The notes beneath the pieces are model-generated. The model searched no databases. It was given only the letters and a program-made list of their open reading frames with translations, and was not told where the DNA came from. 64,000 nt of DNA, taken from contig JAFYXV010000010.1 in assembly GCA_017557885.1 (NCBI GenBank), positions 1 through 64,000 on the forward strand, read 5' to 3'. Shown here piece by piece: positions 1 through 64,000 of this stretch (within the stretch, counting starts at the first letter, position 1; every line of letters begins with the position of its first letter). The stretch is from a bacterium. GTDB taxonomy: Bacteria > Auribacterota > UBA3054. A program made the position numbers and the translations under genes.

Positions 1-134
1 CATCTAAGTGCCAAGCCCCCTCCAAGATTAGATTTCCCCATCAGGCTCGTGGTAGACTACCACGTTGATAGGCAGGATGTGTAAGACCAGCAATGGTTTC
101 AGCTAACCTGTACTAAAGGCACGATTGGCTTGAT
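1..134 (+). rRNA. 23S rRNA, 3' end (partial)
   Basis: The first ~134 bases match the conserved 3' end of bacterial 23S rRNA: the segment around GTTGATAGGCAGGATGTGTA, then AGCTAACCTGTACTAA, then a terminal strand ending near GGCTTGA. The gene enters from outside the window. The 3' boundary is approximate, set by alignment from memory to the E. coli 23S terminus. A 54-base spacer separates it from the 5S gene. Confidence 0.93.
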
Positions 135-188
135 TTATATACAATTTTCTCATGACCTCAGTGAAAACCTTCCTTTCCGATATTTTTA

Positions 189-300
<112 letters not shown>

Positions 301-310
301 TTCAATTTTA

Positions 311-347
311 GAGCGCTCTGGGGGGATGCCTTCAGAGCGCTTTTTTT
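311..347 (+). terminator. rRNA operon rho-independent terminator
   Basis: AGCGCTCTG (312-320) pairs with CAGAGCGCT (333-341) around a GGGGGATGCCTT loop and is followed by seven T. It ends the rrn operon. The T-tract finishes only 15 bases before the gltA start codon, so any transcript reaching gltA from upstream must pass it. Confidence 0.9.
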
Positions 348-361
348 CGCAGGAGAGACCT

Positions 362-1723
362 ATGAACGACAACAAGATCAGATCAGAATACTTAGTCTGC
401 AAATTGTCCGACGAAATGAAGAACGCCACCAAGATCGACGCGGAGCTCTTCAAACGCCTGGACGTTAAGCGCGGGCTCAGAAACGAGGACGGCACGGGCG
501 TGCTGGCCGGTCTTACCAATATTGGCGACGTCGTAGGTTATGAACGAGATGAAAACGGGAATCTGATCCCCATCAACGGCCGCCTCTATTACAGAGGCTA
601 CGAAGTCTCCGATCTTGCGACCACCGCCATAAAAGAGGGCCGCTTCGGTTTCGAGGAAGTCGCTTATCTCCTGCTCTCCGGCAGACTGCCCGACAGCGAA
701 GAGCTCATCTCCTTCCAGAATCTCCTTAGGGACAACATGCCCCTGGAGCATCAGACCATTTTGCACATCATTGAACTGGAAGGCAGCAACATCATGAACA
801 TCCTGGCCAGGAGCGTTCTGGAATTCTACACCTTCGACAAGAATCCTGACGACGTTTCCAGGGACAACCTCATGCGCCAAAGCATAGAGCTCATATCCAA
901 GATCCCCGCGACGATCGCTTACGCTTACAATATGCTCCGCCACGCGGAGCAGGGCAAGACGCTGCACTTAAGGCACCCGCAGGACAATCTCTCTTTCGCG
1001 GAAAACTTCCTTTACATGCTGAAAGGCTCCGATTACACGCCTCTTGACGCCCAGACGCTCGATCTTCTTCTTATCGTTCACGCTGAGCACGGCGGCGGTA
1101 ACAACTCGACCTTCACGGTGAGAGTCACCTCCTCCGCCGGTACGGACACCTACTCCTCCATTGCGGCGGGAATCGGTTCCCTTAAAGGACCTTTGCATGG
1201 CGGCGCGAATCTGAAAGTCAAAGCCATGCTGCAATACATCAAAGAAAATCTCAAGGATCAAAGCGACCAGAAAGCGTTGGAAAAGATCCTTGTGAAGATA
1301 TTGAAGAAGGAAGCCTTCGACGGCTCCGGCCTCATCTACGGCATCGGGCACGCGGTCTATACGCTTTCCGACCCCAGGGCGGAGCTTCTGAAAAAGATGG
1401 CCGCCGAACTGGCCAAAGAAAAAGGCCGGGAAGAGGAATTCAAGTTCCTTCTGAATTTCGAAAAGATCGCGGCGGAGACCATCTACAAAGTGAAAGGCCG
1501 CAAGAAAGACCTCTGCGCCAATGTTGACCTTTACTCCGGCTTCGTTTACGACCTCATCGGCATCCCGCAGGAAATTTATACTCCCCTCTTCGCCATGTCC
1601 CGTATCGTCGGCTGGTGCGCTCACCGCAACGAAGAACTCAATTTCCAAGGCCGCCGCATCATACGTCCCGCCTACCGCTGCGTGACCGACGAGAACTATT
1701 ACGTGCCCTTAGAGGAGCGTTGA
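362..1723 (+). CDS. gltA: Citrate synthase
   Basis: A 453-residue cytosolic enzyme condensing acetyl-CoA and oxaloacetate to citrate. The expected catalytic landmarks are visible: HAEHGGGNNSTF (about residue 239), GIGHAVYT (about 327) and CANVDLYSG with the catalytic Asp (about 388). The start was set at ATG 362 because AGGAGAG lies just before it. An in-frame ATG at 326 sits inside the rrn terminator hairpin and is unlikely. Length suits the citrate/2-methylcitrate synthase family; activity on propionyl-CoA cannot be excluded. There is no room for a separate promoter between the rrn terminator and this gene. In a probable anaerobe its role is likely glutamate precursor supply (inference). 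Confidence 0.93.
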   Translation: MNDNKIRSEYLVCKLSDEMKNATKIDAELFKRLDVKRGLRNEDGTGVLAGLTNIGDVVGYERDENGNLIPINGRLYYRGYEVSDLATTAIKEGRFGFEEVAYLLLSGRLPDSEELISFQNLLRDNMPLEHQTILHIIELEGSNIMNILARSVLEFYTFDKNPDDVSRDNLMRQSIELISKIPATIAYAYNMLRHAEQGKTLHLRHPQDNLSFAENFLYMLKGSDYTPLDAQTLDLLLIVHAEHGGGNNSTFTVRVTSSAGTDTYSSIAAGIGSLKGPLHGGANLKVKAMLQYIKENLKDQSDQKALEKILVKILKKEAFDGSGLIYGIGHAVYTLSDPRAELLKKMAAELAKEKGREEEFKFLLNFEKIAAETIYKVKGRKKDLCANVDLYSGFVYDLIGIPQEIYTPLFAMSRIVGWCAHRNEELNFQGRRIIRPAYRCVTDENYYVPLEER

Positions 1724-1727
1724 GATT

Positions 1728-1736
1728 TGCTATAAT
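1728..1736 (+). promoter_or_regulatory. Extended -10 promoter before metallophosphoesterase gene
   Basis: TGC followed by a perfect TATAAT (1731-1736) lies just past the gltA stop. No good -35 is seen at 17 bp. Transcription would start near 1743, leaving a very short leader before ATG 1751. Confidence 0.5.
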
Positions 1737-1750
1737 CGTAGAGGTAATAT

Positions 1751-3058
1751 ATGCTCAAACCAAAAACCTCTATGAAAAAATCAATATTAGCAATTCTTAT
1801 GAGCACGCTTGTTTCTCTTGGCGCGCAAACGCAAACTCAAACGCAGCCTCTTGACAAAGTGGGCAATCTGGAGCCCTGGGTGCAGTTAATTGGCACCGAT
1901 ACCCTGGCGGTAACCTTCCTGACAGGGGGAGCGGCCAAAGGCACCGTATTGTGGCGCCAGGGTGAAAACGAGGAGTGGCAGAAGGCCGCTCCGGAAATCA
2001 AAGACGGCCTCATCAGGGCCAACGGCACGATCCAGCGCGCCTTCATCAAAGGCTTCGATCCTCTGAAACCGGTCTTCGTTAAGCCGGTGAGCGAACCCAT
2101 AAAGAAATTCGGAGCTTACAACGTTGATTTTTCCGGCGCCAAAGAAGGCAAGGAAGTGAAGATCAAAGCGCCCCTGTCCAGGGACGGACGCCTTGTTGTC
2201 GGCGTAGTCTGCGATCTGCACAACCAGACGGCCCGCCTGCTGCCGACGCTGAAGGTCTTGGGAGACGACCTTTCGCTCTGCGTTCTGCTGGGCGACATCT
2301 GCGACGCTCCCGGCAGTACGGGCGACATAGTCAACAATCTGGCGACGCCTCTGGCGGCGCTTTCCAAGAACGGTCTTCTGACGCTCGCAATAAGGGGAAA
2401 TCACGAATGCCGGGGCGCCGGCGCCAGGGACATTCCCGAATATCTATCCCGTCCCAACGACCGCTACTACGGCGCCTTGACCTTAGGCTGCGCCAGGATC
2501 GTCTTCCTTGACACCGGCGAGGACAAGCCCAAGGACCACGCGGAATACAGCGGTCTTATCGACTTCGACGCTTATCTGCAGGAAGAGGCGGAATGGCTGA
2601 AGAAAGAAGTTGAGAGCGCCGAGTGGCAGACCGCGACCTGGCGCATAGTCTTCATGCACATCCCGCCCAGAGAATCTCCCGAGGAGCACAGCTATCCTGT
2701 CGTGGAGAACGGGGCCAGGATCTTCGCTCCCTGCTTGATCGGAAAAGGCGTTGACATAGCGATCTCCGGCCACGAGCATAAGGAAGCTTTCCTTAGCGAA
2801 GAGGACGCGAAAAAATACAACCTGGACTTCCCAGTGTTGATAGGCGGGGGCGGCAGCAGTTTCAAGACCACCGATCATGCTCTGCGCTTTGAGATCGCGC
2901 CCGGGGAGCTTTACCTCCCAAAATTTGATTGGCGTAAGATCAAGCAGCAGGATCAGAAGCAGGCGACATCCTCTTCTCAGGACAATCAAAAATCAAACGA
3001 TATTTGGTCAAAAATCAACGATATTTGGCAAATAATTGAGAAAAACAGGCAAAAATAG
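1751..3058 (+). CDS. Secreted calcineurin-like metallophosphoesterase (paralog 1)
   Basis: 435 residues. A signal peptide begins at Met1 or more conventionally at Met8 (ATG 1772); GAGG at 1741-1744 favours ATG 1751. Residues about 30-130 resemble the fibronectin-like N-domain of purple-acid-phosphatase-type enzymes. The catalytic domain shows the dinuclear-metal motifs in order: CDLHNQ, LLGDICD, IRGNHE, FMHIPP and SGHEHKE. A phosphatase or phosphodiesterase acting outside the cytoplasm is expected; substrate unknown. The C-terminal ~40 residues are Gln/Lys/Asn-rich and contain a repeated NDIW, encoded by a 21-bp direct repeat that merges into the downstream A-tract array. The next gene is a paralog with the same architecture. 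Confidence 0.82.
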   Translation: MLKPKTSMKKSILAILMSTLVSLGAQTQTQTQPLDKVGNLEPWVQLIGTDTLAVTFLTGGAAKGTVLWRQGENEEWQKAAPEIKDGLIRANGTIQRAFIKGFDPLKPVFVKPVSEPIKKFGAYNVDFSGAKEGKEVKIKAPLSRDGRLVVGVVCDLHNQTARLLPTLKVLGDDLSLCVLLGDICDAPGSTGDIVNNLATPLAALSKNGLLTLAIRGNHECRGAGARDIPEYLSRPNDRYYGALTLGCARIVFLDTGEDKPKDHAEYSGLIDFDAYLQEEAEWLKKEVESAEWQTATWRIVFMHIPPRESPEEHSYPVVENGARIFAPCLIGKGVDIAISGHEHKEAFLSEEDAKKYNLDFPVLIGGGGSSFKTTDHALRFEIAPGELYLPKFDWRKIKQQDQKQATSSSQDNQKSNDIWSKINDIWQIIEKNRQK

Positions 3059-3301
3059 TTAAAAAACGCTCAAAAATCGTTAAAAACAATTGCGGCAATA
3101 TAAAGCGGAAGAGCTTTAACGGCTTTTTAATGAAAAACAAGCAAAAATAAGTAAAAATCAACAAAAAACTAGCTAAAAACGGCTAAAAACGAATAAAAAC
3201 CGTCATAATTACATATAACACAACCAGACACTCGGCTTTTTAAAGCGAAAACGCCAAAAATACGCAAAAATCGCTAAAAAATAGCCAAAAACAAGCAAAA
3301 A
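2988..3301 (+). repeat. Array of helically phased A-tracts (predicted curved DNA)
   Basis: Runs of 4-6 A recur at close to one helical turn. First A at 3041, 3051, 3061, 3072, 3082; then 3133, 3143, 3153, 3163, 3175, 3185, 3195; then 3248, 3256, 3266, 3276, 3287, 3297. Two more at 2988 and 3010 lie inside the preceding gene. The tracts fill the whole 244-base gap between the two metallophosphoesterase genes and run up to the next ATG. A-tracts phased near 10.3 bp bend DNA in one direction. No Shine-Dalgarno sequence is visible before ATG 3303. Confidence 0.85.
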
Positions 3302-3302
3302 C

Positions 3303-4472
3303 ATGAAAAAAGTAATCATTTTAAGCGTTTTTGCGGCTTGCGCCGCCCTGGCAGGAGAAACCCCCGTGACCAACTTATTCGAATCGACTCCCTGGATCCT
3401 TTTGACCGGCTCCCATGAAGTAGGCTTTAACTGGATGACCACCCAGCCCGCCAACTCCTGGCTGGAATACCGCCAGGACACCAATTCGGAATGGAAGGTG
3501 TCCTACTACGCCAAATACGGCCTGAAGGACGCCAATACTCTCTACCATAGGGCGTACGTCAAAGATTACGATCCCAAGAAGCCCATATGGTACCGTTTCG
3601 TGGGAAGGGAAGTCATAAAGTTCCAATCCTTCACCGCGAAATTTCATCCGGAAGTAAGGTCTGAAGAAGGCATGCTGAAACCTGTGGTCAGGGAGGACGG
3701 AAGCTGGACCGCCGCTGTTTTTCAGGACGTTCACAGTCAGAACGACATGTACGATCCACTGCTTAAACTGGCCGGCGACGATATTACCCTGGCTGTTTCC
3801 AACGGCGACCCCTGCCATTATTTCAACTGCGAAGAAGACGTTGCCAAGAACTTGGGCAGGCCTTTGGGCGTTTTCGCAAAGCAAGGCATTATGGCCACCT
3901 TCGTCAGGGGCAACCACGAAACACGCGGCTCTCACGCCAGGTACGTCCCCAAATACATGACGCTCCGCAACGACCAGTATTACGGCACGGCGGACCTAGG
4001 TTTCGCCCGTGTTCTTTTCCTTGATTCCGGCGACGACAGGGCGGACTGGGGCTGGATGTACGACGGTTCCATCGCCTTCAAGCCCTATATGCTCGAGCAG
4101 GGCGAATGGCTGAGAAAAGAAGTTGCTTCCGATGATTACAAGAACGCCAAATGGAAAGTCGTCTTCATGCACATTCCGCCCAAACCGGACGACGCCGACG
4201 AAGACAGGGCCGAGCCGCACTTCGAAGACCAGGTGCCGACGCTTGTCAAGGCGGAGCCGGACATCGTGCTCTGCGGTCATGACCACCGCTACCAGTACTA
4301 CAACAAGGAAGATGCCAAGAAGATGGGCTTCTCATTCCCCTTCGTTATCGGCGACAGCAAGCCGCTCACAAGGGCCACGGTAACCAGATTGGATGTCGCT
4401 GAAAAAGAGCTGGGCGTGAAAGTTTTCCGCGGCGACGGCGTTACGCTGACGAACGAAGTCTGGAAGAAATAA
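3303..4472 (+). CDS. Secreted calcineurin-like metallophosphoesterase (paralog 2)
   Basis: 389 residues with a signal peptide of about 17 residues ending ALAG. An N-terminal domain (STPWILLTGSHEVGFNWM onward) aligns with that of the preceding gene, followed by metal-binding motifs FQDVHSQ, NGDPCHY, VRGNHE, FMHIPP and CGHDHRY. The GDPCH variant of the usual GDxxD/H motif is worth noting. It lacks the Gln/Asn-rich tail of paralog 1. A periplasmic or surface phosphoesterase is inferred; substrate unknown. It has no visible ribosome-binding site and begins at the edge of the phased A-tract array. A bidirectional terminator follows. Confidence 0.82.
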   Translation: MKKVIILSVFAACAALAGETPVTNLFESTPWILLTGSHEVGFNWMTTQPANSWLEYRQDTNSEWKVSYYAKYGLKDANTLYHRAYVKDYDPKKPIWYRFVGREVIKFQSFTAKFHPEVRSEEGMLKPVVREDGSWTAAVFQDVHSQNDMYDPLLKLAGDDITLAVSNGDPCHYFNCEEDVAKNLGRPLGVFAKQGIMATFVRGNHETRGSHARYVPKYMTLRNDQYYGTADLGFARVLFLDSGDDRADWGWMYDGSIAFKPYMLEQGEWLRKEVASDDYKNAKWKVVFMHIPPKPDDADEDRAEPHFEDQVPTLVKAEPDIVLCGHDHRYQYYNKEDAKKMGFSFPFVIGDSKPLTRATVTRLDVAEKELGVKVFRGDGVTLTNEVWKK

Positions 4473-4488
4473 CGGTTGTTAGCATTGT

Positions 4489-4525
4489 TTTCAGTTATCG
4501 CAAAATTTGCGACAACTGAAATTTT
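4489..4525. repeat. Inverted repeat after metallophosphoesterase gene
   Basis: TTTCAGTT (4489-4496) pairs with AACTGAAA (4514-4521). The inner arms TCGCAAA and TTTGCGA extend the stem across one A/C mismatch. ATTTT follows, so it may act as an auxiliary terminator for the plus-strand gene. Confidence 0.5.
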
Positions 4526-4603
4526 AAAAACTTCGGTGATAATGAGGTGAACCCCAAATCTTAGACAGATTTGGGGTTCACATTAGATAAGCCGAGGTTT
4601 TTT
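4526..4603. terminator. Nested bidirectional terminator between convergent genes
   Basis: An outer stem AAAAACTTCGG / CCGAGGTTTTT (4526-4536 with 4592-4602, one G-T wobble) carries A and T runs suited to termination on both strands. Inside sits a perfect 15-bp hairpin, GTGAACCCCAAATCT (4547-4561) with its complement (4567-4581) and a 5-base loop. It lies between the plus-strand metallophosphoesterase and the minus-strand thioesterase. Confidence 0.7.
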
Positions 4604-4630
4604 CTTAAGAGTCTTTGTTTTGCGCCTGAT

Positions 4631-5365
4631 TTAAGCCAGCGTGCCGGCGGCTTGGAAGCGTTCGGCGCCGCTTTCGTCCGAGGCGATGACCGCGAAGGAG
4701 CGGTCGTCGTTCACCTTGGCGCGCCAAAATAATTTTTCGCCGCTTTTGGTGGCTTTGGAGAAATTGACGGTGAGGTCCTCGAAATACGGCGCGGTCTTCG
4801 TCAGTTCCGCGATGGCGCTGTGGGTGTAGAGCGCGTATTCCGCGTTGTTCATGTGGCGGTTCAAATCTATCTGCGCGTCGCGGGTGTTGGAGGTGAAGAT
4901 CTCTTTAAGGTTATCCACGGAGGCGGAGGGTTTGTCGGGCGTATCGAAGTAGCCGGGCAGCTCGCTGTTGTCGGGCAGCGGGCAGCTCAGGTTTTCCATT
5001 GGCCGGAGGATCCTGCCGCGTTCCATATCCAAAAGCAGCCAGAGGCTCAGGGCCTGCATAACCTCTTCGCCGTTTTCGTCTTTGATGACGAGGGGACGCA
5101 GGGCGAAAAGTTTGTCGAAGCCCCTGGGGTAGGTGAAAACGGTTAGCTTTTCACCTAAAAGCAGCGGGCGGTTGAAATGCAATCTCATCCTGGAAAGCAC
5201 CCAGATCTTCTTTTCCTTCGCCAGAAAGCGCATGCCGCAGCCTAGGAGTTCCGCGTGCTGGGCGGCGGCTTCCTGAATGTAATCGAAAACGGCGCGCAGT
5301 TTTACTTTGCCGTTGATATCGACTTCGGAATGACGGGGGACGACAGGGAGAATGTGGGTGTTCAT
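4631..5365 (-). CDS. Acyl-ACP thioesterase family protein
   Basis: 244 residues, double hot-dog architecture of the plant FatA/bacterial acyl-ACP thioesterase family. The first hot dog has DYIQEAAAQHAELLG; the second carries DLNRHMNNAEYALY, the family's catalytic Asn/His segment (about residues 167-180). It would hydrolyse acyl-ACP in the cytoplasm to release free fatty acids. It is the last gene of the 8966-to-4631 minus operon, 14 bases after the flavoprotein gene, with AAGGA upstream of the ATG. The acyl chain length preferred cannot be told. Confidence 0.85.
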   Translation of the reverse strand: MNTHILPVVPRHSEVDINGKVKLRAVFDYIQEAAAQHAELLGCGMRFLAKEKKIWVLSRMRLHFNRPLLLGEKLTVFTYPRGFDKLFALRPLVIKDENGEEVMQALSLWLLLDMERGRILRPMENLSCPLPDNSELPGYFDTPDKPSASVDNLKEIFTSNTRDAQIDLNRHMNNAEYALYTHSAIAELTKTAPYFEDLTVNFSKATKSGEKLFWRAKVNDDRSFAVIASDESGAERFQAAGTLA

Positions 5366-5379
5366 AATTTTGTTTTTCC

Positions 5380-6615
5380 TTAGAGCTTACTTCCGGCGAG
5401 GTATCCGGTGGAAAAAGCGGCTTGCAGATTGTAGCCGCCGGTGTCGGCGGCGAGGTCCAGGAGTTCCCCGGTCACTAAGAGATTGGGAACGATCCTGGAA
5501 CGCATGGTGGTGGGGTCGATTTCTTTCAGTTTCACGCCGCCGGCGGTGACGATGGCTTCTTTCAAGGGCCTGGTGGCGGAGATGGGGAAAACTAGTTCCT
5601 TGAGCCAGGAGCGCAGGGCTTTTCTGGTCTTCTGGTCGAGTTGGGAAACGCGTTTGTCCTTGGCCAGGGCAAGATCTTCCAGACAGGGTTCGATCATTTT
5701 GGCGGGCAGCAATTCCTTCAGGAGCGCTTTGACCTGCTTGGAACCGAGGGCGGCGATGTCTCTCAAAAGGCGCAGCTCTAATTGTTCCATCGTTAGGGCG
5801 GGCTTGAGATCGACGGAAACGGCGACCTTGGCGCCTTTCTCCAGATAAAGTCCCGCTTCCTCGGAAAGGGAGAGAATGATGGGGCCGGAAAGGCCGAAAT
5901 GGGTGAAAAGCATTTCCCCGAAAAAGCTCTTTTTGCTTTTGCCGTTCACAAGAAGGGAGGCGCGCACGTTTTTCAGGCTGACGCCCTGGAAACGGGAAGC
6001 CGAATCGCCTTCAACAACAAGCGGAACGAGCGCCGGGCGCAGAGGCACGATGGTGTGGCCGAGTTTGCTTGCCAGTTTTGCACCGCCGCCGTCGGAGCCA
6101 GTCAAAGGGTACGAAGCCCCGCCGCAGGCCAGAAGATAGTTTTTGGCGCAGTATTTTGTGCCGTCTTCCAGGAGGAGGGCTTTGATCTCCTTGGTCTCCT
6201 CATCCTGGATAAAGGAGGCGCAGCGGCAGTTGGTCTTGATGTCCACGCCTAATTCCCAGGCGTAATCAAGGAGCGTTCTGAGGACGTCAGAGGCTTTTTG
6301 GCTTTCCGGAAAGACGCGTCCGCCGCGTTCGGTCACGGTGGCAAGGCCCAGATGGCGGAAAAAGGCCTCCAGCGCCTTATTGTCGAGGGTTTTGAAGGCG
6401 TCCTTGAGGAAGAGGCCGTTGCGGCCGAAATGGCCGTAAAAATCGTCTATGGGCTCGGCGTTGGTAATGTTGCAGCGGCCTTTGCCGGTGATGGCTATTT
6501 TTTTGCCGCAGCGGTCCGTTTTTTCCAGGATAAGAACAGACTTGCCTCTTTTCGCGGCCGCGATGGCCGCCATGAGCCCGGAGGCGCCGCCGCCCACCAC
6601 GATGAGATCAAGCAT
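5380..6615 (-). CDS. FAD-dependent oxidoreductase, YhiN/HI0933 (BaiN-like) family
   Basis: 411 residues. The N-terminal dinucleotide-binding motif is VVGGGASGLMAAIAAAKRG, followed by the family signature GKKIAITGKGRCNITN (residues 37-52). The C-terminal TGELLDLAADTGGYNLQAA segment completes the FAD site. This matches the HI0933/YhiN family, whose substrate is mostly unknown; the bile-acid reductase BaiN is one named member, so the substrate here is not assignable. The start overlaps the end of rlmB by 8 bases, so translational coupling is likely. Confidence 0.87.
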   Translation of the reverse strand: MLDLIVVGGGASGLMAAIAAAKRGKSVLILEKTDRCGKKIAITGKGRCNITNAEPIDDFYGHFGRNGLFLKDAFKTLDNKALEAFFRHLGLATVTERGGRVFPESQKASDVLRTLLDYAWELGVDIKTNCRCASFIQDEETKEIKALLLEDGTKYCAKNYLLACGGASYPLTGSDGGGAKLASKLGHTIVPLRPALVPLVVEGDSASRFQGVSLKNVRASLLVNGKSKKSFFGEMLFTHFGLSGPIILSLSEEAGLYLEKGAKVAVSVDLKPALTMEQLELRLLRDIAALGSKQVKALLKELLPAKMIEPCLEDLALAKDKRVSQLDQKTRKALRSWLKELVFPISATRPLKEAIVTAGGVKLKEIDPTTMRSRIVPNLLVTGELLDLAADTGGYNLQAAFSTGYLAGSKL

Positions 6616-7330
6616 TTCTCAGGGCGTACATGGCGACGCCCGCCGCCACGGATGCGTTAAGGGAATTGATGCGGCCCAATTGGGGAAGTTTTACAACGTA
6701 GTCGGCTTCGTTCAATATGAACTGCCCGACGCCCTTGTCTTCGCCGCCTATGACCAGCATAAGTTTTTCGGGGGCCTCAGCGCTGAGGGCGTCCAGCTCC
6801 ACTTTGCCCGCGCCGTCCAAGGCGGCGATCTTATAGCCCAGCTGCTTGGCGAGCTTCAAATATTGGTTGGCGTTGCGGTCCCGGGCGATCCTCAAGTGTT
6901 CCGAAGCGCCGGCGGAAGCTTTGACGACGGAGGGGTAGATCCCGGGCGAGCCCTTCAGGGGCAGGAAAACTTCCGAGAAGCCGAAGATCTCGGCGCTGCG
7001 AAGTATGGCGCCCACATTCTGGGGGTCTTCCAGGTTGTCCATGAGAAGTATCCTGCTATTCTGCCCCATTTCCCTGGAATCGACGTATGGATACGGAGAG
7101 GCGTAAACGACGACGCCCTGGTTGTCCCGGCTTTCGCACATGCTTATAAGGCGCCCTTTTTCCATCCATTCCAGAGGGATCTGGCGCTTGCCGCAAAGTT
7201 CTGCGATCTTTAGGATCCTGGGATTGCTTTTGGCGCTCTCGGAAAGGAAGACTCGCAATATCTGGCGCCTTTTGGCCTTCATCAGTTCGAAGGCCGGGTT
7301 TATGCCGTAAACAAATTCGGCTTCGCTCAC
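6608..7330 (-). CDS. rlmB: 23S rRNA (guanosine-2'-O-)-methyltransferase RlmB / TrmH family
   Basis: 240 residues, SPOUT-class methyltransferase. An N-terminal substrate-binding domain begins YGINPAFELMKAKRRQI, followed by the three knot motifs: NLEDPQNVGAILRSAEIFG, LVIGGEDKGVGQ and LGRINSLNASVAAGVAMY. RlmB methylates G2251 in the 23S P-loop; other TrmH-family targets are possible. The start codon is GTG (7330), overlapping the TGA of the upstream gene as GTGA. It sits mid-operon between secreted-protein genes and a flavoprotein. Confidence 0.87.
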   Translation of the reverse strand: MSEAEFVYGINPAFELMKAKRRQILRVFLSESAKSNPRILKIAELCGKRQIPLEWMEKGRLISMCESRDNQGVVVYASPYPYVDSREMGQNSRILLMDNLEDPQNVGAILRSAEIFGFSEVFLPLKGSPGIYPSVVKASAGASEHLRIARDRNANQYLKLAKQLGYKIAALDGAGKVELDALSAEAPEKLMLVIGGEDKGVGQFILNEADYVVKLPQLGRINSLNASVAAGVAMYALRNA

Positions 7331-7896
7331 TTCAGATACTCCACCTTGTTTTCGCCGTTTTCACGGAAGGCCACGATGATGGGCACGTTGCGGTAATTGA
7401 CGGTGACCTGCAAAAGAATGGGCTCCGGCATGGTGTCCAAATCGTCCACGATGGCGTTCAGAAGCTGGGAGGTGTTTTCCTGGGCCAGGAAGAAATTGCG
7501 CTTGGCCTTGTCGGTGACCACCAGAAGAATGCCTTTCTTGCCGCCGGCGACTTTTTCTATGAGCCCGGTGAGTCTGGTCTCGAAAACCTTTTTCAGCCTG
7601 GCCACGTAATCCTCCATGACGGCGTAGCCGTCGGCGGTTTCCCAGCCCACGGTGTCGGTGTAGGTCTCGATGCCCTTGGTGTCCCGGTCGGACTTGGCCA
7701 TTTCCCGGTCGGCCCGGCGGTCGTCCCTGGCGTTGAGCTCTTTCTGGACGGGATTGTCCTCTTTGTTGGGCGCCTCAATCTTTTTCTCCGCTTTGGCGGG
7801 AAGGGCGTTGGTGGGCTCGGCTATTTCCCGGGCCTCAAGGGAGGCGGCTCCCAGAAGGAGCGGAAAAATTAAAAGAGGAAAAAACGCTTTCATCAA
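7327..7896 (-). CDS. Secreted protein of unknown function (189 aa)
   Basis: A hydrophobic signal peptide (about residues 1-22, ending SLEA) is followed by a charged, probably disordered segment (about 30-75) rich in Lys, Asp and Arg. A folded C-terminal part follows: VARLKKVFETRLTGLIEK, then alternating hydrophobics ending VPIIVAFRENG. I recognise no family. It is joined by ATGA overlaps or equivalent to the secreted gene before it and to rlmB after it, so it is co-translated with both. Export to the periplasm is inferred from the signal peptide. Confidence 0.75.
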   Translation of the reverse strand: MMKAFFPLLIFPLLLGAASLEAREIAEPTNALPAKAEKKIEAPNKEDNPVQKELNARDDRRADREMAKSDRDTKGIETYTDTVGWETADGYAVMEDYVARLKKVFETRLTGLIEKVAGGKKGILLVVTDKAKRNFFLAQENTSQLLNAIVDDLDTMPEPILLQVTVNYRNVPIIVAFRENGENKVEYLK

Positions 7897-8966
7897 TTGC
7901 CGCCCTGCTTCAAAGTCAGTTTGCGCTGCTTGCAGTTTTCCCAGATCTCGCAGTTGTTGCCGTAGTAGGGGCGATGGCGTTTTCCGGGGATCTTCATCTT
8001 TTTGCCGGAGACCACGATGGAGTTGACCATGGCGGCCACGCGGAACTTGCCGATGACGCCCTTGGCCTTTATGACGCCGTAATTCTCGTAAGGATCCTCG
8101 CTGCCGTGGAGGTCGGGAACGCCGGCCCTGATCTGGCAGTCGTAGATGTTGGCGCAGAAGATCTTGTTTATTTTGCCCTTGAAGTAAACGTTGGTGGCGC
8201 TGGTGCCGGCGTTGGGGGATTCTTCGCGGCAGCCGACTCTTATGTGTCCGGTCAGGTTGTAGGTCCTGATGGCGCGGATCCTTTGGTCAATGTAAAGGTG
8301 GGAAATGGAGGAGGCGCGGATAGTGCCGATATTCTCGGCTTTTATTTGGCTTACCCAGTGTTGCTTGTACTGGTTGAATTTCAGAGTCTTGATCTTTTCA
8401 ATGGAACGGAAGACCACGCAGCTTTCCGGCGCCGGTTCTTCGAAAGTCGTGTCCGCCTGGTCGAGCTCGCCAATGTACTGCGTCACCTGGATGAAATTCA
8501 CTTTGGCGTCGGGGGCGTTGGCTTCGCTAAGACCAGGATCGGCTTTGATGGTCCCCACCTTGGTGCCTTCAGAGAAGATCTTCAGGTCGCAGGTGGTGGT
8601 CTTGATGGAGTTGATGTTCTTGGCGGTGACAGAGACCGTGCCGGTCATGCCTTTGCCCATGTTGACCGTCAGCTTCTTAAGGGTGTCGGCGCCGCAGTTG
8701 ATGTTTATGGTGTAGGCCTTGCTGAGGCCCTTGACGCCTTTGCCGGTATTGAAGTTGATGGTGGCGGATTTGCCGCCCCTTATGGTCATGTCGCAGGTAA
8801 GGGAGTCGTCGCTTTCCGAAACGGAGAAGCTGGCGGCGTCATCGCAGGAATATTTGCAAACAAGGTCGCCGACAGTCTCCTGCAGCGCGCAGAAGGCCGA
8901 AAGGGAGAAAAGACAGACGGTCAAAAGGGCCGCCGCGAAGGGCAAAATTTGTTTTTTAGTATTCAT
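7893..8966 (-). CDS. Secreted repetitive beta-rich protein of unknown function (357 aa)
   Basis: The signal peptide spans about residues 1-27 (ends SAFCA). The mature part is Thr/Ile/Lys-rich with short alternating strands such as KNINSIKTTTCDLKIF, KAENIGTIRASSISHLYI and GVIKAKGVIGKFRVAAMV. This suggests a beta-helix-like or repeated beta-strand fold. About ten Cys residues hint at disulfides in an exported protein. No catalytic motif and no PEP-CTERM tail were found. It is the first gene of the minus operon, behind a strong promoter, and its stop overlaps the next start (ATGA). Confidence 0.72.
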   Translation of the reverse strand: MNTKKQILPFAAALLTVCLFSLSAFCALQETVGDLVCKYSCDDAASFSVSESDDSLTCDMTIRGGKSATINFNTGKGVKGLSKAYTININCGADTLKKLTVNMGKGMTGTVSVTAKNINSIKTTTCDLKIFSEGTKVGTIKADPGLSEANAPDAKVNFIQVTQYIGELDQADTTFEEPAPESCVVFRSIEKIKTLKFNQYKQHWVSQIKAENIGTIRASSISHLYIDQRIRAIRTYNLTGHIRVGCREESPNAGTSATNVYFKGKINKIFCANIYDCQIRAGVPDLHGSEDPYENYGVIKAKGVIGKFRVAAMVNSIVVSGKKMKIPGKRHRPYYGNNCEIWENCKQRKLTLKQGGN

Positions 8967-9012
8967 GATCTGGATTTCCGGACTAAAAATAGGGGATAAA
9001 AAACCATTTTAT

Positions 9013-9041
9013 ATTATACGCTAATGCCCATTGACGGTCAA
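9013..9041 (-). promoter_or_regulatory. Sigma70-type promoter for the 8966-4631 operon
   Basis: Read on the minus strand: TTGACC (9041-9036), 17-bp spacer, TATAAT (9018-9013). Five of six -35 bases and all -10 bases match consensus. It lies about 47 bases upstream of ATG 8966. Confidence 0.85.
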
Positions 9042-9136
9042 CTTGAAAAAATTTTGGAAAACACGCCGGGCGGCAAGGCCGGGAGAACGCTGGAAAAAAG
9101 CCGGAAATCGTCTGGCAAAGGCGGCCGTTTTTTTAG

Positions 9137-9142
9137 TATAAT
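9137..9142 (+). promoter_or_regulatory. -10 element before the 886-aa secreted gene
   Basis: Perfect TATAAT 39 bases before ATG 9182. The best -35 at proper spacing (around TGGCAA, 9113-9118) is poor, so this is a -10-only call. Confidence 0.5.
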
Positions 9143-9181
9143 TCCCTCAGTAAATCTTTAATTTTAAAATCAAGGGGAACC

Positions 9182-11842
9182 ATGGGAAAACTTATTCCTT
9201 CGCTTGCTGTTTTGATTCTTGCCGCCGCGGCGATATGCTGGGCGGAACCCCAGCCCTATCCTACGGGCCGCATAACATTGAAGACGGCTGTGGTCGTTTA
9301 CAACCCGATCGTCACCAACACCATTGAGAACGCCCACGGCGGCATCTTCTCCGAGGAGATGGGCTGGGGCAACGCCACCAACACCGTCGATAACATCGTG
9401 AACTGGTGGCGCCAGTGCTCCCGCAATATGGTCAACCTTGAAGTTGTCTATTGGACGAACCTTTTCCAGATCATGAAGAACATGCCGGAAAGGGACAAGC
9501 CGGCTTACCGGCCCTCCATTGAGAAAGTCTTCAAAGCGGCCAGGGATAGGAAAGAGTTCAGCGTCGGCCACCAGGACGAGATGTACTGCTTGACCAACGA
9601 CGTTCCTTATGTCTGGGAAAAGGTCAAGAACAAAGAGATCGATCTTTTGATCCAGGTCGTCTTCCCCTTCGCCCCGGGCGGCTGGGAATCCCTGATGCAG
9701 GGCATAGGCTCCTCCTGGTGCAACAGCTGGGGACGGCACGCTCCCATTGAGCACTGCTTCATGTCAGTTTACCCGACCACGGAGCGCCAGGACACGCCCA
9801 TGGAGAATTTCGGCCACGCTTTCGAATCACTGATCTCCACCTACTACATGAACAGCGAAGACTGGAACTACAATCCCCAGGGCAACGAATGGAGCCTCTT
9901 CACGCGCCAATCCGCCAACACCAACGCCAACTTCTGCCAGGTGGGATACGTGCACTACGCTCCCAACACTCCGAGAGATTACCTCTGGGGCGAAGATACC
10001 ATCGTTTACTCTTACGCTCCCGGCTGGCTCAGGTATCCCAATATGCTGAAGTATCCGCCTGTTGCCATGAATACGCGCTATTGGGGCGGCGGAGTCAATG
10101 CCAACCAGAAGCAGTGGCTCTTCTATCACGCGCCGCAGCGCTACGGCATCTACAGAGGCCACCTTATGAACTGGCTGACTATCTTTTTGAACCTCAACAC
10201 CGCGGCTTATCCCATGACTCCCGGCGAGACGCTTGTGCAGGAAGTCGATCCCAGAGGCTGGTTCACATTCCAGGTCCACGCGCCGGAGGGCACCACCGCG
10301 GTGGTCTTCCGCGCCGAGAGCCCGCAATGGCCTTTGCACAGCGGCATTAGGAAAGAATACATCCCCAAGCGCTACCGCATGGCTCAAGAGGAGATCGGCA
10401 AAGCCTACGATGAATTCACGGAACCCAAGGAAAGGACCGTTGACAAGACCTGGGTCATCACGCCGGACAAGGAATACGCCAAAAATATGGAAGGCAATTG
10501 GTTCTTCATCTGCGGCGGCGGCGATCCCACCAATTCGCCCCTGGGCCTTTGCGAACTGAAAGTCACGGCGGAAGTCCTGCCGAAACCGGAAGCGGAACCG
10601 CTGGAAGTGACTGTCACTATGCCCGAAAAAATCGAGGGCGACGAAGCCCAGATCAATTGGACCGCCACAAAGCCCAAAGTCGGATTAAGAGGCGTCGAGA
10701 TCAGCTTCAGCGGAAACGGCCCCTCCGGCCCCTTCGAACCCATTTGCCACGACTTCGCTTTCGAGCTTACTTCCCCTTACCGCTGGTTCCTGCCGGAAGG
10801 CTCCTATGAAAGAGCCTGCGTGAAAGTCGAAGTGGAGGATTGCTACGGCAGGACGGCCTCCGCCATATCGAGGCCCTTCTCCATCAACACGGAAAACGAA
10901 TGGCAGATGTTTGACGTGCCGAATGCCGACGACGCCTGGGGCGACCGCCTCGTCTGCACGAAAGCCGGCACCGACGGCAAGGACTATTACTTCTCCAAGG
11001 GCAACGTGAAGATGAGCCCCTTCTTCCGCCGCAGCGGCAATTCTTGGCAGCCCCTGGAAAACATGCCCTGCGGCAGAAAAGACGACATGACGGCGCTTGC
11101 TCCTTTCAACGGCGGCCTCATCACATCCCTGGGCTATTCCCTTATGGACGCCGAATCCAACCGCTACACGGAAACGGCCCTGGCGTTCTTCGATCCCAAG
11201 ACCGGCAAATGGGAGGAAGGCCAGCACGTAAAAGGCGCTCCCAACGGCGCGGCCATGGCGGCCGTAGCCGACGGCTCGCTCTTCATAGCCGAGGAAGGCT
11301 CCGACCACGTTTCCCTTGTCAGGGACTGGAAAAAGCGGCTCCTGAAACCCTTTGCCAAAGCCCCGGGCGGACCTTCCTATCAGTGGGCCGCCGCCAGCGA
11401 CGGCAAGAGCGGAGCGTTCTTCGTAAAATTCGACGGCAGCGATCCCAAGAAACCTAAGGGCGTCGTCTTCGTCGTCAACAACAAGGGCGAGCAGATGATC
11501 CTGGGCGAGACGCCCTATCCGCCGGGCGTCGGCTGCTCCATGGTCTTCCTGCCCCAGAAATACTCCAAGGAAAAACACGCCAGGCTTCTCATAACGAGAG
11601 GCGGCAAAGGCTACCGCCGCCCCTGGATCGAGCACGAGGACGGCAAGCGCTTCAACGTTGACTGCCACGAAAACAACCTAATGATCCTCGACCTCTACAC
11701 CGGGCAGTGGGAAGTCAAAACTTTGCCGGTCCCCACCGACGAAGGAAGCCGCCTAACCCTGGTCGGCGACAAGCTCTACCTCCTGGGCGCTTCCAACATC
11801 CACATGCCGCTTAGGGTGAAAACGCTTAAAACCTACGAATAA
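9182..11842 (+). CDS. Large secreted protein with propeller-like C-terminus (886 aa)
   Basis: The signal peptide is about residues 1-21 (ends ICWA) and AGGGGAACC precedes the ATG. Residues about 25-420 form a Trp/Tyr-rich domain I do not recognise. It includes NIVNWWRQCSRNMVNLEV and ENFGHAFESLISTYY, the latter faintly like a zinc-peptidase helix but without a clear HExxH. Residues about 475-580 look like an Ig/fibronectin-like domain. From about 590 to the end, repeated blocks such as TALAFFDPKTGKWEEG and NNLMILDLYTGQWEVK resemble kelch-type propeller blades. It is exported; function unknown. It is monocistronic, ending in its own terminator. Confidence 0.75.
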   Translation: MGKLIPSLAVLILAAAAICWAEPQPYPTGRITLKTAVVVYNPIVTNTIENAHGGIFSEEMGWGNATNTVDNIVNWWRQCSRNMVNLEVVYWTNLFQIMKNMPERDKPAYRPSIEKVFKAARDRKEFSVGHQDEMYCLTNDVPYVWEKVKNKEIDLLIQVVFPFAPGGWESLMQGIGSSWCNSWGRHAPIEHCFMSVYPTTERQDTPMENFGHAFESLISTYYMNSEDWNYNPQGNEWSLFTRQSANTNANFCQVGYVHYAPNTPRDYLWGEDTIVYSYAPGWLRYPNMLKYPPVAMNTRYWGGGVNANQKQWLFYHAPQRYGIYRGHLMNWLTIFLNLNTAAYPMTPGETLVQEVDPRGWFTFQVHAPEGTTAVVFRAESPQWPLHSGIRKEYIPKRYRMAQEEIGKAYDEFTEPKERTVDKTWVITPDKEYAKNMEGNWFFICGGGDPTNSPLGLCELKVTAEVLPKPEAEPLEVTVTMPEKIEGDEAQINWTATKPKVGLRGVEISFSGNGPSGPFEPICHDFAFELTSPYRWFLPEGSYERACVKVEVEDCYGRTASAISRPFSINTENEWQMFDVPNADDAWGDRLVCTKAGTDGKDYYFSKGNVKMSPFFRRSGNSWQPLENMPCGRKDDMTALAPFNGGLITSLGYSLMDAESNRYTETALAFFDPKTGKWEEGQHVKGAPNGAAMAAVADGSLFIAEEGSDHVSLVRDWKKRLLKPFAKAPGGPSYQWAAASDGKSGAFFVKFDGSDPKKPKGVVFVVNNKGEQMILGETPYPPGVGCSMVFLPQKYSKEKHARLLITRGGKGYRRPWIEHEDGKRFNVDCHENNLMILDLYTGQWEVKTLPVPTDEGSRLTLVGDKLYLLGASNIHMPLRVKTLKTYE

Positions 11843-11863
11843 GCCCGCTTCAAGGGAAAAGAA

Positions 11864-11898
11864 AGAGGCCGCGGAAAAAAATCCGCGGCCTCTTTTTT
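11864..11898 (+). terminator. Rho-independent terminator
   Basis: AGAGGCCGCGGA (11864 on) pairs with TCCGCGGCCTCT (11882-11893) across an A-rich loop and is followed by a T run to 11898. It closes the 886-residue gene. Confidence 0.92.
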
Positions 11899-11903
11899 GG
11901 CCT

Positions 11904-11935
11904 AAAAAAACGAGCCGCGCCAGAGGCACGGCTCG
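11904..11935 (-). terminator. Rho-independent terminator of the zinc-ribbon gene (minus strand)
   Basis: CGAGCCG (11911-11917) and CGGCTCG (11929-11935) form a stem. On the minus strand it is followed by seven T (plus-strand A run 11904-11910). It lies 40 bases past the stop of the 52-residue gene. Confidence 0.85.
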
Positions 11936-11974
11936 TCAACCTTTAACCAACAACCAACATAGAAAAAACTTATT

Positions 11975-12133
11975 TTAGAAGCCGGCTATGGAGTGGACGG
12001 TGTAGGTTCCGTAGCACCCGGGGATCCGGCGATACTTGCAGCGGGGACAAAAGCGATTAAAAGGGCTGACCGATTTGAAGGTATGTCCGCACTTCAGGCA
12101 TTTCTTTTGGGTATGAACTTGACGGGCTTTCAT
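11975..12133 (-). CDS. Small zinc-ribbon protein (52 aa)
   Basis: ATG at 12133 preceded by AAGGAGA, stop TAA at 11977-11975. The product has two CxxC knuckles, CLKCGHTF (residues 12-19) and FCPRCKYR (28-35), 13 residues apart, a classic zinc ribbon. The rest is basic (start MKARQVHTQKK) with a GCYGTYTV tail. It could bind nucleic acid or a protein partner; no named family is claimed. It has its own terminator and a sigma54-type promoter upstream, so it appears to be a stand-alone unit. The start, ribosome site and flanking signals together make it a convincing gene despite its size. Confidence 0.8.
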   Translation of the reverse strand: MKARQVHTQKKCLKCGHTFKSVSPFNRFCPRCKYRRIPGCYGTYTVHSIAGF

Positions 12134-12188
12134 GGTAATCTCCTTATAATTTCGGTGAATCAGACGATTTTGATCACTGCCTTATATA

Positions 12189-12204
12189 AGCAAACACCGT
12201 GCCA
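12189..12204 (-). promoter_or_regulatory. Candidate sigma54 (-24/-12) promoter for the zinc-ribbon gene
   Basis: The minus strand reads TGGCACGGTGTTTGCT. This matches the sigma54 consensus TGGCACG-N4-TTGCW fully, with GG and GC exactly 10 bp apart. The predicted start is about 45 bases upstream of ATG 12133. An AT-rich partial inverted repeat (GTTAAA ... TTTAAC) lies just upstream. No rpoN or activator gene is in this window. Confidence 0.6.
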
Positions 12205-12317
12205 AACTTGTTAAAATTCACAATTATAGTTATTTAACTTTTAGGCAGGCCGCACGAATGGGCAAAATTATGAACGAGTTTGGGAAACTTTTGGGCAAAA
12301 TCTTTCCCGAGGGGCCC

Positions 12318-12355
12318 AAAAAAGCCCCGCCGGAACAGAAAGAGTTCCGGCGGGG
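12318..12355 (-). terminator. Rho-independent terminator of clpC
   Basis: CCCCGCCGGAAC (12325-12336) pairs perfectly with GTTCCGGCGGGG (12344-12355) around a 7-base loop. On the minus strand it is followed by a T run (plus-strand A 12318-12323). It lies 23 bases past the clpC stop. Confidence 0.92.
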
Positions 12356-12377
12356 TGAAAAACATAAAAACCGCGAT

Positions 12378-14828
12378 CTAGGCCTTGGCCGGTTCCGGCA
12401 GCGGCAGGATGGCCGTCTCGAAAACGAACTCGCCGTCCTTGACCTTAACCGTCAAGGCGCAGTTCTCCGGAATGACATCGCTTAAAATGGCTTCCGCCAG
12501 GCGGTCTTCCAGTTCGTTCTCCACGACTCTCCTGATCTGGCGCGCGCCGTAGCGGGCCGTGTCCGCCATATCCCTTAGTTTGGCTTTGGCGGCGGGGGTG
12601 ACTTTCAGGAGAATGTTCTTGTCTTTGAGGCGCGACGCGACTTTTTCTATCTCCAGATCCGTGATGCGCAGAAGCTCTTCCTTCTTCAGGGAGCGGAAGA
12701 CCAGGATGTCGTCCAAACGATTGACGAATTCCGGGCGCAGAGTCTTGCGGGCTTTCTCCAGCAGCTTGGCCCTCAGATCGCTGTAGCCCAGCTCCGCGCT
12801 TCCGGAGCCGAAGCCCAGGGATTTCCCTTCCAGGAATTCCTTGGCCCCCAGATTGGAGGTCATGATGATGATGGTATTGCGGAAATCCACCTGGCGGCCC
12901 AGGCTGTCCGTCATGCGGCCGTTTTCCATGATCTGGAGAAGCGCGTGCAATACGTCGGGGTGGGCTTTTTCGATCTCGTCCAGGAGAATAACGGAGAAGG
13001 GATGGTTGCGGACTTTTTCCGTCAGCTGACCGCCGTCTTCGTGGCCCACGTAGCCCGGAGGCGAGCCGAAGAGTCGGGAGACGTTGAACTTCTCCATGTA
13101 TTCGCTCATGTCAAGGACTATGAGGGAGTCTTCGTTGTTGAAAAGGAACTTGGCCAGGGCGTGGGCCAGAAGCGTCTTGCCGACGCCGGTGGGGCCCAGG
13201 GCTAAAAAGGAGCCGATGGGGCGCTTGGGGTCCCTGAGATCCGCTCTGGCCCTGCGCAAAGCGTTGGAGAGGGCGAGCACCGCGTCGTACTGTCCGACGA
13301 TGGTCTTGTGCAGCTCCTCCTCCATGCGCTGGAGTTTTTTCCGTTCCTCTTCCTCCAGGTTTTCCACCGGGATGCTGGACCAGCCGGAGATGACCACCGC
13401 CACGTCGTGGGGCGTGACGGGCATGACTTCTTCCTTTTTAAGCTCCAGCTTGCGCAGCTGCGCCATGGCTCCCGCTTCGTCAAGGACGTCGATGGCCTTG
13501 TCCGGGAAATGCCGGTCGTTGATGTAGCGGCCGCTCAGGCGCACGATGTATTTCAGCGTTTCTTCGCTGTAGGAGACCTGGTGGAACTTTTCGTAGCGCT
13601 CCTTGATGCCTTTCAATATTTCCACGGTCTCCGCTTCCGTGGGAGGTTCGACCGTCACGGGCTGGAAGCGGCGTTCCAGGGCGGAGTCTTTCTCCACATA
13701 GCGGCGGTATTCCTCCCTGGTGGTGGCGCCGATGACGTTGATCTCGCCCCTGGAAAGGGCGGGCTTCAGCATGTTGGCGATGTCGTTGGAGGAATCCTTC
13801 ACGGCTCCGGCGCCCAATATTGTGTGCATTTCGTCGATGAAGACGATCGTTTTGCCGTCCGCTTTCAAAGCGTCCAGAAGCTGGATGACTTTCTCTTCGA
13901 ACTGCCCGCGGAAAGAAGTCCCGGCCAAAAGTCTGGAAAGGTCAAGGGCGAAAACTCTTTTGCCCTTCAGGGGCTCGGGCACGCAGTTTTCCACGATGCG
14001 CCGGGCCAGGCCTTCCACGATGGCGGTCTTGCCTACGCCGGCTTCCCCCAGGAGCACCGGGTTGTTTTTCTGCCGGCGGCAGAGGATGACGGACAGCCGG
14101 TCGATCTCTTTTTCCCGGCCCACCAGGGGATCGAAGCGGTCCTCCCTGGCCATTTCGGTCAGATCCACGCCGAAGCGGCTGAGCACCTTGGCGGGGTCCT
14201 CAGTTTCGGGATCCATGGGATCCGGCTCGTCCGGTATCTGGCTTTCAGCGCCCGGAGGCAGGAGCCCGCGTTTGCGCAGTTCCTTGAAATATTTGAGATC
14301 CTGTCCGGATATTTTCTTAACATCCAGGGGAATGAACTCCACCCTGATGCGGGGCTGGCGTTCCTCGGGTTCTTTTTCCTGCTTCAATTCCGCGCCGAAG
14401 CGCTCCTCGATCTCTTTCTGGACTTTTTCCTCGGTGAGCCCGGCGCTTTCCATAAAGGCGCAGGCCAGGGAAGTGCCTTCGTGCATCAAGCCCAGAAGGA
14501 GATGCAGATCGTAGATCCTTTTATGGCCGTGCAGTTTCACGAATTGGCCGGCGTAGGTGAGGGCGTTTCTGGTGGGGGCGGAGAAAATAGGCTCGCCCAT
14601 GACCTGCTCGTCGCCGTCCTCGGTGTATTTGCCGGCGATGGCTAATCGCAGTTTTTCAATGGAGACGCCCAGGGCGGTCATAAGCTCCCAGACAGGGCCG
14701 TTGGGAAGATCCATCAGCCCCAAAAGGAGATGTTCAGGCTCCACGAAGCAGTGGTTGGAGCCGAGCGCCTCTTTCTTGGCGTTGGCTATGGCCTGCTGGG
14801 CGCGGGGAGTAAGATTGTTATATATCAT
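12378..14828 (-). CDS. clpC: ATP-dependent Clp protease ATP-binding subunit ClpC
   Basis: 816 residues, Hsp100 unfoldase that feeds substrates to ClpP in the cytosol. It has an N-terminal double Clp_N repeat (about 1-150), AAA domain D1 with GEAGVGKTAIVEG and FIDEMHTILGAG, a short middle coiled coil (EEEERKKLQRMEEEL), and AAA domain D2 with GPTGVGKTLLAHAL and LLDEIEKAHPD. The loop SLGFGSG near D2 fits the ClpP-docking LGF loop. No clpP is nearby. No Shine-Dalgarno sequence is obvious before ATG 14828; the gene follows argH by 19 bases, so they are likely co-transcribed. Confidence 0.93.
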   Translation of the reverse strand: MIYNNLTPRAQQAIANAKKEALGSNHCFVEPEHLLLGLMDLPNGPVWELMTALGVSIEKLRLAIAGKYTEDGDEQVMGEPIFSAPTRNALTYAGQFVKLHGHKRIYDLHLLLGLMHEGTSLACAFMESAGLTEEKVQKEIEERFGAELKQEKEPEERQPRIRVEFIPLDVKKISGQDLKYFKELRKRGLLPPGAESQIPDEPDPMDPETEDPAKVLSRFGVDLTEMAREDRFDPLVGREKEIDRLSVILCRRQKNNPVLLGEAGVGKTAIVEGLARRIVENCVPEPLKGKRVFALDLSRLLAGTSFRGQFEEKVIQLLDALKADGKTIVFIDEMHTILGAGAVKDSSNDIANMLKPALSRGEINVIGATTREEYRRYVEKDSALERRFQPVTVEPPTEAETVEILKGIKERYEKFHQVSYSEETLKYIVRLSGRYINDRHFPDKAIDVLDEAGAMAQLRKLELKKEEVMPVTPHDVAVVISGWSSIPVENLEEEERKKLQRMEEELHKTIVGQYDAVLALSNALRRARADLRDPKRPIGSFLALGPTGVGKTLLAHALAKFLFNNEDSLIVLDMSEYMEKFNVSRLFGSPPGYVGHEDGGQLTEKVRNHPFSVILLDEIEKAHPDVLHALLQIMENGRMTDSLGRQVDFRNTIIIMTSNLGAKEFLEGKSLGFGSGSAELGYSDLRAKLLEKARKTLRPEFVNRLDDILVFRSLKKEELLRITDLEIEKVASRLKDKNILLKVTPAAKAKLRDMADTARYGARQIRRVVENELEDRLAEAILSDVIPENCALTVKVKDGEFVFETAILPLPEPAKA

Positions 14829-14847
14829 AAAAAATCACGTTCTAAAG

Positions 14848-16275
<1,428 letters not shown>

Positions 16276-16297
16276 AATGATAATCTCCCAAATAAGA

Positions 16298-16306
16298 ATT
16301 ATAGCA
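16298..16306 (-). promoter_or_regulatory. Extended -10 promoter for argH-clpC
   Basis: The minus strand reads TGC (16306-16304) then TATAAT (16303-16298), in context TTTGCTATAAT. No clear -35. It starts 23 bases upstream of ATG 16275. Confidence 0.6.
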
Positions 16307-16347
16307 AATAAGAGACACAAAAAGACAGCGACAAAAACGCAAATATA

Positions 16348-16356
16348 TGATAAAAT
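16348..16356 (+). promoter_or_regulatory. Extended -10 promoter for the 1011-aa gene
   Basis: TGA then TAAAAT (16351-16356), about 30 bases before ATG 16386. No convincing -35. Confidence 0.45.
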
Positions 16357-16385
16357 AGAATATCCACTATATAATCGGAGTTAGT

Positions 16386-19300
16386 ATGAAAAGATCCTTT
16401 GCACTCGCTAGTCTATTCCTGCTGCTTTTTTGTTCTAATTTGAGTTTTGGCTTTGGCCTATACGGCTACTACGACTACGGCGTCGTTCCGCAAGAAATGA
16501 ATGTCGCAGATATTTTGGGAGCCGTACAGTACTATAAAAAGCTTCAGCGAGCCAGAACCGCGTTCGACGCGATCTTTTTTCAAAAAGAAAGCGGTTTTAC
16601 AAACGCAGAGGACCATGTCGTTTGGCGCGGGTCTGAGAGTTTGAACGGTGATCTAAAAATGATTTATCCCCGTATGACGAACATAGTCACTTTGGCTCAG
16701 GCTCAGAATTATCTTCTCCTGATTTCAATGACGAAAGAGTTGAAAGAAGCCTATCATCTGCAAGTTTGGGCGCCGGAATTGCTGTTCCAATTGAAAGACG
16801 GCGAGAAGATAAGTTACTACTGCGAACTGCTGGATCGCAAGATCCCTATACCGGAGCTGATAAAAGCGGAGATAGAGAAAGAATACGCCGAAGATCCCTA
16901 TTGGTTGGCTTATAAGCCGAATAAAAATTATGCGAAAGACGATAAGGAGAGAGAAGAACAGCTTCTGGGGAAAAAAGAAACCGACACAGAACCCGATCCG
17001 ACGATAGCGCATGATGATTATGGTTTTATCGTTTATAAAAACGACGGGGGAAAATATCCGGAGGAATGTGAGAAACATTGGCTAAAACGCCGCAAAGAAG
17101 CCAAGCGGTCCGGCAGTTTGGAGCAATACAAGCAGGACATCACTCACTCGATAGAAAAATGGCCGTCGTTCTTCACGCCGGTTAAATTTTTATGTGAAGT
17201 TTTAATCAAAGAGGGAAAGGAAGACGAAGCTAAGGCCGTATTGGAAAAGTATTATCCCGAGGAAAAACTCATAAGGCATCCGGACGCTCTCAAAGACTAT
17301 CTTGATCTCCATGTTTATCATGATTGGAAAATAAACGAGAACGAGCTTTTATATAAGATCTTTGATTTTTGGTTTGCAGAGGATCCAGTCAAACTGGCCA
17401 ACGGCAATCAGTATCTTTGGGAGCAGCTCTGGAAAAGGAAGTACAGGTATCTCAGGCAAAAGGTTAGAGAACATATAAAATCATGCGATAAATATTCCGA
17501 TCAGCTGCTGACCCGTTTGGAAGAGATAACAACTCCGGAGGATTTCAAGGAAGCGCTTCGCGAGATCGGTCGAAGAAAAGGGATCGATCTAGAGTTCACA
17601 AAAGGAAAAGAAAAAATTTTAGAGCAGGAAAAGAACAGGGCTTTTTGCGAGATCAAGAAGAAAAACGAAGGAGGATGGTCCGAGCCCTACGAAGGCAACG
17701 ACATAATATGGCAGGCCAAAGACGGAAAATTGGAGGTAACCAAAAGGCACTCTCACCGGGAGATCAGTTTGCTGATGGACGCTATGATCTGCGAAAAAGA
17801 CCTGACCAAGGAAGATCCGGGATTCGAGCTTTATCCCGAAGAACTGGAGAAAATGTGCGCTTCTTCTCAGGAGGAAGAGACTCGAAGAGCTTGGAAAGCA
17901 GAGGCGGCGCTTTTGAAATCCCGTCCCGACTTTGACGATCTTTTGGTCCGCCTTCCGGAAAGTTTCGAAAAAATTCCTTCGAAATTTGATTTTAGAAGAT
18001 CCTGCTGGTATTTGATGAAAGGCGGCAACCCATTGGCGAGTCTTAACTTTCTTTTCAAGAAGTTTGCAGATGATATACGAGACCATAGAATATCCGTTGC
18101 CGAGTGGCGAAAAGTGCTGCACGTTGCAAGGGACAACCTGTATAGTAGCGGCACCAATTATATTTTCCTTGCGCAGAAAGACGTGTCTCCCGATTTTTTA
18201 GCAAAATTATCCCATCTTATGCCGTTTTGGGAGAATTACGAATTTCAGAACGACATAGCGGCCTATTATGTGAAATCATTGGCAGACAATACGTTCACCA
18301 TATTTGAAAGGATAGATTGGGAATATTTCGAAGGTTTCTATAAGCATACGTTCAACTATTATGGATTTAACAGAGCGTCGCTGGAGTACCTGAGCGTATT
18401 GTCAAGGAAAGGGGATAAGGGGTGGTGGTTTCAGTCGTTGTTTTTAGAACTTTGCCAAAAAGTGAAAAAACTGAAATATCATGATATAAGGCCGATTATC
18501 CAAACGGATCGTTCCGACGACGTGCTGCCGGTTTTTATGGTAGGCGAATATTATGAGAAGATTTTTGCCGCATTGTATGAGCTTGCGGAAAAGGCCGGAA
18601 CACCGGAAGAGCTGACCGCTGCCAGAAAAGAATATGCAAAGGCCCTTATCAAGATATTCCAAAGCACTTGCGATTACGACAAAGGCGATTTCTCCTGCGG
18701 CAATTACACAGTAAAAAAACATATTGATTTGTTCAAGCATGACGATCTTATTAAAGAATTAGTTTCCGGATACTTTCTTGTGAAAAAGAACCGGGCGCTT
18801 GCGCTGGTTCACCTTTATTTTCATCTTTTGGATTTTCCGGAGCAAAGTATAAGCCATATCGGTGGCAAAGCGGATTTTAAGACGCTGGCCGCGCATTTTG
18901 CCATAGGTGATATTCGCGACGAATTAAAAAAAAGCAGCGGATGGCCTCTGTGGTATTCCGAAGACATGGATAAAGCGATTAGCAAAGCGAAGGCCCGAAA
19001 CGACAACGAAGAATTGGCAATGTTAAAAGAACTGGAGGAAATAGAGAGTGAAATCGTAACGGAAAGGGATAAGCGAACAGCAGAGTATTATAAAAAGCTT
19101 GAAATAATAAACAGTTCCCCTTGGGCAGATAGGCATCACCCGTCGTACCCTTTTTTTAACGACCGTTTAATTGATGAAAAAAAAGAAAAGTTTCGACAAG
19201 AAGAAATGGAAAAAGAAAAACGACCTGCCGCAAGCAGCAAAAAAACTGACGCTGATTTGGATCCGCTTGAATGCATTCCCAAAAGCATTAGAATTAACGA

Positions 19301-19421
19301 TTACGAGGAATTCGAAGCAGATTGGAACGGGGAAAGGGAGTACTTAGAAAAGAAGTGGGAAGAAGCTGAAAAAGCGAAAAAGGAAGAGGACGAAAACGCC
19401 GGCAACGCAAGCGAGGAGTGA
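16386..19421 (+). CDS. Large secreted protein of unknown function (1011 aa)
   Basis: The signal peptide is about residues 1-22, with GGAG six bases before the ATG. The mature protein is Lys/Glu-rich, mostly helical by pattern, with TPR-like stretches (KEGKEDEAKAVLEKYY near residue 285). A highly charged C-terminus (last ~80 residues, EKKWEEAEKAKKEEDE) probably forms a coil. I recognise no family. Codon choice is visibly more AT-rich than in neighbours (many AAA, TAT, ATA), which suggests a different origin or weak selection. Its stop codon abuts the mazG stop with no gap and no terminator. Start and export are fairly sure; function is not. Confidence 0.72.
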   Translation: MKRSFALASLFLLLFCSNLSFGFGLYGYYDYGVVPQEMNVADILGAVQYYKKLQRARTAFDAIFFQKESGFTNAEDHVVWRGSESLNGDLKMIYPRMTNIVTLAQAQNYLLLISMTKELKEAYHLQVWAPELLFQLKDGEKISYYCELLDRKIPIPELIKAEIEKEYAEDPYWLAYKPNKNYAKDDKEREEQLLGKKETDTEPDPTIAHDDYGFIVYKNDGGKYPEECEKHWLKRRKEAKRSGSLEQYKQDITHSIEKWPSFFTPVKFLCEVLIKEGKEDEAKAVLEKYYPEEKLIRHPDALKDYLDLHVYHDWKINENELLYKIFDFWFAEDPVKLANGNQYLWEQLWKRKYRYLRQKVREHIKSCDKYSDQLLTRLEEITTPEDFKEALREIGRRKGIDLEFTKGKEKILEQEKNRAFCEIKKKNEGGWSEPYEGNDIIWQAKDGKLEVTKRHSHREISLLMDAMICEKDLTKEDPGFELYPEELEKMCASSQEEETRRAWKAEAALLKSRPDFDDLLVRLPESFEKIPSKFDFRRSCWYLMKGGNPLASLNFLFKKFADDIRDHRISVAEWRKVLHVARDNLYSSGTNYIFLAQKDVSPDFLAKLSHLMPFWENYEFQNDIAAYYVKSLADNTFTIFERIDWEYFEGFYKHTFNYYGFNRASLEYLSVLSRKGDKGWWFQSLFLELCQKVKKLKYHDIRPIIQTDRSDDVLPVFMVGEYYEKIFAALYELAEKAGTPEELTAARKEYAKALIKIFQSTCDYDKGDFSCGNYTVKKHIDLFKHDDLIKELVSGYFLVKKNRALALVHLYFHLLDFPEQSISHIGGKADFKTLAAHFAIGDIRDELKKSSGWPLWYSEDMDKAISKAKARNDNEELAMLKELEEIESEIVTERDKRTAEYYKKLEIINSSPWADRHHPSYPFFNDRLIDEKKEKFRQEEMEKEKRPAASSKKTDADLDPLECIPKSIRINDYEEFEADWNGEREYLEKKWEEAEKAKKEEDENAGNASEE

Positions 19422-20243
19422 TCATTCCTTTTCGCTGGCTTTCACTTTTTCCCAGTAGCGGTCCAGGGTGGCAAGGTCTTGGTCGCGCATGACGAGGTGG
19501 TCTTTTTCCAGGAGCTGTTCCATTTTTTTGAAGCGCGCGATGAATTTCCTGTTGGCGCGACGGAGGGCTTGCTCCGCGCTGATATCTAGGAAACGCGCCA
19601 GGTTGACCAGGGCGAAAAGAAGGTCGCCGAATTCTTCCTCGATGTGGTCCTGGTCGTTTTCACATCTGGCTTCTTTTAGCTCCCTGAACTCTTCTTCGCA
19701 TTTTTGGAAGACCGGCTCGATCTCGGTCCAGTCGAAGTTTTGCTTGGCGGCTTTCCTTTGTATTTCCGCGGCGGCGGCGAGAGCGGGAAGCGTGTTGGAA
19801 AGGCCGTCAAGGACGGATCTCCTGGTCTCGGATTTTTCCGCTTTTTTGATGGCTTCCCAATTCTTCATGACTTCCTCGGAGCCGGAGACATGGAGATCGC
19901 CGAAAACATGAGGATGTCTGCGCACCAGCTTGTCGCTGATGCCGTTCAGAACGTCGGCTACGTCGAAGAGCCCCTGCTCTTCGAAAAGGTAAGCCTGCAT
20001 GACGCCGTGGAGCAGGATGTCGCCGTCCTCCTCTTTTATCTCCTCTGGGTCGCCTGATTCAATGGCGTCGATGAGTTCGTGGGCTTCCTCAAGGAAGGCG
20101 GGAGCCAGGGAGTAGGAGGTCTGCTCCCTGTCCCAGGGGCAGCCGTCCGGGGCTCTCAGGGCCGCCACGATGGCGTTCAGCCGCAGGAAGGCGGCAGCTT
20201 TCTTTTCGGCGTTGCTTACGGGCCGCTGTTCTTTTTCCGTCAT
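19422..20243 (-). CDS. mazG: Nucleoside triphosphate pyrophosphohydrolase MazG
   Basis: 273 residues with two MazG domains. The first has CPWDREQTSYSLAPAFLEEA and the metal-binding EExxH/E ... EEDGDIL helices (about residues 35-80); the second has FRELKEARCEND then EEEFGDLLFALVNLARFL (about 190-230). It hydrolyses (d)NTPs to monophosphates and pyrophosphate, a house-cleaning role. It is the last gene of the acetyltransferase-lipB-mazG operon, its ATG overlapping the lipB stop (ATGA). Confidence 0.92.
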   Translation of the reverse strand: MTEKEQRPVSNAEKKAAAFLRLNAIVAALRAPDGCPWDREQTSYSLAPAFLEEAHELIDAIESGDPEEIKEEDGDILLHGVMQAYLFEEQGLFDVADVLNGISDKLVRRHPHVFGDLHVSGSEEVMKNWEAIKKAEKSETRRSVLDGLSNTLPALAAAAEIQRKAAKQNFDWTEIEPVFQKCEEEFRELKEARCENDQDHIEEEFGDLLFALVNLARFLDISAEQALRRANRKFIARFKKMEQLLEKDHLVMRDQDLATLDRYWEKVKASEKE

Positions 20244-20920
20244 GCTTCCTCCCAGGGGGCGACTTGCTTTTCGATTTCTTTTACAAGGACCTCGCTTACT
20301 TTTTCCATGGAGACTTCCCGAGTCGCGAGATCTTTCAGATTCACAGGTCTTTTGCCCACGAGGCCGCAGAGATTCATGTACGAGAAGGGCGTGAGATCCG
20401 CTTCCACGTTAAGGGCCAGGCCGTGGTAGCTGACCCAGCGGCGGAAGGCCAGACCCATGGAGGTCAGTTTTCTTTCGCCGTGCCAGGCGGGCAGGTACCT
20501 TTCTCCCGTGGGGCTTTCCCAGACACCGGTCAATCCTTCGATGGAGCAGGTCTTGGCGCCGAAACTTGCGGCGGCGTTAATGACGCTCTGCTCAAGGAGG
20601 CGCAGGAAGGATCTGAGGTCGCGGCGCCCTTTGGGCAGCAGGAAAATGGGGTAGGCTACGAGCTGCCCGGGGCCGTGGTAAGTTATGTCTCCGCCCCGCT
20701 CCACGTTTATGACCTGGATGTTTTCCGCTTGCAGCTTGGCTTCCGGGACCAGGATGTTGCTTCTGCTCCCGGTGCGGCCGATGGTGAAGACCTTGGGATG
20801 CTCGGTTATCACGAGGGTGTTGGGGATGGCGCCACTGAGCCTTTTAGTTACCAGCTCCAGCTGCAGGGCATGGGCTTTTTCGTAATCCGTGAGCCCAAGG
20901 TGTAAAACTTCGAAGTTCAT
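20240..20920 (-). CDS. lipB: Octanoyl-[acyl-carrier-protein]:protein octanoyltransferase LipB
   Basis: 226 residues. It moves octanoyl from ACP to lipoyl domains, the first step of lipoate cofactor synthesis. Signature RGGDITYHGPGQLVAYPI is at about residues 62-79. Further family segments are GVWESP, KLTSMGLAFRRWVSYHG and the catalytic Cys in NLCGLVGKRP (about 186). The start was placed at ATG 20920, which overlaps the TGA of the upstream acetyltransferase; a longer frame would lie entirely within that gene. LipA is not in the window. Confidence 0.92.
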   Translation of the reverse strand: MNFEVLHLGLTDYEKAHALQLELVTKRLSGAIPNTLVITEHPKVFTIGRTGSRSNILVPEAKLQAENIQVINVERGGDITYHGPGQLVAYPIFLLPKGRRDLRSFLRLLEQSVINAAASFGAKTCSIEGLTGVWESPTGERYLPAWHGERKLTSMGLAFRRWVSYHGLALNVEADLTPFSYMNLCGLVGKRPVNLKDLATREVSMEKVSEVLVKEIEKQVAPWEEA

Positions 20921-21546
20921 AAGCCTAAAACCGTGTTTTCCCGCCAGACTTTGTCTTTTTCGGTGAAAGATCTTATTGTGCGGCAGGGGGAGCCAAAGGC
21001 CACTACATTGGCGGGGATGTCTTTGGTGACCACCGATCCGGCGCCAATAGTAGTGTTTTCCCCGATGGTGACGCCCGGGAGGACTATGACGCCCGCTCCC
21101 AGCCAGACGTTTTTGCAGATGCGCACCGGCTTGTTGCATTGGAGGCCTTTTTTGCGGCCCTCGGGGTCGATGGGGTGGGCGGCGGTCACGATGGTCACGT
21201 TGGGCCCGATCATGACGTCGTCCTCGATGGTGATGTAGGTGTCGTCCGTCAGCGTCAGGTTGAAGTTGGCGTAAACGTTGCGGCCCAGAAAGGTGTGGCA
21301 GCCCCAGTTGGCGTGGAGAGGGGGCTCAATGTAGCACTTTTCGCCCATGCCGCCAAGGAGGGCGCGCAGCCGCTTCTCCCTTTCTTCGGGCTCCAGGGGC
21401 CTGGTCTCGTTATAGCTGGCGACCCGCTCCAGGCAGAGCGTTTGGATCTTCATGAGATCCGGATCTCCCGGATCGTAGTATTTGCCCTCGTGCATGGCTT
21501 TTATGACGTTTAGAAGCCTTGCCGGGGGTTCGATTGGGTAGGGCAT
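20917..21546 (-). CDS. Sugar/maltose O-acetyltransferase family protein
   Basis: 209 residues, with the N-terminal Mac domain (KAMHEGKYYDPGDPDLMKI) and a left-handed beta-helix of hexapeptide repeats (ITIEDDVMIGPNVTIVTAAHP, GVIVLPGVTIGENTTIGAGSVV). This is the LacA/Maa type of acetyl-CoA-dependent O-acetyltransferase; His in the TAAHP segment is the expected catalytic base. The sugar acceptor cannot be assigned. It is first in the minus operon with lipB and mazG, behind an extended -10 promoter. Confidence 0.9.
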   Translation of the reverse strand: MPYPIEPPARLLNVIKAMHEGKYYDPGDPDLMKIQTLCLERVASYNETRPLEPEEREKRLRALLGGMGEKCYIEPPLHANWGCHTFLGRNVYANFNLTLTDDTYITIEDDVMIGPNVTIVTAAHPIDPEGRKKGLQCNKPVRICKNVWLGAGVIVLPGVTIGENTTIGAGSVVTKDIPANVVAFGSPCRTIRSFTEKDKVWRENTVLGL

Positions 21547-21586
21547 TTAAGGCCTTGGCTTTTCGGTTAATCTTTTTTTCTGAAAA

Positions 21587-21595
21587 AGTATAGCA
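21587..21595 (-). promoter_or_regulatory. Extended -10 promoter for acetyltransferase-lipB-mazG
   Basis: The minus strand reads TGC (21595-21593) then TATACT (21592-21587), in context TTTTGCTATACT, 40 bases before ATG 21546. No -35 at proper distance. Confidence 0.5.
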
Positions 21596-21656
21596 AAAGA
21601 CTCCCGCGGCCGCGAGGCTTGCAAAAACCGCTTCGGCGCCCTGTTTACGGGGGGGC

Positions 21657-21685
21657 TTGAAATATTTTCGCTCTTTTGGTATAAT
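21657..21685 (+). promoter_or_regulatory. Sigma70-type promoter of the ptsI-apbE run
   Basis: TTGAAA (21657-21662), 17-bp spacer, TATAAT (21680-21685). It is the only strong promoter seen ahead of the 16-gene plus-strand run. A roughly 95-base leader follows before ATG 21786; no riboswitch fold was recognised in it. Confidence 0.85.
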
Positions 21686-21785
21686 CTCAAAACTTAAATA
21701 ATAATATATCAGACGGTTTTTCCCGTTTCAGGCGCCTTTTAAGGCCCGCCCGCGGGAGATCGTTTTAACCCATCCTGGATCTTAT

Positions 21786-23540
21786 ATGCCTGAGGGCAAC
21801 GAAATTCGTATGAAAGGGCTTGGCGTTTCCCCCGGCGTGGCCATAGGCTGCGCCATGGTGAGCGTGCATGCCCAGAGTTACGAGAAAGCGGACGGCACCC
21901 CCGCGCTGACAGACCCCAAGAGGGAAGAAGAGCGTTTTTTAAAGGCCGTGGCGGAAAGCCGGCGGCAGCTGGTGGAGCTCAGGGAGCGCCTGAAACAGGA
22001 AGGCAAGGTCAAAGAAGCGGAGATCTTCGAGGCCCACGCGCTTTTCCTGGACGACCCGGAAGTTTTGGGGCCCATCAAGAAAAAGATCGACAAAGGCGTC
22101 GGCGCCGAGGCGGCCCTCAACAATGTCATGAACCGCTGTTTGGCGGTCTTTGAGAAAATCGGAACGCCGGCGGCGGAGCGCCAGGCCGCGGACGTCAGGG
22201 ACATCACCGCCAGGATCCTGAACAATCTGGGCGGCGGTCCGGCGGAAGTCTTGAAAAAAGGCGGCATACTGGTGGCCAGGGAACTGGCGCCCTCCGAGAC
22301 CGCCGACCTTGAGAAAAGGGAAGTGGCGGCCTTGGTCACGGAATACGGCGGCAGCACCTCCCACACCGCCCTGGTGGCCCAGGCCATGGATCTGCCCGCC
22401 GTTTTGGGCGTCGCCAATCTTCTGACACATATCGAGGACGGCGATCTTCTGGTGGTGGACGGGACCAAAGGCGAGATAATCATAAATCCTTCCCCCGAAA
22501 CACAGGCGATCTACGGAGAAATGCTGGCGGAACAGCGCCGGGAGCGTTCGGAGCTGAAGGCCCTGCGGGGCGTCAAGGCCAAGACCAAAGACGGACGGAG
22601 CGTCACGCTGCTGGGCAACATCACCATCCCGGAAGAGACAAAACGGCTCATAGAATACGGTGCGGAGGGCATAGGCCTTTACCGCACGGAATTTTTGTTC
22701 ATGGGACGCCGGGAGCTGCCGGATGAAGAGGAGCAGTACGCCAACTACGCCAAGGCGGTGGTGGCCGCGGAGGGGAAGCCGGTAACCATCAGGACCCTGG
22801 ACCTGGGCGGCGACAAATTCGCCGCGGTCTTGGGAAAAACCCGGGAGAGCAACCCATTCCTGGGCTGGCGCGCCATCAGGATCTGCCTGGACCGCCCGGA
22901 CTTCTTCCGGACGCAGCTCAGGGCCATGATCAGGGCGGCCAATCTGGGCAACGTGAGGATCATGTTCCCCATGATCGCCACGGTGGAGGAATTCCGCCAC
23001 GCCAAGTCCCTTTTCCTGGAGGCCAAGGCGGAACTGACCGCCCGGGGCGAAAAGGTCAAGGAATACATACCCTGCGGCATGATGGTGGAGATACCCGCGG
23101 CGGCCCTGATGGCGGACCATTTCGCCAAACACGTGGACTTCTTCTCCATCGGCTCCAACGATCTGGTGCAGTATACCCTGGCGGCGGACCGAGGCAACGC
23201 CAAGGTGGCGAAACTTTACGACGCGCTGCATCCTGCGGTATTGCGCCTCATTTCCATGACCGTGGAGGCGGCCCGCAGAGGGGAGCGCAAAATAGACGTC
23301 TGCTGCTGCGGAGCGGCGGCGGGCAAACCCGAGAGCGGGCTTCTTTACCTGGGGCTGGGAGTCAACGAGCTCAGCATGCCCGCGGAAGCCCAGTCCATCA
23401 TGAAACGCGCCATGGCGCGCTTTGATTTTGAAGATTGCGAAAACGCCGCCCGGAAAATAGCCCAGGCGCCGGATTTCGACACATACAAGGAACTGCGCGC
23501 CGAATGGGCGGCGCAATTTAAAAAAGAGAGAGAGAAATGA
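21786..23540 (+). CDS. ptsI: Phosphoenolpyruvate--protein phosphotransferase (PTS Enzyme I)
   Basis: 584 residues. Enzyme I takes phosphate from PEP onto a His and passes it to HPr in sugar uptake or regulatory PTS. The phospho-His lies in [12 protein letters not shown] (His193). The C-terminal PEP-binding barrel shows [13 protein letters not shown], the metal site [13 protein letters not shown], and [19 protein letters not shown]. No HPr or EII gene is present nearby, so sugar transport versus regulation cannot be decided. It is first gene of the long operon and overlaps leuS by ATGA. Confidence 0.93.
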
Positions 23541-25936
23541 AAGAGATCCCGAATTACGAACCGGCTCAGATAGAGCCTAAGTGGCAGAAAAAGTGGGAAG
23601 AGGAGAAGGCCTTCGCGGCGGTTGACTGCGATGAAACCCGCGAGCCTGTCTATGTCCTCGACATGTTCCCGTACCCCTCCGGCGCCGGACTGCACGTGGG
23701 CCATCCGGAAGGCTACACCGCCACGGACATATACAGCCGCTTCAAACGCATGCAGGGCTTCAACGTTCTGCATCCCATGGGCTGGGACGCTTTCGGCTTG
23801 CCGGCTGAGAACTACGCCATCAAGACGGGAACACACCCCAGGCAGTGCACGGACAAGAACATCCACCGCTTCCGGGAGCAAATAAAAGCCCTGGGCTTCT
23901 CCTACGACTGGGACAGGGAAATAGACACCACCGATCCCAATTACTACAAGTGGACGCAGTGGATATTCCTGCAGCTCTATAAAATGGGCCTGGCCTACGA
24001 AGCCGAGAAAGCCGTGAACTGGTGCCCGGAACTGAAGGCGGTATTGGCCAACGAGGAAGTCGTGAACGGCAAATCCGAAGTGGGCGGCTTCCCGGTGGTC
24101 AAGATGCCGATGAAGCAGTGGAACCTTAAGATCACCGCCTACGCGGAAAGACTTTTGGAAGACCTGGATCTGGTGGATTGGCCGGAGCCCGTCAAGATGA
24201 TGCAGAGAAACTGGATCGGCAGGTCGGAAGGCGCCTACGTTGATTTCGTGACCGAGAGCGGCGAGAAGATCAGGGTTTACACCACCCGCCCCGACACTCT
24301 CTTCGGCTGCACCTACATGGTCCTGGCTCCCGAGCATCCTCTCGTCGAGAAGCTGACGACGCCCGAGCAGAGTGCGGCCGTCAAAGCTTACCGCGACGAG
24401 GCTGCCCTGAAGTCCGACCTGGACCGCACCGACCTTGCCAAGACCAAGACCGGCGTCTTCACCGGCGCCTACGCCATAAATCCCGTGAACGGCAAGAAAG
24501 TGCCGATCTGGATCTCGGACTATGTTCTCATCACCTACGGCACGGGCGCCATCATGGCCGTGCCGGCGCACGACCAAAGGGACTACGACTTCGCGAAGAA
24601 GTTCGGCCTTCCCATCATTCAGGTCATCGCGGGCGGAAGTATCGAGGAAGCGGCCTGGGAAGGCGACGGCGAACTGATGAACTCCGAATTTTTGAACGGA
24701 CTGCACGTCAAAGAATCCAAAGCCAAGATGACGGAATGGCTGACCGAGCAGGGTAAAGGCGAGAAAGCCGTGAACTACAGGCTGCGCGACTGGGTCTTTT
24801 CCCGCCAGCGCTACTGGGGCGAGCCTATCCCCATCGTCCACTGCCCGGATTGCGGCATCGTTCCCCTGGACGAGAAGGATCTGCCTTTGCGCCTCCCAGA
24901 CGTTAAGAAATACGAACCCTCCGGCACCGGCGAATCGCCGCTGGCCGGCATAGAAGACTGGCTCTATACGTCCTGTCCTAAGTGCGGAAAGAAAGCCAGA
25001 AGAGAAACGAACACCATGCCCCAGTGGGCCGGCTCCAGCTGGTACTATCTGCGCTACTGCGACCCCAAGAACAGCGAGGCGCTTATAGATCCCAAGAAAG
25101 AAAAATACTGGCTGCCCGTCTCCTTGTACGTGGGCGGCACCGAGCACGCGGTGCTGCACCTTCTCTACGCCCGCTTCTGGCACAAAGTGCTTTACGATCT
25201 GGGCGTGGTCTCCACCAAAGAGCCCTTCATGAAACTTCTGAACCAGGGCATGATCTTAGGGGAAGACGGCGAGAAGATGAGCAAATCCAGAGGCAACGTC
25301 ATCAACCCCGACGACGTCATCGCGAAGGTGGGCGCCGATTCTTTGAGGCTCTACGAAATGTTCATGGGGCCCCTGGACCAGATGAAGCCCTGGAACACCA
25401 AGGGCATCGAAGGCGTCTCCCGCTTCCTGCAGCGCGCCTGGAGACTCGTATTGAGCGACAGGGTCCCCCAGGATCCCGAGACCGAAGTGAGGCGTCACAA
25501 GATGGTGAAGAAGGTCGGCGAAGACATCCAGAACTTCCGCTTCAACACCGCCATCAGCGCCATGATGATCTTCGTGAACGAATCCCAGAAAGGCTTGTCT
25601 AATGAAGACGCCAAGGCTTTGGTGCTCTGCCTCTCTCCCTTCGCGCCGCACATCGCGGAAGAGCTTTGGGAAAAAATCGGGGGCGCCGGCCTCTGCTGCA
25701 AGCAGTCCTGGCCTTCTTTCGATCCCGAGAAGACCGTGGACGCCACCATCGAACTGGTGGTGCAGATAAACGGCAAAGTGAGAGCCAAGATCCAGGTCGG
25801 CGCGGACGTCGGCAAGGAAGAAGCGCTTGCGGCCGCCAAGGGAAATGAGATCGTGGCGAAATGGCTGGAAGGAAAAGAAGTGGTGAAAGAGATCTTCGTG
25901 CCCGGCAAACTTTTGAACATCGTGGTGAAAGGATAA
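23537..25936 (+). CDS. leuS: Leucyl-tRNA synthetase
   Basis: 799 residues, class Ia synthetase charging tRNA-Leu. HIGH motif in [16 protein letters not shown] (about 46-61), a CP1 editing domain with [18 protein letters not shown], the tRNA-binding segment and [14 protein letters not shown] (about 577-590), and the C-terminal [13 protein letters not shown] Cys-x2-Cys pair in CPDCGIVPL and CPKCGKKAR is typical of the zinc-finger insertion. It overlaps ptsI by four bases and its stop overlaps the rph start (TAATG). Confidence 0.95.
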
Positions 25937-26706
25937 TGGCAATAAAAAGTCTGAAAGATCTGGAGATCGTCATAGAGAGAAACGGCAGGCGCCCCTTCGA
26001 TTCGATCAGGGAAGCGAAGATCACCGCGCCGTATCTGAACCGCGTTCCCGGCAGCGTCCTCATAGAGATGGGCGACACGAAAGTCTTGTGCGTGGCAACC
26101 TGCGAGGAGAAACTGCCCCGCTGGCTGATGGCCCCCGGCGTGGAGCGCCACGGCTGGCTCACGGCGGAATACGATCTTCTGCCCTTCGCCGGCGGCGAAA
26201 GGAAAGCCAGCGAAGTTTCCCAGGGGAAGATCAGCGGAAGGACCCACGAGATCCAGCGCCTTGTCGGGCGCTCGCTTCGCGCGGCTGTGGATCTCAACGC
26301 CCTGGGCGAAAGAACCATCTGGATCGACTGCACCGTGCTGCAGGCGGACGGCGGCACCAGGACGGCTTCCGTAACGGGAGGCTTCGTGGCCCTGGCGCTT
26401 CTGGTGAAAGACCTTCTGCAGAAGAAAGTTTTGAAAAAGAGCCCGCTCGTAAGGACCATCTCCGCCATCTCCGTGGGGAGAGTGGACGGCAGAAGCTTGC
26501 TGGACCTGGATTACTCCGAGGATTCGAGGGCGGAAGTGGACTGCAACCTCGTCATGACAGGAGAGGGCGAATTCATAGAGATCCAGGGCACGGCGGAAGG
26601 CAAGCCCTTCCCCAAGGAAACGCTGGAAGAATTCCTGGCGCTGGGGAAAAAGGGCTGCACGGAACTAATGGAGCTCCAGAAACCCTATTTGGAAGGCGCG
26701 CTCTGA
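25936..26706 (+). CDS. rph: Ribonuclease PH
   Basis: 256 residues. A phosphate-dependent 3'-5' exoribonuclease trimming tRNA precursors. Typical segments are GSVLIEMGDTKVLCVAT, SGRTHEIQRLVGRSLRA and the catalytic-site WIDCTVLQADGGTRTASVTG. The start is ATG 25936, sharing an A with the leuS stop and preceded by AAAGGA; a frame extending to 25861 lies within leuS and is rejected. Confidence 0.94.
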   Translation: MAIKSLKDLEIVIERNGRRPFDSIREAKITAPYLNRVPGSVLIEMGDTKVLCVATCEEKLPRWLMAPGVERHGWLTAEYDLLPFAGGERKASEVSQGKISGRTHEIQRLVGRSLRAAVDLNALGERTIWIDCTVLQADGGTRTASVTGGFVALALLVKDLLQKKVLKKSPLVRTISAISVGRVDGRSLLDLDYSEDSRAEVDCNLVMTGEGEFIEIQGTAEGKPFPKETLEEFLALGKKGCTELMELQKPYLEGAL

Positions 26707-26719
26707 ATTTAAGGACGGC

Positions 26720-27973
26720 ATGAAACAGGAATATTTCGAGAGGAAAGATAAAGAGCTCTACTGCGAGAGCGTGGCGGTGAAGGCGGCGGCCGAAAAGTTC
26801 GGCACGCCTCTCTACCTCTACAGCTCCGCGCACATCAGGGAACGCTACGGCAACTTCGAGGAAGCCTTGAAGGATTATCCCCATGTGATCTGCTACGCGG
26901 TGAAAGCCTGCAGCAACATCCACATCCTCGAGCTTTTCGCCCGCGCGGGCTCCGGCTTCGACATCGTCAGCGGCTGCGAGCTGCGCCGCGTCATCGACGC
27001 CGGCGGCGACACAAAAAAATGCGTTTACGCCGGCGTCGGCAAAAGCGCTGAGGAAATAAAGCTGGCCGTTGAAAACGAGATCCTCTATTTCGGCGTGGAA
27101 TCTCTTCCGGAACTGGAGAGGATCAACGCCATAGCCGCCAAGCTCGGCAAAATCGCCAGAGTGGCCCTGCGCGTCAATCCCGACGTGGACGCCCACACCC
27201 ACGACTACATAACCACGGGCAAAAGCGAGAACAAATTTGGCCTGACCGCCGGGCAGGCGGAGGAGATCCTCAAAGGCTTCAACGCCAAATACCCGAACCT
27301 GGAAGCCGTGGGGCTGCAGATCCACATCGGCTCCCAGATCACGGAGACCGAGCCTTACAAGACGGCGGTTTTGAAGGCGGCGGAATTCGTGAAGAAGCTG
27401 AGAGCGCAGGGAACAGAGCTGAAATACTTCGACATCGGCGGAGGATTGGGCATCGTTTACAAGGACGAAGAGCCGGCCACGCCGGCGGAACTCATCAAAG
27501 AGATCCTGCCGACCATTTCTGAACTCGGCATGACCTTCGTCTGCGAGATGGGCCGCTACATGGTGGGCAATTCCTCGGTCTTGGTCACCAAAGTGGAGTA
27601 CGTCAAGGAAAACCCTGACAAGACCTTCGTCATAGTGGACGCCGCCATGAACGATCTTATCCGTCCGGCTCTTTACGAGGCCTACCACGAGATCGCGGCG
27701 GTGGAGGATAAAAGCGAGACCTTCCTCTGCGACGTGGTGGGGCCGGTCTGCGAGAGCGGCGACTTTTTCCGCAAGGATATGACGCTGCCGAAAGTAGTGG
27801 AAGGCGACCTTCTGGCCGTCTGCTCCGCCGGCGCCTACGGCTTCACGATGAGTTCCAACTACAACTCCCGCAACCGCGCGGCGGAGGTCCTGGTGGAAGG
27901 CGACAAGGCAGAGCTTATCCGCAAAAGGGAAACCTACGAAGACCAAGTGAGAAACGAAAAGACATGCAGATAA
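26720..27973 (+). CDS. lysA: Diaminopimelate decarboxylase
   Basis: 417 residues, PLP enzyme of the alanine-racemase fold making L-lysine from meso-diaminopimelate. The PLP lysine lies in ICYAVKACSN (about residue 58). Other landmarks are GFDIVSGCEL, LQIHIGSQI, the glycine loop FDIGGGLGI, CEMGRYMVG and the active-site Cys in VGPVCESGDFF. It overlaps dapF by 10 bases; together they cover the last two steps of lysine synthesis. The preceding gap from rph is only 13 bases. Confidence 0.95.
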   Translation: MKQEYFERKDKELYCESVAVKAAAEKFGTPLYLYSSAHIRERYGNFEEALKDYPHVICYAVKACSNIHILELFARAGSGFDIVSGCELRRVIDAGGDTKKCVYAGVGKSAEEIKLAVENEILYFGVESLPELERINAIAAKLGKIARVALRVNPDVDAHTHDYITTGKSENKFGLTAGQAEEILKGFNAKYPNLEAVGLQIHIGSQITETEPYKTAVLKAAEFVKKLRAQGTELKYFDIGGGLGIVYKDEEPATPAELIKEILPTISELGMTFVCEMGRYMVGNSSVLVTKVEYVKENPDKTFVIVDAAMNDLIRPALYEAYHEIAAVEDKSETFLCDVVGPVCESGDFFRKDMTLPKVVEGDLLAVCSAGAYGFTMSSNYNSRNRAAEVLVEGDKAELIRKRETYEDQVRNEKTCR

Positions 27974-28758
27974 AGTTCACGAAAATGCACGGGCTGGGCA
28001 ACGACTTCGTGGTCGTTGACGCCACCGGGACTCTGAAAGACTGGCACCCCAGCGCCAGGGAGGCCTCCTTTCTGCAGGATCGGCACTTCGGCATCGGAGG
28101 GGACCAGCTTCTTCTCTTATATCCCTCTGTGAAGGCCGATCTGCGCATGGCTATTTTCAACGCCGACGGCAGCGAAGTGGAAATGTGCGGCAACGGCATC
28201 CGCTGCTGCGCCCTCTTTGCCAAAAGGCGCGGACTGGTCGCAAAGGACGAGATGACCATCGAGACGCCGGCCGGCATCATGCGTCCCGTCATAGTGGGTT
28301 CCGAAGTGAGAGTCGATATGGGAGCGCCGATAATAAGCGGCGTGGCGATCGCTCCGCCCGAAGGGCTGGAGCTGCCTCCCATGACCTGCGTCTCCATGGG
28401 CAACCCGCACGCGGTCTTCTTCGTTCCCGACGCGGAAATTTTTCCTGTGGCGGAATGGGGACCAAAAGTGGAAAGGCACCATTTGTTCCCCAATAGGACG
28501 AACGTGGAATTCGCGACCAAAATCGACGAAGAGACCGTCCGCATGCGCGTCTGGGAAAGAGGCGCCGGCATCACCATGGCCTGCGGCACCGGCTCCTGCG
28601 CGACATACGTGGCGGCGAAGCAGAACGGGCTTGTAGGTTCAGAGGGCAAAGTTATCCTGGACGGCGGAACGCTCACCATCAATTGGGAAGGCGAAGGGAA
28701 GTCGGTCTTCATGACCGGCCCGGCGACGGAAGTATTTGAGGGAGAGATCAGCTTATGA
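27964..28758 (+). CDS. dapF: Diaminopimelate epimerase
   Basis: 264 residues. It converts LL- to meso-diaminopimelate for lysine and peptidoglycan. The two catalytic cysteines lie in EMCGNGIRCCALFAKR (about 75-90) and MACGTGSCATYVAA (about 205-218). The N-terminal TKMHGLGNDFVVVD is diagnostic. Its 3' end overlaps the ABC ATPase start by ATGA. Confidence 0.95.
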   Translation: MQIKFTKMHGLGNDFVVVDATGTLKDWHPSAREASFLQDRHFGIGGDQLLLLYPSVKADLRMAIFNADGSEVEMCGNGIRCCALFAKRRGLVAKDEMTIETPAGIMRPVIVGSEVRVDMGAPIISGVAIAPPEGLELPPMTCVSMGNPHAVFFVPDAEIFPVAEWGPKVERHHLFPNRTNVEFATKIDEETVRMRVWERGAGITMACGTGSCATYVAAKQNGLVGSEGKVILDGGTLTINWEGEGKSVFMTGPATEVFEGEISL

Positions 28759-29459
28759 GTCTTCTGGTCTGCGAAAACATCGTGAAGGAATTCGGGAACG
28801 CCCCCAATCGCATTGCCGTGCTGAAGGGCGTAAACCTTTCCCTGGAGAAAGGCGAGGCCGCGACGATCCTGGGCTCCTCCGGCGCCGGAAAGAGCACGCT
28901 CCTCAATATCATCGGCGCCTTAGACCCGCCCAGCGAAGGAAAAGTTTTCCTGGACGGCGAGGATCTCTATTCCCTGAACGACAGAAAGATCTCCGCCCTC
29001 AGGAACCGGAAGCTCGGCTTCGTCTTCCAGCTCTACCATCTCATGGCGGAGCTGACGGCCCTGGAGAACGTCCTGCTGCCGGCCCGCATCGCGGGGCACG
29101 AGGACGCCAAGGCCAGGGAGAGGGCCAGGGACCTTCTGGCCGCGGTGGGTCTGAAGGACAGGGAAAAACATTTCCCCGCCCAGCTTTCCGGCGGCGAACA
29201 GCAGAGGGCGGCCATCGCCAGGTCTCTCATAAACGAGCCGGAACTTCTGCTGGCGGACGAGCCCACGGGAAACCTGGACCGCAAGAACAGCGAAATGATC
29301 ACGGAGCTTTTGGTGAATCTGCAGAAGAAGATGGGCTTCGCCATGCTTTTCGTGACCCACAACCGGGAGCTTTCCTCCCTGGGACGGACCTGGATACTGC
29401 AGGACGGGATACTTCTGGAAGCGGACAGCAAAGAGAATTTAACGACGCCGAAAATATGA
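28755..29459 (+). CDS. lolD: LolD-type ABC transporter ATP-binding protein
   Basis: 234 residues. Walker A GSSGAGKSTLL (about 39-49), Q-loop FVFQLYHLM, signature LSGGEQQRAAIARSL, Walker B LLLADEPTGNLD, H-loop FVTHN. The sequence is of the LolD/MacB/FtsE group, most like LolD, the ATPase that powers lipoprotein release from the inner membrane. No LolC/E permease is adjacent, so the partner must be elsewhere. It is coupled to dapF and rdgB by four-base overlaps. Confidence 0.82.
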   Translation: MSLLVCENIVKEFGNAPNRIAVLKGVNLSLEKGEAATILGSSGAGKSTLLNIIGALDPPSEGKVFLDGEDLYSLNDRKISALRNRKLGFVFQLYHLMAELTALENVLLPARIAGHEDAKARERARDLLAAVGLKDREKHFPAQLSGGEQQRAAIARSLINEPELLLADEPTGNLDRKNSEMITELLVNLQKKMGFAMLFVTHNRELSSLGRTWILQDGILLEADSKENLTTPKI

Positions 29460-30061
29460 AACTTGTATTGGCAACCATGAATCCCGGCAAAGTCAGGGAA
29501 CTGACCGACATGATGCGCAAGGCCAACGTTGACATCACGGTCTGCGGCCTTATGGACTATCCCGGCTACAAATCGCCCATAGAAGACGGCGAAACTTTCG
29601 GGGAGAACGCCCGCAAGAAGGCCGTGACCGCCGCTGAAGCCCTGGGCGAAGTCGTTCTGGCGGACGATTCCGGACTCTGCGTGGACGCTTTGGACGGAGC
29701 GCCAGGAGTGTATTCCGCCCGTTTCGCCGGGGAGGGACACAACGACGAGGCCAATATAGAAAAACTTTTGGAACGCCTGAAGGACGTGCCCGACGACAAG
29801 CGTCAGGCCCGCTTCGTCTGCTCGCTGTGCCTGGCTTTTCCCAACGGCGATTTTTTCGTGGCCGAAGGGGACTGCTGCGGCTCCATCGCCAGGGCGAAGC
29901 GCGGGAAAAACGGGTTCGGCTACGATCCCGTCTTCCTTCTGCCGGACGGCCGGATGATGGCGGAACTTGACCAGACGGAAAAGAATTTGATCTCTCACCG
30001 CGGCGCCGCCTACCGGCTTGTCATGCCGCAGCTGCGCGCCCTGGCGAAAGAATCGGAATAA
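29456..30061 (+). CDS. rdgB: XTP/dITP diphosphatase (RdgB/HAM1 family)
   Basis: 201 residues. It removes non-canonical purine NTPs (dITP, XTP) from the nucleotide pool. Family motifs are LATMNPGKVRELTDMM, LADDSGLCVDALDGAPGVYS (about 66-85), KNGFGYDPVFLLPDG and the C-terminal SHRGAAYRLV. The start is ATG 29456, overlapping the lolD stop. A degraded copy of its 3' end recurs between the two downstream sigma genes. Confidence 0.94.
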   Translation: MKLVLATMNPGKVRELTDMMRKANVDITVCGLMDYPGYKSPIEDGETFGENARKKAVTAAEALGEVVLADDSGLCVDALDGAPGVYSARFAGEGHNDEANIEKLLERLKDVPDDKRQARFVCSLCLAFPNGDFFVAEGDCCGSIARAKRGKNGFGYDPVFLLPDGRMMAELDQTEKNLISHRGAAYRLVMPQLRALAKESE

Positions 30062-30077
30062 ACCCTGCGATATCCTT

Positions 30078-31880
<1,803 letters not shown>

Positions 31881-31885
31881 ACTGC

Positions 31886-31984
31886 ATGACGGAACGCTCT
31901 GACAAGAATATACAATTAATGTTTCATAGCGGCGCAGCCCTCGTGCTGGCCATGCCGCAAATGCGCGCCCCAAAAGGCGCCTAA
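31886..31984 (+). pseudogene. Remnant of the rdgB 3' end (duplication scar)
   Basis: An open 32-codon stretch reading [20 protein letters not shown] then [12 protein letters not shown] and a stop. It matches the C-terminus of RdgB: MAEL-DQTEKN against MTER-SDKN, SHRGAAYRLVMPQLRAL against [17 protein letters not shown]. At DNA level ATGCCGCA-TGCGCGCCC is shared, and both copies precede a sigma gene that starts ATGCCG. It is too short to be functional RdgB and is best read as the leftover of a tandem duplication of rdgB 3' end plus sigma gene. Confidence 0.8.
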
Positions 31985-32004
31985 TCAAACTTTGTGAGGA
32001 CCTT

Positions 32005-34833
32005 ATGCCGACAAAGAAACCCCAAAAAACAAACGCGAGATCTTCGCAAAGCAAACCTAAAGGTAACACTGTGACCAAAACGCAAAACAGTAAAGCCAAA
32101 TCCGTCGCGCCGGCCAAACCGGCCGCCAAAAAGCCGGTCGCAAGCAAACCGGTCAAAAAACCCGTGACTGCCACCAAGCAGCCCGCAAAAAAAGTCGTAA
32201 AGACGGCGCCGAAGCCGGCCACGAAGCCCGCTTCCAAAAAAGTCGTAAAAACGGCGCCGAAGCCGAGCGTGAAGCCGGCCCCCAAAAAGGTCGTGAAACC
32301 TGCCTTGAAGCCGAGCGTGAAGCCGGCTCCCAAAAAGGTCGTGAAACAAGCCCCGAAGCCCGCTCCGAAAAAGACCGCGAAGCCCGCTCCGAAAAAAACC
32401 GTGAAGCCAGTCGCCAAGCTCGCTCCGAAAAAAACCGTGAAGCCGGCGGCGAAAGCTCCCATAAAGAAAGCCGCTCCCGCGAAGAAGCCGGCTGTGAAAG
32501 CGCCCGCCAAAAAGGCAGCCCCTGTCAAGAAGCCCGCTCCCGCTAAGAAGCCGGCTCCGAAGGCGCCCGCCAAAAAGGCAGCCCCCGTCAAGAAGCCCGC
32601 TCCCGCTAAGAAGCCGGCTGTGAAGGCGCCCGCCAAAAAGGCAGCCCCTGTCAAGAAGCCCGCTCCCGCGAAGAAGCCGGCTCCGAAGGCGCCCGCCAAA
32701 AAGGCAGCCCCCGCCAAGAAGCCCGCTCCCGCGAAGAAGCCCGCCCCGAAGGCGCCCGCCAAAAAGGCAGCCCCTGTCAAGAAAGCCGCTCCCGCGAAGA
32801 AGCCGGCTGTGAAGGCGCCCGCCAAAAAGGCAGCCCCCGTCAAGAAAGCCGCTCCCGCCAAGAAGCCGGCTGTGAAAGCGCCTGCCAAGAAGGTTGTGAA
32901 GCCAGTCGCCAAGCCCGCTCCGAAGAAGCCTGAGAAAGCGGCCGCCAAGCCTGCTGCGAAAAAGCCCGCCGCCGCGAAAGCCGCGTCCCAGCCCGCCCCC
33001 AAGAAGGTCGTGGCCGTGAAAGCGGCCGCCAAGCCCGAGGAAAAAGCGAAGGCCAAGCGCAAACCGACGGAAGAAGAAAAGCAGGCCGCCGCCATTCGTT
33101 TGGCGGAACTCAAGCAGACCGGCGGAAAGCGGAAAGTCAACTATGACGACGACGACGAAGGCAGCGCCGTCATCAGCCCTGTTTTGGTCGCCAACCTCGT
33201 CGCTCAGCTGAGCGACATGTGCATAGAGGAAGAAAACGGCGCGAAATACGTAACGCTGACCCAGTTCACCACCGTGGCGCCCGAAGACGTCCGGATGGAA
33301 GACCTGGAAGAGCTGCAGAACCGCGTGGTTGAAGGCCTGAAACGCCTGGGCATCGAATTCAGGGACGAAGAGGAGATAGAGGACAGCTACGACACCTCCA
33401 TGGGCGAAGGCGCCAGCGACGACCCGGTCAAGACCTACCTGAGGCAGATGGGCAAAACGAAGCTTTTGACCAAGCAGCAGGAACAGGAAATGGCCAAGAC
33501 CATCCGCGACGCCGAGCGTCAGATCAAGGAGATCGTGGGCGGCTTCGGCAATCTGCCCACCAGAGTGCTGGAACTTTGCAACAGCCTGCTGGGCGCCTCC
33601 GAACGTTTCGACCACATCGTTTCCGAAGACGAGCGCAAAAACTCCGGCAGCCGCGACAACTACGTGAAGAACATGCGGCCCATCCGCCGGGAGATCCGCT
33701 CGTTGGATCTTTTCATGCGCCAGACTTATATGCGCATGATCTGCGCCAGAAGAGACGGCAGGAAAGAAGACGCGGAGAAGCTGGGCGAGCAGCTGCGCCG
33801 GGACCACGGCAAGATGACCGAGCTCATCGGGAAATTGCACTTCAAGCACAGCATGGTGGAAAACTTCGCGGAAGACGTCCTGAAGATCTCCAATTCCATC
33901 AATGAGACGAAAAAGACCATCGCCGATCTCAAGGAAGCCAACCGTCAGGAAGAGGACAAGGAGACCAAGGAGCGCAACAGAAGGCGCATCGCCCAGGAAG
34001 AGCAGAAGATCCAGATCCAGGAATTCGAATGCCGGATGCCCGTCAAGGATATTCTCTCCAAGGCCGACCAGCTTGCCAAGTGGACCGAAAAGGCCAGGCA
34101 GGAAAAGAACAAAATGGTCTTGGCCAACCTGAGGCTGGTGGTCTCCATCGCCAAGAAATACATGAACCACGGACTGGACTTCCTGGATCTCATCCAGGAG
34201 GGCAACACGGGGCTCATGAAAGCGGTGGACAAATTCGACCACGAGCGCAGCTTCAAATTCTCCACTTACGCCACCTGGTGGATCAGGCAGTCCATCACCC
34301 GCGCCATCGCTGACCACGCCCGCACCATCCGCATTCCTGTGCACATGATCGAGACCATCAACAAGATGAGGAGATCAACCAAGAAGCTGGTCCAGCAGAA
34401 CGGCACCGAGCCTTCTCCCGACGAGATCTCCAACGACATCGGCGTTCCCGTCCAGAAGGTCCAGAGCATTCTGAAGATGTCCCAGCAGCCCATTTCCCTG
34501 CAGACTCCCGTGGGCGAAGGCAACGATTCCACCTTCGGCGACTTCATCGAGGACAAGAGCGCGGAGAATCCCATCCACGCCGCCAACAGCAAGCTCCTCA
34601 ACGAGAAGATCACCGAGGCCCTGAGCCAGCTTAGCGACAGGGAAAGGAAGGTCATCATCCTGCGCTTCGGTCTTCTCGAGAAGTACGGTCCTCCCAAGAC
34701 CCTGGAGGAAGTCGGCAAGGTTTTCGCGGTCACCCGCGAACGTGTCCGCCAGATCGAATCCAAGGCTTTGAAGAAACTGAAAGCCCCTCTGCGCAGCAGC
34801 AAGCTTTTCGCCTTCTACGAAGAGATGGAGTAA
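32005..34833 (+). CDS. rpoD: Primary sigma factor RpoD with histone-H1-like Lys/Pro/Ala tail (tandem copy 2)
   Basis: 942 residues, far longer than the usual 370-620. Residues about 1-380 are a low-complexity basic tail of KP/KA/PAKK units, including six copies of a 21-residue repeat at 165-290. A short acid patch YDDDDEG (380-386) precedes the sigma core. Region 1.2 is [19 protein letters not shown], region 2.4 is [19 protein letters not shown] (T757, R761, Q762, T765 as in E. coli) and region 4.2 is [18 protein letters not shown]. The recognition residues are canonical, so this is the likely housekeeping sigma. GAGGA lies before the ATG; cysD follows five bases after the stop. The tail's role is unknown; DNA binding is a reasonable inference. 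Confidence 0.93.
32497..32874 (+). repeat. 63-bp tandem repeat, six copies, within rpoD
   Basis: Six consecutive near-identical 63-bp units each encode [20 protein letters not shown] plus Pro or Val, starting at residues 165, 186, 207, 228, 249 and 270. A partial unit ([15 protein letters not shown]) precedes and KAPAKKVV follows. Differences are mostly silent or Val/Pro/Ala swaps. Looser 14-16-residue units ([14 protein letters not shown]) occupy residues about 68-150. Confidence 0.93.
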
Positions 34834-34838
34834 ACCGA

Positions 34839-35741
34839 ATGGAAGACAGGCTGACGCATCTGCAAGAACTGGAGGCCGAAAGCATCCACATCATAAGGGA
34901 AGTGGCGGCGGAGTTCGCCAATCCGGTGATGCTTTATTCCATCGGCAAGGACTCCTCGGTAATGGTGCGCCTGGCGCAGAAAGCATTCTACCCGGCGCCC
35001 ATACCCTTCCCTCTGCTGCACGTGGACACCAGTTTCAAGTTTCACGACATGTACGCGTTCCGCGACAAATTCTGCAAGGATATCGGCGCGGACCTGAGGG
35101 TCTACCGCAATGAGGAAGACATTGCGGCAGGCACCAACCCTTTCGATCTGGGAACGCAGAAATGCTGCTCCCTCCTCAAGACCAAAGCGCTGGTGGACGC
35201 CATCAGGATCGGCAAATACGACGCGGCCTTCGGCGGCGCGAGAAGAGATGAGGAAAAATCCCGCGCCAAGGAAAGGATCTTCTCCTTCCGCGACGAGATC
35301 GGCCAGTGGGAGCCCAAGAACCAGCGCCCGGAACTCTGGAATCTCTACAACGCCAAGATCAACAAAGGCGAGTCCATCCGCGTCTTCCCCTTGTCCAACT
35401 GGACGGAGCTGGACGTCTGGCAGTATATCTACAAGGAGAACATTCCCATAGTTCCCATGTATTTCGCCAAGGAAAGGGAGATGGTCGTAAGGGACGACAT
35501 GCTGATCCCCCTGGACGGTCCGATCCCGCTTAAAAAGGGCGAAAAGCCGGAAAAAGTCATGTGCCGCTTCCGGACTCTGGGCTGCTATCCCTGCACGGGC
35601 GCCATCCGCTCCACGGCCAAGACGGTCCCGGAGATCATCGAGGAAATGATGGTGGTGACCATTTCCGAAAGGTCCACCCGCATCATCGACCACGACACGG
35701 AAGGCTCTATGGAGATCAAGAAAAGGGAAGGTTATTTTTAA
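34839..35741 (+). CDS. cysD: Sulfate adenylyltransferase subunit 2
   Basis: 300 residues, PP-loop ATP pyrophosphatase subunit that makes APS from sulfate and ATP together with CysN. The PP-loop is [10 protein letters not shown] (about 33-42), with family segments [45 protein letters not shown] and the C-terminal [14 protein letters not shown]. It follows rpoD by five bases and cysNC by one, so it is co-transcribed with both. No cysH, sulfite reductase or sulfotransferase is in view. Confidence 0.95.
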
Positions 35742-35742
35742 G

Positions 35743-37668
35743 ATGAAAAAAGTGAAAAAAGGCAAAACGATAGAAGAGTTCCTGAAGGAAAACGAACAGA
35801 AGGAACTCCTGCGCTTCAGTAGCGCCGGCAGCGTGGACGACGGAAAGTCAACCATGCTGGGCCATCTTCTGCACGACGCCAAGGGCGTTTACGAAGACCA
35901 GCTGGCCTCCATCAAGAACGCCAGCAAGCAAATGGCCAAGGGCGAGATAGACTACGCGCTTTTCACGGACGGCCTGAAGGCGGAGAGAGAGCAGGGCATC
36001 ACCATCGACGTGGCTTACCGCTACTTCTCTACGCCCAAACGCAAGTTCATCGTGGCCGACACGCCGGGGCACGAGCAGTACACCCGCAACATGGCTACCG
36101 GCGCCAGCACGGCGCAGCTGGCGGTCATTCTTATCGACGCCAGGCTGGGCGTGCTGGTGCAGTCCAAGCGCCACCTCTTCATTTCCTCCCTCATGGGAAT
36201 ACCCCACATTATCGTGGCGGTCAACAAAATGGACCTGGTGGATTACTCCGAGGAAGTTTTCGCGAAGATCAAGAAGGAATTCACAGCCTTCGCCAGGAAA
36301 CTTAACATCAAGGACCTCAGGTTCGTTCCCATCTCGGCCCTGGTGGGCGACAACGTGGCGAGCAGGGACAAGGAACACATGACCTGGTACGAAGGTGAAA
36401 GCCTTCTGGAGCTGCTGGAGAACGTTTACATCGGCAGCGACAGAAACATGGTGGACCTCAGGTATCCCGTGCAGTACGTCCTTAGGCCGAACCTTAATTT
36501 CCGCGGCTTCTGCGGACAGGTGGCTTCCGGCGTCATAAGGAAAGGCGACGAGATCATGGCGCTTCCCAGCGGCAAAAGAAGCCGCGTCAAAGCCATCGTC
36601 ACCATGGACGGGGAATTGGACCATGCCATTCCCGGCCAGTCGGTGACGGTCACGCTGGAAGACGAGATAGACATCAGCCGCGGCGACATGCTGGTCAGGC
36701 CGAACAACCTGCCCCAGATCAGCCGCCACGTCGAGGCGACTTTGATCTGGATGAGCGAAAAGCCCATGGATCCCAACGGCAGCTACTTCATCAAGCAGAC
36801 GACCATGACCTCGCGCTGCAGGATCGACAACATCCGCTACAGGATAGACGTCAACACCCTGCACCGGGAGAAGGCCGACCATCTCGAGCTTAACGAAATA
36901 GGCCGCGTTTCCATCATTTCCAACCGGAAATTGATGTACGACGCTTTCGAGCAGAACAGGGCGACGGGCTCCTTCATCCTCATAGACGCCATCACCAACA
37001 ACACGGTGGGCGCCGGCATGATCATAAGAAGGGACTCCGCGGACGACACGCCGGGCCTCGATGACAAGAAGGGCGGCGACGAAAGGCTTAAGCGTCACCC
37101 GGACGCCGTGGGAACGGCGGAAAGGAGCGAGCGCCTCGGCCAAACGCCCCAGACCATCTGGATCACAGGGCTCGTGGCTTCGGGCAAATCCGATCTGGCT
37201 TACGCCCTGGAAAAAGAGATCTTCGAAAAGGGCGGCCTGGCTTACGTTCTGGACGGCGAGGACATGCGCCTCGGCCTCTGTAAGGATCTGGATTTCACGG
37301 CCTGCGACAAGGCCGAGCACATCAGGAGAGTGGCGGAAGCCGCCAAGCTTCTGAACGAGGCCGGCGTCACGGCCATCTGCGCTTTCGTTTCGCCTTTTAA
37401 AAAGGCCAGGGCGCAGGCGGCCGAGATAATAGGCAAGGAGCGCTTCAAGGAGGTCTATGTCAAGGCAAGTCTGGAGTACTGCGCCAAGCATGACGACAAG
37501 GGCCTCTACAAGGGCGCCGAAGACGGCAGCGTGAAGGGCCTGGCGGGCGTCAACGCGCCCTACGAAGCGCCGGGCCGTCCCTGGGAAACCTTTGATCCCG
37601 AGAACGAAGGCAAGGAAGCCTGCGCTTTCAGGATCTTCGAGAAATTGCGCAAAGAAGGAAAACTATGA
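35743..37668 (+). CDS. cysNC: Bifunctional sulfate adenylyltransferase subunit 1 / adenylylsulfate kinase
   Basis: 641 residues, fusion of the CysN GTPase (about 1-430) and CysC kinase (about 465-641), giving APS and then PAPS. The CysN part has [34 protein letters not shown] and NKMDLV. The CysC part has [11 protein letters not shown] (476-486), [21 protein letters not shown], the phospho-Ser motif [10 protein letters not shown] and [10 protein letters not shown]. The CysC Walker A reads GKSD where GKST is usual. PAPS could serve sulfur assimilation or sulfation of surface glycans. Its end overlaps trpS by ATGA. Confidence 0.93.
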
Positions 37669-38735
37669 CGAAAAAAATAATTTTGACAGGCGACAGGCCG
37701 ACGGGCAGGCTGCATATCGGCCACTACGTCGGCAGCCTCCGCCGCCGCGTGGAGCTGCAGAATTCCGGCAAGTACGACGAAATATACATCATGATCGCGG
37801 ACGCCCAGGCCCTGACCGACAACGCGGAGCATCCCGAGAAAGTCAGGGAGAACGTCCTTAACGTGGCGCTTGACTACCTCTCCTGCGGAATAGACCCCAA
37901 GATCTCCAACATCTTCATCCAGTCCCAGGTCTCGGCACTCTGCGAATTGTCCTTCTATTACATGGACCTCTTTTCCGAGGCATGGCTGAAGCGCAATCCC
38001 ACGCTGAAAGCGGAAATTAAGATGCGCGGCTTCGAGGACAGCATACCCATCGGTTTCCTGACTTATCCCGTGAGCCAGGCCGCGGACATCACGGCCTTCA
38101 AGGCCACCACGGTTCCAGCGGGCGAAGACCAGAAGCCCATGCTGGAGCAGACCAGGGACATCGTCGAGAAGTTCAACGCCGTTTACGGCGAGACGCTGGT
38201 CCTGCCGGAAATCCTTCTGCCCAGCAACGCCGCCTGCTTCAGACTTCCCGGCACCGACGGCAAGGCGAAGATGAGCAAATCCATCGGCAACTGCATCTAT
38301 CTTTCCGACACGGAGGAAGAGGTCTGGCAGAAAGTGAAGACCATGTACACCGACCAGAACCATCTGAGAGTGGAGGACCCCGGCCAGGTGGAAGGAAACC
38401 CGGTCTTCACTTACCTTGACGCCTTCGCCAAAGACGAGGATTTTGAAAAATACGGCCTGGAATACAAGAACCTTGACGAGATGAAAGACCATTACCGCCG
38501 CGGCGGACTGGGCGACGTCAAAGTCAAGAAGTTCCTGAACAACGTTCTGCAGGCGGAACTGAAGCCCATCAGGGAGCGCAGGGCCTATTGGGAAGCCCGC
38601 GTTCCGGAAGTCTGCGAAATATTGAAAGCCGGAAGCGAAAAAGCGGCGGCGGTGGCCAACCAGACTTTGTCCGAAGTAAAAAGGGCCATGAAGATCGACT
38701 ACTTCTCCCCGGACGGCCTGCTGGCGGTGAAATAA
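37665..38735 (+). CDS. trpS: Tryptophanyl-tRNA synthetase
   Basis: 356 residues, class Ic synthetase. The HIGH-type motif is [17 protein letters not shown] (about 7-23), the Trp pocket region includes [20 protein letters not shown], and the KMSKS loop is [13 protein letters not shown] (about 200-212). The HIGH motif is in its HIGH rather than TIGN form, found in one TrpRS subgroup. It overlaps cysNC by four bases and shares a base with the HAD gene (TAATG). Confidence 0.93.
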
Positions 38736-39397
38736 TGCTGAAGGGCGTCATATTCGACTGGGACGGCACGCTCTGCGACACCCTGCCGGTGTGCGTGGGG
38801 GCCTTCCGCCTGACCATGCGGCATTATCTTGGCAAGATTTTGTCCGACGCCGAGATCATGGAGCATTTCGGCGTCAACGAAAAGGGCATCATCATGCTGA
38901 AGATGCCCGGCAGGGAAGCGGAGTGGGACGCCGCGCTGGAAGAATACGACCGCCATTACAGGGAGCTGCACGCTCCCCTAAGGGAGCCCTATCCCGGGAT
39001 CAGGGAGCTTCTGGACGACTTGCGGAAAAAGGGCGTAAAGATCGCCCTCATAACCGGCAAAGCCGAGGGAAGCTGCGCGATCTCGTTGGAGATGACGGAT
39101 CTGCAGGACGCCTTCGATTTCATCCGCACCGGCTCGGAATTCGGCTTGAACAAGAAGGCCTGCATCGAGGATTTCATCAGGGAGACCGGGTTCTCCCGCG
39201 AAGACGTCTATTACGTGGGCGACGCCCCCAGCGACGTAAAAGAAGCCAAGGCCGCGGGCGTGCACGCCGTTTCGGTGCTCTGGAGTTCCATAGTGGACGA
39301 AGCAGGCGTCAGAAAAGAAGCCCCGGAAGCTATTTTCAAAACAGTGGAAGAATTAAAAAAATATCTTAACGATCAAACAGCGGCAAAAAAACTATGA
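38735..39397 (+). CDS. HAD-superfamily hydrolase, phosphoglycolate-phosphatase-like
   Basis: 220 residues. Motif I is [10 protein letters not shown] (about 7-16) with both catalytic Asp, motif II is LITGKAEG, the motif III lysine is in [10 protein letters not shown], and motif IV is [18 protein letters not shown] helical cap (about 20-85) places it in subfamily I, like Gph or pyrophosphatase PpaX. The substrate cannot be assigned. The start ATG 38735 shares a base with the trpS stop; a longer frame inside trpS is rejected. It overlaps glnS by ATGA. Confidence 0.87.
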
Positions 39398-41091
39398 CAG
39401 AAGAGCTCGCAAACAATGAGGAAAAACATCTGGATTTCATCCGCCAGAAGATCAACAACGATCTGGCCAGCGGCAAGTTCAAACGAGTGGTGACCCGTTT
39501 CCCTCCGGAACCCAACGGATATCTGCACATCGGACACGCCAAGGCTTTGTGCCTTGACTTCGGCCTGGCGGAGGAATATCCGGACGCGGAATGCCACCTG
39601 CGTTTCGACGACACCAACCCTTCCAAGGAGGACGACGAATACGTCGAGGCCATCAAGGAGGACATTCATTGGCTGGGCTTCGACTGGGGACCTCATCTTT
39701 ATTTCGCTTCCGATTATTTCGAGAAGATGTACGAGTGGGCTCTGGAGATGATCAGGAAAGGCAAAGCCTACGTGGACGACTCCACGCCTGAAGAAATAAG
39801 GCAGATGCGCGGAACGCTGACGGAGCCGGGCGTCGAGAGCCCGTACCGCAACCGCAGCGTGGAGGAGAACCTCGACCTCTTCCAGAGGATGCGCGCCGGC
39901 GAATTCCCTGACGGCTCGAAAGTATTGAGAGCCAAGATCGACATGAAGTCCCAGAACATCAATTTCCGCGATCCCGTCATGTACCGCATCGTAAGGAAAG
40001 AGCATCACCGCCAGGGCAGCAAGTGGTGCATCTACCCCATGTACGACTGGGCCCACGGCCTGGAGGACTCCATAGAAGGCATCACCAACTCTCTTTGCTC
40101 GCTGGAATTCGAGAATCACAGGCCCTTGTACAACTGGTTCCTGGATCAGCTTGACAACATCCATCATCCGGAACAGACCGAGTTCGCGAGACTGAATCTG
40201 ACGGGCACCGTCATGAGCAAAAGGAAGCTTAGGACTCTTGTTGACAATGGCTACGTCACGGGCTGGGACGACCCCAGGATGCCCACGCTTTCCGGCATGC
40301 GCCGCAGAGGGTATCCCCCGGCGGCCATCAGGGAATTCATAAAAAGAGTCGGCATCGCCAAGGTTGACAGCGTGGTGGATTTCGCGCTTTTGGAGCACTG
40401 CGTAAGGGACGAGCTGAACCGCACGGCTCAGCGCCTGATGATGGTGCAGGATCCCCTGAAGGTGGTCCTGACCAACTATCCGGAAGGACAGACGGAAACG
40501 CTTACGGCCATCAACAATCCGGAAGACGAATCTGCCGGCACCAGAGAGGTGCCCTTCGGCAGGGAACTCTACATCGAAAGGGACGACTTCATGGAAGATC
40601 CTCCCAACAAGTTCTTCCGCCTCGCCCCGGGCCGCGAAGTCAGGTTGAGATACGCTTACTTCATCACCTGCCAGGAAGTAATAAAAGACGCCGAGGGCAA
40701 CATAACGGAGCTCCGCTGCACCTATGATCCCGCCACCAGAGGCGGCGAATCACCCGACGGCCGCAAGGTCAAAGGCACCATCCACTGGGTGGCGGCGCAC
40801 TCCGCCGTCAAAATTACCTTGAACAATTTCTCGGCGCTCTTCAAAGTGGATGATCCCGAGAACGTGCCGGAAGGCCAGGACTTCACCGTGAACGTGGCGG
40901 AGGATTCCCTGACGGTCAACGACAAAGCTCTGGCGGAGCCCGCCGCGGCGGACATAAAGCCCCTTGAGCCGGTGCAGTTCGAAAGGATCGGCTATTTCAC
41001 CCCCGACAGGACTACGACCAAGGAAGCGCCGGTTTACAACCGTACGGCCACGCTTAAAGACAGCTGGGGCAAGATCCAGAAAAAACAGTAA
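39394..41091 (+). CDS. glnS: Glutaminyl-tRNA synthetase
   Basis: 565 residues, class Ib. HIGH motif in [18 protein letters not shown] (about 33-50), [18 protein letters not shown], and the KMSKS-equivalent [15 protein letters not shown] (about 269). The C-terminal two-barrel anticodon-binding domain is complete and ends in [14 protein letters not shown]. Presence of GlnRS suggests direct glutaminylation rather than the transamidation route for tRNA-Gln. It overlaps the HAD gene by four bases. Confidence 0.95.
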
Positions 41092-41099
41092 GGAAATTT

Positions 41100-42164
41100 A
41101 TGAACAGGATTGAAAAACTTAGGGAAGAAATGAAGAAAAGCGGACTGGCCGCTTTGCTTCTCACGCAGCCGATGTCGATAGCTTATCTTACGGGCGTCAA
41201 AATAGCGCCCGGCGAAAGGTTCTTCGCGCTTTACGTGGATGAGAAAGAATCAGCTCTTTTCGTCAACGTGCTCTTTTCCGTAACGGAGTGCAAGGGCGCG
41301 GAAATAAAGAGCTACAAGGACGGCGACGATCCTTTGAAATCCGTCGCCGAGCGTTTTCCCAAGGACAGCCTTTGCGGCGTGGACGGCTTGATGCCGGCGA
41401 AAATTCTCTTGAGGCTCATGGCTTTGCGCGGCGACCTTAAGTTTACGGACGGCGGCGCCCTCACGGCGAAAGTCCGCATGTACAAGGACAGGGTCGAGCA
41501 GGCCAAGATGCGCGCCTCCTCTCTGCAGAACGACGAAGTGATGGGCGAATTGATCGAGCTCGCGAAAAAGCGCCTCTCTGAAAAAGTCCTGGCGGAAAAA
41601 CTGCTGCCCATGTATCTGAAAAGGGGCGGCAGCGCCCTTTCTTTCGATCCCATCACGGGCTACGGCCCCCATGCGGCGGAGCCCCACCACGTTCCCGACG
41701 ACACCATGCCTAAGGAAGGCGACTGCCTGGTCCTGGATATCGGCGGCGTTTTGGACGACTACTGCTCCGATATGACGAGAACGATTTTCCTTGGCGAACC
41801 GAGCCCGGAAATGCGCAAGATCTACGAAGTGGTGAAAGGCGCCCAGCAGGCCGCCCTTGATTTCATCAAGCCCGGCGTGCTTTTGAAGGACATCGACACG
41901 GTGGCCCGCGACTATATCGAGAAAGCCGGCTACGGGGAATACTTCACCCACCGCCTTGGCCACGGCATCGGCCTGGAAGTGCACGAAGAGCCTTCCATCG
42001 GCCTTCCCAACGGACTTTACGCCGAACCGGGCATGTGTTTCAGCGTCGAACCCGGCATCTATGTTCCCGGCTTGGGCGGCGTAAGGATCGAGGACCTCGT
42101 CATGATCACCGATGAGGGAGTCGAGCTTCTTAACCACTTCAGCAAAGATCTCATAATCATCTGA
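41100..42164 (+). CDS. M24-family Xaa-Pro aminopeptidase
   Basis: 354 residues: a creatinase-like N-domain (about 1-125) and a pita-bread metallopeptidase domain. The five metal ligands are visible in VLDIGGVLDDYCSDMTRT (two Asp), HRLGHGIGLEVHEEPS (His), CFSVEPGIYV (Glu) and GGVRIEDLVMI (Glu). It would remove N-terminal residues ahead of proline in the cytosol; PepP/PepQ specificity is not separable here. It follows glnS by 8 bases, with AAGGAAATTT before the ATG. Confidence 0.92.
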   Translation: MNRIEKLREEMKKSGLAALLLTQPMSIAYLTGVKIAPGERFFALYVDEKESALFVNVLFSVTECKGAEIKSYKDGDDPLKSVAERFPKDSLCGVDGLMPAKILLRLMALRGDLKFTDGGALTAKVRMYKDRVEQAKMRASSLQNDEVMGELIELAKKRLSEKVLAEKLLPMYLKRGGSALSFDPITGYGPHAAEPHHVPDDTMPKEGDCLVLDIGGVLDDYCSDMTRTIFLGEPSPEMRKIYEVVKGAQQAALDFIKPGVLLKDIDTVARDYIEKAGYGEYFTHRLGHGIGLEVHEEPSIGLPNGLYAEPGMCFSVEPGIYVPGLGGVRIEDLVMITDEGVELLNHFSKDLIII

Positions 42165-43165
42165 TGAAAAAGGCCACTTTTATAACGGTGGCCTTTTTGC
42201 TTGCGGCCGCCGCAACAATTTTCTTCGCCAATAGGAAAAGAAGCGAGTGGATCGAAGAGAAACGCTTCCAGATGGCGACTGTCACGAAGATCGTCATCCC
42301 CAACGTCAAGGGAAGCCGTCAGGCCCTGCAGGAAGCTTTCGCGGCTATCGACGAAGTGGAGCGCGCGGCCAGCCGCTTTATCCCCGAAAGCGAGATCAAC
42401 ACTCTTGGCGACGGAGAATGGCATAAGCTTTCGCCTCTGCTTCTGCCTATGTGGCTGAAAGCCCGGGAGCTCTACGAATTGTCCGGAGGACGCTTCGACC
42501 CAACCGCCGGAAAATTGATCAGTCTTTGGGGCTTCGGTCCGGAAGGGGTGAAGAAGGAACCTACCGAAGAGGAACTGGCGGAGGCGCTGCGCTTGACAGG
42601 CCTTAACAAAGTTGAAACATCCAACGATTTCATCCGCCTTCCCTTGGGCATGAGCCTCGATTTTAATTCCCTGGCGGCGGGCTACGCCGCCGATCATGCC
42701 GCCCAGGTTCTATGGAAGCATGGGATATCTGATTTTTTGGTGGATGCCGGCGGCGAGATCGTCTGTTCCTCCGAGGGGAAAAAAATCTGGGATATTGGCA
42801 TAAAGGATCCCGAGGGCGAAAATGAAACGACGGTGATCTCTATCCGCAACGGCGCCGTCTCCACCTCGGGAAGCTACGCAAACTTCTATAAGAGCGGTTC
42901 CAACGCTTTCACCCATATAGTTGACGCCAAAACCGGGAAAGCGGCCAAAACGAGCTTGCTAAGCGTTTCTGTTGTCGCTTGCGACGGCATCATGGCCGAC
43001 GGATTGTCCACCATGCTCTTCTGTCTGCCACCCGAGACAGGCAAAGCGTGGGCGGCGGGAATTTGCGATATTGACCTGGATTTTTCGGTCATGTTCATAG
43101 AAGAAGCCGAAGGAAAAATACGCGTAACGAAAAACGAAGGCTGGAAAGCGCTGGAAAAGCGCTGA
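42164..43165 (+). CDS. apbE: FAD:protein FMN transferase (ApbE family)
   Basis: 333 residues with an N-terminal membrane anchor or signal (about 4-22), so it acts on the periplasmic face. ApbE covalently attaches FMN to flavoproteins such as Rnf or Nqr subunits. Family segments: GGRFDPTAGKL, DFNSLAAGYAADH, FLVDAGGEIVC, AVSTSGSYANFY, FTHIVDAKTGKA and CDGIMADGLSTMLF. It is the last gene of the long plus-strand run; its start overlaps the peptidase stop (TGATG). A single base separates its stop from the facing minus-strand gene and no terminator is visible. Confidence 0.93.
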   Translation: MKKATFITVAFLLAAAATIFFANRKRSEWIEEKRFQMATVTKIVIPNVKGSRQALQEAFAAIDEVERAASRFIPESEINTLGDGEWHKLSPLLLPMWLKARELYELSGGRFDPTAGKLISLWGFGPEGVKKEPTEEELAEALRLTGLNKVETSNDFIRLPLGMSLDFNSLAAGYAADHAAQVLWKHGISDFLVDAGGEIVCSSEGKKIWDIGIKDPEGENETTVISIRNGAVSTSGSYANFYKSGSNAFTHIVDAKTGKAAKTSLLSVSVVACDGIMADGLSTMLFCLPPETGKAWAAGICDIDLDFSVMFIEEAEGKIRVTKNEGWKALEKR

Positions 43166-43166
43166 A

Positions 43167-43391
43167 TTAGAAGAACAGTTCAGGTTCCGTTTCGCGCAGG
43201 ATCTGCGCCAGCAATTTGTAATCCAGATACTGGATCCCTTCCTCGCCTTTGTGGATCATTTCAGCCAGCCGGCTTTTATAATAAATGTCCATGGCTTTTT
43301 CCAAGGAGAGAGAATGTTTTTCGGCTAGGAAGGCAATAATTCTTTCTTCCAATCTCTCTTTATAGATCTTTTCCAAAACGTTGCCATCCAT
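43167..43391 (-). CDS. Small helical protein of a DUF3990/DUF3791-type module (74 aa)
   Basis: 74 residues. The pattern is all-helical with IYYKSRLAEMIHKGEEGIQYLDYKLLAQIL toward the end; I have shown this only as a pattern, split as YKSRLAEMIHKGEEG and IQYLDYKLLAQIL. Such small proteins commonly accompany DUF3990 and DUF3791 genes in gut bacteria, from memory. It lies two bases after the DUF3990 gene and faces apbE with a one-base gap. It may be an antitoxin-like or accessory partner; that is speculative. Confidence 0.68.
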   Translation of the reverse strand: MDGNVLEKIYKERLEERIIAFLAEKHSLSLEKAMDIYYKSRLAEMIHKGEEGIQYLDYKLLAQILRETEPELFF

Positions 43392-43393
43392 GA

Positions 43394-43873
43394 TCAGATC
43401 TCCTCGTAAGAAACAAATGACTGTAATTTATTCAAAGCGACCTGGTTTATAAAGGCAATCTGATCGTAAGAAGGATAGGTCTTGATCTCGCGCAGCGCTC
43501 TTTCTTTTTCCCAAACGCCGCTGCGATACATGTCAACCACCCTGAAAACATCATCATCGGCAACTTTGCCGGAAATTACGTCGTATCGTTTGTATTCCTC
43601 CGAGCCATCGCGGCAAGCGCAAACAAAATCAAGCCATTCCTGCAAATCATCAGGGAAAGTTTTCAGCTTGAAACCGTCAAGGGTTTCGCACATTTCATAG
43701 ACGTTCACGACGGCCTTTCCCTTTTTTAGGATATTTCTTTTCCTTTTCGCCCAGCGTACAGCTTGCTTTTTTTCAGTTGTGACATAGAATCCCTTGCCAA
43801 AGTCCAGGAGTTTGTAAGAATATGTCACGTCAGGTTTCTCTATGACGGCAAGGGAACCATGGTAAACTATCAT
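43394..43873 (-). CDS. DUF3990 family protein
   Basis: 159 residues. The N-terminal part carries the family pattern: MIVYHGSLAVIEKPDV, then LLDFGKGFYVTTEKKQAVRWA (spread over residues 1-44). The YHG and GKGFYxTT segments resemble the NAD-binding core of ADP-ribosyltransferase-like folds, so a toxin-like role has some basis; it is not proven here. The rest is helical, with ISGKVADDDVFRVVDMYRSG near residue 105. Start overlaps the upstream DUF3791 stop (ATGA). Confidence 0.75.
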   Translation of the reverse strand: MIVYHGSLAVIEKPDVTYSYKLLDFGKGFYVTTEKKQAVRWAKRKRNILKKGKAVVNVYEMCETLDGFKLKTFPDDLQEWLDFVCACRDGSEEYKRYDVISGKVADDDVFRVVDMYRSGVWEKERALREIKTYPSYDQIAFINQVALNKLQSFVSYEEI

Positions 43874-44082
43874 ACTTTTATTTCCCTCGCTTTTAAAAAT
43901 TCCTCCACGTCGTTAACTACATAAGCGGTGCTTTGCGTGTGCAGAACGTCGTGATAGGAAACAAGGAAATCCAAGCATCCGGAATTTTTGAGCGTGTTGT
44001 AGCACTCCGACGGAGAACAGCCCCACTTGTCAGCGCAAGCGTGGATGATGTACACGACAAACTCAAAAGATTTTTGCGACAT
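43870..44082 (-). CDS. DUF3791 family protein
   Basis: 70 residues. It matches the DUF3791 pattern: a helix FEFVVYIIHACADKWGC, then SECYNTLKNSGCLDFLVS and YHDVLHTQSTAYVVNDVEEF. It is first in a three-gene minus unit with the DUF3990 gene, consistent with the recurrent DUF3791-DUF3990 pairing. A role as partner or neutraliser of the DUF3990 protein is plausible but inferred only from pairing. No Shine-Dalgarno is evident; a weak TGC-TAAAAC element (minus, 44143-44135) lies upstream. Confidence 0.72.
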   Translation of the reverse strand: MSQKSFEFVVYIIHACADKWGCSPSECYNTLKNSGCLDFLVSYHDVLHTQSTAYVVNDVEEFLKAREIKV

Positions 44083-44240
44083 AAAGATTAAACGATGCTG
44101 GAAATTGGAAATTTCACAAGGGAACGTTTGCTCTGTTTTAGCATATGTTTCGAAAAAACGGCGCCGGCGCTTTTGCGCAAATCATTTCCATAAAAATAGG
44201 CGCGCCTTTGTTAGCCCTGGCCGACGCCGGGGAAGCCATC

Positions 44241-44861
44241 TTATGCAAAGGCGTCTCCCCTGAGATTCTTAACGTAAGTTTTGATGACCTCCACGGCGCC
44301 TTCCACGCCGATCTTTCCCGTGTTGACGTTCAGGTCGAAGGCCGGCCCCGGCCCCCAGTTAGAACCGGTGTAATAGCTGTAAAACTTCGCCCTGGCGCCG
44401 TCCGCCGCCAAAAGTTTTTTCTTCATTTCCTCAAAGGAGCACTTTTCCTCCGGCGGCAGCAGAGAGAGTTTTCTCCTCACTCTGTCCTCGATGGGCGCGT
44501 AAACGAAAACGTCCACGGTGGGAAGTTCTCTTAAAATGTAATTGGAGGCCCGGCCCACGATGACGCAGTTTCCCTTGCCGGCGACTTGCAGAATGGTCTC
44601 GGCCTGCTCCTGGAAAACGGAATCGGGAACCACCGGGGAAGACAACCCCGCCATGGGGAAGCCCAGGGCGAAGGAAGCCCACAGTCCCGGCGCCTGCTCC
44701 TCTCTTTTTTCCATGTATTCCTTGTCGAAATTCGTGCGCTGGGCGGTGATGCCGATGAGGTTGTTGTCGTAAAAATCCAGGTTCAATTCTTTGGCCAATC
44801 TTTTGCCGATCTCCCGGCCGCCGCTGCCGTTTTCTCTTCCGATGGTGATGACAAGGGACAT
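44241..44861 (-). CDS. Cytidylate kinase-like family protein
   Basis: 206 residues of the AAA/P-loop cytidylate-kinase-like family. The P-loop is ITIGRENGSGGREIGKRLA (residues 4-22); the NMP-kinase-like core includes GNCVIVGRASNYIL and VFVYAPIEDRVRRKL. The Gly-rich loop GRENGSGG departs from the GxxGxGKS of true Cmk, so nucleotide specificity is uncertain. The start was set at ATG 44861 because GGAGGAAAATT lies just upstream; a 13-codon longer frame has no such site. It is monocistronic with its own extended -10 promoter. Confidence 0.85.
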   Translation of the reverse strand: MSLVITIGRENGSGGREIGKRLAKELNLDFYDNNLIGITAQRTNFDKEYMEKREEQAPGLWASFALGFPMAGLSSPVVPDSVFQEQAETILQVAGKGNCVIVGRASNYILRELPTVDVFVYAPIEDRVRRKLSLLPPEEKCSFEEMKKKLLAADGARAKFYSYYTGSNWGPGPAFDLNVNTGKIGVEGAVEVIKTYVKNLRGDAFA

Positions 44862-44904
44862 AATTTTCCTCCGCAAAGAAATAAAATACGCGTTCTTCAA
44901 CTCT

Positions 44905-44913
44905 ATTTTAGCA
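44905..44913 (-). promoter_or_regulatory. Extended -10 promoter for the cytidylate-kinase-like gene
   Basis: The minus strand reads TGC (44913-44911) then TAAAAT (44910-44905), 44 bases upstream of ATG 44861. No clear -35. Confidence 0.5.
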
Positions 44914-45004
44914 TTATTGCCCGATCCTTTGAAACCTTTGGGCGCGGCCGCGCAGGACTTTTGAAAAACCAGGCGGTCATTCGGGAGATTTAAACGTGCG
45001 GATT

Positions 45005-45013
45005 TGATAAAAT
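45005..45013 (+). promoter_or_regulatory. Extended -10 promoter for TMEM43-protease-rfbD unit
   Basis: TGA then TAAAAT (45008-45013), 45 bases before ATG 45058. No -35 match at 17 bp. Confidence 0.45.
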
Positions 45014-45057
45014 TGAATATATTCCTTTAACTCAATATTGATCCGGAGGAAACATAT

Positions 45058-46242
45058 ATGTCCGACAGCTATACCAAAACCACCACCACCTCCCTTGGCT
45101 CCAGACTCGGCTCGTCTTTGATAGGCGTAATCGTCGGCATCGTCCTTTTCATCGCGGCTTTTCCCTTGATCTTCTGGAACGAAGGTCGGGCCATCAAGAG
45201 GACGAAATCTTTGAACGAAGGCCAGCAGGTGTGCGTAACCGTTGACAACTCCCAAGCCGTCCCGGAGAACGAAGGCAAACTGATCCACACCTCCGGCAGC
45301 GTCAAGACCGCCGAAACGCTTTCCGATACCATGTTCGGGCAGACCGTTTCCAACGCTTTGAGTTTCTCCAGAACGGTCATGATGTACCAATGGCAGGAGC
45401 ACGAGAAAAGTGAGACCAAGAAGAAGACCGGCGGCAGCACGGAAACGAAGACCACCTACACCTACACCAAAGAGTGGGTGGATCACCCCGTCTCCTCCTC
45501 TTCCTTTGAAAAAGAAGAGGGCCACGAAAATCCCACCGAGTGGCCTGTGGAGGGCGAGACCTGGCAGGTCGGCAACGCCCAGCTTGGCGCTTTCGAGCTT
45601 TCCCGGGAACAGATAGAGAGAGCGGGGAAAGAGGAGCCCTTCAAGCCTTTTGTCACTAACAACATGCCGCTTCCCCAGGGCCTTGATTCCGCTTACGTCA
45701 GGACTTCCGAGGGCTTCTACCGCGGAACTGATCCCCAGAGTGTCAATCCCGGCTCCCCCAAGATCGGCGATATCAAAGTGACTTTCGAGGTGACGCCGGT
45801 CTGCGCCATAAGCATGGCGGGCGCCCAGGTCGGCAACACCATCGCTCCTTACCAGACCAAATTCGGCACGATCCTTCTGCAGTACAACGGAACCATGACC
45901 AAAGAGGACATCTTCGCGGCGGCCCACCGGGACAACGCCATCCTCACCTGGCTTCTCAGAGTGGCGGCGCTTCTGATGTTCTTTATCGGCTTGAAACTAA
46001 TAATCGGCCCGCTCAACGTGCTGGCGGACATCATTCCCTTCTTCGGGAACATCATGGATTTCGTGACGGGCACGGCGACCTTCCTCATCGCGCTTGTTTT
46101 GACGCTCATTACGGTGGCGATCGCCTGGCTGACGGTCAGGCCCGTCATCGGCATTGCGCTTATTGTGATCGCCGCGCTTTTGATCTTCCTGGCGAAAAAG
46201 AAAAAGAAAGTAACGAAGCAGCCTCAGGAGCAGGCGCAGTGA
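45058..46242 (+). CDS. TMEM43 (LUMA) family membrane protein
   Basis: 394 residues. An N-terminal membrane helix (about 22-42, GVIVGIVLFIAAFPLIFWNE) leads into the conserved NEGRA segment that marks the TMEM43 family. A large extracytoplasmic domain (about 45-295) and a cluster of three or four helices (about 300-380) follow, with a Lys-rich cytosolic end. Family function in bacteria is unknown; the human homologue is an inner-nuclear-membrane protein. CGGAGGAAAC precedes the ATG. It leads a unit with a subtilisin-like protease seven bases downstream. Confidence 0.83.
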   Translation: MSDSYTKTTTTSLGSRLGSSLIGVIVGIVLFIAAFPLIFWNEGRAIKRTKSLNEGQQVCVTVDNSQAVPENEGKLIHTSGSVKTAETLSDTMFGQTVSNALSFSRTVMMYQWQEHEKSETKKKTGGSTETKTTYTYTKEWVDHPVSSSSFEKEEGHENPTEWPVEGETWQVGNAQLGAFELSREQIERAGKEEPFKPFVTNNMPLPQGLDSAYVRTSEGFYRGTDPQSVNPGSPKIGDIKVTFEVTPVCAISMAGAQVGNTIAPYQTKFGTILLQYNGTMTKEDIFAAAHRDNAILTWLLRVAALLMFFIGLKLIIGPLNVLADIIPFFGNIMDFVTGTATFLIALVLTLITVAIAWLTVRPVIGIALIVIAALLIFLAKKKKKVTKQPQEQAQ

Positions 46243-46249
46243 TCTTTTT

Positions 46250-47938
46250 ATGTCCCGCACGGTTTTCATAGTTCTCCTTTGCGCCTTTCTTCTGGCGGTG
46301 GGCTTTCTTCTGGGCCGCCGAAGCCGGGAGGACGGACGAAGCCTGACCGCAGGCGGCCCGGCGTCCCAGAGTTTCCGCAGCGAAGCGGCGCAGGCCTCTC
46401 GGAAGCCGCCCTTGAAAAAGGATGAGGCGGCGGCGCCTGTTTCCGCTTCCTACCAGGGATCGGAAGAGAGCGGGGCTTCTTCGGAAAAGCTTGAAAACGA
46501 CGGCCAAAACAACGGAAACGCCTATCTGGAAGGGGAGCTTATATTGCGCCCCAAGGAAGGCGTTTCCATGGCGCAGCTGATCGCCTTTCTGAAAGAAAAA
46601 AGCATTGCGGTGATCGGGGACATTCCGGAACTGGGGCTCGTTAGAGTCGTCCTGCCCGACGATCTGAGCGTTCCCCAGGCGGAAAAATTCCTGAAGGGCA
46701 AAGACGAGATCGCCGACACGGTGAGGAACGCCCCGGTGTCACTGGATCCGCTGCCCAACGATCCGTCCTCTTTGGCGCAGGCGAGACCGGTGGGATCTTC
46801 GGCCCTCCGCATGATGTCCGTGGACGAAAGCGGGACTTTCCGCAACGGCGACGGCATCCTTGTGGCGGTCCTTGACACCGGCGTGGATGAAACGCATCCC
46901 GCCCTGGCGGGACAGACGATCTCCGGTTATGACTTCGTCAACGATATGGCCTATCAGAAGGATCTCAACGGCCACGGCACCGCCTGCGCCTCGCTTATAG
47001 CCGGCCGGGGCGGGGAAAACATTTCCGGGACCGCGCCTATGGCGAAGATCCTTCCGGTGAAGGTCATGGACGACAAAGGGAAAAGCGACGGTTTCTCCGT
47101 GGCCCAGGGGATAATCTACGCCGTCAAAAAAGGCGCCAAGATCATCAACATGAGCCTTGGCACCTCCTCGGAGACCAATCTCTTGGACGAAGCCCTGAAT
47201 TATGCCATGGACCACGACTGCCTGGTGGTGGCGGCCTCCGGCAACGAGGGAAAGGAAGGGGAGAATTATCCCGCCAACCTGGAGGGCGTTTTATGCGTGG
47301 GCGCGGTGGACGGGGAAAAATGGAAAGCGCCTTTCTCAAACTACGGCTCCAAGGTCGATCTGGTTGCGCCGGGAGTTTTTGTGGCGGCGGCTTCCTTGAA
47401 CGGCGGGACGGTTCTTATGAGCGGCACCAGCAGCGCGGCGCCTCTCATTTCCGGCGCGGCCGCCAGCCTTTGGTCGGAGAATCCCAATTGGAGCGCTTCA
47501 TTGGTAGCGGAAAAACTTATGGCGGAAGCGGACGACCTGGGTTCCCCGGGGGCGGACGACTGGTACGGCAGCGGTTTGGTGAACCTTCACAGGGCCAGAA
47601 GAAAAACGCAGGAAAACGACATGGCCCTAACTTCCCTTTATTTCGATCCTCCCAATCTGGTGCAGGGCCAAAGCGTCACCATGGTGGCGGTCTTCCAGAA
47701 CCAGGGGACCGAGCGCGTTTCCGACGGTTCTGCTATCATTAAGGTGGACTCGAAAACCAAGGAGATCCTTTTGCCTGCCCTGGATCCGGGAGCGTCCTGC
47801 GAAGTGAGGGAAGACCTTGCTCTTCCGGAGGGGCGGGCGAAAAGAGAAATGTACCTGGAAGTTAAAGTCGAGACGAAACGGACGGAAGCCCGTTTGGACA
47901 ACAACGGGCAAAGGATAGTTATCAGCGAAAGGAAATAA
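46250..47938 (+). CDS. Subtilisin-like serine protease (S8) with CARDB-like C-domain
   Basis: 562 residues. A signal anchor (about 5-23) and disordered linker, an inhibitor-like prodomain (about 95-165, ELILRPKEGVSMAQLIAFL), then the catalytic domain: Asp in AVLDTGVDETHP (about 208), His in NGHGTACASLIAG (about 243) and Ser in MSGTSSAAPLISGA (about 393). The last ~100 residues (LYFDPPNLVQGQSVTMVAVF onward) look like a CARDB adhesion-type module. The enzyme is expected outside the cytoplasm, anchored or secreted. It sits seven bases after the TMEM43-like gene and one before rfbD. Confidence 0.9.
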   Translation: MSRTVFIVLLCAFLLAVGFLLGRRSREDGRSLTAGGPASQSFRSEAAQASRKPPLKKDEAAAPVSASYQGSEESGASSEKLENDGQNNGNAYLEGELILRPKEGVSMAQLIAFLKEKSIAVIGDIPELGLVRVVLPDDLSVPQAEKFLKGKDEIADTVRNAPVSLDPLPNDPSSLAQARPVGSSALRMMSVDESGTFRNGDGILVAVLDTGVDETHPALAGQTISGYDFVNDMAYQKDLNGHGTACASLIAGRGGENISGTAPMAKILPVKVMDDKGKSDGFSVAQGIIYAVKKGAKIINMSLGTSSETNLLDEALNYAMDHDCLVVAASGNEGKEGENYPANLEGVLCVGAVDGEKWKAPFSNYGSKVDLVAPGVFVAAASLNGGTVLMSGTSSAAPLISGAAASLWSENPNWSASLVAEKLMAEADDLGSPGADDWYGSGLVNLHRARRKTQENDMALTSLYFDPPNLVQGQSVTMVAVFQNQGTERVSDGSAIIKVDSKTKEILLPALDPGASCEVREDLALPEGRAKREMYLEVKVETKRTEARLDNNGQRIVISERK

Positions 47939-47939
47939 A

Positions 47940-48806
47940 ATGAGAATACTTATTGCGGGAGCAAACGGCATGCTGGCGCGGGCCGTCAGAAGGACTTTGG
48001 CCGGCGAACACAGCCTTTTTTTAACGGACGTGGGCGAGATGAACATCCTGAAAAAAGAGGAAATCAAGAGGATCTGCGATCTAATTGAGCCGGAATTGAT
48101 ACTGAACTGCGCGGCCTACACCGCGGTGGACAAGGCGGAGGAAGACCAGGCCTTCGCCAGGGCTTTGAACGCGGAAGGCCCCTCTAATCTCGCTCATGAG
48201 TGCGCTAAAAGGCATATTCCCCTCGTTCACATCAGCACGGACTTCGTCTTTTTCGGGGACGGCAGCCACCCCATGAAGGAGGACGATCCCACTTCCCCTC
48301 GTGGCGTTTACGCCGTGACGAAAAGGGAAGGGGAGGAACTTATTGAAAAGAGCGGCTGCGATTATCTCATTGTCAGGACCGCCTGGCTTTACGGAGTGGG
48401 CGGGAAAAACTTCCCCCTCACCATGCTGAACCTTGCCAAGGACAGGGATCTTCTGACGGTGGTCCACGATCAGGTGGGGTCGCCGACTTTCACCAACGAC
48501 CTGGCCTGGGCCTTAAAAAACCTCATCGCCTGCGGCGCCAGGGGCTTCGTGCATTTCACCAACGACAGCGGCGGCGGCATAAGCTGGTTCGACCTGGCCT
48601 GCGCCACCATCGAAGAAGCGCAGAAGCTCGGCCTTCTTCCCGCCGGCAAAAAAGTCGAAGTCAAGCCTGTGACCACGAAGGAATTCCCCCGCCCGGCGCC
48701 CCGCCCGGCTTATTCCGTCCTCTGCTTGGATAAATTCACCGCCTTGACGGGCCTGAAGCCGCCGCATTGGCGGGAGGCTTTAGTCCGTTATCTCAAAGAG
48801 CTTTAA
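47940..48806 (+). CDS. rfbD: dTDP-4-dehydrorhamnose reductase
   Basis: 288 residues, short-chain reductase of the RfbD family that forms dTDP-L-rhamnose for surface polysaccharide. The NADPH loop is IAGANGMLA (residues 5-13), with NCAAYTAVDKAEED, the Ser/Tyr/Lys set in HISTDFVFFGDG and YAVTKREGE, and VRTAWLYG. rfbA, B and C are not next to it, so the rest of the pathway must lie elsewhere. It ends the TMEM43-protease unit, one base after the protease stop. Confidence 0.9.
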   Translation: MRILIAGANGMLARAVRRTLAGEHSLFLTDVGEMNILKKEEIKRICDLIEPELILNCAAYTAVDKAEEDQAFARALNAEGPSNLAHECAKRHIPLVHISTDFVFFGDGSHPMKEDDPTSPRGVYAVTKREGEELIEKSGCDYLIVRTAWLYGVGGKNFPLTMLNLAKDRDLLTVVHDQVGSPTFTNDLAWALKNLIACGARGFVHFTNDSGGGISWFDLACATIEEAQKLGLLPAGKKVEVKPVTTKEFPRPAPRPAYSVLCLDKFTALTGLKPPHWREALVRYLKEL

Positions 48807-48837
48807 ACTTTCTTTTTTGGCCGAAAAAGGCCTTTTG

Positions 48838-48876
48838 AGCATTTTTCTGTTTTCCCTCCCAAAAGGGAAAAATGCT
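48838..48876. repeat. Inverted repeat with two exclusive pairings after rfbD
   Basis: AGCATTTTTC (48838-48847) is a perfect complement of GAAAAATGCT (48867-48876). TTTTCCC (48850-48856) can instead pair with GGGAAAA (48865-48871), and the two pairings compete for the right arm. A T-rich stretch follows, so it may help terminate rfbD transcripts. Confidence 0.45.
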
Positions 48877-48902
48877 GCGTTGTGTTTTTAATACCGTTAA
48901 AA

Positions 48903-48911
48903 TGCTAAAAT
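48903..48911 (+). promoter_or_regulatory. Extended -10 promoter for the lipoprotein gene
   Basis: TGC then TAAAAT (48906-48911), 43 bases before ATG 48954. TTGTGT upstream is at 20-bp spacing, too far for a good -35. Confidence 0.45.
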
Positions 48912-48953
48912 TAATTGAAAAAATTTTTTGCTAATTTCAATCAAGGAGATATT

Positions 48954-49928
48954 ATGAAACATTTCCTTCCCTTATCGCTGCTTTTGGTTTTCGGCCTTGC
49001 TTTGCTGGGCTGTCAGAAAAGCGACACCTCCGGCGAGGAGGCCAAAAACCTTTCCATGTCCGTGAGAAACCTCGAAACCAAACTGGACAAGCTGGAAAAG
49101 CGCCTTGCCGCAATTGAGAAGAAACCCGCCGCCACCCGCGAGCCCGCGGTCGCTTCCGGCGACAGCGGCGCCGTGGAGGAGACGCTGGCGGCCTTCAACG
49201 AGAAACTCTACAACCTGGAACAGATGATGGTGGCCGCGGGCTTCAACGTCATCTCCACCAACGAGGACCTGGAAGTTTCCGCCATGGCGGAGCTGGTGGA
49301 GGAGAAGACCTTGACGATGCGCCGGGAAAAATACCAGACCGCCATGCGCGAACTGAGGGACACCCAGCGCCAGAGTGACCAGGAAAAATACGGCCAGCAG
49401 TTCACGGAGCTTCAGGAGAAGACCAGGTTCCGCTGGGGCGGCAACCGCAACGAAAGCCAGGAAGACCGCGAGAAACGCATGCAGGAAATGGTTCAGGCCA
49501 GGGAAGACCTTATCAGGCAGTATCCCGATTCCTACGCCGCGGCCCAGCTCAGGGCGGAGAGCGCGGCCTGGAACCTCATGCAGAACAACTATTCTGAAGC
49601 GCTGAAGACTTACAAAGAACTTATGGATTCCGGCAAAGGGACCGAAGCGGTGAACGATTTCGGAATGCGCAACGCCACGGGCCTGCAGTATTCCCTGGCC
49701 AACAAGGCCATCGAAGAAGGCGACTACGCCACCGCCCGCAGCATCATGAAAGATCTTGAATCCAGCAGCGACGACATGGTCATGGCCTTCGAAGGCTTCG
49801 GCGGCGGTCAAGGGCGCGGCGGCCGCGGCCGCCGCGGCGGACCAGGCGGACCCGGGAGAATGGAGGACAATCTTATCTCCAAGAACCAGGCCCTCAACAA
49901 GCTGAACGAAAAGCTGAACAGTCGCTGA
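48954..49928 (+). CDS. Coiled-coil lipoprotein with RG-rich segment (324 aa)
   Basis: AAGGAGA precedes ATG 48954. The signal sequence ends LALLGC (Cys about residue 20), a probable lipobox. Residues about 30-60 form a heptad coiled coil (MSVRNLETKLDKLEKRLAAI), and a second charged helical part with EDREKRMQEMVQAREDL follows. A TPR-like stretch is NNYSEALKTYKELMDSGK. Near the C-terminus a Gly/Arg-rich string (GGGQGRGGRGRRGGPGG) resembles RGG motifs. No family recognised. Envelope location is inferred. Confidence 0.75.
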   Translation: MKHFLPLSLLLVFGLALLGCQKSDTSGEEAKNLSMSVRNLETKLDKLEKRLAAIEKKPAATREPAVASGDSGAVEETLAAFNEKLYNLEQMMVAAGFNVISTNEDLEVSAMAELVEEKTLTMRREKYQTAMRELRDTQRQSDQEKYGQQFTELQEKTRFRWGGNRNESQEDREKRMQEMVQAREDLIRQYPDSYAAAQLRAESAAWNLMQNNYSEALKTYKELMDSGKGTEAVNDFGMRNATGLQYSLANKAIEEGDYATARSIMKDLESSSDDMVMAFEGFGGGQGRGGRGRRGGPGGPGRMEDNLISKNQALNKLNEKLNSR

Positions 49929-49983
49929 GTCTCGGCGAAAAACTCATCTAAACTTTTTCACATCCCAATTAAAAGCCTATTTT

Positions 49984-49992
49984 TGGTAAAAT
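49984..49992 (+). promoter_or_regulatory. Extended -10 promoter for the synthetase-like gene
   Basis: TGG then TAAAAT (49987-49992), 45 bases before ATG 50037. No clear -35. Confidence 0.45.
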
Positions 49993-50036
49993 TCTTTCCT
50001 ATCTCTTTAACAATTTAGGAAAGAAACCGTAAACAT

Positions 50037-51254
50037 ATGCAGGAACGAGACGAAATAGGCGCCAGCCTGGCGCGTTTCCACGCCGCTTTGAAGCAGTCGG
50101 GCAGCGGGCTCAAGGCTTTCACCAGAAAGCAGTATATGGAAAAATGGAGGAGCGAAAGGATCTTCCATGTCCTGAGGATCAGGACCACCATGGTCCAGGC
50201 CATGCAGAATTTCCTCAGTGACAACGGGCTCCTGAACCTGGAGAGAGTCTCCCTTTCCCCGGTGACTGACCCTCTGGCCCACGACATCGAGTATTCTCCG
50301 ACCATCCGCTACAAAGGCCAGCCCTACAAGACCACTCACTCCATGATCTATTCCAAGTTCCTGGCCTGCACCAACCCGATGCTGAAGGGCGTCTATATCG
50401 ATTCCCCGAACATAAGATTGGAGTTGGAAAGCCCCATTGGCGAGCAGAGGGGCCGCTATCTCATCGATTTTTCCCAGATGGACATGGAGCTTAGGCGGGA
50501 AAAATTCGTGACGCTTGAGGAATATTTCAACGAAGAGGAAAAAGTCAAAGCCATCCTGGCGGAGGATTACGAAAAGGCGCTTGGCTTCTTCGAGGACCTG
50601 ATCATCTATACCGTGAAAGCGCTCATAGAAAAGAATTCCGAGGATCTCAAGGCCCTGGGCGTCACGCTAACGGTGCCTGAAAAGCCCTTCCCCTCCTTCT
50701 TGAGAGACGAAGTGGGGGACGCTTCGGAACAGGAACTGGGCGATACCGCCAAAAGCCAGTTCTTCTGGATCAAGGGCATCATGCGCGAAAACTACGACCT
50801 GGTCTATCCGTATCTCAAAGCCGACGGCACGAAGAGAAATTTGGAAGAAGTTCCCTCCAGGGACATCTACAACTACGACCTCTGCGCGCAAAGCCAACTT
50901 GCTGACGGCAGCATGGGCGGAGCCTTGGAAGTTCTGTCCGGCGCTATCAGGGAATGGCTCTACGAACCCATTATCGAGCGTCTCATTGACAACAAGATCA
51001 TAATGTGCCGCCCCGCTTTCGACCGCAACGGCGAAATCACCAACGTCGAGGAACTGAGCGGCTACGCTCCCTTCCTGGCGGCGGCAGCCATGAAGGGCGA
51101 AGACGGCTCCGACCTCTTCCCCTCCACCTTCGGCGGCGGCATCGGCGTGGAGAGATTGCTCTACGCGCTCCTAAAAGGCCCGGTCATCCAGAAGATCGAC
51201 GACGTCACGCTCTTCGGGAAGAATCCGGATTCCCATCCCATTTACTTGTTCTGA
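50037..51254 (+). CDS. Class II aminoacyl-tRNA synthetase-like protein (AspRS/AsnRS core without anticodon-binding domain)
   Basis: 405 residues. The catalytic core resembles AspRS/AsnRS. A motif 2-like stretch runs NIRLELES ... LIDFSQMDMEL (compare EFTQLDLEM) and motif 3 is FGGGIGVERLLYALL (about 369-383). The N-terminal OB-fold that reads the anticodon is absent: the protein begins with a ~35-residue helical piece. This recalls archaeal asparagine synthetase related to AspRS, so amino acid amidation or another non-tRNA reaction is possible. The nearest AGGAAAG is 13 bases upstream, a long spacing. It lies 29 bases before the PEP-CTERM gene. Confidence 0.75.
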   Translation: MQERDEIGASLARFHAALKQSGSGLKAFTRKQYMEKWRSERIFHVLRIRTTMVQAMQNFLSDNGLLNLERVSLSPVTDPLAHDIEYSPTIRYKGQPYKTTHSMIYSKFLACTNPMLKGVYIDSPNIRLELESPIGEQRGRYLIDFSQMDMELRREKFVTLEEYFNEEEKVKAILAEDYEKALGFFEDLIIYTVKALIEKNSEDLKALGVTLTVPEKPFPSFLRDEVGDASEQELGDTAKSQFFWIKGIMRENYDLVYPYLKADGTKRNLEEVPSRDIYNYDLCAQSQLADGSMGGALEVLSGAIREWLYEPIIERLIDNKIIMCRPAFDRNGEITNVEELSGYAPFLAAAAMKGEDGSDLFPSTFGGGIGVERLLYALLKGPVIQKIDDVTLFGKNPDSHPIYLF

Positions 51255-51283
51255 ACCAAATAATTTAACCACTGAGATAAGTT

Positions 51284-53908
51284 ATGAAAAAATTACTGTT
51301 ACTGTTTGCCCTCGCGGCAATGAGCGTTTTGGCCGGGGAGACCAACACGATCTTCACGATTGATTTCGAGACCGGCGAAGGCTACACGCCCGGCGACGTT
51401 GTCGATCAGAACAACTGGAAAGGCAGCTGGTGGGGGGCCGGCGGAGTGATAATCGTTTCCAACAACGCCGCGGCTGCCCAGAGCGGCTCGCAGTTCCTTT
51501 TCTGCGACGACGCCGACAGTCAGTACGGCATCAACCACCAGACCAGCTTCGACATCTCCGAGCAGTGCCCCGGCAACGTCAAGCTTTTGGTCTCCGGCTA
51601 CACTTACGTTTCCAGCGAAGCGTCCAATCCTTTCTACACCAAGATCCATGCCCTTGGAACGAGCGGCAAGAATTACGATGTGGAAATTACGGAATTTATC
51701 CGCTACGCCGACGGCAAGGCGACGCTCGCCTATTCCTCCGCCGACGGCTCCCAGAAGACCTTCCAGGTCAACGAACTTCCCGCGGACACCTATCAGCCCT
51801 TCAGCCTGATCATTTCTCCCGCCACCAGAAGCATCGAGCGCCTCAGCATTGCCGACCAGGTCTTTGAAGAGGAAGGCATGTATTACAAGAGCGCCAAGAC
51901 GGACGGCTGCGGGACCTTGCCGGACGGCGTCAGAGTCATGCACACCGGCAAACTGGACAATTTCCAGATCGCCACCTGCCCGCTTCCGCCGAAAAAGGAA
52001 TTCGATCTTAGTCCCATTAAGCCCATCTTCTCCCGCACCGCCACGGAAATGAAACTGACGGTCGCCAACAAGACCACAGGCTCCTTCGAATATACCGCGA
52101 CCATAGAGGATTCTCCGGAATGGATCTCCATCACTCCCGCTTCCGGCACTTGCTCAGGCGCGGTTGAACTTACCCTAAGTGTTGACAGAAGCCTTATGAC
52201 CAACGGTTATTTCCGCGCCATGGTGACCGTGGACGGCGGCGAATACGGCTCCAAGACCATCCCGGTCTGCGTTCCCAACGGCACTGTGATCTACGCCGAG
52301 AACTTCGAGTCTCCCTTCATGCAGATCGGCGGCATCGACGGCCAGAACACCTGGATCGGCGACTATCAGCACGAAGGCAACTCCATGGTGGTCACCAACG
52401 TCTCTTACGGCTATGAAGGCAACTGCGGCTACATTGTGAGAGCCGGCGGCTACGAAGGCTATATGTGCGACGTCTATTCTCCCACCGGCGGCATACTGAA
52501 AGTCAGCATGAAGCTCTACAAGGGCAGCGAGGCTGACAAGGACGCCGATTACTTCTATTTCCAGAACGACTACTGGTACAGAAGCGTGAGCTTCTGGTTC
52601 GTCAGGGAAGAAGGCCAGGATTATTTCTATCTCTATGAATACGGCCTCGGCCCCGCCCAGAAGAAAATGCTTATTGGCGATCAAAAGTTCCCCCTGGACA
52701 CCTGGCTGGACTTCTCCTTCACGGTGGACTACAGGCGCTATCTAATGACCGATCTGACATTGGGCGACTTCACCACGAACTTCGGCTCGAGCGTCGAGCT
52801 TTCCAAGAAAGCCAGCAAATGGATCGATCCTGTCCAGCGTTTCACCAAATTCTGCGTCAGCTGCGGCGGCAATTCCGAAAACGCCATGCTGCTTATAGAC
52901 GATCTTAAATTTGAGGATGTGCCGCGTCCCGCCACCTTTGAACCTCAGCTGAACGGCGTTTACGCCTTCGGCGAAAGCAAGTCGGTCATCGAGGACACCG
53001 TGGTCAACTGCGGCACCGTGCCCTTCCAGTACGAAGTGACCTTCCTCGATTATCCCGAGAACGTCTTCGTCACCACCAACGCCACCGGCGTCATAGAGGA
53101 CAGCGGCAAATTGAGCGTCGGCGTCAAGAGAGACGGCCTGGAGGACGGCTTCTTCCGCTCCAGGATGCGCTACGCCTACGGCGCCGTGGGCGGCGACCTT
53201 GATTGCGCCGTCACCTCGTTGGTGACTTTCGCTAAGGGCGGCTGGTATTACGCCACCGATTTTGGCGCCCCCTTCTACACCGAAGGAAACCTGAAAGGCC
53301 AGGATTACTGGAAAGTCCAGGACAAGTCCACGACTCCAAGCGTTGGCCAAAAAGAAGGCAAACGCGGCGTTTATTTCCCCGAGAGCTCTTTCGCCTATGT
53401 GCCCGCCATCGGCACCACCGGCTCCACTTTCACTGTTGAGGCGGAATTCCTGATGGAGAAGAACGAGAACACCACCTACGTCGACCTCACCCAGAACGGC
53501 GAGACCGGCTTCCTGCCTATCAGGCTCCGCCGCGACAAGGAAAACGAAGAAGTTTTAGTGGGCTATATGTCCGGCGCTGATTTCCTGGAATGGTTCAGGG
53601 CGCCCTTGGACAAGTGGAACACCGTTTCCTTCACCATTGACACCGACGTGGCCTACGGCTGCGCTCTCAGCGCTTCCGTAAACGGAGTCGTGACCAACTT
53701 CGCGGAAGGCGACGTGCCCCTGAACGGCGGTTTCGACGATCAGCCGCTTCTGAGCCTTGGCATCAAGTCTCAGAACGACGGCCCGGACGAACTGTACGCC
53801 ACCGGCGTCTGGTTCTCCAAACTTTCCGCCCACGACGTCAGCGTTCCCGAGCCCATAGCATTCGGACTGCTGGCCATCGTATTGGCTCTCGCCATGCGTA
53901 AGCGCTGA
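51284..53908 (+). CDS. PEP-CTERM surface protein with three repeated lectin-like modules (874 aa)
   Basis: The signal peptide is about 1-17 (ends VLAG). Three diverged modules start IDFETGEGYTPGDVVDQNNW (about 25), AENFESPFMQIGGIDGQNTW (about 338) and ATDFGAPFYTEGNLKGQDYW (about 661). They look like concanavalin-type jelly rolls, separated by BACON-like Ig domains (EYTATIEDSPEWISITPASG). The C-terminus, VPEPIAFGLLAIVLALAMRK, has the PEP motif, a membrane helix and a basic end: a PEP-CTERM sorting signal needing an exosortase. Carbohydrate binding is inferred. A strong bidirectional terminator follows. Confidence 0.82.
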   Translation: MKKLLLLFALAAMSVLAGETNTIFTIDFETGEGYTPGDVVDQNNWKGSWWGAGGVIIVSNNAAAAQSGSQFLFCDDADSQYGINHQTSFDISEQCPGNVKLLVSGYTYVSSEASNPFYTKIHALGTSGKNYDVEITEFIRYADGKATLAYSSADGSQKTFQVNELPADTYQPFSLIISPATRSIERLSIADQVFEEEGMYYKSAKTDGCGTLPDGVRVMHTGKLDNFQIATCPLPPKKEFDLSPIKPIFSRTATEMKLTVANKTTGSFEYTATIEDSPEWISITPASGTCSGAVELTLSVDRSLMTNGYFRAMVTVDGGEYGSKTIPVCVPNGTVIYAENFESPFMQIGGIDGQNTWIGDYQHEGNSMVVTNVSYGYEGNCGYIVRAGGYEGYMCDVYSPTGGILKVSMKLYKGSEADKDADYFYFQNDYWYRSVSFWFVREEGQDYFYLYEYGLGPAQKKMLIGDQKFPLDTWLDFSFTVDYRRYLMTDLTLGDFTTNFGSSVELSKKASKWIDPVQRFTKFCVSCGGNSENAMLLIDDLKFEDVPRPATFEPQLNGVYAFGESKSVIEDTVVNCGTVPFQYEVTFLDYPENVFVTTNATGVIEDSGKLSVGVKRDGLEDGFFRSRMRYAYGAVGGDLDCAVTSLVTFAKGGWYYATDFGAPFYTEGNLKGQDYWKVQDKSTTPSVGQKEGKRGVYFPESSFAYVPAIGTTGSTFTVEAEFLMEKNENTTYVDLTQNGETGFLPIRLRRDKENEEVLVGYMSGADFLEWFRAPLDKWNTVSFTIDTDVAYGCALSASVNGVVTNFAEGDVPLNGGFDDQPLLSLGIKSQNDGPDELYATGVWFSKLSAHDVSVPEPIAFGLLAIVLALAMRKR

Positions 53909-53927
53909 TTAAGCGAAAAGCCGAAAC

Positions 53928-53959
53928 AAAAAGGGCGGGCATTCAGCCCGCCCTTTTTT
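53928..53959. terminator. Bidirectional terminator between PEP-CTERM gene and panD
   Basis: GGGCGGGC (53933-53940), loop ATTCA, GCCCGCCC (53946-53953), flanked by A5 on the left and T6 on the right. It works for both convergent transcripts. Confidence 0.93.
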
Positions 53960-53976
53960 ATTGCAATAGCTCTTTA

Positions 53977-54327
53977 TTAGAACTTGACCTTGTTGTTTTC
54001 GTCCACCAGGCAGATGGCGGGCTTGAAGGCTTTTGCTTCCTTTTCGTCCATGTTGGCCCAGGCGAAGATAATGATGATGTCCCCAAGCTTCGCCAGGTGA
54101 GCGGCCGCGCCGTAGATGGCGATGGTTCCGCTGCCCTTGGGGGCGGGCAGGACGTAAGTGTCGAAGCGGGATCCGTTGGTGACGTTCGCCACGGAGACGC
54201 GCTCATAAGGCAGTATGTTGGCGGCGGCCATGAGATCCTCGTCTATGCCGATAGAGCCGGCGTAGTGGAGATTGCATTCCGTCACCCTGGCGCGGTGTAT
54301 TTTTCCTTTCAGTAATGTCAGCTGCAT
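53977..54327 (-). CDS. panD: Aspartate 1-decarboxylase (pyruvoyl)
   Basis: 116 residues. It makes beta-alanine for pantothenate and CoA. The self-processing Gly-Ser site is in YAGSIGIDEDLM, where Ser25-type cleavage yields the pyruvoyl group. Other segments: VSVANVTNGSRFDTYVL, GSGTIAIYGAAAHLAKLGD and IIIFAWA. The start was set at ATG 54327 since GAGG lies seven bases before; a 4-codon longer frame is less likely. It follows the LTD protein gene by 33 bases; panB/panC are not seen here. Confidence 0.94.
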   Translation of the reverse strand: MQLTLLKGKIHRARVTECNLHYAGSIGIDEDLMAAANILPYERVSVANVTNGSRFDTYVLPAPKGSGTIAIYGAAAHLAKLGDIIIIFAWANMDEKEAKAFKPAICLVDENNKVKF

Positions 54328-54360
54328 GGTTTTCCTCAATTTGGTAGTTATAATTCTACC

Positions 54361-56115
54361 TTAAAGGGGAAAGGAACGCAAGAAAGAAGCCCCGATAAGA
54401 AGAAGCGCCAGATAAAGCAGCGCCCCAGGCTCGGGGATCAGCTGGAAGGGACCGCAAACGCCTCCGTAAGCGCCTGTAGCGCCTTTATAGGCGGTTTTGG
54501 CCCTCAAGTAGTATAAGGTGCAGGACGAGAGATTGGAGAGCGTCAGGCCGTCCTCAGGGACCGCGAGCGCTTCATAGACCAAAGTGCCGGGCCTTTGCTC
54601 GGAGCAATCGTGGCGCTTAAGATCGCTGAAGTAGTCTTTTTCCAGGACCTCCCACTGACGGCTCTGCCAAGTTGCAGAGCCCCGGTTGACATAGGGGTAT
54701 CTTATGATGGTGTGGTTGGCGGTGCCGGTCGCGTATTCGCCGATGGGCCAGGCGGTGCCTGGGTCTTCGCCGATGACGCCGATAATGTCTATAATTTCGT
54801 CGCCTTTGATCAAAGCCACCGCGTCGTTGCCGGTGAAGTCTATCTTGGCGCTGACAAGGTCGGCAGAGTTCGTAAGCTCTGCGTCAGCCTTGTTGTTGCA
54901 GATCAAAAGCGTTTCGTAAGAGGGGAGCGAGCCGAAGAGCGCAAGCGTTTGCCCGGCGGCCTCCGAACCGTTCTTGAAAATGCAGACATTCATCCCGTCA
55001 AGTTCGACCGTCTCCAACGAGGGATTATAGATCTCAAGATAGCGGTTGTTCCCCGAGCCCTTGCCGTATTCTGAAAAAAACAGCCCGGGATCTGGCAGGA
55101 AATCCCTGCTGGTGGCGACATCCACAAGCACTGTCAGTTTTTCGTCGATCTCCGGCCTTTTCACAACAGCGGCTTCGTCGCTCAGCGTTCCTTCCTCCAC
55201 GCTGGGGACCGCCACGTCGACAACCGGAAGCTCAGGCACCGTTACTTCCTTAATTGGGCTTCCGCAGGAATACGCTCCCTCAGATGAGAGTCCCCAGGCT
55301 TTGTAGTAATAGGTGCTCCCGGGAGAAACGTCCTCGTCGCTGAATGTTTTTTCGTTGACCGACACCACTAAGTTTTTTCCTAGACTGGCTCCGACCTCGT
55401 ATGTGCTTTCGCTCTGCGGACGGTTGGTGACGAAATAGTTTTTGTTTTCCGCGCGGCAGAGCAGGTTCATGTCCTCGCTGAGGTCAAGGCTGATCTCCAC
55501 CCTGTCCCAGTTGGCGGTGGTTATCGCCAGGGTAGGGAACGTTCCGCGCTCCGGGCACGTTTCGCCCCTTAGGGCAACGTTTCCGATCCCGGCGAAATCC
55601 GAGGCCCCCTGCTGCTTGATCCTAAAGATTATCCCGGCGGAATCGGCGTCGCCAGGAACGGCGATGGAAACAGTCTCCCACTCGTTGCTCGTGTCCAGCC
55701 GGGAGCGCGTGAGGCTTCCGAAAAGATTGGTGGTGTCGCAGAAAAGACACCACTGGATGTTTTCGCCCTGGTCGAGTCCTTCGGCGAAATAGGAAAATTC
55801 CAACGAGACATTTGTCACGCCGACGAGTTGCTGCGGCAGAAAGCTTAGGGTGTGGTAATAGCTTTTGCCCTCGCTGTTTTTGGCGAGGCCTCTGATGCCC
55901 CAGAAGGGGGCGTTGTTTTCCGCCCTATGTTCGTTCAGTTCCCGCAGGACGCCCCAATGGGCTTTTTCCTCCTGGTATTGTCCGGGGTTGGAGACATACT
56001 CCCAAACGGAAGTGTCACCAAATGAAGACTGGGCGATGGTTATGTTTTCCGCGAAAAGGAAAACGGGAAATAAAAGCGCGCTGATGGCGGCTACGAAAAA
56101 TAGTTGTTTTTTCAT
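54361..56115 (-). CDS. Secreted lamin-tail-domain protein with PEP-CTERM-like end (584 aa)
   Basis: ATG 56115 is chosen because a perfect AAGGAGGAA lies upstream; a longer frame lacks one. The signal peptide is about 1-23. Residues about 345-500 match a lamin-tail domain: FSEYGKGSGNNRYLEIYNPS, VELDGMNVCIFKNG, FTGNDAVALIKGDEIIDIIG. A fibronectin-like segment (VSPGSTYYYKAWGLSSEG) is at about 260. The C-terminus IPEPGALLYLALLLIGASFL has the PEP motif and helix, but ends RSFPL without a strong basic cluster, so sorting may differ. It is divergent from the beta-helix gene and 33 bases before panD. Confidence 0.8.
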   Translation of the reverse strand: MKKQLFFVAAISALLFPVFLFAENITIAQSSFGDTSVWEYVSNPGQYQEEKAHWGVLRELNEHRAENNAPFWGIRGLAKNSEGKSYYHTLSFLPQQLVGVTNVSLEFSYFAEGLDQGENIQWCLFCDTTNLFGSLTRSRLDTSNEWETVSIAVPGDADSAGIIFRIKQQGASDFAGIGNVALRGETCPERGTFPTLAITTANWDRVEISLDLSEDMNLLCRAENKNYFVTNRPQSESTYEVGASLGKNLVVSVNEKTFSDEDVSPGSTYYYKAWGLSSEGAYSCGSPIKEVTVPELPVVDVAVPSVEEGTLSDEAAVVKRPEIDEKLTVLVDVATSRDFLPDPGLFFSEYGKGSGNNRYLEIYNPSLETVELDGMNVCIFKNGSEAAGQTLALFGSLPSYETLLICNNKADAELTNSADLVSAKIDFTGNDAVALIKGDEIIDIIGVIGEDPGTAWPIGEYATGTANHTIIRYPYVNRGSATWQSRQWEVLEKDYFSDLKRHDCSEQRPGTLVYEALAVPEDGLTLSNLSSCTLYYLRAKTAYKGATGAYGGVCGPFQLIPEPGALLYLALLLIGASFLRSFPL

Positions 56116-56167
56116 TTTGTGTTCCTCCTTAATATCTAACGGACAAAAAAACGAAAAAGTTGCGTCC

Positions 56168-56196
56168 TTGATAAGGTGACACGATTTAGATAAAAT
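56168..56196 (+). promoter_or_regulatory. Sigma70-type promoter for the beta-helix/pseudopilin unit
   Basis: TTGATA (56168-56173), 17-bp spacer, TAAAAT (56191-56196), 32 bases before ATG 56229. Direct repeats ACACGAT at 56179 and 56200 flank the -10, 21 bp apart, and might be an operator. Confidence 0.8.
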
Positions 56197-56228
56197 GTAA
56201 CACGATATAACCAACAATCTAAAAAACT

Positions 56229-57467
56229 ATGCGCAAGACACTCTTAGCAACTGTTTTTGTCCTTTCTTTAGCTTTAACTTTGCAGGGCGCCGGCTGGATC
56301 GACTGGTATGTTGACAACACTTTCGAAGGCGACTCCAAAGGCACTGAAGCAGCGCCTTTCAAGACCATCCAGGAAGCGGTGGCGGCCTCCGTTGCCAGCA
56401 ATGCGACTTTCTCAGCGGACACCATCTGGATCAAGGGCACCGGCAAGCCTTACATCGGCCCCGTCGAGATCCCCAACAAAAACGCCATGCGTTTGGCGGG
56501 CTACGGCGAAATTAAGCCGGAGATCACCGTGACCGGCGAGGTGGCGCAAACCGTCATAAAGAGCGGCGACAATTACGCCAATCCTTTCTACGCCTGCATG
56601 CCACCGGCCCAGGTCGGCCTTGAGAATCTGATCGTTAAAAACGACATCCCCAGTCCGGCCGGCATCTTTTACTGCGCCGACGTACAGACCTGGGTCTCCT
56701 GGGAAGAGTCCGTCAGGGAGAAACCCGAGAGAATGCGCTTCGGTGTCAGAAACTGCGAATTCTACGCCTCAAACGGCTGCGTCTGCTTCAGATTGAGGGA
56801 TCTGGACCAGCGCCACAATCAGTCTCTCTTGGAAGCCGACCACTGGAGCATGGTTTGGAACTGCAAGTTTCAAGGCGAAGGCGACCTTATGCACCTTTCC
56901 TCCCAGGAAAAGGCTTTGGTCGTCAGCAACACCTTTTTGGGCGGCGGAAGAGCCATGGTCTTTGAAGGCTGGACCAACGCGGTCTATTCCCGCCTTACGG
57001 AGAACGTGAAGATCAAGCAGAACCTTTTCTTCGGCCAGAAGGACGCGGTCCTTTATTCCGGCGTCTGCGACGACCTGGAGTTCAGCCACAACACTTGCGT
57101 TCTGAATTCCGGCACGCACATCTCCTTGACCGACACCGGGCTCGACCCGCACTCCACGACTTACGTCGAAGACAACATTTTCCAGAAAGGCGAAGAGACT
57201 GTGCGGTTCGCTGAGGAATCCTGGAGCGAAAAGGTCAAATTCAGCGACAACCTTTTCGAAGAGGTTTCCTCCTACGGCGAATATCCCGTCGTCGGCGAAG
57301 CGAAATTCGTCTCCACGGATCCTGAGGATCCGGATTTCCTGAGGCCGAATTTCGATTCCGACGCCCAAAGGGACGGCTATTATTTAGGCGCGCTGGCTCC
57401 CATTCCTGAGCCGGCCTGCGTATTCGCGTTCGTCCTTGCTTTGGCGGCGCTCATCAGGAGAAGATGA
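56229..57467 (+). CDS. PEP-CTERM protein with right-handed beta-helix (412 aa)
   Basis: The signal peptide is about 1-20. The mature start WYVDNTFEGDSKGTEAAPFK then TIQEAV is the typical entry of parallel beta-helix (pectate-lyase-like) proteins. Turns such as NCEFYASNGCVCFRL, NTFLGGGRAMVFEG, QNLFFGQKDAVLYSG and NTCVLNSGTHISL repeat at about 20-25 residues. It ends IPEPACVFAFVLALAALIRR, a clean PEP-CTERM signal. No catalytic residues are assignable. No Shine-Dalgarno is visible; promoter is close. Its end overlaps the next gene by ATGA. Confidence 0.8.
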   Translation: MRKTLLATVFVLSLALTLQGAGWIDWYVDNTFEGDSKGTEAAPFKTIQEAVAASVASNATFSADTIWIKGTGKPYIGPVEIPNKNAMRLAGYGEIKPEITVTGEVAQTVIKSGDNYANPFYACMPPAQVGLENLIVKNDIPSPAGIFYCADVQTWVSWEESVREKPERMRFGVRNCEFYASNGCVCFRLRDLDQRHNQSLLEADHWSMVWNCKFQGEGDLMHLSSQEKALVVSNTFLGGGRAMVFEGWTNAVYSRLTENVKIKQNLFFGQKDAVLYSGVCDDLEFSHNTCVLNSGTHISLTDTGLDPHSTTYVEDNIFQKGEETVRFAEESWSEKVKFSDNLFEEVSSYGEYPVVGEAKFVSTDPEDPDFLRPNFDSDAQRDGYYLGALAPIPEPACVFAFVLALAALIRRR

Positions 57468-60142
57468 GATTTGATCTGAAAATAAAAGCCAAGGGAGCGG
57501 CGCTGGTAATGACAGTGTTGCTCCTGGGCTTTTTTTCTCTCATGGCGCTGACCTTCTGCGCCATGCTCAGCCTGCATTTGGGTCAGAGCAGGAATTATCT
57601 TAGCGATAATCTGCTGGAAAACGGCGAACAGGCGGCCCTGGCCCACGCCCTGGCCCTTTGCGACGCCGCGCCTTCCAACGAAGGGCTTTACAAAACATTC
57701 TCCTCCGGTTGGCGCGACGAGGAAGATGACAGCGAGATCGTTTATCGTTTTCGTTTTGAAGATCAGCTTAAAAGCGCGGAAGATCCCTTTGCCGGCTATC
57801 CTCCTCTGACTTCCCCCAGGGATGCTTTGGGAAGAGAAAGGGCCAATCTGGCGGTTCTGGACGCGGAGGAGGAGAATTGCGAGAGGATCCAAGGGGAGTG
57901 CGAAGAATTTCTGAAGGAGCGGGGCGAAGAGGAGCTGGCTAATGAACTGGCCGCCACGCTTATGGACGAAGTTGACGTGGACCGCACGCGAAGAAGCGCT
58001 TCGCTTGCGGGGGAAAGCTTGAGATTCACCGGCCTGACAAAAGGGGACAACAAATTTCTTCCCTATTGGAATATCGATCGTCTGAGCGCTTTTTTCGACC
58101 TGGACACAAAAACCCTGGAGCCCTGCCTCTGGTTCGTGGTCACAAAAACGGCCTATGAGGAAAGAGGAGGCGAGACCAATCTTTTCGTCACGCTGACGGA
58201 AACGCCCTACGGCAAGGCGGAGAAAGCCAAGTGGGAAACGTTTGCCGAGAAGGCGGGCCGCGAGCGCATAGGAAATCTCTGGCAGGACTGGGACTGGGTC
58301 GGCGAAAGCGTAAGCTTCCTTTCCTCCTGCGGCGGGAAATATATTTCCGCCAAGATACTGGAAGCCAGGAAAGACGGCTTCCTTTTGGAAGGCAAGCCTG
58401 AAGTAACCATGGGTTCCACTGTAACGAGGAGCTGGTGCAACGAAAGGGAAGAGAGGGGCGTCCTGACTCTTAAAAAGAAAGATCTTTGGCTTCTGGAAGG
58501 CTTGCAGACGAACTATTCCTACCGCGTCAAGCTCGGCGTTCTGAAAGGCGGCGCCGAACCGGAATTTTCCGCGGGAAGCGCACTGACCGGCGGCTATTAT
58601 CGCGTCGTCAGCGGAAAATACGGCAGCCTGTCTTTTGTTGTGGACAGCAGAGGGAAATCCGCTCTGGTTATGGGAATGGAAGCGTACAGCCCCAGTTATT
58701 ATCATTTTGAGAACGTTTCCTCCAACGCGCTGCACCTCTCCTCCTGGGGGATCCTCTGCGAGACTCCGGAAGGGGAAAAGATCAATATAGCTCCGAAATG
58801 GAAGGGAACGCCGCTATTACAGCAGGGCGATACCGCCACCATTGCTTCCTGGTTCGAAGCCAACGGAAACGACGATGTGACCGGCTACGCTATTCCTTCC
58901 GCCTGGGCCGTGCCGGTCAAGGTCTCGGGCGTCAGCGCATATCAGGACAAAGAAGGCTGGAAATGGGAATTGCCGCTGAACACGGAAAGCGAGCATCCGC
59001 GCTCCGACAGACATTTGGAATATTCTATCGCTTATTTGCCAGCTGATCAGGAAGGGAAAAGCTTGACTCCCTTCCCCATTCTTTCTCAGGAAGGAAACCG
59101 TATCACGATTTTCGTTGGGAATCGTGATAATGCTTACAAATATCTTAGTTCTCAGACTGTCTATCTGGGGGATTTCGCCGTGGAGTCGCTCCGGAACGAA
59201 ATAAACCTCGTTGACCAGTGGGGACAGAAGACGGCCCTCTTTAATCGTCTTCGTGATATCCCGAAAACGCCCGGCTACCACAGGGCGGAAGAAAATAAGG
59301 TGGAACGCAAGGACATTGCGGAGCTTCTTGAAAGGATCCATAGCGACAATATCACATTGCCTTTCGCTGAAAAAGCTGAAAATTACACCGAAACAAAATT
59401 CAGAGTCCAGCCTGTTTCCGGCAATGAGCTGGCGTTTACGGAGGGAATCTCCTTCAGGGAAGATCTGTTGAAAGGCTGCGACCTCATAACGAAAGACGGC
59501 GAAGTGTTCAGGATAACCGCCTCAATGGGAGCGACGGTCACCCTGGACAGGAACCATGGTCTTAAAGGCGGGGAAGAAGCGATCGTCGCCCCCGACGGAA
59601 AAGAGGCTTTCCTTCTTAGCGAGAGCGGCCAGGAAAGCGTTTGGACACTGAAACTCCCGCCGGAAGCCATTCTGCCCGCCGACCTCTATCTTCCCGGACA
59701 CGCGCCCTTCCCCAAGAGGCCGACTCCAGTGTACAATGCCAGTATTTACAACAGGGAAAAAGACCTTTGGGAACTGCCGCTGAAAAACGCAGCGTTCCCC
59801 GAGGGCGGAGTGCTGCATCTCGGAAGGCTGGGCGAGGAGCACAGGCAGAAAGACGGAACGATCAAGCTTAAGATCAACGGATGCGGCGCGGAGGGCTACT
59901 GGCTGAGGCAGCCCTTCCTGGTTCCGGACAACCTCGTCAGGAAAAACGCCGGGGACCGCTGCGACAGCTTTATAGTCTATTACGAAGTGGAAGCCAAAAG
60001 CGGCAAAAAAGCAGAAAGTTCCCCTGCAAAAAGGCAGGGCTCCTTCCTGATCCAGCGTCGCTGGCAGCGCGGCGTAAAACACCCCCGCAGCTTCTTCGCC
60101 GCCAAAAGCTCCTATTACAAACCATTCGACAAAGCAAACTAA
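57464..60142 (+). CDS. GspK-like minor pseudopilin / type IV pilin-like large protein (892 aa)
   Basis: The N-terminus, KAKGAALVMTVLLLGFFSLM, has the prepilin pattern: basic leader, Gly before the cleavage point, then a ~20-residue hydrophobic helix followed by a charged segment SRNYLSDNLLENGEQAALA. This resembles PilX/GspK-type minor pseudopilins, though position +5 Glu is absent, as in GspK. The remaining ~840 residues are unusually large for the class and include a lamin-tail-like stretch (FENVSSNALHLSSWGILCE). It is translationally coupled to the PEP-CTERM beta-helix gene. No other secretion-system gene is in the window. Assignment rests on the N-terminus only. Confidence 0.62.
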   Translation: MRFDLKIKAKGAALVMTVLLLGFFSLMALTFCAMLSLHLGQSRNYLSDNLLENGEQAALAHALALCDAAPSNEGLYKTFSSGWRDEEDDSEIVYRFRFEDQLKSAEDPFAGYPPLTSPRDALGRERANLAVLDAEEENCERIQGECEEFLKERGEEELANELAATLMDEVDVDRTRRSASLAGESLRFTGLTKGDNKFLPYWNIDRLSAFFDLDTKTLEPCLWFVVTKTAYEERGGETNLFVTLTETPYGKAEKAKWETFAEKAGRERIGNLWQDWDWVGESVSFLSSCGGKYISAKILEARKDGFLLEGKPEVTMGSTVTRSWCNEREERGVLTLKKKDLWLLEGLQTNYSYRVKLGVLKGGAEPEFSAGSALTGGYYRVVSGKYGSLSFVVDSRGKSALVMGMEAYSPSYYHFENVSSNALHLSSWGILCETPEGEKINIAPKWKGTPLLQQGDTATIASWFEANGNDDVTGYAIPSAWAVPVKVSGVSAYQDKEGWKWELPLNTESEHPRSDRHLEYSIAYLPADQEGKSLTPFPILSQEGNRITIFVGNRDNAYKYLSSQTVYLGDFAVESLRNEINLVDQWGQKTALFNRLRDIPKTPGYHRAEENKVERKDIAELLERIHSDNITLPFAEKAENYTETKFRVQPVSGNELAFTEGISFREDLLKGCDLITKDGEVFRITASMGATVTLDRNHGLKGGEEAIVAPDGKEAFLLSESGQESVWTLKLPPEAILPADLYLPGHAPFPKRPTPVYNASIYNREKDLWELPLKNAAFPEGGVLHLGRLGEEHRQKDGTIKLKINGCGAEGYWLRQPFLVPDNLVRKNAGDRCDSFIVYYEVEAKSGKKAESSPAKRQGSFLIQRRWQRGVKHPRSFFAAKSSYYKPFDKAN

Positions 60143-60185
60143 AAATCGCGCTTCCCTCCTGTCGCGGGAAAAGTTCCTAAATCTT

Positions 60186-60194
60186 TGCTATAAT
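60186..60194 (+). promoter_or_regulatory. Extended -10 promoter for the nitroreductase gene
   Basis: TGC then TATAAT (60189-60194), in context TTTGCTATAAT, 44 bases before ATG 60238. No good -35. Confidence 0.6.
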
Positions 60195-60237
60195 TGGATA
60201 TTAATCCAGGCCAATTATTAATTTTTTAGGAGCTATT

Positions 60238-60768
60238 ATGGATAATGAAATTTTAAAAGCCTTGCGCGAACGCCGCAGCATCCGCAGTTTTAAAAAGGAA
60301 CAGATCACGGACGAAGAATTGAAGGCCGTGCTTGAGGCCGGAACATACGCGCCCACCGGCATGGGCTACCAGGACCCCTGGATCGTGGCCGTGCAGGACC
60401 CTGAGATCATCGATCAGCTCGTCAGAATGAACGCGGCGGTAATGAACAGCAAAGGCAATCCGTATTACGACGCGCCGACAATCGTGCTCGTTTTCGGTTC
60501 GCCTCTGGAAAAATGGGGCAATTCCGTCTGCGACGGCTCCCTTGTCCTCGGCAATATGATGAACGCAGCCCACGCCATAGGCTTGGGCTCCTGCTGGATC
60601 AACAGGGAAAGGGAAATGTTCGCCACCGAGGAAGGCAAAAAGCTTATGGCGAAGCTGGGGCTTCCGGAAGGATTGATAGGCATCGGCAGCATATCCTTGG
60701 GCTACATAGCAAAGGAAGCGGCGCCCCCCAAACCTAGGAAAGAAAACTACTACAGGATAATCAAATAG
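60238..60768 (+). CDS. Nitroreductase family protein
   Basis: 176 residues, FMN-dependent NAD(P)H oxidoreductase of the nitroreductase fold. The N-terminal FMN phosphate site is RERRSIRSFKKEQI (about 9-22), with GTYAPTGMGYQDPWIVAV, NMMNAAHAIGLGSCWIN and the C-terminal GIGSISLGYIAKEA. Substrate not assignable. TTAGGAGCTATT precedes the ATG. It is followed by the Sel1 gene 12 bases later, so they may share a transcript. Confidence 0.92.
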   Translation: MDNEILKALRERRSIRSFKKEQITDEELKAVLEAGTYAPTGMGYQDPWIVAVQDPEIIDQLVRMNAAVMNSKGNPYYDAPTIVLVFGSPLEKWGNSVCDGSLVLGNMMNAAHAIGLGSCWINREREMFATEEGKKLMAKLGLPEGLIGIGSISLGYIAKEAAPPKPRKENYYRIIK

Positions 60769-60780
60769 CGAGCGATTCTT

Positions 60781-62247
60781 ATGAAAAAAACACTTCTTGT
60801 TCTCTTCGTTTTTTCCTTTGCCCTGAAGGCGGTTTCGGGAGTTGATATTTCCGTGATCGCCGAGGCGTATTCCAAATTGGGCGTCGAGCTTAAGATCGAG
60901 CGGAAAACAGACAAGGAATACGACAAGGATCTGAAGAAATACCTTGCCGGAGCTAAATCCGGTAACGCGGAAGAAATGTACAAGCTCGGAAGAATGATAG
61001 AAGCCGGCGAGGGCTCCATAACATCCAATATTCCCGCGGCGCTGAAATGGTACGAGAAAGCGGCGGCCAAGAAAAATCCTGCCGCTATAAACCACCTGGC
61101 TGGGATGTATATGACCGGCCAGGGAGTGCAGCTGGATATTGACAAAGGGCTGGAACTATACAAGCAAAGCGCGGCTTTGGGCAACTCTGACGCCATGTGC
61201 AATCTGGGCGTGTTGAGCGAAAAAGGAGTAGGCATAAAGGCAAACGAGAAAGCGGCCACCAACTGGTACCAGAGAGCTGCAGACAAGGGCAACGCTGTCG
61301 CGATGCTTAAACTCGGCAAGATATTCTCTAGAAGCAGTTCGGATCTCTACGACAAGAAAAAAGCCGCTCATTGGCTGGAGAAGGCGGCGGAAAAAGGCAG
61401 TTCCGTCGCTATGCATGAACTTGCGTCTTTTTATGGTGCAAACGGGATGAGCAATCACAGAAAAATCGCCAGCCTTTGCATGAAATCACTGGAGAAAGGC
61501 AATAACTCTGCTTTTGGAGATATCATGAGCTTTGCAATGGCCTACGAACAAATGGGGATCTCGGATTCTAAGATAAAGGAAATTGGAAGAAAGGTCGGTA
61601 AGAGAACTTATATGAGCGTGATCGGCTCCCAGCTTGACGAAGATGACGAAGACATCGCCGTACAAGATGAACATGTTGACAGGCTGTTTATCAACAGCGA
61701 AGAATTCGATCTGAAAAAGGAAGATCTGCCACTGATCAGGGAGGGCGCATACCGCGACGACGAGCCGGGTATTTTTTGCCTTCTGTACGAAGACGGTGAA
61801 ACAGACTACATCAAGGCCAGGGCGTTCAAAAAGGACAGGTTATTCCAGTGGTATGAAAAGCAGGCCGAAAAAGGCGATTTCGCAGCCATGTACCAGTTGG
61901 GAAAAACTTACAGCGGCAGGGACAGGTTTTCCGGCAACCAAAAAGAAAAGGAAGAATTTGAAAAGGGCGTTTCCATGCTGAAAAAATGTGCTGAAAGCGG
62001 AGATCCCGACGCCATGTTTGCATTGGGTGAAGCCGATTACAGCGTTTATGCCAGGGATTACAATTGGCTGAGGGGCAAGCCTAAAGATGGCGACGCCGAA
62101 TACGACAAATTAAAGAAAGAATACTTGGAAATAAAAGCATCAATGTTAGGTTGGTACGAAAAAGCGGCGAAAGCTGGTAGCAAAAGAGCCAAAGAGGAAT
62201 ACGACTCTGTTAAAGCAAATAAGGAGCCTTGGGAGCAAGGGAACTAA
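60781..62247 (+). CDS. Secreted Sel1-repeat protein (488 aa)
   Basis: Signal peptide about 1-20. A short N-terminal helix (DISVIAEAYSKLGVELKIER) precedes Sel1-type TPR repeats such as ALKWYEKAAAKKNPAAINHL, GLELYKQSAALGNSDAMCNL, AATNWYQRAADKGNAVAMLK, AAHWLEKAAEKGSSVAMHEL and, after a variable middle, LFQWYEKQAEKGDFAAMYQL. Sel1 solenoids mediate protein contacts; a periplasmic scaffold role is inferred. The N-terminal ~53 residues are repeated as a truncated copy immediately downstream. Confidence 0.87.
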   Translation: MKKTLLVLFVFSFALKAVSGVDISVIAEAYSKLGVELKIERKTDKEYDKDLKKYLAGAKSGNAEEMYKLGRMIEAGEGSITSNIPAALKWYEKAAAKKNPAAINHLAGMYMTGQGVQLDIDKGLELYKQSAALGNSDAMCNLGVLSEKGVGIKANEKAATNWYQRAADKGNAVAMLKLGKIFSRSSSDLYDKKKAAHWLEKAAEKGSSVAMHELASFYGANGMSNHRKIASLCMKSLEKGNNSAFGDIMSFAMAYEQMGISDSKIKEIGRKVGKRTYMSVIGSQLDEDDEDIAVQDEHVDRLFINSEEFDLKKEDLPLIREGAYRDDEPGIFCLLYEDGETDYIKARAFKKDRLFQWYEKQAEKGDFAAMYQLGKTYSGRDRFSGNQKEKEEFEKGVSMLKKCAESGDPDAMFALGEADYSVYARDYNWLRGKPKDGDAEYDKLKKEYLEIKASMLGWYEKAAKAGSKRAKEEYDSVKANKEPWEQGN

Positions 62248-62253
62248 GATCAC

Positions 62254-62415
62254 ATGCGTATTGTTTTGATCGCTTTGTCGTTTTTTATTGCGATAGTCGC
62301 CTATTGCGGACTGGACATGGATACGATCGCAAAAATATACGATGAACTCGGCGTAGAACTGAAAGTGGAAAGGAAAACCGTCGAGGAATATGATCAGGAT
62401 CTGAAGAAGTACTAA
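62254..62415 (+). pseudogene. Truncated copy of the Sel1-protein N-terminus
   Basis: ATG 62254 opens 53 codons ending at TAA 62413. After a hydrophobic leader it reads IAKIYDELGVELKVERKTVE then EYDQDLKKY-stop, against IAEAYSKLGVELKIERKTDK then EYDKDLKKYLAGAKS in the intact neighbour. Past the stop the similarity continues in frame (AEAKS-stop). It is a duplicated gene start that has lost its repeats; whether the 53-residue exported peptide is still made is unknown. Confidence 0.8.
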
Positions 62416-62461
62416 GCCGAAGCCAAAAGTTGAAGACGCTTGGCAATAAGGGAATCGAGGC

Positions 62462-62490
62462 TTGACTCTCAGATAAATTTCGGCTATTAT
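62462..62490 (+). promoter_or_regulatory. Sigma70-type promoter for the AAA ATPase gene
   Basis: TTGACT (62462-62467), 17-bp spacer, TATTAT (62485-62490). It gives a leader of only about 10 bases to ATG 62507, or 22 to the alternative ATG 62519. Confidence 0.82.
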
Positions 62491-62506
62491 GTAGTATCAC
62501 TACAAA

Positions 62507-63739
62507 ATGGACGGAAAAATGTATCTTAAAAGGACCTTAGAAAAAAGCATAGCAGAATTCAGCAAGTTCTTCCCAGTGGTCATTTTAACTGGGCCAAGGC
62601 AGGTTGGGAAAACTACTCTGCTTGAAAAATGCGCCCGAGGGAAGCGCGGATATGTTTCCTTGGATACTTTGGAGTACCGGGAGCTGGCGAAATCCGACCC
62701 GGCTTTGTTTTTGCAGCGTTTTCCGGCGCCTTTAATGATAGACGAGATTCAGTATGCACCTGAATTGCTGCCTTACATCAAAGTTATAGTGGACAAAGAG
62801 AAGAAGCCCGGAATGTTTTGGCTGACTGGTTCACAGCAGTTTCATTTGATGAAGAATATTTCCGAGAGCCTGGCCGGCAGAGCCGGCATTTTGCAGCTTC
62901 AGGGATTGACCAGCGACGAAAAGGAAGGAAGGACCAAGAGTCTGCCCTTCCTGCCGTCCAGGGAATATATAAGCGCCAAAGCTTCTTTGAAGCCGAAAAC
63001 TGATCTCAGAAGCATATATGAGCGTATCTGGAAAGGGTCTTATCCTAAAATGTTTCTTTCTTCTGACGCAAATTGGGAAATGTTTTACGACTCTTATCTG
63101 AAGACCTATATTGAAAGAGATATACGGGCTCTTAGCGCGGTGGGCGATGAAATGAATTTTGTTAAATTCATGCGGGCTTTGGCGGCCAGGACCGCTCAGA
63201 TGCTGAATTGCTCGGATCTGGCGGACGATGTCGGCGTCACAACGCATACCGCCCAGTCTTGGCTCTCGGTACTGCAGACAGCCGGGCTGGTTTTTATTCT
63301 GCCGCCATATTTCAACAATATTGGGAAACGTTTTGTCAAGACGCCGAAGATCTATTTCATGGACACTGGTCTTGCTTGTTATTTGACAGCTTGGAAGACG
63401 CCAAGTCTTCTGGAGAGCGGCGCCATGAGCGGAGCGTTCTTGGAAACATACGTAGTGTCAGAGATCGTCAAAACTTATTTGCACAATGGCAAACAGCCGA
63501 ACATTTACTATTACCGTGACAAAGACAAAAAGGAGATAGACGTTCTTTTGGAGCAGGACGGCACTTTTTATCCAGTTGAGATAAAAAAGAAATCCAATCC
63601 TGATAAAAAGGACGTAAGCGCTTTCAAACTGCTGGACAAGCTTGGGATCAAGCGGGGAGACGGCGCGGTGGTTTGTTTTTCCGAAACGCATCTGCCGATA
63701 ACGGAAAATGTGACGGCCATTCCGGTAGGGTACTTATAA
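62507..63739 (+). CDS. AAA (AAA_14) ATPase with DUF4143 domain
   Basis: 410 residues. Walker A LTGPRQVGKTTLLEK (about 28-42), Walker B-like LMIDEIQYAPELL and sensor WLTGSQQFHLM, followed by a winged-helix-like region and the DUF4143 nuclease-like domain: FLETYVVSEIVKTYLH, YYRDKDKKEIDVLLEQDG and FYPVEIKKKSNP. The D-x(n)-ExK-like pattern (EIDVLL ... VEIKKK) fits the restriction-endonuclease fold noted for this family. The family is widespread and often spread horizontally; function is uncertain. The start could be ATG 62507 or 62519, the latter with GGA before it. Confidence 0.88.
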   Translation: MDGKMYLKRTLEKSIAEFSKFFPVVILTGPRQVGKTTLLEKCARGKRGYVSLDTLEYRELAKSDPALFLQRFPAPLMIDEIQYAPELLPYIKVIVDKEKKPGMFWLTGSQQFHLMKNISESLAGRAGILQLQGLTSDEKEGRTKSLPFLPSREYISAKASLKPKTDLRSIYERIWKGSYPKMFLSSDANWEMFYDSYLKTYIERDIRALSAVGDEMNFVKFMRALAARTAQMLNCSDLADDVGVTTHTAQSWLSVLQTAGLVFILPPYFNNIGKRFVKTPKIYFMDTGLACYLTAWKTPSLLESGAMSGAFLETYVVSEIVKTYLHNGKQPNIYYYRDKDKKEIDVLLEQDGTFYPVEIKKKSNPDKKDVSAFKLLDKLGIKRGDGAVVCFSETHLPITENVTAIPVGYL

Positions 63740-63766
63740 AAACTTTGCTTTCCATTAGGAGTTATC

Positions 63767-64000
63767 ATGAAAAAATATTTGACTATGGTTATTTTGTTCT
63801 GTTTTTGCTTTTCGCTTGTCGCGGCGGAAGGAGAGGCGGAGCAAGAAAAGGAAAAACAGCCTTCCTGGACCGCTGAGAATCTGTTTTATGGGCCAAAGAT
63901 GTTGGTGTTGTCGCCTCTTCTCGCCATACCTGCCATGTTTCATTATGGATTGATTGGGCCGCTTGTCATTCCGCTCGTCGCTATAGACGGAGCAGTGCAC
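63767..64000 (+). CDS. Exported protein, 5' partial
   Basis: TTAGGAG lies seven bases before ATG 63767; the frame is open for 78 codons to the window edge. The signal peptide is about 1-20 (ends SLVAA), followed by an acidic stretch EGEAEQEKEKQPSW and then two hydrophobic segments (MLVLSPLLAIPAMF, LIGPLVIPLVAI), so the product is probably membrane-associated. No family recognised. The 3' end is outside the window. Confidence 0.68.
   Translation, partial: MKKYLTMVILFCFCFSLVAAEGEAEQEKEKQPSWTAENLFYGPKMLVLSPLLAIPAMFHYGLIGPLVIPLVAIDGAVH

Follow-up and report, generated by a model that had tools for sequence, protein, structure and literature searches.

A long lysine-, proline- and alanine-rich tail on a primary sigma factor in a genus of uncultured ruminant-gut bacteria

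Most accounts of basic tails on housekeeping sigma factors come from actinobacteria, and the function of such tails is unsettled. In Streptomyces, lysine repeats have been noted in HrdB (PMC7398561), and mycobacterial SigA carries a long, disordered N-terminal extension of 207–225 residues (PMC10011835). Removal of 42, 92 or 132 N-terminal residues from M. tuberculosis SigA left promoter affinity (measured by SPR), transcription and complementation unchanged; the acidic segment 132–179 mattered for activity (PMC10011835). Repeats rich in lysine, proline and alanine (K/P/A) are also found in the KPAA domains of AlgP and PhaF, in chlamydial Hc2 and in histone H1 tails, all of which belong to nucleoid or granule proteins. 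AlgP-type KPAA peptides bind DNA in vitro (PMC9239181), the lysine-rich tails of Ku and HupB are needed for DNA interaction (PMC7398561), and Hc2 varies in size through in-frame repeat turnover (PMC2848022).

Here we describe K/P/A-rich repeats that are instead fused to a primary sigma factor, in a genus of bacteria known from the ruminant gut and not yet cultured. The window analyzed (64,000 nucleotides of contig JAFYXV010000010.1) holds two adjoining rpoD genes, the second of which, copy 2, carries the tail. As in HrdB and SigA, this is a long N-terminal extension on a housekeeping sigma factor. Whereas residues 132–179 of SigA are primarily acidic, however, the tail described here is longer, basic almost throughout and built with K/P/A tandem repeats, and it is followed by a recognizable region 1.1. 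The features of copy 2 are as follows.

31996 to 31999, forward strand: Shine-Dalgarno sequence GAGG, 5 nt before the ATG of copy 2, identical in six genus genomes
32005 to 34833, forward strand: rpoD copy 2, a primary sigma factor of 942 aa with a lysine/proline/alanine/valine tail (ATG start; Pfam regions 1.2, 2, 3 and 4; TIGR02393)
32005 to 33075, forward strand: lysine/proline/alanine/valine tail, residues 1–357, net charge +108 (from composition)
32188 to 32360, forward strand: 48-bp (16-aa) tandem repeats within the tail (TRF)
32464 to 32893, forward strand: 63-bp (21-aa) tandem repeats, 6.8 copies, 91% match (TRF)
33076 to 33138, forward strand: short conserved linker, residues 358–378 (comparison within the genus)
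33139 to 33414, forward strand: diverged acidic sigma region 1.1, residues 379–470, net charge −19 (alignment, hhalign, sister-family Pfam matches and charge)
33421 to 33510, forward strand: sigma region 1.2, residues 473–502 (Pfam)
34114 to 34782, forward strand: sigma regions 2, 3 and 4, residues 704–926 (Pfam)

Pfam searches placed sigma-70 regions 1.2, 2, 3 and 4 on copy 2 in order, each above its cut-off, and the protein scored 361.8 bits against the NCBIfam model TIGR02393 (RpoD_Cterm; cut-off 354). Its score of 332.8 bits against the profile of MzaA, the MZA-associated sigma factor, is below the curated cut-off of 800 and is ordinary sigma homology. The tail is made up chiefly of lysine (31.1%), alanine (26.6%), proline (20.4%) and valine (9.2%), contains five acidic residues and is very probably disordered. 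A Pfam search of the tail at E values up to 1 matched no family, and none of H1, Hc1 or Hc2; its resemblance to H1 is compositional. The first-pass annotation had described an N-terminus of about 380 residues, nearly all lysine, proline, alanine and valine, free of aromatics up to the sigma core. This description fits the 357-residue tail together with the short linker (the annotated end, position 33150, is residue 382), and the first aromatic residue of the protein is Y380, but the retained region 1.1 intervenes before the sigma core. Long open frames also lie opposite the tail on the reverse strand (31854–33140 and 31981–34344), most likely as by-products of the GC-rich repeat codons.

Several observations speak for the tail being translated and constrained. 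Compared with one another, the seven 63-bp units differ mostly synonymously per site (repeat-to-repeat pN/pS = 0.305), and the leader and start of copy 2 are alike across six genus genomes. All eight genomes keep the tail in an open frame, although the rpoD contig ends within the repeats in four of them (at L115, L116, L117 and L121); for two of these four broken tails, another contig gives the N-terminal start. Because contigs end inside the repeats in this way, tail lengths in draft genomes are unreliable. The open frame in every genome, the low pN/pS and the conserved Shine-Dalgarno sequence and leader together argue for a coding feature rather than a chance one. The first-pass annotation had raised an internal start near residue 385, from which a protein without the tail would be made; no good candidate was found, as no start codon near this residue has a Shine-Dalgarno sequence. 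The TTG at residue 394 is without one, and the next in-frame ATG after the annotated start is residue 405, inside region 1.1; the AAGG sites before GTG codons 23 and 338 are weak.

Each of the eight genomes of the genus (G000–G007) has the tail. The four complete tails measure 361, 318, 299 and 280 residues, with 112, 102, 109 and 102 lysines and net charges of +108, +98, +105 and +98, respectively, which suggests, on the strength of four sequences from a single genus, that it is the charge and not the length that is maintained. These values are best explained by a tail that grows and shrinks by repeat turnover, as Hc2 does, while around 100–110 lysines are kept. The sequence feature itself is real and well supported.

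An acidic segment of 92 residues, found between the tail and region 1.2, is common to copy 2 and its tail-less paralogue; we identified it as a diverged region 1.1. Pfam region 1.1 gave no direct match on copy 2, and a direct profile of four sequences gave a probability of only 19%. Among three sister-family proteins searched against the same Pfam family (cut-off 22.5), two passed (32.0 and 24.4 bits) and the third scored 18.8 bits. Comparison of the genus with the sister-family region 1.1 by hhalign gave an E value of 7.6e-9, and comparison of genus and sisters combined with other relatives gave 7e-11. The AlphaFold model of region 1.1 was weak (mean pLDDT 68, pTM 0.45), and Foldseek returned no PDB match for it at E 0.001; the identity of the segment rests on the profile chain through the sister families, not on predicted structure. 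Since this chain makes the acidic segment region 1.1, the tail was added in front of a region 1.1 that was kept and did not replace it. The opposition drawn earlier between the basic tail and the acidic region 1.1 of E. coli sigma70 is thus not borne out, as copy 2 still has an acidic region 1.1 (net −19).

Upstream of copy 2, the window contains a second rpoD gene, with the following arrangement.

28736 to 30061, forward strand: open reading frame holding rdgB (Ham1), located upstream of rpoD in the genus and in sister families (Pfam Ham1p_like; synteny)
30078 to 31880, forward strand: rpoD copy 1, a 600-aa paralogue with no repeat array (sequence comparison, tree, dN/dS)
31929 to 31985, forward strand: relic of the 3' end of rdgB, lying between rpoD copies 1 and 2; the end of rdgB itself reads LVMPQLRALAKESE* (comparison of the relic with the rdgB end)

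This relic shows that the end of rdgB was duplicated in tandem together with rpoD. It also accounts for a conserved hairpin in the leader before copy 2, which was considered as a regulatory RNA and rejected: the hairpin is the rdgB 3' end, which is coding sequence where it precedes copy 1 and a duplicated remnant where it precedes copy 2, and a search of Rfam gave no match. Two RpoD-like genes are thus found in G000 (92.7% complete); copy 1 was found only in G000 and G005, copy 2 in all eight. The tree places copy 1 of these two genomes inside the genus on a long branch, so that its exact place is unsure. Between G000 and G005, dN/dS is around 0.38 (0.278/0.736) for copy 1 and 0.08 (0.030/0.369) for copy 2. 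Around 40 N-terminal residues of copy 1 resemble those with which the tail of copy 2 begins, and the repeat array is absent, so that the array is dispensable in one paralogue. In both copy 1 proteins, a threonine of copy 2 in region 2.4 is replaced by isoleucine and an arginine in region 4.2 by lysine. In our own numbering the changed positions are those of E. coli T440 and R584, which contact the −10 and −35 elements, and are thus presumed contact positions here. Copy 1 is possibly a new alternative sigma factor.

Lysine-rich extensions had been suggested as a possibility for related lineages. They do occur throughout the genus and in scattered other lineages, but the sister families of the order have none: no such tail was present in the sister-family rpoD genes read, which start around 20–40 residues before the core motif of region 1.1. 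As rdgB lies upstream of rpoD in these families too, it is the same gene that gained the tail in the genus. Elsewhere in the phylum (44 genomes), RpoD also has a lysine-rich tail in G032 (about 200 residues), G015 and G016. In a sample of Verrucomicrobiota, 158 of 240 genomes gave matches and 50 loci were read (the 30 best-scoring and 20 with long frames, partly overlapping sets). Many of these 50 have lysine-rich N-termini, which reach around 300 residues in G055, G119 and G155. Shorter tails occur in Verrucomicrobiota at, for example, L032, L034 and L193–L202; the long and the short ones are lysine/alanine/proline tails and, as in copy 2, they lie upstream of region 1.1. The N-terminal segment measured in G055, G119 and G155 carries a charge of +65 to +83, below that of the genus tail, and these proteins have other repeat units and belong to separate lineages; the G155 tail consists of tandem units of roughly 20 aa. 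Literature searches, confined to open-access papers, retrieved nothing on RpoD tails in Verrucomicrobia. With tails of around 300 residues in these three genomes, tandem units in G155 and lysine repeats in HrdB (PMC7398561), neither length nor repeats are unique, and the novelty that the first-pass annotation had seen in length and repeat order does not hold. Tails of this kind recur, and that of the genus is a strong example: it is unusually long, carries a high charge and is retained by all members of the genus.

The other K/P/A repeat locus in the genome encodes a free protein of 108 aa (G000:C2:197521-197845; reverse strand, 3522–3845 of L251). Its neighbour, by eye and from its start, resembles what we take to be the large chain of carbamoyl-phosphate synthase. 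Seven of the eight genomes yielded genes for free K/P/A proteins, some of them cut by contig ends, and the pattern matched 30 times in the remaining one, G007; the four proteins measured are 83–113 aa in size, and the repeat motif is near absent in seven sister-family genomes. The free protein is HC2-like in composition, but against Pfam HC2 it scored 27 bits, below the cut-off of 40. As a gauge of a possible common DNA origin, codon sharing between the sigma tail and the free protein was compared; it was in slight excess in three of four genomes and showed no excess in the fourth.

The likeliest role of the tail, which we hold to be somewhat better than an even prospect, would be to tether sigma or holoenzyme to DNA by non-specific electrostatic contacts. 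The tail would contact DNA without sequence preference, like H1 or the AlgP tail, and would thereby concentrate sigma and holoenzyme locally on the nucleoid; there may also be an interaction between its charge and the adjacent acidic region 1.1. Tethering is favoured because AlgP-type KPAA peptides bind DNA and the lysine-rich tails of Ku and HupB are needed for DNA interaction. We also count for it the absence of aromatics and the 20% proline of the tail, as in H1-type tails; the charge of +98 to +108 and the 102–112 lysines of the four complete tails, with eight of eight frames open and a pN/pS of 0.305; and the occurrence of a free K/P/A protein in the genus and of lysine-rich RpoD tails in separate lineages. 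Against it count the missing array in copy 1 and the SigA N-terminal deletions, which were without effect up to 132 residues. The earlier suggestion that this sigma factor may bind DNA without core, or be linked to the nucleoid, is plausible, and the tail may affect promoter search.

The tail could instead be a near-neutral low-complexity expansion, in which GC-rich AAG/CCG/GCC repeats grow by slippage at the rpoD 5' end, where disorder lets the protein tolerate them. Its tandem repeat structure, its variable length within the genus, the lack of an array in copy 1 and the finding that M. tuberculosis SigA can do without its first 132 residues (PMC10011835) are all consistent with such an origin. 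However, constraint between the repeats, a near-constant number of lysines while length changes by around 30%, retention of the tail in all eight genomes and the repeated emergence of lysine-rich tails on RpoD make it unlikely, at about one chance in five. Slightly less probable still is binding to RNA (nascent transcripts, rRNA or a 6S-like RNA), by which the tail would keep sigma or polymerase close to sites of transcription or within condensates; disordered polycations spaced by proline would bind nucleic acids of any kind and the composition shows no preference for DNA, but DNA is weakly favoured by the H1-type composition and by the free K/P/A protein. Improbable by comparison is a tail that binds polyphosphate and retunes sigma in starvation, as reported for the H. 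pylori principal sigma factor and AlgP: AlgP does associate with polyphosphate granules and needs its KPAA domain for granule spacing (PMC9239181), and polyphosphate binding to lysine repeats and to the Helicobacter pylori factor is the subject of work cited in PMC12345225, but PPK1 (PF02503) and PPK2 (PF03976) were not found in G000–G007 (three of these eight genomes reach a completeness of 90% or more by the tool's tally) by searches that were positive in 7 and 8 of 14 control genomes, which disfavours this role and suggests a genus without the usual polyphosphate kinases.

Returning to DNA tethering, a more elaborate form can be pictured in which the start of transcription is coupled to chromatin. 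The sigma factor would have gained its H1-like tail along with the free H1-like protein, sigma and nucleoid coat would share a charge-conserved K/P/A module, and the tail-less copy would stand outside as a separate, fast-diverging sigma factor. This we regard as doubtful. Since the tail and the free protein all come from one genus, their joint presence counts as a single evolutionary observation.

Our survey indicates that basic tails recur on RpoD in Verrucomicrobiota and their neighbours, upstream of an intact region 1.1. Within this pattern the genus offers a clean comparison, with a tailed sigma factor, sister families that lack the tail in the same gene order, and a tail-less paralogue adjoining the tailed gene, and the effect that such a polycation may have on promoter search is therefore directly testable.
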